Positions 1-31,782 of a stretch of 31,782 nucleotides of DNA are shown piece by piece. The stretch is taken from positions 1-31,782 of the IMG/VR virus record IMGVR_UViG_3300025872_000194, one strand, 5' to 3'. The notes under the pieces were generated by a model. The model ran no database searches. It saw only the letters and a list, made by a program, of their open reading frames with translations, and was not told where the DNA came from. A program made the translations under genes and the position numbers. How positions within the stretch are numbered: position 1 is the first letter of the stretch; every line of letters starts with the position of its first letter. This stretch comes from a virus.

Positions 1-93
1 CGTGAGTGTGAACGTAGTGAGTGCATTGTGTGAAGAGCACATAACATCATTGGCCTCTATATGCCTCTGTATGGCGTTGTATGTGTTGACCAT
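1..93 (-). CDS. possible start of a further small gene, cut by the window edge
   Basis: An ATG at 93 opens a frame of 31 codons that stays open to base 1, beginning MVNTYNAIQRHIEA. The bases upstream on the minus strand are purine-rich with two AGG groups, AGGTAGTAGGAG directly before the ATG, and could act as a ribosome binding site. No family is recognised and only 31 residues are visible, so this may be chance. It would be the next gene after thyX in the same direction. Confidence 0.25.
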   Translation of the reverse strand, partial: MVNTYNAIQRHIEANDVMCSSHNALTTFTLT

Positions 94-402
94 CTCCTAC
101 TACCTGAATGATATTACAAGGGCATTGTAGAGGCTTGTAGGCGTGTTTGGTGATGATTTAGCGTTGATGGGTTAGTGAATAGTAAAATCGCTACAGATCG
201 CATGAAATTGAGGCTTATTGAGAATAGGTTGCAATAACAAATACAGTGAGGACTAGTGAGTTATAACATAGTTCAACACGATACACGCCTCGTTAGATAC
301 GGCATCTAGCGATTCAAAAAGCCTCCATCCTCGCTTAATTGATACCCCGCCACGGGGGTAAAAACGTCCATCCCCCCGCGTATACCACTTCACAAAATTA
401 TG
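94..402. other. non-coding stretch downstream of thyX
   Basis: About 300 bases with no convincing gene on either strand. The longest minus-strand frame starting with ATG here is about 21 codons. The part nearest thyX holds GC-rich hairpins, annotated separately, and the rest is AT-richer with scattered GTGAGT and GCCTCT words but no clear tandem repeat. Its place after terminase and thyX matches where T7-like genomes approach their right end, so a terminal repeat or promoter could lie here. Neither can be shown from one window. Confidence 0.5.
343..378 (-). promoter_or_regulatory. two mutually exclusive hairpins after thyX
   Basis: Bases 343-348 (TACCCC) can pair with 355-360 (GGGGTA) around a six-base loop. 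Bases 353-358 (CGGGGG) can instead pair with 373-378 (CCCCCG). The G-run is shared, so the two folds exclude each other. The A-run at 360-364 gives five U's in the minus-strand transcript, but they lie inside the loop of the larger hairpin rather than after it, so this is not a textbook terminator. It may be a weak terminator or a processing site for the thyX transcript. Confidence 0.3.
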
Positions 403-1044
403 TCAAATTTCCTGAGACCACATTGCCTCACAGACATTCGGTATTTCCGAATAGAGAATATCCTGAACCTGTCCAGCAATCTGTGCGTGTTCCTTCTGGG
501 TCCCATGAGCGGTCCTAAGGTCACAGTAATGCAACCAAGACCTAACACTACCATTCATATACAGACGTGTTGGAGCTGCCATTGGTAGCACTTCTCTAGC
601 ACACTCTTTAGCAATACCTGCATCTAGCATATCTCGATAAAGCCGATAGCTATTACAGTAGTGTTTAGCAATCTCAAACTGAAACTTCTTATCTAGTACT
701 TCATCAAGGTTATCAATACTATTCTGTCGGTTCTTCAGGTCTTGTGTTCTAAGTTGTGGAATCTCTGGCATTTCAGTTACAGCTGCATAGCGTTGACTGA
801 ATTCCTGAAAGGAAAAGGATCTATGCCGTAGGATCTGTGCTGCAATAGACCTAGTTGTATTGATCTCTACGCACATATTAACCATTTCAAAGGGAGACCA
901 GTGTTGATGCTTGATCAGATACCTGATGAGCTTTGTTGAGGTCTCAGTATTAGATTGATTAGAGGGGTTAGACACTCTTGCCATGTAGGCAATGAGTTCT
1001 TCAGCATTAGGAGTGATGTGTACAAGACTAGCTGTATGGGTCAT
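403..1044 (-). CDS. thyX: flavin-dependent thymidylate synthase ThyX
   Basis: ThyX makes dTMP from dUMP using methylene-tetrahydrofolate, FAD and NADPH, without the host ThyA route. The diagnostic ThyX motif RHRx7S is present as RHRSFSFQEFS at residues 73-83, followed by QRY, and an HWSPFEM segment lies upstream at 48-54. The 213-residue length fits the family. The start overlaps the end of the small gene upstream by 17 bases, so the two are probably translated from one message. In lytic cyanophages ThyX is read as a way to raise thymidine supply for phage DNA synthesis. Here it sits at the far end of the structural region, beside terminase, rather than among replication genes. Nothing suggests damage: the frame is intact and the motif is complete. 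Confidence 0.95.
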   Translation of the reverse strand: MTHTASLVHITPNAEELIAYMARVSNPSNQSNTETSTKLIRYLIKHQHWSPFEMVNMCVEINTTRSIAAQILRHRSFSFQEFSQRYAAVTEMPEIPQLRTQDLKNRQNSIDNLDEVLDKKFQFEIAKHYCNSYRLYRDMLDAGIAKECAREVLPMAAPTRLYMNGSVRSWLHYCDLRTAHGTQKEHAQIAGQVQDILYSEIPNVCEAMWSQEI

Positions 1045-1225
1045 TAGGTGGGTGATCTAATTGCTTGTATGCTGAGATGTGAATGTCATCGTAGAGAGTG
1101 GGTATGTATCTCTTATGATAAGAGACATCATAACCATCGCTATCAAAATAGGATTGTTTTAACTCATTATAGGTTTGAGGGGATCTGAATAGATGGGTAG
1201 GTTGTTTACGGTATGTTCTACTCAT
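1028..1225 (-). CDS. small basic cyanophage protein of unknown function
   Basis: This 65-residue frame begins MSRTYRKQPTHLFRSPQT and ends in a Tyr/Asp/His-rich half (VSYHKRYIPTLYDDIHIS). From memory it resembles a family of short cyanophage proteins starting MSRTYRR with a later PT.DDI.IS motif, which is why this ATG is preferred. The frame is open further upstream to a TTG at 1279 and an ATG at 1276, giving up to 83 residues, but that extra part is encoded by a hairpin (1258-1277) and looks non-coding. The 3' end overlaps thyX by 17 bases. No catalytic motif or membrane segment is visible; the role is unknown. Confidence 0.6.
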   Translation of the reverse strand: MSRTYRKQPTHLFRSPQTYNELKQSYFDSDGYDVSYHKRYIPTLYDDIHISAYKQLDHPPNDPYS

Positions 1226-1478
1226 GACTAGACAGCTGTATAATAAGTGATAACAGGGATGATCCTTTGTGATCATCAAGTGTTATCCAGTATTAAGTCT
1301 CTTAAGTGGAGTGGTAGAGGAGTTTGTGTCTTTGTGTCTGTACTTACAGAATGTCCTTCCCCAGGGACATTAGTAAAGAGGGGAAGATGAACAAGACAAC
1401 TTGTTTGTCTTGGATGTCTTCCCCCACTACAGAGGGGTGGTCCACCCTCCACCTCCCTGTATACACCCCACATTGCAC
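1226..1478 (-). other. hairpin-rich intergenic stretch after large terminase
   Basis: Read on the minus strand, this gap carries a series of inverted repeats: CACCT/AGGTG at 1476-1491 spanning the terminase stop codon, GGGTG/CACCC at 1435-1447, the long two-part hairpin at 1380-1424, AATGTCC/GGACATT at 1350-1371, and GATGATC/GATCATC at 1258-1277. None is followed by a clean U-run. A 65-codon frame (1276-1473) crosses the region. Its composition and the density of structure argue for a folded RNA or DNA element rather than a gene, although its TGA does overlap a downstream ATG. Confidence 0.55.
1380..1424 (-). ncRNA. two-stem hairpin, possible terminator or RNA processing site
   Basis: Bases 1380-1387 (GGGGAAGA) pair perfectly with 1417-1424 (TCTTCCCC). 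Inside them 1392-1399 (CAAGACAA) pair perfectly with 1405-1412 (TTGTCTTG) around a five-base loop, with a symmetric 4x4 internal loop between the stems. Sixteen Watson-Crick pairs in 45 bases is far more than expected by chance. The shape, a long interrupted stem, resembles RNase III processing sites of T7-like phages. Downstream bases on the minus strand (TCTTTACT) are only weakly U-rich, so termination is a second possibility. Confidence 0.5.
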
Positions 1479-3215
1479 CTAAACCCAGGTGGGGACTGAC
1501 TTCTTACCACTCAGTCCTCTAGCCTTTTGACGTTGATCTAAACTAAAGCCAAAGACTAGGTGATCAGTCGCTGCTTGTGGGTTATCAATGAAGGATTCAA
1601 GGAGGTCTTGCCAGTCTTCTTGCTTCCTCATTTTGACTGTTTCATAGGCAGAGATAGACATAGCGTCTGTGAAATACTTCACACCTTGAGCTAAGCTATC
1701 AAGTCTGTCGTCATGTTTAACAGCTCCCTTTTCCCGACACATTCTACTCATCTGATAGAAGAGCATGTATAGGAGACGCTCTTCTGGTGCTGCTTCTTTA
1801 TTAGAGTTATAGTCCCATTCCACCACGCTACGATCCATGATGAGTCGGTGTTGATTCATCACAGGTTCTAGGGCATCAATGATACGGTCTTCTTTACGAA
1901 CATTAGCCCGTACTTCCTCAACATCTATGGCTTGCTTGGTTTGTTGTAGGTGTTTTTTGAACAGTTCTGCGACGATACCGTCACCGAAGTTGGTTTCGAT
2001 GAGGAGTTTAGTAACATTGTAGCGCTTACACCCACGAAGGATGTCAAGAAGTGTATTGTCGCTATAACCATCGCGATACGCTCGTATTTCGTGAACGTAG
2101 AGGAACCCATTTCTTTGACTGATATATGTAGCTGCTGTCTCGTCTGTACCTCTACCTGATGGGTCTACGGAGCAGATTGTCTCCGTGTATGGCCCCCAAT
2201 CGCCTTGAAGCTGCATCGGGGAGTAGAAGTAATCACCCGGTAGGCCAACCGTAGGCAGATCTTTGAGAACATTACGAGGGTCAGAGCACCACACAACAGC
2301 ATCCGGCGCTTGAGTCGGGTTAACCGAGGTAACGACAAGATCACTGAATTTAAGTGGGAACTTTTCTGCATCACTTAGAGAAGTATCTAATTGGAACTGA
2401 AGCATAAAGTTTGAACGACCCATAGATGCTTCCCGTTCAAGGAGATCATCATTGGTGAAGCGATCAGAGTCTGTTGGGGTCCATTCTTCAGCTCCCATTT
2501 CGATGTCTTCCACAAGTTGAGGAGCGAGTAGTCCTTCATATTGAGAAAGTTTATCTTTGCGGGGATAACGAGAAGTCCAAACAAAAGGTCTGTAGCTACG
2601 TTCAGCTAGTTTACGGTAGATCGTAAAAGTTGTCTGGGGAGTACCCAGGTACATGATGCGACTATCTTTCTTAGGCGTCAGGATGGATTCAGCCTCTGTA
2701 CAAAGTTGTAGAAGCTTTTCTCGCATCAGTTCTGTCATGGAGTTACCAGGAACTTCCACGTCATCCAAGATCATCAGGTCTGCACGGCTACCCGTCAGCT
2801 GACCTGTGATACCGACTGATTTAACAGAAGGTGCTTGGTGAGGAGAACAGTTCACATCAAAGCTGATACGACTCCAGCGAGCTTCATCACTCTTAGGTCT
2901 AAGGTGAGACAGCCAAGGTGTTTCAATGATCAGCTTCTGCAGGAAGATACTCATGTTGTCTGCACGCTCTTTTGAAGCGGAGATGATCATGATCTTCTTC
3001 TCTACATTATTAAACAGGGTCCACAACACAAATGCTCCAGTAATCCAGCTCTTACCGACTCCTCGGAAGGCTTGGATCTGTAGTCGTTTAGGACCGTGTT
3101 GTAGGTAGTCAGCAATTGCGTATTGCGCTCTAGTGGGTGAAGGTAAATCAAGCTGTGCCCACAATGCCTGCAGGAACAGCTTGAAGTCTTCCCTCAACGC
3201 AGTGAGGGTATCCAT
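1479..3215 (-). CDS. terL: terminase large subunit (T7 gp19-like DNA packaging ATPase and nuclease)
   Basis: This motor pumps DNA into the prohead through the portal and cuts the concatemer. The ATPase half has a P-loop at residues 49-56 (AFRGVGKS) and a Walker B at 147-152 (LMILDD). The C-terminal nuclease half has the acidic residues of the RNase H-like fold: D351 in SVDPSGRGTDE, E407 in LLIETNFGDG, and a late Asp in KHDDRLDSL. The length of 578 residues matches T7 gp19 (586). It starts one base after the upstream 115-residue gene ends, which points to coupled translation. The small subunit is 3.4 kb upstream, with six genes between, including two nuclease candidates. Its stop codon lies inside a small hairpin (1476-1491). 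Confidence 0.96.
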   Translation of the reverse strand: MDTLTALREDFKLFLQALWAQLDLPSPTRAQYAIADYLQHGPKRLQIQAFRGVGKSWITGAFVLWTLFNNVEKKIMIISASKERADNMSIFLQKLIIETPWLSHLRPKSDEARWSRISFDVNCSPHQAPSVKSVGITGQLTGSRADLMILDDVEVPGNSMTELMREKLLQLCTEAESILTPKKDSRIMYLGTPQTTFTIYRKLAERSYRPFVWTSRYPRKDKLSQYEGLLAPQLVEDIEMGAEEWTPTDSDRFTNDDLLEREASMGRSNFMLQFQLDTSLSDAEKFPLKFSDLVVTSVNPTQAPDAVVWCSDPRNVLKDLPTVGLPGDYFYSPMQLQGDWGPYTETICSVDPSGRGTDETAATYISQRNGFLYVHEIRAYRDGYSDNTLLDILRGCKRYNVTKLLIETNFGDGIVAELFKKHLQQTKQAIDVEEVRANVRKEDRIIDALEPVMNQHRLIMDRSVVEWDYNSNKEAAPEERLLYMLFYQMSRMCREKGAVKHDDRLDSLAQGVKYFTDAMSISAYETVKMRKQEDWQDLLESFIDNPQAATDHLVFGFSLDQRQKARGLSGKKSVPTWV

Positions 3216-3216
3216 G

Positions 3217-3564
3217 TTAATCAGCGAGCTTTACACCACGACCTGGCATGTATGTGTTGTGGATGCGTTCAATGAGACCAATCTCTTTGACGATATTCCG
3301 CAACTGAACAGCAGGATCGCCAGGCCTGATACGGGTCTTGGGATCATAGGGCTGTCCCAGAATGGCTTCCATATTGAGAGCAGCATTCTTAGAAGGTAAG
3401 AAGCCGTAGCCTGTTTGAGCCCTAGCAATGGGGTTCTTACCGTTTAGATACTTAGGGCTGATATATTTTAGCAGATGTGACAGCACATCATTGGCGCCGT
3501 CTTTTTTAGATACAGCAGCAGATGGACTGCGAGCCGTAGTTACTTTAAGGTTGTTATTTGGCAT
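3217..3564 (-). CDS. hypothetical protein next to large terminase
   Basis: This 115-residue protein of unknown function has a Ser/Ala-rich start, then a likely folded part containing KYLNGKNPIARAQTGYGF and a basic C-terminus with MPGRG. It has no membrane segment or recognised catalytic motif. The start codon overlaps the stop of the 589-residue gene upstream (TAATG), and the stop lies one base before terminase, so all three are probably translated together. Its location suggests a packaging or virion role, but that is inference only. Confidence 0.75.
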   Translation of the reverse strand: MPNNNLKVTTARSPSAAVSKKDGANDVLSHLLKYISPKYLNGKNPIARAQTGYGFLPSKNAALNMEAILGQPYDPKTRIRPGDPAVQLRNIVKEIGLIERIHNTYMPGRGVKLAD

Positions 3565-5333
3565 TAGCGAGGACGTGTGTTAGGACGTTTGCTAGCATCA
3601 GGTACTCCACCCCTTGGATCACGAACAGCAGGTTTAGTGGTTGTAATAGAAGCGCCCCTACCCGACAAATTAGGTTTTAAACGACTGTTGGGGTTTGCTA
3701 CAACTGGTATAGGCAGCCTACTCAAGGTTGCCTGAGTAGTCCGCTGGTTTACATTTGGTCTAACAGGACGCTGATTACCAGTAATAGCACCCATTACTAG
3801 ATCCCAAAACTGGTTTGATTTATCTTTGCTTTCAGCTCTACGACGTTCTTGTGTCGGAAGCGCATTAGATGCATGTGTCGAATCTGCAGTATTACCAGAC
3901 TCAATTATTCCAATAGTATTATCAAGAGTAGTCAAAGCTGCGGCTTCTGCCGGTGAAGCACCACCAGCCATATAGAGGCCAAACCCAGCAATAGCACCAG
4001 CAGTACCTAGTCCAGGAAGACGCCTTGGAGTTCTACCAACTCTGATAGCCGGTGGTTTAGTTGGAATACGTTCAGGTGCTCTTGGTACTACACCTGTGTA
4101 TGGTGTTCGCCCGATTCTAGGTGTATCAAGGTTAGGAGCAGTAACGGTAGGGGGTTGACCTTTTTTCTGTATGGCGAGAATGTGCGGTTTAGGGTTAACC
4201 GGATTGCCGTTGCTATCAAATGTCAAAGAACTTGGCGGTAAAACTTGAGCGTTAGTTATACTGCCAGAGGGGTTCGTTGTGTGAGGACTGAGAGCAGTCC
4301 CCTGTGTAACTCCTTTTTGCAATAGAGATTGATGTTTAGTTAGTCTAGCAGCTTGGCGAGTCTGTGCTGCTTCAATGTCTCGCTCATTGGCCATACCACC
4401 CCTTGAAAAGTCGTAGCCATCTTCAAGAATTCTACGATCTTTAAGCTCAGAAAGTTGATCAAGCTGCTGTTTAATTGTTTCATCCCTATCTAACTGTGAT
4501 CCAAAAAGAGCACCAATGCGGTCGGATCTTGGTTTTCCATCTCGCTCAAACTCTTGAATGCGTTGCGATATTAACCTATCTCTGATAGTTGCTCTGTCAG
4601 ATTCATTAGCTCCATTTGAAATTGCCTGAAGATCGGCTTCAGTGAGATACTGAGATCCGGTTACATTAAGATTGTTGTTGACTAGATCCCACTCATGAAA
4701 GTCGCTTAACCAACCGTAGGATGCACGACTGGTTTTACTTACTTCTTTAATATCCCCTCTAGGATCAGCACCTCTAAATCTATTTAGATCAGCGATTTCA
4801 TTGTTACCTGCTCGTTTGCTTTCAGCACCTCCAAATTTATTAGCTAGCCAATGACCTCGATCAAAAGCAATTCCAGTTTCCGATTGAAGTTGCTGATTTT
4901 CAAGATTCATCAACTTCCACTCTTGTCTAACTGCCTTAGTGTACAGGTCAGCCGTTTTTACCCCGTATGTTTTACGAATATAATCGTAAACAGGTGGAGG
5001 TAACCCCCCATCTGCTGACATGTATTTTCTAGTATTGATTTTTACGCGACCAGTTTCTTTATCTACAGACAACGGTGGTCCTTGATAATTAACTTTAAAA
5101 GCGTTAGCTTCAAGTTGTTTTGAAGTGAACCTTTTGCCTGATTTATCTATAACAGCCTGAGCCGCTAATAGTAAATCTTCCTTTGACTTAATCCCAGGAG
5201 GCAACTTACCAGAACGATAATAATAGTCAAAAATAGTATTAGTTCCTTCTGGCGTAGAAAAATTGGCATTTGCCGCATTTAGAATGTAACTTGGAAGTTC
5301 AGTTCTATTTGGTATAGGCTTGACAGTAACCAT
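3564..5333 (-). CDS. large protein with DRGH nuclease-like core and disordered tail, function unknown
   Basis: No family is recognised over the full 589 residues. At 158-168 there is DRGHWLANKFG, followed by NNEIADLNRF at 177-186. A DRGH or RGH motif, then GG, then a conserved Asn is the pattern of beta-beta-alpha-metal nucleases of the DNA/RNA non-specific endonuclease group, so H161 and N184 are candidate catalytic and metal-site residues. This is motif-level evidence only. Residues 1-230 look folded, 230-340 are charged and helical, 340-440 are proline-rich, 441-468 form a Gly/Ala-rich hydrophobic stretch that could cross a membrane, and the rest is low-complexity and basic. It follows a strong terminator (5341-5366), so it probably has its own promoter or relies on read-through. 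It sits between the small and large terminase genes. The gene looks AT-richer than its neighbours, which hints at recent acquisition. Alternatives are a virion protein delivered to the host, or a packaging nuclease. Confidence 0.7.
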   Translation of the reverse strand: MVTVKPIPNRTELPSYILNAANANFSTPEGTNTIFDYYYRSGKLPPGIKSKEDLLLAAQAVIDKSGKRFTSKQLEANAFKVNYQGPPLSVDKETGRVKINTRKYMSADGGLPPPVYDYIRKTYGVKTADLYTKAVRQEWKLMNLENQQLQSETGIAFDRGHWLANKFGGAESKRAGNNEIADLNRFRGADPRGDIKEVSKTSRASYGWLSDFHEWDLVNNNLNVTGSQYLTEADLQAISNGANESDRATIRDRLISQRIQEFERDGKPRSDRIGALFGSQLDRDETIKQQLDQLSELKDRRILEDGYDFSRGGMANERDIEAAQTRQAARLTKHQSLLQKGVTQGTALSPHTTNPSGSITNAQVLPPSSLTFDSNGNPVNPKPHILAIQKKGQPPTVTAPNLDTPRIGRTPYTGVVPRAPERIPTKPPAIRVGRTPRRLPGLGTAGAIAGFGLYMAGGASPAEAAALTTLDNTIGIIESGNTADSTHASNALPTQERRRAESKDKSNQFWDLVMGAITGNQRPVRPNVNQRTTQATLSRLPIPVVANPNSRLKPNLSGRGASITTTKPAVRDPRGGVPDASKRPNTRPR

Positions 5334-5340
5334 TTCTCAT

Positions 5341-5366
5341 AAAAAAACCACCCCTTGCGGAGCGGC
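5341..5366 (-). terminator. rho-independent terminator after the Lys/Pro-rich gene
   Basis: On the minus strand a 7-pair stem (complement of 5359-5365 with 5348-5354, including two G-U pairs) closes a GCAA tetraloop (5355-5358) and is followed directly by seven U's (5341-5347). It lies 24 bases past the stop of the 222-residue gene and just before the 589-residue gene, so it separates the lysis/small-terminase/HNH unit from the DRGH-protein/large-terminase unit. Confidence 0.85.
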
Positions 5367-5389
5367 TTATACGCATATGTACAGGTTGA

Positions 5390-6058
5390 TCAATCAAGAC
5401 CCATCCGACGACGCCTCATACGCTCAGCAAGAGTCATACCCTTGCTCGCTTTATTAGGCTCAGACGGTGAAGCTGGAGAAGCAGGCTTGGCAGGTTCAGC
5501 CTTACCAGCGCTATATCCAGGACCCATGTAACGAGCACCACTAGGGGAAACGTACTTGCTCTTATCTTCAGGAGTGCTGTAGTTCTTTGCGGGCTTTGGC
5601 TTCAGGTCCTCTGAAGTGAGATTGCTACGCCCTTGTTGACGAGACATAGAAGTAGCACCCATACGAGCTGTCTCTTCTTTGAACTTAGAGACATAACTAC
5701 CTTTATAATTCTTGTCTTGATTCTTCATTCCTGCATCAGCCTTAGGAGCGCTAGCAGGGGCCTTCTCTGTAGGCTTTGGAGGTGTAGACCTAACAGCAGG
5801 TTTAGGGGCACTAGAGGGGCTAGGAGAGGGCTTTGGTGAGGGTTTAGCCTTCGGCTTACCTGCATTAGGGTCTCCAGTCCATCCACCACTCGTCCTAAAT
5901 TCAGGATCCCTCTTAGATTCAGGTGTAGCTGGAACCTTGGCAGCAGGTTTAGCCTTCGGCTTAGAGGCTTTAGGGTTAGTGCGACGACCAGCACCAGCAG
6001 TTGTACGCAGTGAAAAGGTCGCACTATTTTGACCTGTTCGTTTTTTGTTAGATGCCAT
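5390..6058 (-). CDS. Lys/Pro/Ala-rich, probably disordered basic protein
   Basis: These 222 residues are dominated by Lys, Pro, Ala and Ser, with repeated KPKAKP blocks near residues 33-38 and 68-73. An 18-base repeat underlies them (5841-5858 and 5946-5963). The N-terminus (MASNKKRTGQNSATFSLR) and C-terminus (LAERMRRRRMGLD) are strongly basic. There is no signal peptide, membrane segment or enzyme motif. The composition suggests an intrinsically disordered nucleic-acid-binding or virion protein, comparable in style to histone-like tails. It starts in a TAATG overlap with the HNH gene stop and ends before a strong terminator, so it closes that operon. The function is unknown. Confidence 0.7.
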   Translation of the reverse strand: MASNKKRTGQNSATFSLRTTAGAGRRTNPKASKPKAKPAAKVPATPESKRDPEFRTSGGWTGDPNAGKPKAKPSPKPSPSPSSAPKPAVRSTPPKPTEKAPASAPKADAGMKNQDKNYKGSYVSKFKEETARMGATSMSRQQGRSNLTSEDLKPKPAKNYSTPEDKSKYVSPSGARYMGPGYSAGKAEPAKPASPASPSEPNKASKGMTLAERMRRRRMGLD

Positions 6059-6384
6059 TATTCAATGTGCGATAAAATAAGGTTTTCTCTATTGGTAATT
6101 CCAAAAGTGGCTCTCATCCATTGGAGCCAGTTGTTACTTCCCTTAGCCTGATTACATGAACGGCAGGACGGAACAAGGTTCTTGGTAAAAGAAGCTCCGC
6201 CATAACAGCGAGGCTTAACGTGATCAAGAGTAAGTTCATCAGGTTCATAAGTGTTACCACAATAGACACATTGATTATTGAAGTGTTCCTTAATAGCGCG
6301 TCTCCAAAGACGCTTTGCTTCGGGACTTGTCATGGCTATTAGGTTGTGTAGGTAGTAATCAGGTTCAGGGAAGAGAGGCGTCAT
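6058..6384 (-). CDS. HNH endonuclease
   Basis: A 108-residue HNH nuclease with the usual zinc-knuckle arrangement: CVYC at residues 39-42, LDH at 53-55, N69 in the KNL segment, and CRSC at 74-77 followed by NQAKG. D54-H55 and N78 are candidate active-site residues. It may be a free-standing homing-type enzyme or a packaging helper. HNH proteins next to terminase genes are needed for DNA packaging in HK97-like phages, and its position between the small and large terminase genes suits that idea. The start overlaps the previous stop (ATGA) and the stop overlaps the next start (TAATG), so it is embedded in an operon rather than inserted as a selfish unit. Confidence 0.9.
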   Translation of the reverse strand: MTPLFPEPDYYLHNLIAMTSPEAKRLWRRAIKEHFNNQCVYCGNTYEPDELTLDHVKPRCYGGASFTKNLVPSCRSCNQAKGSNNWLQWMRATFGITNRENLILSHIE

Positions 6385-6635
6385 GCGTACTTCTTGCCAG
6401 TTCTTGGTCGTTTACGGTTAGATGTTGGTTTCTCAAGCTTGCCTTTGTTAGGGCCTGTGTGAGAAGCATCCATTCCATCGCCATTTCCGTATGTTCCAAG
6501 TTTCCTGTTAAGCTTGTTTGCTGCAGTGCGAATCTTGAGACCTTCTTTGGTCTTGTTATATTTAGCCTGTTGCTTCAGACGCTTAGCTCTTGCTTCAGGG
6601 TTTTGCTTATAGTATTCAGCTGTAGACCTTGCCAT
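6381..6635 (-). CDS. small basic phage protein paired with the HNH gene
   Basis: 84 residues, rich in Lys, Arg and Asn, starting MARSTAEYYKQNPEARAKRL, with a GTYGNGDGMDASH segment near the middle and NRKRPRTGKKYA at the end. I recall similar short proteins directly upstream of HNH genes in cyanophages and other phages, but no function. The start overlaps the end of the small terminase gene by 20 bases and is preceded by AGAGG five bases before the ATG. The stop overlaps the HNH start (ATGA). A nucleic-acid-binding role is likely from composition only. Confidence 0.75.
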   Translation of the reverse strand: MARSTAEYYKQNPEARAKRLKQQAKYNKTKEGLKIRTAANKLNRKLGTYGNGDGMDASHTGPNKGKLEKPTSNRKRPRTGKKYA

Positions 6636-6867
6636 ACAACCTCTTCTGTACTAGCTCCGGATCTATCTTTGGCATGATGGTGGCCAGCTTATCCAGTGGA
6701 TTACCGTCATATGCAACACCACTGATGTCATTTTTAGAGAGCCAGTCACACGCTGCTTTTAGGTCAGCAGTAGAGGCTTCACCGGATTTAATCCGATTAA
6801 GTAGCTCTTGCGTGACCATATTATGGAGTTCATTGAACATGTCCTCCGTTGCTTTCTTGTTAGCCAT
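6616..6867 (-). CDS. terS: terminase small subunit-like protein (T7 gp18 / DNA maturase A type)
   Basis: 83 residues, starting MANKKATEDMFNELHNMVTQ, helical and charged, with SGEASTADLKAACDWLSKN and then a short turn-rich end. The length and the N-terminal ATEDMF.ELH pattern followed by a helix with LK.A..WL resemble the small packaging subunit of T7-like phages (gp18, 89 residues). This subunit recognises concatemer DNA and hands it to the large terminase. The gene overlaps the membrane-anchored coiled-coil gene upstream by 8 bases and the small basic gene downstream by 20 bases. In T7, gp18 and gp19 are separated only by lysis genes; here six genes separate the two subunits. The assignment is by similarity in size, style and position, so it is moderately firm. 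Confidence 0.7.
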   Translation of the reverse strand: MANKKATEDMFNELHNMVTQELLNRIKSGEASTADLKAACDWLSKNDISGVAYDGNPLDKLATIMPKIDPELVQKRLYGKVYS

Positions 6868-7105
6868 TTCTCAATACGATCTGGTCTAGTTTGTTTTCGA
6901 TGCGGATCATGTGATCCTCCATCTTTTGAAGGGCAGTGGCTAACTCTTGTCGTGGAACATACTTCTCAGCAAGACGAAGTTCAATGTCGTCAATACGTTT
7001 GTCGATAGTATCCATACGAGAGTTTGACTTACCGTGAATGGTCATCACACCACTACCCACCCCAACAATGAGTGATACAACTCCAGTTATGAGTGCTTCA
7101 ATCAT
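6860..7105 (-). CDS. membrane-anchored coiled-coil protein, lysis-associated
   Basis: 81 residues. Residues 1-24 (MIEALITGVVSLIVGVGSGV) form one hydrophobic segment, and about 30-80 form a heptad-patterned, charged helix (RMDTIDKRIDDIELRLAEKY, then MEDHMIRIENKLDQI). The design, one membrane helix and a soluble coiled coil, fits a class II/III holin, a spanin-like protein or a lysis regulator. It overlaps the endolysin stop by 8 bases and the small terminase start by 8 bases, so it belongs to the lysis cassette. Which of the two membrane proteins flanking the endolysin is the true holin cannot be told from sequence. Confidence 0.75.
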   Translation of the reverse strand: MIEALITGVVSLIVGVGSGVMTIHGKSNSRMDTIDKRIDDIELRLAEKYVPRQELATALQKMEDHMIRIENKLDQIVLRNG

Positions 7106-7661
7106 GTTGCTCCATCAACCGAATGAGTTTCTGTGGGTAGATTGGATCAGTGGCATATCCTTCACGCTTTAGCAGGTATGCACAATCTTCACGAGTAGCT
7201 GCTCGGTTGACGCCTTTATAGCCTTTGTAATCCTTGTACCACTGGGTAACAAGGTGGTTAACACAGTCGTAAGGGGTAGCAAAGTCTTGAAATGATGCCT
7301 TGATGGTAACAGGACCATTACCATAGTCTTCCCAAGTAGTCTTAATAGTACCAGGACCCTTGATACCAAAGAAGTTGTTTTTACCACTAGTAGCAGTACC
7401 ATGGGCTGATTCAAGTGCCCACTGTGCTGCAACAACCTCAGGGAACTTGGCACCAGCAGCTGCTGCAGCCGCTTCAATACCATCCCAAGTGTTACTGAAT
7501 GTTTGAGCCGGAGGTTTAGCAGGAGGTGTCCTCCAAAGTTTTACCCATTCCTGGTCATCAGAAAGCCCCTCAGACCCAAGAAGTTTCTCAAGGGCTTGAA
7601 GGGCTTTGACTTGATTGGGCAAACCTTTGTAGTACCGTGCTACATCGGTTAGCTTAATCAT
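7098..7661 (-). CDS. endolysin, FlgJ-like N-acetylglucosaminidase (GH73 type)
   Basis: The 187-residue enzyme cuts the glycan chain of peptidoglycan for host lysis. The catalytic domain (about 55-187) has AAQWALESAHGT with E84 as the likely general acid, NNFFGIKG at 96-102, and a GYATDPIY segment at 168-175, all typical of FlgJ-type glucosaminidases. Residues 1-50 (KGLPNQVKALQALEKLLGS) are helical and could be a small binding or spacer region. There is no signal peptide, so a holin is expected to release it. Translation is coupled to the holin-candidate gene upstream (ATGA overlap) and to the coiled-coil gene downstream (8-base overlap). Confidence 0.92.
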   Translation of the reverse strand: MIKLTDVARYYKGLPNQVKALQALEKLLGSEGLSDDQEWVKLWRTPPAKPPAQTFSNTWDGIEAAAAAAGAKFPEVVAAQWALESAHGTATSGKNNFFGIKGPGTIKTTWEDYGNGPVTIKASFQDFATPYDCVNHLVTQWYKDYKGYKGVNRAATREDCAYLLKREGYATDPIYPQKLIRLMEQHD

Positions 7662-7864
7662 CGGTTCTTGAATGCTCTACGGATACGACGTACAGTGTCA
7701 TCTTCAGTACGAGTCTTACTGAAGAACACAGCTGCATAAGTGATGAGTTGAGTAACGCTGTTTGCTTTGCGCTTCTTGGTCATGCCAAGGTACTCAGAGG
7801 CAATGAATAGCGCAAAGAAAGCCAAGGTCTCATAGGACACTTTGATGCCAAGAATAGTGATCAT
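7658..7864 (-). CDS. putative holin (single membrane helix, cationic tail)
   Basis: 68 residues: MITILGIKVSYETLAFFALF begins a single membrane helix at about 11-27, and the second half is strongly basic and ends RRIRRAFKNR. Short phage membrane proteins with a cationic tail directly upstream of the endolysin are usually holins or lysis regulators, and the ATGA overlap with the endolysin supports this. I recall close relatives in other cyanophages without a proven function. The first 10 codons are duplicated 1.7 kb upstream as a dead fragment, which shows that recombination occurred at this gene's 5' end. Confidence 0.75.
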   Translation of the reverse strand: MITILGIKVSYETLAFFALFIASEYLGMTKKRKANSVTQLITYAAVFFSKTRTEDDTVRRIRRAFKNR

Positions 7865-7866
7865 GA
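7835..7866 (-). repeat. 32-base direct repeat, intact copy (holin-candidate 5' end)
   Basis: This block, covering the start codon and the first 10 codons of the holin-candidate gene plus two bases before it, matches 9569-9600 at 31 of 32 positions. The single difference is silent (CTT versus CTC, Leu). The two copies bracket exactly the spike gene and its 67-residue partner. Confidence 0.9.
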
Positions 7867-8070
7867 CTATGTGAGCCAGATAGCGTTAGCAATGGCGATA
7901 ACTTTAGGGTCTTGGCCTGTAAGATCATCACCGGGGTGCAGTACATGACGGCTATACGAAGAAGACAGAACTTCTTCGTTTTCAATTACTTGCGTAGCAG
8001 AACGAACTTGAATAATGTTGTTTTCAAGTACTTCGACTCTATCTACAACGGTTTCTTTTGAATAGGACAT
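7867..8070 (-). CDS. hypothetical small protein following the tail spike
   Basis: 67 residues starting MSYSKETVVDRVEVLENNII, with a predicted beta-strand pattern (IIQVRSATQVIEN) and SRHVLHPGDDLTGQDPKV near the end. I recall similar short proteins with a PGDD motif after tail fibre genes in cyanophages. A role in fibre attachment or folding is possible but unproven. It ends two bases before the holin-candidate ATG and follows the spike gene by 18 bases. It occupies the same slot relative to the spike that the 87-residue gene (9601-9864) occupies relative to the main fibre. Confidence 0.75.
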   Translation of the reverse strand: MSYSKETVVDRVEVLENNIIQVRSATQVIENEEVLSSSYSRHVLHPGDDLTGQDPKVIAIANAIWLT

Positions 8071-8088
8071 AGTAAATGTGTGAGATTA

Positions 8089-9549
8089 TTATGCGACATA
8101 AGAGAAGTCAAGCCAAATATCTCCAACTCCACTAGAGATCTGCGAAACGACAGCAGAGCTGAGGCCGCTGGTCGTTTGGTTGTTCAGAAGCAGCTGAGTG
8201 CTGCTATTGCGTAGCTGGCCAACAATCGTACCTTCTGTAGATGTAATATCTGCAACTGTGATTGGTACGTGCTGCCAAGTGTTTGCTGTAGAACCGGTCG
8301 CATACGGCAATCCACTGATCCTGATTTGTGATCCGGCTGTCATTCCAGTTGTATTGATATTCAGGATTGCAGCCCTGATTCGCACTGTATTACCAATCTT
8401 GGTATAGCTAGCAACAGTGGTAGTTATGGAAGCGTTATTTGTTCCATCCGTAACAACCGGAGTCCATGTTCCAGTTTCGTAGTCGGTTAGAACAGAGCCA
8501 GAGGCACTGGCCCCCGCCACAGCGGAAAAGTCAATGCCGTACCCATCGGCAAACTCAAGATTACCGCTGGAACCAAGAACTGCACTTGGTGTTGAGGAGC
8601 TGTAAATGCTGACGCCATCCGAAGAAATATGAACAGAGGCGCCAGTTGTACTATTACCTGCCCAGTCAACGCCACGTCCACCAAGTACAACAACAGGGCC
8701 AGTGGTAACCGGAGCATTGGTGTTTGATTCAAGCCACGGAGAAATGATGACGTGAGTAGAGCCCCCAGCATTGCGCAAGAATGGGTAGGCGCAGTACTCA
8801 AAAATCGGGTTAACGAATGTCAGATTCCAAGAGGATTCCGCGTAATACCCATAAGAGCAGCCACTGAAGTAGCAGTTGCTGATAACCATGCCGCTGGTTG
8901 ACCAGCCGGTAACAACCGTTTGGTCGAATACAATGCCACCGGTCAGAACGGCTGGACTTGCGCTATCGCCGCAATCCAGGAAGCGACAGTTGTCAATCGT
9001 GAACTGCCACTGTCCAGAGAAGTACAAGGCTGCGCTGTTCCAGTAGCGGAACATACACTCTTCAATGATCGTGTGGCGCTGGGTGCCGACGTTGCCAAAG
9101 TCAAAGCAGCGTTCCCCGGTCCCTGTTGTTGCACCTGGACCCGTGAAGTAAATTCCTCGATAAGTGGCACTGTGAAAATGACTGAAAAGAGGGGAACCCG
9201 CAACAGCAGGTACAAAGTCGATCTGCGTATTGGAGGTGTTGCCGCCAGCCCCGATTAGCTCAGGTCTTTCGGCAAAGCCTGCTGCAACGGAAACAGTGAT
9301 CGTCTGAGTAACGCGATACTTGCCCGCTGGCAGGTAAACTCGCCCAGCTGAGGTCAGAGCATTTTGAATAGCGGTAGTACAGTCGTAAGTCGATGTTTTT
9401 GCTTTAATTCCAGCATGTTCAGCAACCGGAATAAAATCCAGTACACTCACCACATCTTGCAGCTTTGATTCAACGGTGCGCTGCACAGCACCAGAACCGG
9501 CCTGGATGAAACCTCCACCCAGGTCGGCTAAGTCACGTGTTTTTGTCAC
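8089..9549 (-). CDS. second tail spike/fibre protein with pectate-lyase-like beta-helix
   Basis: 486 residues. After a short N-terminus (MTKTRDLADLGGGFIQAG) comes RTVESKLQDVVSVLDF at 24-39, a linker that in phage tail proteins precedes a right-handed beta-helix. The middle shows the stacked short strands of such a helix (repeated N.C.F.DC-like turns, as in FTIDNCRFLDCGDS). The C-terminal part (from about 355, YETGTWTPVVTDG) matches a common phage receptor-binding or capping domain. It likely binds or degrades host surface polysaccharide. Unlike the main fibre it lacks a T7 gp17-type tail-attachment domain, so it must dock through another protein or be attached differently. The start is GTG with no Shine-Dalgarno sequence. 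The gene looks GC-richer than the fibre, and it is bracketed by the 32-base repeat, both signs of insertion. Confidence 0.88.
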   Translation of the reverse strand: MTKTRDLADLGGGFIQAGSGAVQRTVESKLQDVVSVLDFIPVAEHAGIKAKTSTYDCTTAIQNALTSAGRVYLPAGKYRVTQTITVSVAAGFAERPELIGAGGNTSNTQIDFVPAVAGSPLFSHFHSATYRGIYFTGPGATTGTGERCFDFGNVGTQRHTIIEECMFRYWNSAALYFSGQWQFTIDNCRFLDCGDSASPAVLTGGIVFDQTVVTGWSTSGMVISNCYFSGCSYGYYAESSWNLTFVNPIFEYCAYPFLRNAGGSTHVIISPWLESNTNAPVTTGPVVVLGGRGVDWAGNSTTGASVHISSDGVSIYSSSTPSAVLGSSGNLEFADGYGIDFSAVAGASASGSVLTDYETGTWTPVVTDGTNNASITTTVASYTKIGNTVRIRAAILNINTTGMTAGSQIRISGLPYATGSTANTWQHVPITVADITSTEGTIVGQLRNSSTQLLLNNQTTSGLSSAVVSQISSGVGDIWLDFSYVA

Positions 9550-9556
9550 AAGTTAG

Positions 9557-9598
9557 TTACTGAGTAGAGGACACTTTGATGCCGAGAATAGTGATCAT
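9557..9598 (-). pseudogene. truncated copy of the holin-candidate gene start
   Basis: An ATG at 9598 begins MITILGIKVS, identical to the first 10 residues of the holin-candidate protein, then runs into STQ and a stop. The copy is preceded by TAATC, and the intact gene by TAGTC, so the junction with the upstream small gene is preserved as well. It cannot make a working membrane protein. It is best read as a recombination scar left when the spike cassette entered between the 87-residue gene and the holin-candidate gene. Confidence 0.9.
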
Positions 9599-9600
9599 GA

Positions 9601-9864
9601 TTAGCAGTCGGTAGCGTTTGCAAATTCAGGAAGAGTCTTGAGATGTTCATAAGCTTGTTTAATAGGATTGGGACCGTCTAGATCTAAACTAAATCGTACA
9701 TTAGAAGAGTCAAGAACAATACCGTCCTTATTATCTTTGATCTCAATAACAGCAGTTATCGAGTTCTTAGTTCCGGTTACTGTAGATACTTTGATGTAGA
9801 CAGAATCAAAGTCTATTGCTTGTTGAAAATTGTCAACAAGTTGCATCGATTGGGAAAGTGCCAT
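9601..9864 (-). CDS. hypothetical small protein following the tail fibre
   Basis: 87 residues with an alternating strand pattern (DSVYIKVSTVTGTKNSITAV, then SNVRFSLDL) and a helical end (QAYEHLKTLPEFANATDC). It is acidic, soluble and of unknown function. It lies 9 bases after the tail fibre gene and two bases before the holin fragment's ATG, so before the spike insertion it was probably the direct neighbour of the holin-candidate gene. A fibre-associated role is possible from position only. Confidence 0.75.
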   Translation of the reverse strand: MALSQSMQLVDNFQQAIDFDSVYIKVSTVTGTKNSITAVIEIKDNKDGIVLDSSNVRFSLDLDGPNPIKQAYEHLKTLPEFANATDC

Positions 9865-9873
9865 AATAGCTTG

Positions 9874-12078
9874 TTAAGTTGCTTTGTAAGTGATACGAAT
9901 ACGGAAGGTTCCAGTACCCGTTCCTGCAGTTATTAAATACGTATTATGAGTGCTACCACTAAAAACACTGCCCGTCGCAGAAAGATTAGCTGCTCCGTTT
10001 GTCAAACTAACGGAAGAAAGATCCGCAATATCTAACACCCTGTTATTTTGACTTGTATCGCCAATACGTAAACGGCATGTAGTTAATGTACCTACAACAT
10101 CAATTAGTTCTACTTTTGATATATATCCTCCTAACTCTGTTTCTGACCCCAAAAGCCATGCCGTTTGTGCTACGGAAACATTCGCCGTAAAAGTAGGACT
10201 TATCCATTGTCTAGTTTGTAAACTGCTAAGACCGGGAACAGCAACCCCGGATACAGACACAGACTTCAGAAAGTCAAAAAAGTTCGATCCTCCCAACTTG
10301 CGAAGTAGGCTGGTAGTTGCTGCTCCAGAACCAGTCAAATAAAAGACATTAGCTGGAGTATTATCATATAAGTTATTACTGAACACATTGCCATAAAAAT
10401 CACCAACTGCATCAATGCTCCACTCTATGAAATTCTCAACAGCGTTTAATAACGCAACTTTATTTTCGGTAAAAGTAGAATTTACGAAGCGTCTAAACCA
10501 AAAAGCCGAAGTCCTAGCTGAAACATTAGAGGTATTAGAATTACCGACGTAATTACCGGATACGGTAAAGTTCGTGCATTTAAAGATTTCACCTAATCTG
10601 ATAGGAGTTCTGCATTCTTCTATATAATTATTTGTTATTTGAACATTAGTACAAGCACCTGCATCCGTTCCGCTAACAATAGATTCATTGGCGACCCATA
10701 TGCCGTCATAAGAAGATTCAATAACATTTCCAGTAATAGTTCCTACTGTTAATGGTCCTCTGATATTGATTGCACCTCCGGCGCTTCCTCCAGTAATGAC
10801 ACAATCTCTGATAACGAGCCCATTGGTGTAGTCAGAAGCCCGAATAGCCCAATTACCGCTACCTGATGTAGTTACGTCACTATTTAGTATGACGCCACGA
10901 ACACTGAACAGAATGTTTATGCCGCCTTTAATTTCGCAATCAAACACACGAAAATCGGGGCATAGATTAAAAGTTACAGCGTAAGGACTCCCTGTGCTAT
11001 TTACGGATAAGTGCGAAAGTTCAATTTCCCTAATAGAACCTCCTCCATCTCCACATACAATTTTACCGACAATTTCACTTCGATATTTGCCGGCTCCAAT
11101 AAGATGTGCTTCGTCTCCTGGCGTAATAGTGGAAACAAGGTAAATACCTTCCGGGAAAAAAACGCATTTATGAGCATCGATTGCCGCCTGAATAGCTGCC
11201 GTATCATCAGCAACCCCATCACCAACCGCCCCAAAGTCCTTAACGGAGACAACATCCTTTAGCTTGCTTTCAACAGTCCGAGTAGTTGCACCTATGCCGG
11301 ATTGGGTAAATGCAAGCTTAGTAGATTGAATAGCAGCTCCACTATCCACCTTAGCGTTAGTGACACTGCCATCAGGAACAGTACCTACAGTATAGCTAGA
11401 GGAACTATGAACCTCAACAATATCACCAGCAATCAATGCAGGGATACCAGTAAGCGTTGATCCAGTAGTACCCAAATAATCAATACCTCGAACCTGTAGA
11501 GCGCCGTTGATAAAGACCTTTTCAGAACCAGGTACATACGATAGAGTGATACCATTATCATCATTTCCACTGAGGCTGGTCTCACCACCAACTGCAGTCT
11601 TCGACCACCGACGGTAAAAGACTGGAACTTCTGAGGAGAAAACACCTTCTACAAAGCTACGATTGGCAGCATCAGTACTAGCAACTGGAGCAGCAAGATT
11701 GGTAATTTTGTAGCCATTCATATTGAAGTCACTAACCATAGGGTTAGAACCATCAATGCTGACAGCGTTATTGTTAATCTCTTGGGTTACATAAAGATTC
11801 TGAGTGAAGTTATCATTCAGGTCCTTTGCTCGAATAGCGGAACCTGGATAGAAAGTAGCAGCCAATGCCGCATCATCGGTATCCCGATAAATACGAATGG
11901 CTGCACCATTAGCAGGAGCCGTGTTGAATGATACCGTGGTAGCGTTGGCTAAGGTATATGCAGTTGTATCAACACCATTAACACTTACTTTAATGTCAGT
12001 GGTTTCAAGGTATGGGAAAGTGAAGGAATAGTTCGTGATTGAACCATTCCCTGTGTATGTGTTTTGTGTTACGGCCAT
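9874..12078 (-). CDS. tail fibre with T7 gp17-like attachment domain and beta-helix
   Basis: 734 residues. Residues 1-150 carry the T7 tail fibre N-terminal domain (YTGNGSITNYSFTFPYLETT, then IRAKDLNDNF), which docks on the tail. A linker with TVPDGSVTNAKVDSG follows. RTVESKLKDVVSVKDFGAVG at 267-286 and DGVADDTAAIQAAID then open a pectate-lyase-like beta-helix running to about residue 600. The C-terminal part probably caps the helix or binds the receptor. It starts in a TAATG overlap with the last internal virion gene, as gene 17 follows gene 16 in T7. Sharing the RTVESKL.DVVSV.DF linker with the second spike (8089-9549) gives the phage a natural crossover point for swapping receptor-binding ends. 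Confidence 0.93.
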   Translation of the reverse strand: MAVTQNTYTGNGSITNYSFTFPYLETTDIKVSVNGVDTTAYTLANATTVSFNTAPANGAAIRIYRDTDDAALAATFYPGSAIRAKDLNDNFTQNLYVTQEINNNAVSIDGSNPMVSDFNMNGYKITNLAAPVASTDAANRSFVEGVFSSEVPVFYRRWSKTAVGGETSLSGNDDNGITLSYVPGSEKVFINGALQVRGIDYLGTTGSTLTGIPALIAGDIVEVHSSSSYTVGTVPDGSVTNAKVDSGAAIQSTKLAFTQSGIGATTRTVESKLKDVVSVKDFGAVGDGVADDTAAIQAAIDAHKCVFFPEGIYLVSTITPGDEAHLIGAGKYRSEIVGKIVCGDGGGSIREIELSHLSVNSTGSPYAVTFNLCPDFRVFDCEIKGGINILFSVRGVILNSDVTTSGSGNWAIRASDYTNGLVIRDCVITGGSAGGAINIRGPLTVGTITGNVIESSYDGIWVANESIVSGTDAGACTNVQITNNYIEECRTPIRLGEIFKCTNFTVSGNYVGNSNTSNVSARTSAFWFRRFVNSTFTENKVALLNAVENFIEWSIDAVGDFYGNVFSNNLYDNTPANVFYLTGSGAATTSLLRKLGGSNFFDFLKSVSVSGVAVPGLSSLQTRQWISPTFTANVSVAQTAWLLGSETELGGYISKVELIDVVGTLTTCRLRIGDTSQNNRVLDIADLSSVSLTNGAANLSATGSVFSGSTHNTYLITAGTGTGTFRIRITYKAT

Positions 12079-15000
12079 TACTTCCTAATGTCAAGTAGAG
12101 CTTGGACTTCATCCGCTCTCTGTGAGTTACCTTGTTTACGTTGGGTGGCAGCAAGTGCCTCAAGACGAGCCTGTTGATTAAGTTGTTGAATATCTGGCGA
12201 ATCATTCATCAGGTGCTGCCATGCAACCTGCTTGGCATCCTTCAGAATCTTTTCAATACGTGAGTTATGGAACGTTGTCGAAGCATCATAGCGTCGCCCA
12301 TTATCTCGATCATTCTCCATCTTAAGGATAGAGTCAATAACCTTAGGGTCTTGGAATAGACGCTCCAGCTGTCCTTCAATGTTCTGCTGGCTTACATAAT
12401 ACTGGAACTTAGATTTGAGATCAGGACGACCTTCTAGTGATTCCTTATTGGGGCCAGTGTTGAAGGTAAGCTTCAGATCAACACCACTACGGAACAGTAG
12501 ATCCCTAGTTGGAGTAACAGTTGGGTTTACCATGAAAGGTGAGACACCATTCCACAGTCGAACAGCAAGGTCATAATCCTGAAGCGGTTGACCATTAAGG
12601 ATGTCGTACCTATAGGTAGGAGTAACACCAGGCATCAGGTCAACATACAGGTTGCGGTTGTAGATAGACTGAGTAAATCCTTTCTCCAGTTCACGCATAC
12701 CAGGACTGAGAATCTTGCCGATCTCATTCCTCATACCACTAAGAGGTACTTGGTTATTAACTAGGTTTGCAGCAATCTGAGGAAGCTTCATACCACCTTG
12801 GAATGCTTCAGTCACCTGAAACAGTCCAGCCATAAATGACTTATTGGTGATGTTCTGGCTGATCAGGTAAGCAATAGCTCCAAGATGATCTGCGGTGTGT
12901 TGATCCCCCATGACCTTGTTGGCATCACCAACGTCAGCGATGAAGCTGAGAATCGTGTTGAATGGTTCTAGGGCTTCATAGGAGACATACTTATCCCCCA
13001 TCTTGATTGAACGAGGACGCCAACCAAACTGTTGCCATGATTCACGAAGTTGACGATCATAAGGACCGTTGCCTGTTACCTGACCATTAGCAACCATCAT
13101 GGCTACCATTGCAGTAAAGCCATACCCGATAGCTTGACGACCGCGAATAGTAGCTCGTGCTATCTCCAGGTCTTCTGCAGACTTGATGCCATACTGCAGC
13201 AGCTGTGGATCATCAAAGTTGCGAGTCAGGATGTCTACATTCTCTTTGATGAAGCTGTTAAGGATTGGTGTGTACTTAGACGTAAGGTCAAGTGCTCCAA
13301 CACCTGTCTTCATGAACAACATGAATGGACGAAGGTACGGTTGTGCTTTAAAGGCCTCATCTAGCTTCTTAGCAAAACCACTCAGCTCTCTAGTGAATGC
13401 AGCTTCTTGATAGGCAAACTTGGCGATACCATCACTCAGTTGGCCATCAGCATCAAATATCTTTCCTTCAAACCTCTTCTCAGCTTCTTGAATCAGCCTG
13501 GGAATCTCTACATCATCCCACGCCTTACCAAGTTGCTTCGCCTGATCCCATACTTCCATCACAGCTTGTTGCCGGATGCTTGCACGTCCGATCATGTTCT
13601 TAAAGAACGAGTCAGATGCTTGAAGAATACGAGGACCGTAGTTAAAGATAGGAAGTTTGTTGACAGTACGCAGGAAATCTGCAATACCCATCATCGCTTT
13701 ATCTCCATCTGATCCGTAGAGACGAGCACTTTCCTTTAATGCTTCCCATTCGTAGTCCTTACCTGTTGGAGTAAAGCCACGCCAGCCTTCATCTAGTTGG
13801 GTATAGGCATGGAAATCAGCAACGGCTTTCTTCCACGACTCCCCAATAGATTCGTACATAGCCCCCAGAGAGGCGTATGCACCACGAATAACACCTTCCT
13901 TATCTGTTTGACCTAGGCTACCAACAATTGTAGCCACAGGACGCATGATAGTGTTCAAACCTGTACCAACAGCCGCACGAACTGGTGTCTTAGGGCCAGA
14001 CAACATGGAGTTGATACCCATGGTTGCCATTTCATCAATGACTTTATTTCTGACTACAGCATCTCCTTCCCGATAACCACGGAGGTTACGGGACATAAAG
14101 GCATTGAAGTCAACAAGCATTGACTTGTTAGCACCATTAGTAGCTACAAAGTGGTTGAATACCTGCAGTAGCTCATCGTTGGCATTATCCCTGATGAGTT
14201 GCTTGAGGGCTTCTGAGGACTCAGATACAGCACGATCAGACTCATCCATCATCTTGCCAAGGTCTTCAAGACCAGGACTGAACCGACGAAGGTTCCAAGA
14301 CGACAACATGGAGGTCTCTTTACGGATACGTGTCAGTGCTGCCCATCGTGCAAGCACACCATCCATGACTCCACCGGGAGCATTGAGTGCTACTTCATCA
14401 GCAACATTCACAGCACCCCTAGCAAGGTCACGCATACCGTGAGTCAGTTGGGAAATAACCAGATCAGTAGCAATAAGCTGAGAATGATTCAGAACCTCAC
14501 GACCTTCAATAACGGTCTTAGGAAGTACACCACCATTCTTGGTACGTGAGAAGGCATCAATGAAATCCCGAAGCTCATCCGCACTGTAATCAGTAATAGC
14601 TCGCTGATTACCACCCTCATCTAGGAACTTGGCTAGCTCATTAGCAGCTTCAACAAAGTCATCCTTGATGTTCTGGGGAGTCTTCTTACCACCGTAGATT
14701 GCTTGGAAGGCAGGATCAGCTACCAGTTGGTCTGCAATCTGATCTACCTCTTTCTTACTAAGACCAGGAGCACCATATTCTAATCGACGAATATGAGCTT
14801 CACTAAGGGGACCACGGGGAGAACCCTGTGATTGAGTCCAGTCGTTACGGATCTGGATCATATCCCTCACACCTTTAGTTGGACGTGAGGTGTTAGTCAG
14901 AGCTTGGTTATCAGTAACATCACCCTCATCGTAATAGGCAGGGTTCTGGCGTGGAGCACCATTAGCCATATCCTCAATGAGTTGATCTTCGGCTACCTGT

Positions 15001-16175
15001 TGGTTAGCCTTCCCTTGCTTCTCAGCTCGACGACCAAAGTCACGTACTTCACCCCAGTCAAGGTCATGCTTCTGAGCAGCCTTGGCCATGTATTGAAGCT
15101 TCTCATCTTCTTTAAGAGCCTTCCAATGGTCGATACCCATTAGTTCGTTATTAGCTCTCCATTCAGCAATGGTGGGGAACTCAGCCATCACAGCCTCACC
15201 AGTTGAGTCCGCTTGGATTTGAGCTAGCTTTTCATTACCAGCCTTCTCTTGTCGGTATACACTGGCTTCATAATCTTTCTGTGCATACCGCTGAACCTTT
15301 TCTGTCTTCTGTGCATACTCAATCCTAGAAGACCTCTGAAGGGCCTCTTGGGTTGGGTCAGCTACATTCCCCCTTGAGGCGGGCTTGAGGCTCCTTGCAG
15401 CGGCTCCTACGCCCTCCAGAGCAGCATCTACGACAAGGCCAATGCCCAAACCCTCAGCCGTGTTCATGAGAGCACGCTGAGCAGGAGACATATCATCTGT
15501 AGTAGCAATAGGCTTCAGCACACTTGACCACTCAGGCTTCATATCAATCAGAGCCCGAGCAACGTTCCCTTGTTGTGAGGTGTTGCTGATCGTGTCGTAT
15601 ACGGCACCTTTAACACCTGCACTTACAGCTCGCTGAGCCCAAGGTGCTGCCTTGGTAAGGCCTGTAGCTCCCTTCAGAGCAGCAGCTCCTTTGGCAACTA
15701 GGCCAACTTTGCTAACTGCAGTAACAGGGAGCATCCCCAATCCAAACTCAGTTACCGTACGAAGAACATTTCCCCATACAGTACGAGTGATTGGCTTCTC
15801 TTTAATGACAAGTGGGTTGTCATATAGGTAGGGTTTATCAGGTGTAGCTGGCTGGTAGAACTTAGGATCAAAGAACTTTGGCAGACTGGTGATACTGTTC
15901 ACCATGTCAATGGCACCACCAGCCAAAGCATTACCAGCTTCGGTGAGATTCTCACCAATGCCAAACTGCTTAGGATCCTTCAGTTCATGAGAGCCTTTCA
16001 GGGAACCATCCGGATTCTTCTTAGCAGCCATATCTTGCTCTGCCTTCTTGTTGGCGGCAACTTCAGCATCGGCTGCTTGCTTATCAGCGGCTATCTCCTG
16101 ATCGACAGCCTGCAAGTTATTGTATCGGTTTAGCGCTTCTTGGTTAACTTCAAACCGATCATCAAATGTACTCAT
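12078..16175 (-). CDS. internal virion protein, T7 gp16-like (DNA ejection)
   Basis: This 1365-residue protein is the last and largest of the three internal core genes and sits directly before the tail fibre, like T7 gp16 (1318 residues). It has a charged, helical N-terminus (residues 1-70, many Ala, Lys, Gln, Asp), then hydrophobic and Gly-rich stretches around 140-200 and 245-275 that could insert into the host membrane, then a long helical body. The C-terminal part has LRESWQQFGWRPRSIKMGDK and YVSYEALEPFN. No lysozyme motif is seen here; peptidoglycan-cutting domains are in the 1025-residue neighbour instead. It likely forms part of the tube ejected into the cell ahead of the DNA. Its start overlaps the upstream stop (ATGA), and its stop overlaps the fibre start (TAATG). 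Confidence 0.85.
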   Translation of the reverse strand: MSTFDDRFEVNQEALNRYNNLQAVDQEIAADKQAADAEVAANKKAEQDMAAKKNPDGSLKGSHELKDPKQFGIGENLTEAGNALAGGAIDMVNSITSLPKFFDPKFYQPATPDKPYLYDNPLVIKEKPITRTVWGNVLRTVTEFGLGMLPVTAVSKVGLVAKGAAALKGATGLTKAAPWAQRAVSAGVKGAVYDTISNTSQQGNVARALIDMKPEWSSVLKPIATTDDMSPAQRALMNTAEGLGIGLVVDAALEGVGAAARSLKPASRGNVADPTQEALQRSSRIEYAQKTEKVQRYAQKDYEASVYRQEKAGNEKLAQIQADSTGEAVMAEFPTIAEWRANNELMGIDHWKALKEDEKLQYMAKAAQKHDLDWGEVRDFGRRAEKQGKANQQVAEDQLIEDMANGAPRQNPAYYDEGDVTDNQALTNTSRPTKGVRDMIQIRNDWTQSQGSPRGPLSEAHIRRLEYGAPGLSKKEVDQIADQLVADPAFQAIYGGKKTPQNIKDDFVEAANELAKFLDEGGNQRAITDYSADELRDFIDAFSRTKNGGVLPKTVIEGREVLNHSQLIATDLVISQLTHGMRDLARGAVNVADEVALNAPGGVMDGVLARWAALTRIRKETSMLSSWNLRRFSPGLEDLGKMMDESDRAVSESSEALKQLIRDNANDELLQVFNHFVATNGANKSMLVDFNAFMSRNLRGYREGDAVVRNKVIDEMATMGINSMLSGPKTPVRAAVGTGLNTIMRPVATIVGSLGQTDKEGVIRGAYASLGAMYESIGESWKKAVADFHAYTQLDEGWRGFTPTGKDYEWEALKESARLYGSDGDKAMMGIADFLRTVNKLPIFNYGPRILQASDSFFKNMIGRASIRQQAVMEVWDQAKQLGKAWDDVEIPRLIQEAEKRFEGKIFDADGQLSDGIAKFAYQEAAFTRELSGFAKKLDEAFKAQPYLRPFMLFMKTGVGALDLTSKYTPILNSFIKENVDILTRNFDDPQLLQYGIKSAEDLEIARATIRGRQAIGYGFTAMVAMMVANGQVTGNGPYDRQLRESWQQFGWRPRSIKMGDKYVSYEALEPFNTILSFIADVGDANKVMGDQHTADHLGAIAYLISQNITNKSFMAGLFQVTEAFQGGMKLPQIAANLVNNQVPLSGMRNEIGKILSPGMRELEKGFTQSIYNRNLYVDLMPGVTPTYRYDILNGQPLQDYDLAVRLWNGVSPFMVNPTVTPTRDLLFRSGVDLKLTFNTGPNKESLEGRPDLKSKFQYYVSQQNIEGQLERLFQDPKVIDSILKMENDRDNGRRYDASTTFHNSRIEKILKDAKQVAWQHLMNDSPDIQQLNQQARLEALAATQRKQGNSQRADEVQALLDIRK

Positions 16176-19100
16176 ACAGCCGTACCATGTAGAATGTTAA
16201 ACCGCCTTCCATCGGGTAGTGCAATTGTCAGTTTGTCTCCGTAATCCGTGCGTACCTTCCCTACAACCCAAGCACCATTCCTAAGGATTACCTTTGTACC
16301 AGTAGGCATCGCATAATCCCAACCGTTGTGGGATCTTGCTCCACCATCCCTATCAGCTCCAAACTCACCGCCATCAACGGTGACACCTGAACTCACAGGA
16401 AGAATACCTTCAGCAGTCTGGAACCCAACGTAGTTGTCTAGTGATGTTCGAGAGAAGAACTTACCAGTATCTTGTTTAATATCAAGGTGAGGACCAAAGT
16501 GACCAGGACCGCTAGGACCAATACCACCAACCTTGTAGACAATGCTGGACTTCATCCGAGACACATCAAAGTTGGGGTTGTTGAGGTTAGCCTTAGCAGT
16601 ATTGAGAGCAGCAACTAGAACTTGTGGTTTGATATTCTGAAGACCAATCCATTCATTTCCCATGCCACCAACAACAGCGCCTGCATCTACTTCACCGCTG
16701 AAGAACTTACCTGCACGGCCATGAATCAATGCAATAGCAAGTCTATCCTGAGTAGTTTGATCATAAAGATCAGAACGGCTAGCCTTGCCACGTGATACAA
16801 GACCACGGAGTGTTCCTCCAATAATCTGATAACGACCAGTAGCGTGAAGGACTCCACGTGCCTGTAGATCCATTACTTCCCCTACAGTCATCTGTGTAAG
16901 AGGACGACCGAACTTCTCCAGACCTGTACCAGATCCATGTGCTACATGACCACCAGCAGAACCACCAGTATTGAGTGAGTCATAGCCTCCATTAGCAGTG
17001 TCATTACTAGACTCTTTACTAGCAATGAGATCAAGTAGTCCCTTGTAGGGAGCACCAGGACCACCACTCATGGCATAGGCCTGTGCGGTCCTAGAAAGGG
17101 ATGGACGGAACGTCATAAGCCCTCGGAACTGAGGCCTCACTCCGTCGTACACAGCTGCACTGGTGGGCCTTGTAACGGGTTGTTGGCCTGCACTCTCCAT
17201 CAGGACATCCATCAATTCAAATGGAGTCATGTTTGGGTACATGTCATTGAGAGCGTAAACAAAGCGAGGGATAGACCCACCCTTGCCTACGTTCTTAATT
17301 GCTACAACCTCATCATGAGTAAGGATGTTCGCTTTGGTGATGACCTTGTGATCAGCAGCAATTCGATTACGCATCTGTGAGATACGACGGATCGATTGCT
17401 GTTGCCCACTGTCTTGGCCAAGACCTTTGAAGCCTGCATCTTGTCCACTGAGTGGAATACCCTTGCTATCTACCTTAAGTCCGTACTTACCTTGACCTTT
17501 CTGACCAGCAGTAATGTCTTTGGAGATTTCTTGCCAAGCTTCCTGATAAGCCTCTTCAGGGCTAGCACCTTTAGCCATAAGCTTCTGAGCCCTTGCTTCT
17601 AAGTCCTGATGGGCAATAGCTTGCATCATGTAGAACTGAGAATTCATCTGCTCAGGCCCAGCAGCAAGTTGACCCATGCTTTCTTTCAAAGCCTGATCAA
17701 CAGCTTTCTTAGTGCTAGTGACAAACTCTTTACTGGCAGTATCACCTTGCTTGGCAAACGACCTAAACTGGCTGATAAGAGCAGTGCTATAACGACCACT
17801 CATTAGCTCCAACGTAGTCAGCTGTCCAGCCCTTGCTTTAGCTTCCAAGGCATCCTTAGCCTCAGCATCAGCAAGCTCTTCAGTAGTGGTGAACTTCGTG
17901 ACATCACTCGGAGGATGCTCGCGGAATGTCTGCCGCCACCACTCTTCATACTGCTTCTTCTCGTCTTCACTCAAAGGGCCATTCTGTGTTACAAACTCAT
18001 GCAACTGGGAAATGGCTCCCTTCTTCTCTTGTTCCTGATTGAACTCGTCTTGCTTATACTGCTTATAGTTGAACTCATTGATAGCGTCATCTAACTTGGC
18101 TAGATCACGACCATACAGTTCACCAAATGGTTTAGCAGTAGAGGAGCCATTTAGTGTTACACCAACACCTTTTAGTTCTTCAAGGTCTGCAGCTGTATAC
18201 TGTCCAGTCTTGGCTAGGTCTACCAGAATATCAATTGCAGCAAGTCTCTGGTTCCTGAGACCAACACTGGATCCACCAGAAGTACGCTGAATCCAATCAA
18301 GAACACCCTGAGCACCACTGGCTTTGTAGTCAGTGACAAGCTCGTTTGTTTGTTGCTCTTTGAATTCAGTAGCTAGTGCCTTCTGACGGTCATTAGCAAA
18401 TGAGATCTTCTCTTGATTCTCAACCTCACGCATCCCTTTGAAGAGATACTCATTGAGGAACTTACTATCAAGACCACGATACTGCTTTAGATACTCTGTG
18501 CGTAGCTGTGCGTTGACAGCTGCCCATACAGCAGGACCGGCATTGCGAGCAGTATTAAGACTGTAGGGCTGACCATTGATCTCAAACTCTCGATCCTGAT
18601 TCTCTGCCCTAAACAGTGGGTAGTTATCAGCACCTTGAATAGCAAATGCCTTCATGGCACCGTATTGCCTACGGCCACTCAGACCACGAATCTGAGCGAT
18701 CTGTTCTGCAGAAATACCACGCTCTTGGAGTTGTTGAATAACACCATTCGTAGCCTGATCAAATCCATCAATCTTGGCCTCACCAGCCTTGAGTGCATTG
18801 TACTCATCTAAGGTGATACCAAGTTCAAAGACAGAGTTGTATCCAGCTAGTTCCTCTGCTTCATTCTTTTGCTCTTGATAAACAGCTAGCTGCTTTCCAA
18901 GAGTTTGGGAGAATGATGCAAGAGCCTTGGTGGTTTGCTCAATGTTGCCAGCCCTTACATTGGCATTCTCTGCTTCTATTCGGTAATTCTGAGATATAGC
19001 CTTTTGATAACTATCTCGGAAGCTCTTTTGGAGATTGTAGTTACTATCTCGATTTCGAGTTTCCAGTTGGTTCTTACGCTCTAGACCCGCTGCAAAAGCA

Positions 19101-19249
19101 TTTCGATTTTCCTGCTCCTGTCTGCGGACGGCTTGCATACCACGTATGGTGCGCTCACCCTCCGCTAGGATTCTTGCAGTCTGATCTGGCGCTTTAATCG
19201 GGTCAAATGCTGTACGCTGGGCGTACCCTTGGTACGAGACTTGATCCAT
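16172..19249 (-). CDS. internal virion protein, gp15-like, with muramidase and permuted LytM-like domains
   Basis: 1025 residues. The first 700 are helical and charged, as in T7 gp15. From 728 there is a lysozyme-like domain: LLDLIASKESSND with E746 as candidate acid, GGYDSLN, MTVGEVMDLQ and ATGRYQ. The last 120 residues carry the motifs of an M23 (LytM) metallopeptidase in circularly permuted order: FGPHLDIK (H921, D923), then SHNGWDYAMPTGTKV (H974, D978), then ILHG (H1021) near the C-terminus. In ordinary M23 proteins the HxxxD segment comes first and HLH last. The second His of HLH is Asp here. The protein probably opens the peptidoglycan during DNA ejection. In T7 this activity is on gp16, so the role has moved between core proteins. 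It starts directly after the upstream stop, with no gap. Confidence 0.88.
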   Translation of the reverse strand: MDQVSYQGYAQRTAFDPIKAPDQTARILAEGERTIRGMQAVRRQEQENRNAFAAGLERKNQLETRNRDSNYNLQKSFRDSYQKAISQNYRIEAENANVRAGNIEQTTKALASFSQTLGKQLAVYQEQKNEAEELAGYNSVFELGITLDEYNALKAGEAKIDGFDQATNGVIQQLQERGISAEQIAQIRGLSGRRQYGAMKAFAIQGADNYPLFRAENQDREFEINGQPYSLNTARNAGPAVWAAVNAQLRTEYLKQYRGLDSKFLNEYLFKGMREVENQEKISFANDRQKALATEFKEQQTNELVTDYKASGAQGVLDWIQRTSGGSSVGLRNQRLAAIDILVDLAKTGQYTAADLEELKGVGVTLNGSSTAKPFGELYGRDLAKLDDAINEFNYKQYKQDEFNQEQEKKGAISQLHEFVTQNGPLSEDEKKQYEEWWRQTFREHPPSDVTKFTTTEELADAEAKDALEAKARAGQLTTLELMSGRYSTALISQFRSFAKQGDTASKEFVTSTKKAVDQALKESMGQLAAGPEQMNSQFYMMQAIAHQDLEARAQKLMAKGASPEEAYQEAWQEISKDITAGQKGQGKYGLKVDSKGIPLSGQDAGFKGLGQDSGQQQSIRRISQMRNRIAADHKVITKANILTHDEVVAIKNVGKGGSIPRFVYALNDMYPNMTPFELMDVLMESAGQQPVTRPTSAAVYDGVRPQFRGLMTFRPSLSRTAQAYAMSGGPGAPYKGLLDLIASKESSNDTANGGYDSLNTGGSAGGHVAHGSGTGLEKFGRPLTQMTVGEVMDLQARGVLHATGRYQIIGGTLRGLVSRGKASRSDLYDQTTQDRLAIALIHGRAGKFFSGEVDAGAVVGGMGNEWIGLQNIKPQVLVAALNTAKANLNNPNFDVSRMKSSIVYKVGGIGPSGPGHFGPHLDIKQDTGKFFSRTSLDNYVGFQTAEGILPVSSGVTVDGGEFGADRDGGARSHNGWDYAMPTGTKVILRNGAWVVGKVRTDYGDKLTIALPDGRRFNILHGTAV

Positions 19250-20329
19250 TTAGACTAATTGCATGTTTACGTCAATAAGGTCGTAGTTGACTTGATAGTA
19301 ACCACTCTCATGAACTGACACAGCTTCAGGATGACTGGTTAAAAGTTCTTGTGCAATAACACCTCTGTATCGTTGGGGATCGTTAATATAGTTAAATTCA
19401 TAGATATTTATTCCACTCTCTGATTTCCCAACCTTAATGATATTCTCTTTCAGCTGTTGATCAGAGAGTAGACTGGCGACACTTAGGCCAACCTGAGCAA
19501 TACCCATGATGGTACTAGCCGTATTATCTGTCCGTTGAGTCTTAGGAGGCTTCGGTGGCCTCTTAGGCCTTTGAGGATCTTGAAAGATAGTTGCCGGCAG
19601 CGGAATAGGTTTGGGCAGTGCAGGACTAATCTCAGGCCTGAGCATACGGTTGGCTTCAGCTTGCAGATCAGCACCGTACTTATCTGTACCAATCTTCTTG
19701 ATATTCACCTTATGCTGTTTCTCTGCTGAGTAGAGTGATTCAGCAAGGATGGCTTGATTCCTACCAGCTTGAGCTAATACAGCTTGTATTGTCTTTCCTG
19801 CAGACCGGCCAGCCTGCCCCATCGCTGTAGCCCTACCTTCTTCTTGCAGCATCTGAACAAAGAGGTCTTGGTTCTTAAAGGCTGTCTCTTTGAACCGCTC
19901 ATCCAACCATCTATCTTCAGATTCCATGGCTACCTGAGCAGCCATATTATTGAAGTTTAGCTGTTGCCTATAAGTCTGTTCCGACTTATTGTAGGCACGC
20001 ATCTGGTTCTTGTACTCATAATCACGGATTGCCATTCCGTGTTGCCAATCTCTATTGGCTGTTTCATCCCTCCAAGCACGTTCGTTAGCATCGTTAGTAC
20101 GTGCAATAGCTACGCCTTTCTTGGCATACCTATAGTCACGCTTCATCTCCTTCCAGTTGTATTTATCCAGGGCGGAGTTGTAGGCATCAGATGCTGAGGC
20201 GGCAGCATTGTTGTAGTTCTGCTGTTGAATACCCCCAAACACGTTGCCAACGCTTTGAGCTATGTCCCCAGCAGTGCTCCAGCCAGAACCACCCGCTCCC
20301 CAACGACTAGGTGTTGTAGTAGCTGTCAT
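19250..20329 (-). CDS. internal virion protein, gp14-like, with C-terminal S74 self-cleaving chaperone domain
   Basis: 359 residues. The N-terminal part is Ala/Gln-rich and helical (GNVFGGIQQQNYNNAAASAS, then a long charged helix), fitting the small internal virion protein gp14 of T7 (196 residues) by position. A Pro/Lys-rich linker at about 235-265 leads to the final 71 residues, which match peptidase S74: SDQQLKENI at 289-297 with S289 and K294, then YEFNYI and YRGVIAQELL and a closing VNYD. S74 domains fold trimeric phage spikes and then cut themselves off at the Ser of this motif. One on an internal core protein is unusual and suggests that it assembles as a trimer or higher oligomer before maturation. 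It lies three bases after tail tube B. Confidence 0.82.
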   Translation of the reverse strand: MTATTTPSRWGAGGSGWSTAGDIAQSVGNVFGGIQQQNYNNAAASASDAYNSALDKYNWKEMKRDYRYAKKGVAIARTNDANERAWRDETANRDWQHGMAIRDYEYKNQMRAYNKSEQTYRQQLNFNNMAAQVAMESEDRWLDERFKETAFKNQDLFVQMLQEEGRATAMGQAGRSAGKTIQAVLAQAGRNQAILAESLYSAEKQHKVNIKKIGTDKYGADLQAEANRMLRPEISPALPKPIPLPATIFQDPQRPKRPPKPPKTQRTDNTASTIMGIAQVGLSVASLLSDQQLKENIIKVGKSESGINIYEFNYINDPQRYRGVIAQELLTSHPEAVSVHESGYYQVNYDLIDVNMQLV

Positions 20330-20332
20330 CTA

Positions 20333-22750
20333 TCACGTCCTCCTATAGAATCGTGGTGAGTATTGTCCTTCCCACATCATCGAAGTAAGGGAGATCGGGA
20401 ACGGTGAGTCACTAAAGACCCTCAAATTAAAATTAGTGTTTCTTTGGTGGATAGGTAATGTGTAAACAGTCTGCGCGTCCAATGGCACATCATTTGATAG
20501 ATAATAATCCGCTTCTTGAATTGACTGAATATCGTACCATTCAGATCTTCCCTGTGCTTTAAGCTTAAATCCAACGTTAGACGATAAGCCAACTGAGAAC
20601 TTAACACGACTTACAATCAGGCTAGCCGTATAGTCAGATGTGTTTTCAGCTACTTGATAATAAAGTCGTGGTAGCTGTACATCAAACTCATACTTATATC
20701 CCATATAAACCAGACTTGCTGAAGAAGAGTAATCTGCGCCAACAAACTCAAAGTAAGGACCAGTACCGTCTGAACCACGAGAAGGAGTTACTGTATACCC
20801 GGACTCACCAGTGTTGTTTGGATCAGCGATCACAATAGCTGGTGTAAGCCCAGTAACATCCTTATAACGCAGGTAACATCTGTTTGTTTCGGTACTACTA
20901 TTATAGCTAATACTTGCAGGCGTAGCGTATTGATCAAGACAAAGCTGGACTACCTGACCACTGTCTGCTCGAACAATTACATCATCTGGCGTCTGTGTTA
21001 GGTTGGCCTTACACAGTGTATATTGTCCAGACTGATAAGTAACAACATACGTGTCATCACTATCTACTGCCACAAACTGAACAAGACCTTGTACTTTCCA
21101 GTTGAACCATGTCTGCATGATGTTCTCTTCACCAACCGTATATGTCCTGAACATATAGACGTAATCAGAGGTAGGTCCATACATTGCAATGAACGAGTTC
21201 TGAGTTGATGCCAATAGATCAGTTACAGTATCAGGAACCCATTCAGAAACAATACGACCAATGTCAATGACATCAGGGTTCTCTTGTTGTCCTCGCGTAA
21301 GCATAGAGTAGATACGTGTGTATCCAGGAGACTTGCTGAGGAAGATCATGTTTGTACCAACATCTACTGGATCAATATCCTGATCGCTTTCGTAGTTGGA
21401 AATAGTTCGGATAACAGTTGTCTTTGGTGTCAAGATACCGTTATCAGCAAACATCAGAAACTGCTGACTCTTGCTAAACAACACAAGACCTTGTGCTGCA
21501 GGTAGAACGGCATGAAGAACAGCAGGCCTAATACTTGAGCAGCTCAAATCAATAGGATCACTGTCAGTTTGAGTAAGAGCAGATGCGTTATAGAAATTAT
21601 AAAACTCACCACTCTGACTCATTGATACGTTGTCCTCAGTGAGGAACCCAAGCCTGTTGTTATGGAAGAAGGCCTGCTGAATGACTTGACCAACAAAGCT
21701 AGGGTGCTCGTTAGTATCATCATCTCCTACATTCCTAGGCTCCCAGCTGATAGGGCCAAAGGTAAATGTATTCAGAGCAGTGTTCAACAGCTGGTGAGGC
21801 ATCGTTGAGGCAGTCAGACCCGTAGACACATCTGGTGCTACGGTCTCCTCCCACTTACCTCTACCACTTGTATTGTTCTCTGCTATGAACTTGGCGTAGT
21901 AAGCATCATCTTGGTTGGCTGTATTATTGACCTTTACAACCCTATCGACAACTGACTCAATAGGCAGATCAGGTAGTACACTAACTTCATCCTGGAATAC
22001 CTTCAGACTCTCACCACCAATACCACCCTTAGCGGTAATCGTAAATGCAGAGGCTCTGCTTATTTCCAGAGACCCCTTCAGTAGTGTGACAGTAAGGCCT
22101 AGGCTGTTGGCAGTGCTCAGACTCTCAATATTACTCTTTAGCTGAGTAAGGATCTCCTCTGAATTGAGAACCTGTGTATTGGTTGTGTTATTAAGAGCAG
22201 GGTCCTCCGTGTTCTTCGTGACATAGGAAGACGTGGTAAAACCGTTAATCGTGACAGAATAGCTAGCACCATACTCAGCCGCAAGAATACGGATTGTTGC
22301 CTTTGTCTTAGCTGTATAGCTTGGTGCTGCTATAGTTGTAACAGTCTTGGTGTTATTGCAGACAATGGTAGTGTCTTGTACTGTCAGAACCTGAAGGCTC
22401 GACTTAGCATTAGAAGTACCATATGTGAGGTAGCTGCCACCAGTATTGGTTACAGTGACTGTTGCTGTAGGGTCAGCTACATTCCATATCTTTACATTAG
22501 CGCCATAGAAGACACCAATATATTTCTCGGTAGTTGTACGGTTAATGAAGAACCACTTACCGTTCTGAAACTCATTAGTAGTAGATGAAAGGTTGCCTAT
22601 CCATTTCGTACCAGGCCTCTTACTGAGACCGAATGTAGGATCAGGATAGGCATTGATCGCTTCCTTTACCTGTCCAGGTATCTTCTTGTCATCAGGTTGC
22701 TTTGATACCCCACCTAAAAGATTAGGGATTCTCTGTGTTACACTTGCCAT
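20333..22750 (-). CDS. tail tubular protein B (T7 gp12-like nozzle)
   Basis: 805 residues, close to T7 gp12 (794). It begins MASVTQRIPNLLGGVSKQPD, the typical gp12 opening, and has the family's pattern of many beta-strands with segments such as NGKWFFINR, QPLRQQ-like loops and QAFFHNNRLGFLTEDNV, followed by FYNFYNASA. It forms the nozzle at the tail tip, to which the fibres and adhesin attach. Its start codon overlaps the tail tube A stop by one base, and the gp14-like gene follows three bases after it, in the same order as T7. Confidence 0.93.
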   Translation of the reverse strand: MASVTQRIPNLLGGVSKQPDDKKIPGQVKEAINAYPDPTFGLSKRPGTKWIGNLSSTTNEFQNGKWFFINRTTTEKYIGVFYGANVKIWNVADPTATVTVTNTGGSYLTYGTSNAKSSLQVLTVQDTTIVCNNTKTVTTIAAPSYTAKTKATIRILAAEYGASYSVTINGFTTSSYVTKNTEDPALNNTTNTQVLNSEEILTQLKSNIESLSTANSLGLTVTLLKGSLEISRASAFTITAKGGIGGESLKVFQDEVSVLPDLPIESVVDRVVKVNNTANQDDAYYAKFIAENNTSGRGKWEETVAPDVSTGLTASTMPHQLLNTALNTFTFGPISWEPRNVGDDDTNEHPSFVGQVIQQAFFHNNRLGFLTEDNVSMSQSGEFYNFYNASALTQTDSDPIDLSCSSIRPAVLHAVLPAAQGLVLFSKSQQFLMFADNGILTPKTTVIRTISNYESDQDIDPVDVGTNMIFLSKSPGYTRIYSMLTRGQQENPDVIDIGRIVSEWVPDTVTDLLASTQNSFIAMYGPTSDYVYMFRTYTVGEENIMQTWFNWKVQGLVQFVAVDSDDTYVVTYQSGQYTLCKANLTQTPDDVIVRADSGQVVQLCLDQYATPASISYNSSTETNRCYLRYKDVTGLTPAIVIADPNNTGESGYTVTPSRGSDGTGPYFEFVGADYSSSASLVYMGYKYEFDVQLPRLYYQVAENTSDYTASLIVSRVKFSVGLSSNVGFKLKAQGRSEWYDIQSIQEADYYLSNDVPLDAQTVYTLPIHQRNTNFNLRVFSDSPFPISLTSMMWEGQYSPRFYRRT

Positions 22751-23361
22751 CAGCGATACAGTGCTTTATATGGTTCGTAGCTGTTGTAGTAGTTTCCTCC
22801 TCGTGGGTGACCGAAGAATGTATATTCACCTTGATTGCATTCATACTCAAGCGCCATTGCTCGGCAGTATGCTTCACGTTGTTGTAGCATCTGGTACTGA
22901 CCTGAATCACCAACAATGCGAGATGATGTGATGGTTGCAGCTCTAGCAACAATGTAATCCTGAATAGGAATAGGGAGGTCTACCCAGTCAAAATACCAGA
23001 CAACATCACAGAGAACCTCATCATCCTCCCACTCAAAGGTGTGGTTGGTGCGGTCATACAGCTTCCCATTGCGACGCACAGAGTCACGATCCCTATAGTC
23101 GGGAGTGAGGTCTAGCTGCAACACATTGTTTGGGATTAGAATCTCATTGTTAGTATCCGGAGTAAGCGGATATTCAAACTCTTTGTTGAATGTCCAGCCC
23201 TCTGCCTGAACCTCCCGAGACACTTGGATCAGTGTGTCGTATGCAATCGCAACGTCCGGGTTGGTTTGATCGAGAGTAGTAACAGGCGCCTGACCAACTG
23301 ACGCCAGAATTTCATTAACAGCTTGAAGCTCAGTCTGAGCGTTAGTGGTAGGAAACGGCAT
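22750..23361 (-). CDS. tail tubular protein A (T7 gp11-like adaptor)
   Basis: 203 residues, near T7 gp11 (196). The N-terminus TELQAVNEILASVGQAPVTT and the following VAIAYDTLIQVSREVQAEGW are characteristic of this family, as is the C-terminal part with YIVARAATITSSRIVGD and MLQQREAYCRAMALEYE. It forms the ring that joins the portal to the tail nozzle. It is the first gene after the strong terminator at 23394-23412, matching gene 11 after T-phi in T7. Confidence 0.94.
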   Translation of the reverse strand: MPFPTTNAQTELQAVNEILASVGQAPVTTLDQTNPDVAIAYDTLIQVSREVQAEGWTFNKEFEYPLTPDTNNEILIPNNVLQLDLTPDYRDRDSVRRNGKLYDRTNHTFEWEDDEVLCDVVWYFDWVDLPIPIQDYIVARAATITSSRIVGDSGQYQMLQQREAYCRAMALEYECNQGEYTFFGHPRGGNYYNSYEPYKALYR

Positions 23362-23382
23362 AACGATAATGTTATATGCTGG

Positions 23383-23412
23383 TTAAAAGAAAAGGGGGCC
23401 ATATAGACCCCC
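23383..23412 (-). terminator. strong terminator after the capsid unit (position of T7 T-phi)
   Basis: On the minus strand GGGGGTC (complement of 23406-23412) pairs with GGCCCCC (complement of 23394-23400) around a five-base TATAT loop, then TTTTCTTTT follows. It sits between the small gene at 23420-23695 and tail tube A, the same place as the main late terminator of T7 between genes 10 and 11. It would make capsid mRNA more abundant than tail mRNA through partial read-through. Confidence 0.92.
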
Positions 23413-23419
23413 AGATAAA

Positions 23420-23695
23420 TCAGGCAGTACGGCTAGCGTCAAGAGCCGGAGAATCAGCCTCAACACCAGAGTATGCAGTACGGAAACCTTGGGTCTCCGA
23501 GAACACCTTCGATGCAGTCGTAGGTGCAGACTTGCTAGTACGTGCTACACAGCGACGGACAGCGTGGTTGTCAGAGACAGCCAAGTTGCCATTGTCGGTA
23601 TAGGCAGTACCATACGCGCCAGTGATGGTGCGAGTTGCAAAGTTAGCAACACCTGCAACACCGTTACCACCAGCAGCAGAAGAAAGATTAGCCAT
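23420..23695 (-). CDS. hypothetical small protein after capsid
   Basis: 91 residues of low hydrophobicity, rich in Ala, Thr and Ser (MANLSSAAGGNGVAGVANFA), with RRCVARTSKSAPTTASKVFS in the middle. No family is recognised. It is the last gene of the capsid transcription unit, 4 bases after the 109-residue gene and 7 bases before the terminator hairpin. A minor virion or capsid-decoration role is plausible because it would be expressed at capsid level. Confidence 0.7.
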   Translation of the reverse strand: MANLSSAAGGNGVAGVANFATRTITGAYGTAYTDNGNLAVSDNHAVRRCVARTSKSAPTTASKVFSETQGFRTAYSGVEADSPALDASRTA

Positions 23696-23700
23696 TGGTA

Positions 23701-24030
23701 TTAATTAGTATAAGAAACAGTGTCAACACGGAAGGTTGCACTAGTGGTACCAGCAACGCTCAGCACGTCACCTACACGATACCCATCACCACCAGCAGTA
23801 ACAGTTTGAGCAGTCACTGCACCACCAACTACAGTAGTAGTCAGAGTGCAGCCGCTTCCATTGATGTTATCAGCGGTAGTGGCTTTAGTACCAGCAACCT
23901 GTCCAGAACCACCAGTCAATCGAGTTACACTGACGACCGTACCACCTTCACGACCGGGTTCAATCGGAGGGCGAAGGTAGTAGGTCTCGCTAGTGGTAAC
24001 CCCAACACCGTCAAAAGTTTGACGTGCCAT
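23701..24030 (-). CDS. small beta-rich protein after capsid, possible decoration protein
   Basis: 109 residues with a strong strand-and-turn pattern and a GGDGYRVGDVLSVAG motif near residue 80, a segment seen repeatedly in phage structural proteins. It has a good Shine-Dalgarno sequence (GGAGGT, eight bases before the ATG), one of very few in this window, which suggests high translation. It follows the capsid gene by 18 bases. A head-decoration or minor structural protein is the most likely reading; no direct homologue is named. Confidence 0.72.
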   Translation of the reverse strand: MARQTFDGVGVTTSETYYLRPPIEPGREGGTVVSVTRLTGGSGQVAGTKATTADNINGSGCTLTTTVVGGAVTAQTVTAGGDGYRVGDVLSVAGTTSATFRVDTVSYTN

Positions 24031-24048
24031 TGGTTATACCTCCAGCTA

Positions 24049-25068
24049 TCAGGAACGAGCAGACTGCAGTTCGATAGCAGCAGCTGGGTTCAGGGTGCCA
24101 CAACCCATGGCGAGACGACCCACGATGATGTCGCCTTGGTACATGGTACGCACGTCAGAGCCGGTGGTCTGTACTTGAGGACCGATGGCCTCAACCACAC
24201 CAGCAGCATCTTTGTGGTAGATCAGACCACAGTGGGTGCTGAAGTCACCAGAGTAGTTGTTGTTCTCACCGTTAACGGAAGAGATATTACCAGCCAGGAA
24301 GGGCAGGTTGTTGGAACGCTTAATGGGGATACCAGCGATCTCATAGAGACCTTCACCACTAGTCAGACTACCCTGATTGTTACCGTAATCGCGGTTCAGG
24401 ATGTTGCTGTCAACCTGCGAGATGAGAGCGTAATACTGACGAGGAGCCAGGATGGCTTGACGACCTTGCTTAGGAAGGTTCTTCTCATCCATGATCGAAG
24501 CAGCCTCAAAGAAGGCATCAACCAGGGCTTGAGCGTCATACTCTTTCTGCACACCCAGTTGAATCACACTACCGCCGGGCTCGGGGCCAGGAGCAGCAGT
24601 GATGGGGTGAGCTTCACGAGCAGCCTTAGCGATCTGACGGAAGATCTTTTTATCGTATGCTTCAGCAAGAGCATGGCCGATCTTAGCGGCGATCTCGCTT
24701 CGCAGCGAGTAGTGAGCGAGAGTCTCATCCAGGTCATAGACGAATGCCGAGCTAATCAGCAGGTCGTCACAGACGATGGTCTTCTCAGCCACCGGAGGAT
24801 CACCTGAACCCAGGATCGGAGTACCGGGTTCGTGGTAAGAGGCCTCCATGCGGCCGGTGAAGATGAACTGCATAGCCTTACCATTCTTCAGGGTACGGCT
24901 CTGCACAGTGCCTTTGGCGATAGTGGCGCTTTCATACGCCTTAAACATTTCGCCAGAGAACAGTTTCAGATAAGTTGCGTACTTGGTATCATATGCAGTA
25001 CCAAGTGCAAGAGGGGTAGAACTCGTATTGTTAATCGAGCCTACCGAAGTAATAAGAGTGTTAGCCAC
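24049..25068 (-). CDS. major capsid protein (T7 gp10-like)
   Basis: 339 residues, near T7 gp10A (345). Family features include LFSGEMFKAYESATIAKG after the N-terminal arm, GKAMQFIFTGR, IVCDDLLISSAFVYDLDETL, LAPRQYYALIS and the closing DIIVGRLAMGCGTLNPAAA. It forms the icosahedral shell. The start is GTG: the in-frame stop upstream lies in the palindrome at 25099-25116 and there is no ATG between it and MANTLITS. No Shine-Dalgarno sequence is visible before the GTG, surprising for the most abundant virion protein, so leader structure may drive translation. In T7 the scaffold gene is the direct neighbour; here about 4.4 kb of accessory genes lies between. Confidence 0.96.
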   Translation of the reverse strand: MANTLITSVGSINNTSSTPLALGTAYDTKYATYLKLFSGEMFKAYESATIAKGTVQSRTLKNGKAMQFIFTGRMEASYHEPGTPILGSGDPPVAEKTIVCDDLLISSAFVYDLDETLAHYSLRSEIAAKIGHALAEAYDKKIFRQIAKAAREAHPITAAPGPEPGGSVIQLGVQKEYDAQALVDAFFEAASIMDEKNLPKQGRQAILAPRQYYALISQVDSNILNRDYGNNQGSLTSGEGLYEIAGIPIKRSNNLPFLAGNISSVNGENNNYSGDFSTHCGLIYHKDAAGVVEAIGPQVQTTGSDVRTMYQGDIIVGRLAMGCGTLNPAAAIELQSARS

Positions 25069-25098
25069 AATAGTAAAGAGAGAAGTGTTGCGTCGTTC

Positions 25099-25172
25099 TC
25101 TCTAAGCGCTTAGAGAATCACATGAATATACATGTGTTCATAATAGTTATATCGGTGTCTGTCTCTCCAGAC
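25099..25172 (-). promoter_or_regulatory. hairpin-rich leader of the capsid gene
   Basis: Three inverted repeats stand between psbA and the capsid start: a perfect 18-base palindrome (25099-25116, TCTCTAAGCGCTTAGAGA), CACATG/CATGTG (25119-25136) and GTCTG/CAGAC (25157-25172). Between the last two lies an AT-rich stretch with TATAACTATTATG that could include a -10 element, but no matching -35 is evident. In T7 the capsid gene is preceded by its strongest promoter and an RNase III site; this leader is the equivalent position. Confidence 0.55.
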
Positions 25173-25210
25173 CGTCATGACTAAAGGTTGTCTCCGTAGA
25201 GGCCAATAGT

Positions 25211-25244
25211 CAAAGAAAAGGAGGTCCGACTCTGAGGTGCCTCC
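25211..25244 (-). terminator. probable terminator after psbA
   Basis: Minus-strand GGAGG (complement of 25240-25244) can pair with CCTCC (complement of 25220-25224) around a 15-base loop, followed directly by TTTTCTTTG. The stem is short, but the U-tract TTTTCTTT is the same as in the strong terminator at 23383-23412, which makes the call more credible. It begins 7 bases after the psbA stop. Confidence 0.5.
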
Positions 25245-25251
25245 AGTCCAA

Positions 25252-26310
25252 TCACCCAATCACAGGTGATTTATGAGTTGCCAAATCAAGGGGAAAGTTG
25301 TGAGCATTCCGTTCGTGCATTACCTCAAAGCCGAGGTTAGCGCGATTGAGAACATCAGCCCAAGTATTAACGACACGACCATTGTTGTCCAGAAGTGACT
25401 GGTTAAAGTTAAATCCGTTCAGATTAAAGGCCATAGTAGATACGCCAAGAGCAGCGAACCAAATGCCCACAACAGGCCATGCTGCCAGAAAAAAGTGAAG
25501 AGAACGGCTATTATTGAAGCTAGCATATTGGAAGATCAAACGTCCAAAATAGCCATGAGCGGCAACGATGTTATAAGTCTCCTCTTCTTGGCCAAACTTA
25601 TAACCGTAGTTTTGAGACTCTTGTTCAGTCGTTTCACGTACAAGACTAGACGTAACCAAGCTACCGTGCATTGCACTAAACAACGACCCACCAAATACAC
25701 CGGCGACTCCGAGCATATGGAAGGGGTGCATAAGAATGTTATGTTCAGCTTGGAAGACCAACATGTAGTTAAACGTTCCCGAGATACCAAGAGGCATAGC
25801 ATCAGAGAAGCTTCCTTGGCCAAAGGGATAGACAAGGAATACAGCGGAAGCAGCCGCCACCGGCGCGGAGTATGCAACACAAATCCAAGGCCTCATTCCT
25901 AGTCGATAGCTAAGTTCCCACTCTCGTCCCATGTAAGCATAGATGCCAATGAGGAAGTGGAATACAATGAGCTGGAAAGGACCGCCGTTGTAGAGCCATT
26001 CATCAAGTGAATTAGCTTCCCAAATTGGGTAGAAGTGTAGTCCGATGGCATTGCTGCTCGGAACGACGGCTCCCGATATGATGTTGTTTCCATAAAGAAG
26101 AGAACCTGCGACGGGTTCACGAATACCATCAATGTCTACTGGAGGCGCAGCAATGAAGGCAACAATAAAACAAATGGTGGCTGCCAGGAGACACGGAATC
26201 ATCAGTGTTCCAAACCACCCTACATAAAGACGGTTATTGGTGCTGGTTACCCAGCTAGAAAAACGCTCCCAAGTATTGTCTTGAGAGCGTGCTACTGCAA
26301 TTGCAGTCAT
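25252..26310 (-). CDS. psbA: photosystem II D1 protein
   Basis: 352 residues, no interruption. D1 is the reaction-centre subunit that turns over fastest in light; phage copies keep photosynthesis going in the infected cell. Functional residues are all in place: Y161 (Tyr-Z), H190, H198, H215, H272, F255, S264, and the manganese-cluster ligands D170, E189, H332, E333, H337, D342 and A344. Position 130 is Glu, the state found in high-light D1 isoforms, rather than Gln. The mature end at A344 is exact, but the cleaved extension is only 8 residues (THKSPVIG), about half of the usual cyanobacterial 16. The gene starts 7 bases after the RlpA-like gene, without a Shine-Dalgarno sequence, and is followed by a probable terminator. 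It is read as a host-derived auxiliary metabolic gene. Confidence 0.98.
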
Positions 26311-26317
26311 AGTGATG

Positions 26318-26650
26318 TTAGTTTAGACGAGTTACTTTAATCCGTCCAACACCAGAGTCAGTGAGACCGATAGCATCAGCCGCACCTTTACTAAGATCGA
26401 TCTCTCTTCCAGGAATGAAAGGGCCACGATCTGTTACCCGTACAATGGCACACCTCTGGTAGCAGACCCGAAGTCTTGTACCGAAGGGGAGTGTCTTGTG
26501 CGCTGCAGTAAGGGCTTGTTGATTGTACCGTTCGCCATTAGCAGTGAGGCGACCATGGAAACCAGGGCCATACCATGAACTAATGACTGACAGAGTTGTT
26601 AGGATAGGAATCATGATAAGATAGCAAAGAACATTCTTATCTCCGTCCAC
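26318..26650 (-). CDS. RlpA-like double-psi beta-barrel protein, probably exported
   Basis: 110 residues. An N-terminal hydrophobic segment ([18 protein letters not shown], residues 7-24) is a likely signal peptide. The rest is a double-psi beta-barrel of the RlpA family: [41 protein letters not shown] at 71-78 and [11 protein letters not shown]. RlpA proteins bind, and in some bacteria cut, peptidoglycan; candidate active residues E40 and D74 are kept. The SPOR domain of full RlpA is absent. The GTG start lies within a few bases of a terminator stem, so the ATG at residue 13 is a possible alternative. It sits directly before psbA between two terminators. It may act on the host wall before or at lysis, or change it during infection; this is inference. 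Confidence 0.85.
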
Positions 26651-26688
26651 ACAAAAGCCCTACAGCTACTCGCAAGAAGTAGGGCTTT
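26651..26688 (-). terminator. hairpin terminator upstream of the RlpA-psbA pair (possibly bidirectional)
   Basis: A perfect 10-pair stem joins 26654-26663 (AAAGCCCTAC) and 26679-26688 (GTAGGGCTTT) around a 15-base loop. In the minus-strand transcript it ends in UUUU directly after the stem. It starts two bases past the stop of the 419-residue gene. The mirror A/U ends mean it could also stop transcription on the plus strand. Confidence 0.85.
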
Positions 26689-26690
26689 AT

Positions 26691-27950
26691 CTACAGTATC
26701 CTCAAGTACTGATTTAAGTAATACACAAATTGATCGTTACTGGGGTGAGTCATAACAATCATTTTACGTGGATCAACTTCCTGAATCTGATAGTACCAAT
26801 TGGTACTGTTGACCACATTACCAGAGTAGATAATGCTTGCACTAATACCGTTTACATTGAACTGTCTAGTTGCAGCTACCAGTACATATGTCTTACTTAG
26901 TGTAGCAGCATTACCACTAACAAGGAACTGACCAACGTCTCCATTAATATCAATGCTTTGTACATAGTGCAGGTCAGCATTGTTGCCAGTGAAAGTATAT
27001 GTCCCCTTCTCTGCAACCAGGATTGCTGTGTGTCGAAGGTCAGCAGGGTTACCTATCTCAGTGAACGTACCCTTTGCAGCTGCAATAAGAGCAGCATGGC
27101 TTAGAGTGGCAGCAATACCGTTGGCTGTATAGGTACCTTTCTCTGCAGTTAGACGTGCCGCATGGAGAAGAGTAGCATCGACACCTGTTTCGGTGAACGT
27201 ACCAACGTCAGCGGTAAGTACCTTGTTTGGATTGCTGCCTTTTGTGAGGGTTGCGTCTTTACCAGTGTGGACGTATGAACCAGCACTAGCAGTTAGGTTG
27301 AATCCTTTTGCTAGATGAGCAGCAACTCCCGTCTCAGTGAAGCTACCCGCAGCAGCAGTAAGGACAACTGTTGCATCCCTCAGCTCAACAGTCCAACTAC
27401 GGAATGCAGAGCTTGCGTTAACAGTGACGTTCTGGTTTGACCAGCTGCTGACCGTACCGTTCGTATCATGACCAGCAGCTTCCGTACCACTGCTGGCACG
27501 GTTGGTCATTCCAGTTGGAGCTAGCTCTACGTTCGTAGCAGTACGGTGACCAGCGACACCGACGACCCAGCTGCTGTTGCCTGTACGCTGAAGAGTTAGA
27601 GCTGGATAACTGATCGTTGTGGTTGCTGAACCACTACCACCAGCACTAGCACCGACAAGTGCTGTTCCTCGGTACACCAGACAAATCAGCTCAGTGGCGT
27701 TCGTCCATGTACCCGAGGTTGTTGTACTTCCGGTTGCTACTGCCCTATGAAAGCGGGAGCTGTTGGTGTTACCCCCACTTGTGCCAATCAGTGTCCATGT
27801 AGGAACTGTACCCCCAGCAGTTGGGACAGTGGGGGCCGTGTTACTACCGTCTCGATAGGCAAAGATCAGGATCATGTCCCCACTCTGGTGAGCAGGGATT
27901 GTTACTGTGGTGCTAGCTGCGCCTTGAGCACCAACAAATGAGATGCTCAT
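26691..27950 (-). CDS. repeat-bearing structural-type protein
   Basis: 419 residues in three parts. Residues 1-195 form a beta-rich domain (SISFVGAQGAASTTVTIPAH, LIFAYRDGSN, WTLIGTSGG) that I know from other phage structural proteins and that often carries long Thr/Ser-rich strands. Residues 197-378 are eight tandem units of about 22 residues. The last 40 (NWYYQIQEVDPRKM) form a unique end. There is no signal or enzyme motif. The make-up suggests a surface-exposed virion fibre or decoration protein. It follows the 145-residue gene by 9 bases and is closed by the terminator at 26651-26688. Confidence 0.75.
   Translation of the reverse strand: MSISFVGAQGAASTTVTIPAHQSGDMILIFAYRDGSNTAPTVPTAGGTVPTWTLIGTSGGNTNSSRFHRAVATGSTTTSGTWTNATELICLVYRGTALVGASAGGSGSATTTISYPALTLQRTGNSSWVVGVAGHRTATNVELAPTGMTNRASSGTEAAGHDTNGTVSSWSNQNVTVNASSAFRSWTVELRDATVVLTAAAGSFTETGVAAHLAKGFNLTASAGSYVHTGKDATLTKGSNPNKVLTADVGTFTETGVDATLLHAARLTAEKGTYTANGIAATLSHAALIAAAKGTFTEIGNPADLRHTAILVAEKGTYTFTGNNADLHYVQSIDINGDVGQFLVSGNAATLSKTYVLVAATRQFNVNGISASIIYSGNVVNSTNWYYQIQEVDPRKMIVMTHPSNDQFVYYLNQYLRIL
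26817..27362 (-). repeat. eight tandem 22-residue protein repeats
   Basis: The encoded consensus is roughly LTAEKGTYTxTGxxATLxHx. Units start near residues 197, 219, 245, 267, 289, 311, 333 and 357 of the 419-residue protein. The middle units are most alike and the last two have drifted. Each looks like two short strands with a turn, so the array probably makes an extended beta-rod. Variation in unit number between related phages is expected. Confidence 0.8.
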
Positions 27951-27959
27951 GGCTACTCA

Positions 27960-28397
27960 TCAAGCAAGAGTAAGGATACCGTTGGTCTGATCTAGGTCTA
28001 CGGTCAGTGTTTCACCGGCTCCAATTGTCACGGAGGAGCCATAATCCCACCAACCAATCAACGGGTCAGCAGGGGAAGTAGGTGTGTCGTTAAAAAGGAT
28101 TGCATAGCGAGCGGTAAAACCAGAGCCTGAACCCGTCCACACAGGATCAGTACCACCAGTCAGCTTGAAGGTGCCACTCGATTCAGCACCAGTAATCGTG
28201 CCCACAGAGATACCACCAGAGGTGTATCCACCAGCAGTTGTCAGCTCAGTAATGTCAGCACGTACAGCGTGGGTAGCAGCGTTAGGAGCCGTGTTGCTCA
28301 GTGCAACCCTCAGCACATGAGTGGTGCCTGTTTGCAGCTGGTGTACTCCCGATGCAAGGTCTTTGACAAATGTGTTGTACTTATTAAATGTTGCCAT
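27960..28397 (-). CDS. phage structural-type protein of unknown function
   Basis: 145 residues, beta-rich: MATFNKYNTFVKDLASGVHQ, then HVLRVALSNTAPNA, YTSGGISVG and WWDYGSSVTIGAGETLTVDL. I recall this family as widespread in phages of cyanobacteria and proteobacteria, near head or collar genes, without an established role. It lies between the collagen-like and repeat-bearing genes with gaps of 2 and 9 bases, so the three are probably expressed together as a surface module. Confidence 0.75.
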   Translation of the reverse strand: MATFNKYNTFVKDLASGVHQLQTGTTHVLRVALSNTAPNAATHAVRADITELTTAGGYTSGGISVGTITGAESSGTFKLTGGTDPVWTGSGSGFTARYAILFNDTPTSPADPLIGWWDYGSSVTIGAGETLTVDLDQTNGILTLA

Positions 28398-28399
28398 TG

Positions 28400-28957
28400 T
28401 TAGTTATGTTGAACAGAAATACCACCAGACACCCAACCCTTCTGGGGAGGTGCTGACTCTCCTACATGTTGAACCCTGCCGGGTGGTCCCATTGGACCGG
28501 CTGGACCGGGCTTTCCTTGCACCCCAGGGGGACCTTGAATGCCTTGAATTCCTTGCGGCCCACGTGGCCCCACAGCTCCATCCTTTCCATCCTCTCCGTC
28601 ATATCCAGGTTCACCTTGTGGGCCAATCATGGATACACCTACTGGCCAACCTTCAGCAGTCTTCGGACCGTAGATTGTCCAGTGAACGTAGTCAATGTAG
28701 AAGGCACCTACAGGCCCCAGGAAGGGGGATGGTGGGGTTGTCCCGCTAAGGATACCCACACCATCTTCCCCGTTCCTTCCGGAGGCCCCTGGAGGCCCCT
28801 GATCGCCTTTCTCTCCTTTAGGACCCCGCTCCCCTTGGATACCTTGGGGTCCTTGTTCTCCATCATATCCAGGTTCTCCAGGTTCACCGGGAGGACCGGG
28901 TGGTGAATACTCAGGTGCAAACGAGAAGCACCCATTGATTGGGTTTAGACGGAACAT
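28400..28957 (-). CDS. collagen-like virion protein
   Basis: 185 residues. Two Gly-X-Y blocks (residues 19-67 and 112-160) flank a short non-collagen part (68-111) with PSPFLGPVGAFYIDYVHW and TIYGPKTAEGWP, a segment often found between collagen blocks in bacterial and phage proteins. Triplets include GPPGEPGEPG and GPQGIQGIQGPPG. It would form a triple-helical trimeric stalk on the virion. The C-terminal 25 residues (VGESAPPQKGWVSGGI) may be a trimer seed. The start overlaps the upstream stop by one base (TAATG). Confidence 0.92.
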   Translation of the reverse strand: MFRLNPINGCFSFAPEYSPPGPPGEPGEPGYDGEQGPQGIQGERGPKGEKGDQGPPGASGRNGEDGVGILSGTTPPSPFLGPVGAFYIDYVHWTIYGPKTAEGWPVGVSMIGPQGEPGYDGEDGKDGAVGPRGPQGIQGIQGPPGVQGKPGPAGPMGPPGRVQHVGESAPPQKGWVSGGISVQHN

Positions 28958-29172
28958 TACGACACACGGGTAACACTTGTCAGGTAACCATTACCATCGT
29001 AGGTCATGTTAACAGTAGACACAATCTGTCCACTAGCTCCGCCAGCACGGTACACAACAGTGGTGGGGTTACCGTTGACATCATTGGTGATGCCGATGTA
29101 ATCGTGTTCTGGTACACTTAGACCAGACTCCATTTGTCGGGATGAATACCGACCTGTTGCAATGTTTGCCAT
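28957..29172 (-). CDS. small beta-rich phage protein of unknown function
   Basis: 71 residues: MANIATGRYSSRQMESGLSV, then DYIGITNDVNGNPTTVVYRA and MTYDGNGYLTSVTRVS. The strand-turn-strand pattern ending in YDGxGxLTSVTR recurs in small cyanophage structural genes as I recall them. Its position among collagen-like and surface-type genes suggests a virion component. No Shine-Dalgarno sequence is seen before the ATG. Confidence 0.72.
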   Translation of the reverse strand: MANIATGRYSSRQMESGLSVPEHDYIGITNDVNGNPTTVVYRAGGASGQIVSTVNMTYDGNGYLTSVTRVS

Positions 29173-29189
29173 AATGGTGGATTAAAGTA

Positions 29190-29384
29190 TTAAGCCCACG
29201 CTCCTGTGTAGGTACCATCATCATCAAGAGTACCAGGCTCACAAGTTGAACCCTTGGGGCTCAGTTCAGTGAGAGTAGTACCGGGATAAGGATACTGAAA
29301 ACCAGGAGATGTACTGGTGGGAGCACAGTATTGAACTTTGGCTACAGAAGAAACTTTGGGATCAAAAGGATTAGCTCGTGCCAT
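29190..29384 (-). CDS. small hypothetical protein directly after hli
   Basis: 64 residues, MARANPFDPKVSSVAKVQYC, Pro/Thr/Ser-rich, with two cysteines and a DDDGTYTGAWA end. No family is recognised. Its ATG follows the hli stop codon with no gap, so the two are translated together. A small virion protein is plausible from the neighbours. Confidence 0.65.
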   Translation of the reverse strand: MARANPFDPKVSSVAKVQYCAPTSTSPGFQYPYPGTTLTELSPKGSTCEPGTLDDDGTYTGAWA

Positions 29385-29501
29385 TTAGAAAATACCAGGA
29401 ATAAGTTGTCCGGTGGTTAGATAAGCGCCAATACCAGCCACGATGCCAAGCATAGCCAGGCGACCATTGAGAAGTTCAGCGCGATCATTAAAGGAAGACA
29501 T
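29385..29501 (-). CDS. hli: high-light-inducible protein (one-helix chlorophyll-binding type)
   Basis: 38 residues, MSSFNDRAELLNGRLAMLGI and onward, too short for most ORF filters. The core ELLNGRLAMLG (residues 9-19) is the chlorophyll-binding motif of the Hli/CAB helix, with E9, N12 and R14 as key residues, followed by Gly/Ala-rich VAGIGAYLTTG within the same single membrane helix. Hli proteins bind pigment and protect photosystem II during stress; cyanophages carry them with psbA. The start codon overlaps the scaffold stop (TAATG) and the stop is joined to the next ATG, so it is a true operon member transcribed with virion genes. It is separate from psbA, which is 3.1 kb further on and behind a terminator. 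Confidence 0.95.
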   Translation of the reverse strand: MSSFNDRAELLNGRLAMLGIVAGIGAYLTTGQLIPGIF

Positions 29502-30262
29502 TAGAATTGAAGATCAGATTGTTCAAGTTTGGCGGCAACATCAGCTCGATAAGCTGGATCATTGTCGTAGCGAGGGTCACTCATGGCACGGACAAGTTCA
29601 GCTTGAGAGCGGAACCCAACAGTTTCATTACGTGCTGCAGAACCTTGGAGCATACGCCCGTCATAACCAGCAGCATCGTTGTAACGATTAGCCAGTGCCT
29701 GAATAGCAAAGTAACAGGCAAGAGGATCACCACGATCCATCACAGTATCAAACATACTGATCTCCTGCTCGCTGAGATTATTTGCTGCCCAGCCAATCAT
29801 GTTGTTGTAATTCTCTTCACCACCCACAACACCCTGCAGGGTGGAGACATCTTCTGGAGTGAGTGCGCTTGCCTCTGGTGCTTGCTGTTCAGCTTGTGCT
29901 CGATAGTCCAGATACATCTGAGCAACCTCAGCCGCAGAAAGCTTCTCTAACTTAGACAAGGTTTCATCCTTGTACTCAGTCAAGCTTTCGTTCCACAGCT
30001 CATCCAAGAAGGCAGTAGTAACCTCCTCTTCTTGGGGTGGTTCTACCTCTTCCTGAGGTGATTCAGCTTCGGGGGTTCGATCACCTAGTTTACGTTGAAG
30101 CTCTAGGTAGGCATTCTCAAGCTCATCTGCATCACGGAATTTACCAGCAAGAAGGTTCTGTTCCTCTTGATATAGCTGCTCACCTACTTGCAGTGAGTCA
30201 AGCTCTTCAGCAGAGAACTCACCTTCTTGAGGCTCCGTTGGATCATACGTCAGTGTAGCCAT
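29501..30262 (-). CDS. capsid assembly (scaffolding) protein, T7 gp9-like
   Basis: 253 residues, strongly acidic and mostly helical, like T7 gp9 (307) but shorter. It has a negatively charged linker at about 64-82 (EAESPQEEVEPPQEEEVTT) and a helical C-terminal part with NYNNMIGWAANNLSEQEI and FAIQALANRYNDAAGYDG, which is typical of cyanophage scaffolds. It guides capsid assembly and leaves the prohead. It begins inside the end of the 77-residue gene (20-base overlap), downstream of the portal gene. The capsid gene does not follow directly; hli does. Confidence 0.88.
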   Translation of the reverse strand: MATLTYDPTEPQEGEFSAEELDSLQVGEQLYQEEQNLLAGKFRDADELENAYLELQRKLGDRTPEAESPQEEVEPPQEEEVTTAFLDELWNESLTEYKDETLSKLEKLSAAEVAQMYLDYRAQAEQQAPEASALTPEDVSTLQGVVGGEENYNNMIGWAANNLSEQEISMFDTVMDRGDPLACYFAIQALANRYNDAAGYDGRMLQGSAARNETVGFRSQAELVRAMSDPRYDNDPAYRADVAAKLEQSDLQF

Positions 30263-30476
30263 TGGTGGTAATTACTTTTAGTTTTCCAAGTCCCACAGTC
30301 TCGACGCGATTGGGAGCGCCAATCGTTGCCTTTCCATACTTGTTCCGTGGGGCATACTTATTGGTTGGTTGAATGCTAGTTGGAATAGCATTCTCAGTGT
30401 TTGTTTCAGGCACCTCGGGGGACTGGACCGGAGGATTCTTGACCCGCTTCGGGCGGCTGGGGATTACTTTGTCCAT
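30243..30476 (-). CDS. small overlapping protein between portal and scaffold
   Basis: 77 residues, MDKVIPSRPKRVKNPPVQSP, basic at the N-terminus and Pro/Asn/Thr-rich. It overlaps the last 71 bases of the portal gene in another frame and the first 20 of the scaffold gene. The region 30263-30405 has no other gene, which supports it being real. No function or family is recognised. The double overlap suggests coupled translation of portal, this protein and scaffold. Confidence 0.6.
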   Translation of the reverse strand: MDKVIPSRPKRVKNPPVQSPEVPETNTENAIPTSIQPTNKYAPRNKYGKATIGAPNRVETVGLGKLKVITTNGYTDV

Positions 30477-31782
30477 TAACTAAGTTCAATGCTTCTGGGT
30501 TTTTGGTGGGATCCATCAGCGGTGTACTAGCCAGCTGACCAATCTGCTTGGTGATCTCCATGTCCTTCTGTACACCAACATTCTGCATCTGTTCTTGTTG
30601 CATTTCATCAACACTCTTGACGAGGTTGAGAACATCAATACCTTGAGCAGCAGCCAAACGTTTGATGACTTCGTTGCTGTTGATATACTTGGCGATAGAC
30701 TCTGGACCCATTGTTTGGGCAATAGTCGTGAGGAAAGCAGCGAGGCTCTCTCGATCTTGACCACGACCAAGAGCGTTAATACCAGCAACGATGGTTGGTT
30801 TAACAATCTTCTGTGGTATGCGGGGGATGTCCCCTACCTTCTGTGCGATATTTAACTTGCGGTTCAGATAGGGAACCAGGAACTCAACAGTCAGCAGGGA
30901 GAAGAGTCCACCCAGTTGTTGCTCCAGTTCCATCTGAGTCATGCGTACCTCTTCAGCAGTAGTACGCTCACTATCCCGTACACTCAGGATCAGGAATGCT
31001 TCACCGAGTCGACGCTCTAGCATTGACATCATTTCAAAAGCAGTCTTGAAGTCTGCAGTCTTACCAACTTGCACTACACCGATGTCATCCGGTCGTCCTT
31101 GAACGATCGCACCGTTGCCTGCAGCGGCCAGCGTCTGGGGTTTGGTTGTGCTTGAGGGTGACACTACGAACACAACCTTAGCGGCTGCTGCAGAGCCTTC
31201 TACGAGGGCCTGAGAGAGTGCTTCAAGGGACCGTAGATCACCAATGAATTCCTCTACTCGACCACGACCATAGACCTCACCATCAACTGTGTTGAACCTG
31301 AGTACAAGCCAAGGGTTGGCATCCACTGGAGCCTTACCCATTGAACCTGGGATGATCTTGTCTTCATACTCTTGATGCCAAACAAAACGATTGTTGTCTA
31401 GCCGAACATGAGTATAGATGTCGCACTCATCATTCCTTTCAGCTTCTGTCCCCGCTACGTTATTGGGAACAATCTGAGGTAGGACTTTATAGAGTAGTTT
31501 CTTAGAGATACGTTCTTTCGTGACTATTTCTAGCACATTGCCGTTGCCGTCTCGTTCAACAACGTAGCGATTCAAGGGGTACAACTTGAGCTGCTTCTCT
31601 CCCATGAAGATCAGAGCATTACCTGCGACTACAAGATGCTTCAGTGCTTGGTGTACTACGACACGATCACTGGAAGCAGCAATAGACTCAAGAATAGTAC
31701 GCTCAATCTTTGCAAAGGATAGGTCTAACTCAGATCTGACTTCGGGTGGGAAGTCTTGACCCAATGCGTTGTCATCTAACTG
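30406..31782 (-). CDS. portal (head-tail connector) protein, T7 gp8-like, 5' end outside window
   Basis: 458 residues are visible; the frame is open to the window edge (QLDDNALGQDFPPEVRS), so the TTG at 31764 is an internal Leu and not the start. T7 gp8 is 536 residues, so about 80 are missing. Family features include VVVHQALKHLVVAGNALIFM, WLVLRFNTVDGEVYGRGRVE, SLEALSQALVEGSAAAAKVV, SERTTAEEVRMTQMELEQQL and the C-terminal Gln/Met-rich end. It forms the twelve-fold ring through which DNA is packed and leaves, and onto which tail tube A docks. Confidence 0.95.
   Translation of the reverse strand, partial: QLDDNALGQDFPPEVRSELDLSFAKIERTILESIAASSDRVVVHQALKHLVVAGNALIFMGEKQLKLYPLNRYVVERDGNGNVLEIVTKERISKKLLYKVLPQIVPNNVAGTEAERNDECDIYTHVRLDNNRFVWHQEYEDKIIPGSMGKAPVDANPWLVLRFNTVDGEVYGRGRVEEFIGDLRSLEALSQALVEGSAAAAKVVFVVSPSSTTKPQTLAAAGNGAIVQGRPDDIGVVQVGKTADFKTAFEMMSMLERRLGEAFLILSVRDSERTTAEEVRMTQMELEQQLGGLFSLLTVEFLVPYLNRKLNIAQKVGDIPRIPQKIVKPTIVAGINALGRGQDRESLAAFLTTIAQTMGPESIAKYINSNEVIKRLAAAQGIDVLNLVKSVDEMQQEQMQNVGVQKDMEITKQIGQLASTPLMDPTKNPEALNLVNGQSNPQPPEAGQESSGPVPRGA

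Follow-up and report, generated by a model that had tools for sequence, protein, structure and literature searches.

What does a large protein with a nuclease-like core do between the terminase subunits of a T7-like cyanophage? The question is raised by P0001, a 589-residue protein encoded in a virus record of 31,782 bases (IMG/VR IMGVR_UViG_3300025872_000194), the whole of which was analysed and is called the window here. The window holds T7-like head, tail and internal virion genes, the genes of the small and large terminase subunits (TerS and TerL), thyX, and a psbA gene recognized from its sequence; it is therefore a fragment of a T7-like picocyanophage genome. A preliminary description, made from the DNA letters alone, had drawn attention to the gene. 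The open reading frame that it gave, 589 codons on the minus strand, is real and has exactly those limits (Table 1), the gene does lie between TerS and TerL, and the residue numbering is exact for D158-R159-G160-H161 (in DRGHWLANKFG), G168-G169 and N177-N178-E179-I180-A181-D182-L183-N184.

The gene and its neighbourhood

In relatives that cover the region, the gene order is TerS, a small gene, a 108-aa HNH gene, often o222, the slot gene, often o115, TerL and thyX. The slot is the space between the HNH gene and TerL, and P0001 is its occupant in the window. The stop codon of the P0001 gene meets the start of o115, and the end of o115 adjoins TerL; for this reason the three genes are read from their arrangement as one unit, in agreement with the earlier proposal that P0001 and TerL are in one unit. 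The C-terminal end of o222 is conserved.

Table 1. Positions in the window of P0001, its parts and the genes and elements around it

Feature	Position	Strand	Basis or remark
TerL (terminase large subunit), downstream border of slot	1479..3215	-	phrog_38, E=1.4e-116
o115, small gene	3217..3564	-	start codon shares one base with the stop of the P0001 gene
Slot protein P0001, 589 aa	3564..5333	-	N-terminal helical part, nuclease core, proline-rich linker, Gly/Ala hydrophobic segment, basic tail
Basic tail, probably disordered, residues 520-589	3567..3776	-	sequence itself
LPGLGTAGAIAGFGLYMAG, residues 439-457, 19-residue stretch of top hydrophobicity inside C-terminal module	3963..4019	-	
Nuclease core (predicted), residues 84-245	4599..5084	-	HMM region, alignment, model
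N184 codon	4782..4784	-	31/32 aligned relatives and P-SSP7 gp50
H161 codon	4851..4853	-	invariant in 32/32 aligned relatives and P-SSP7 gp50
N-terminal helical region, residues 1-82	5088..5333	-	model pLDDT about 80-90 at residues 12-80
Terminator-like hairpin 5' of the P0001 gene, 10 pairs and T run	5345..5368	-	hairpin scan
o222, basic low-complexity protein, upstream border of slot	5390..6058	-	found with and without a slot protein
Conserved 108-aa HNH endonuclease, probably packaging-associated	6058..6384	-	
TerS (terminase small subunit)	6616..6867	-	phrog_891

A strong terminator had also been described upstream of the gene. The hairpin at 5368-5345 is indeed the longest stem in the region scanned, but a similar one lies upstream in only 9 of 55 relatives, and a conserved upstream terminator was accordingly rejected as a component of the system. 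An 18-base element close to AACCTGTMCACWTRAGTA occurs as a single copy in the window at 5370-5387 (minus strand), just 5' of the hairpin, and similar sequences lie 5' of the slot gene in about a dozen relatives.

Several other genes of the window, all on the minus strand, were noted. That at 19250-20329 encodes a probable internal virion or ejection protein. Several families of tail fibre and structural proteins have C-terminal segments that match its own C-terminal part (about residues 264-356), an ending that is unusual for an ejection protein. Beside psbA, a gene at 26318-26650 encodes a small septal-ring/RlpA-like protein, with similar annotated genes in S-CBP3 and S-SRP01. A collagen-like protein with Gly-X-Y repeats is encoded at 28400-28957.

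Occupancy and variety of the slot

The slot was compared among loci chosen by similarity to the window's TerL (the TerL survey plus the relatives), a set that includes related contigs and many fragments. One large protein occupies the slot in 58 loci, and no large gene of this kind is found in 28 others. These 28 loci have a complete slot with HNH and TerL intact; the idea that the slot is always filled was therefore rejected, and the slot protein is dispensable.

When isolates are included, 63 distinct slot proteins are available. Searches with a hidden Markov model placed 37 of them in the nuclease superfamily of P0001, and the remaining 26 carry other N-terminal domains in about 13 groups. 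The dipeptide HH, such as is found in HNH nucleases, occurs in 8 of 14 representatives of these other domains, for which shuffled sequences give an expectation of 1.4 and a maximum of 6 in 2000 shuffles. Judged by this motif, the other N-terminal domains may also be nucleases, HNH-like for the most part. The locus between the HNH gene and TerL is polymorphic: it is either empty or holds one protein with an interchangeable N-terminal domain. No description of this locus was found in the literature searched, although that search was incomplete and is no proof of novelty.

Related arrangements were seen elsewhere. In cyanophage 9515-10a (L125, 1591-3312, minus strand), a protein of 573 aa whose C-terminal hydrophobic motif is similar is encoded downstream, not upstream, of TerL; talC lies between HNH and TerL, and the locus seems to have moved. 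Small HNH-like zinc-finger proteins are encoded in or beside the same slot in S-RIP1 (L010, 2668-3060, plus strand), where the protein carries MDCHYCGAPATTKDHIIPI, and in S-CBP4 (L006, 3173-3373, minus strand). These zinc-finger proteins are possibly further slot variants or remnants.

The nuclease-like core

Relatives of the core comprised the isolates S-B28, 7B11-B and DSL-LC07 together with IMG/VR contigs, and distant members were added by a TerL-based survey of 80 loci and a profile search. The alignment has 32 rows, 31 of them distinct, whose identity to P0001 is about 16-54%. R102, G160 and H161 are invariant in all 32 cores, G95, E179 and N184 are kept in 31, and W139 and G168 in 30. 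At about 20% overall identity, the best-conserved positions are residues of the catalytic type. In close pairs, dN/dS of the N-terminal domain is 0.07-0.19, indicating purifying selection. The claim of a DRGH nuclease-like core stands for GH and for the downstream N184, but not for D158 (16/32) and R159 (19/32), which are not conserved. By this alignment DRGH is a local form of a GH motif, and the working motif is G-H ... E ... N with R102 and W139 upstream. Loss of H161 or N184 across homologues, named beforehand as the finding that would count against a nuclease, was not seen.

An AlphaFold model built with 32 diverse sequences (pLDDT 71, pTM 0.67, a moderate confidence) predicts a strand at 157-161 that ends in GH, with H161 at its end, a second strand at 176-180, and a helix at 181-187 in which N184 sits. 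This predicted order of elements is that of beta-beta-alpha-metal nucleases, as had been proposed from the spacing of the motifs. In a first model, built with 15 close sequences, confidence in the core was low and the fold search had no meaning. With the second model, the best Foldseek match had E 0.57 and was not significant, Cas9 HNH chains recurring among the weak top hits; VIA-align gave Z of at most 2.2 and nothing significant. The lack of a match in these two comparisons is no evidence against the fold.

Scans of the protein and its relatives against Pfam, PHROG, NCBIfam and PADLOC gave no usable family match, the Pfam DNA/RNA non-specific endonuclease (DRGH) families gave no profile match, and a search of the sequence against solved structures gave chance hits only. 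No relative was found in the plasmids scanned, nor in bacterial genomes and 299 genomes of the order of a Synechococcus, a scan that had no positive control and shows little. Because of the invariant R102, G160 and H161, the retention of E179 and of N184 in 31 cores each, and the predicted strand-strand-helix order, residues about 84-245 are likely to belong to the beta-beta-alpha-metal (His-Me finger/HNH-like) nuclease superfamily. The gene product is probably a DNA- or RNA-cutting enzyme.

Nucleases of the Serratia/NucA (DRGH) type carry G-H on a strand, Asn on the following helix and a conserved Arg upstream. By its conserved residues and its predicted model, P0001 has these three features in common with them. 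It differs in the lack of a detectable sequence match, in the unconserved D and R of DRGH, and in its spacing, with a long helix between R102 and H161.

The core profile also hits, at 7e-21, an uncharacterized protein of the model phage P-SSP7, gp50 (PSSP7_050), which retains R, W, GH, E and N and is encoded in the corresponding slot. A homologous core with these residues is likewise present in the proteins that S-B28, 7B11-B and DSL-LC07 encode between HNH and TerL and that, as with gp50, are annotated as hypothetical or uncharacterized. Unlike P0001, gp50 and the proteins of the three isolates have other C-terminal modules, and D158/R159 are replaced (HRGH, DIGH). In the GenBank record of P-SSP7, the sole feature of the whole genome marked 'genomic PCR only' covers gp50 residues 26-256, including the motif region. 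A stretch absent from an E. coli clone library would fit toxicity of the product, of which this annotation alone is no proof.

Exchange of N-terminal cassettes and C-terminal modules

In 47 pairs of slot proteins, which include near-duplicates and are not independent, the C-terminal modules are 55-98% identical and the N-terminal domains are unrelated. Converse pairs, with an N-terminal domain in common and different C-terminal modules, were also found. The clearest limits come from two loci of different metagenomes, L057 and L059. Their identity is 99.6% over 1.83 kb, a stretch that runs to about seven bases beyond the start codon, and 99.7% over 3.08 kb beginning at L057 residue 562. Over a total flank of 4.9 kb at 99.6-99.7% identity, the difference is confined exactly to the N-terminal cassette, which is of an RGHG type with 561 residues in one locus and of an unrelated HHKVQ type with 355 residues in the other. 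The cassette extends from the start codon to a point inside the gene at which the frame is kept. The pairs L028/L049 and L117/L113 repeat this pattern at lower flank identity. The pattern is cassette exchange inside a reading frame.

The C-terminal modules are Gly/Ala-hydrophobic and not evidently DNA-binding. Hydrophobicity peaks in the C-terminal half of 56 of the 63 slot proteins, but a KD19 of 1.6, which is transmembrane-like, is reached in only 12, and the hydrophobic segments are weak. We infer that the C-terminal module contacts the membrane or the virion. With swapped N-terminal domains on hydrophobic C-terminal modules that different slot proteins share, the architecture is nearer to that of an effector than to that of a packaging factor, as the preliminary description had suggested.

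Homologues of o115 were found in 29 of the 58 loci with a slot protein and in none of the 28 without one (Fisher P=5e-7, uncorrected for relatedness). The identity of o115 tracks the C-terminal module (0.66) and not the type of N-terminal domain (0.57 against 0.56), a correlation that physical linkage alone could explain. A role as cognate immunity gene was rejected for o115, since its similarity does not follow nuclease type and some loci with a slot protein lack it. This small protein is the better candidate for the part of an adaptor or chaperone.

Comparison with known systems

The nearest concept is that of the MuF polymorphic toxins of temperate phages, in which a variable toxin domain is encoded near packaging genes and delivery with the genome has been proposed (PMC5576092). 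Like these, the slot proteins would be phage-encoded effectors with a variable domain and packaging genes close by. In MuF toxins the MuF domain is N-terminal and conserved and the C-terminus varies, and none that carries a known toxin domain was found in virulent phages (PMC5576092). In contrast, no slot protein scanned against Pfam matched the MuF domain, the phages are T7-like, and the domain exchange seen here concerns the N-terminal, putatively toxic domain. Classical polymorphic toxins are accompanied by an immunity gene whose variation matches that of the toxin domain; o115 does not vary in this way, and no other such gene is evident at the locus.

The polyvalent proteins of phages and conjugative elements are multidomain, conflict-related proteins with predicted injection alongside phage DNA (PMC5512222). 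The idea of injected conflict proteins is common to both, but the architecture is different: the slot protein carries one nuclease-like domain, joined to a hydrophobic module of low complexity, and does not combine disparate catalytic domains. HNH partners of terminase of the HK97 gp74 type resemble the slot protein as HNH-like nucleases beside terminase. However, the 108-aa HNH protein fits that role better than the slot protein, which is large, varies among phages and is dispensable.

Function of the slot proteins

The best reading of P0001, at a probability of about 0.6, is as an allele of a polymorphic locus for nuclease effectors in lytic T7-like picocyanophages, with a role in conflict. 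A slot where nuclease heads swap on common tails suggests a weapon in conflict and not an ordinary packaging part, and the independent exchange of cassette and C-terminal module suggests an arms race. In the proposed mechanism, H161 would activate water in the nuclease core and N184 would help to hold a metal, with R102 in support of the transition state. The interchangeable Gly/Ala-hydrophobic module would interact with membrane or virion, and it and the N-terminal nuclease cassette would be exchanged independently among phages. Made late, the nuclease would most likely be aimed at the host or a competing phage. It would either travel in the particle and leave it together with the genome, or stay at the membrane of the infected cell.

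Delivery with the virion and exclusion inside the cell are the two main versions of this reading, and the first of them is plausible. The fuller proposal, that lytic T7-like cyanophages including P-SSP7 package polymorphic nuclease effectors, eject them via a swappable, membrane-active C-terminal module and have some protection of their own against them, is tentative and has less than even odds. A segment of a 1159-aa Campylobacter-phage protein shows homology (shuffle z about 17-18) to the C-terminal module of gp50 (residues 440-541); that Campylobacter-phage protein is annotated as a membrane protein and encoded beside a possible tail-tube-cap gene. In Syn5, the same slot holds gp53, gp54 and gp58, annotated as structural proteins.

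It is rather doubtful that the nuclease acts solely inside the cell, produced late, tethered to the membrane through its C-terminal module and cutting the incoming DNA of competitors without being packaged. Such an exclusion nuclease would account for the late-gene position and for the C-terminal placing of the hydrophobicity peak, and diversification would suit competition between phages; however, no self-protection factor was identified at the locus, the membrane location is itself presumed, and the virion proteins in the Syn5 slot lean towards the particle.

The slot might instead be a hot spot that draws selfish HNH-like genes, its variety being turnover of no benefit to the phage. Homing-type nuclease genes do cluster near terminase genes in phages (PMC10448857), and some loci are without the gene. 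This explanation is unlikely, since the exchange cuts inside the reading frame and leaves a common C-terminal module in frame, which is not the usual form of homing, and since these modules are not evidently DNA-binding, the linked o115 is found only with slot proteins, and each of the 7 records with a match holds a single copy.

A nuclease that processes concatemers as an HNH-like partner of terminase, in the style of HK97 gp74, would fit the position directly before TerL, and such partners are known (PMC10448857). It is nevertheless improbable here. A separate conserved 108-aa HNH already adjoins the slot in nearly all relatives, slot proteins are about 27-44% identical to relatives where TerL is 81-93% identical, and unrelated N-terminal domains coexist with near-identical TerL. 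In place of conservation with terminase, 28 loci with intact HNH and TerL do without the slot protein. Finally, the nuclease-like region could be a remnant in a virion protein of the decoration or internal core that is catalytically dead or serves structure alone. This would suit the structural proteins of the Syn5 slot and the long low-complexity regions, but is most improbable given that residues of the catalytic type are the best conserved.

Significance

T7-like cyanophages are widespread and infect primary producers of aquatic environments, and a hypervariable nuclease locus with a homologue in the laboratory model P-SSP7 points to a molecular conflict hidden under the label 'hypothetical protein'. 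Whether these nucleases are ejected with genomes, and whether their alleles decide the outcome of co-infection or the host range, can be tested with existing isolates. If the nucleases are delivered with the virion, this arsenal would be a counterpart of the polymorphic toxins in reversed order, directed against hosts or co-infecting phages.
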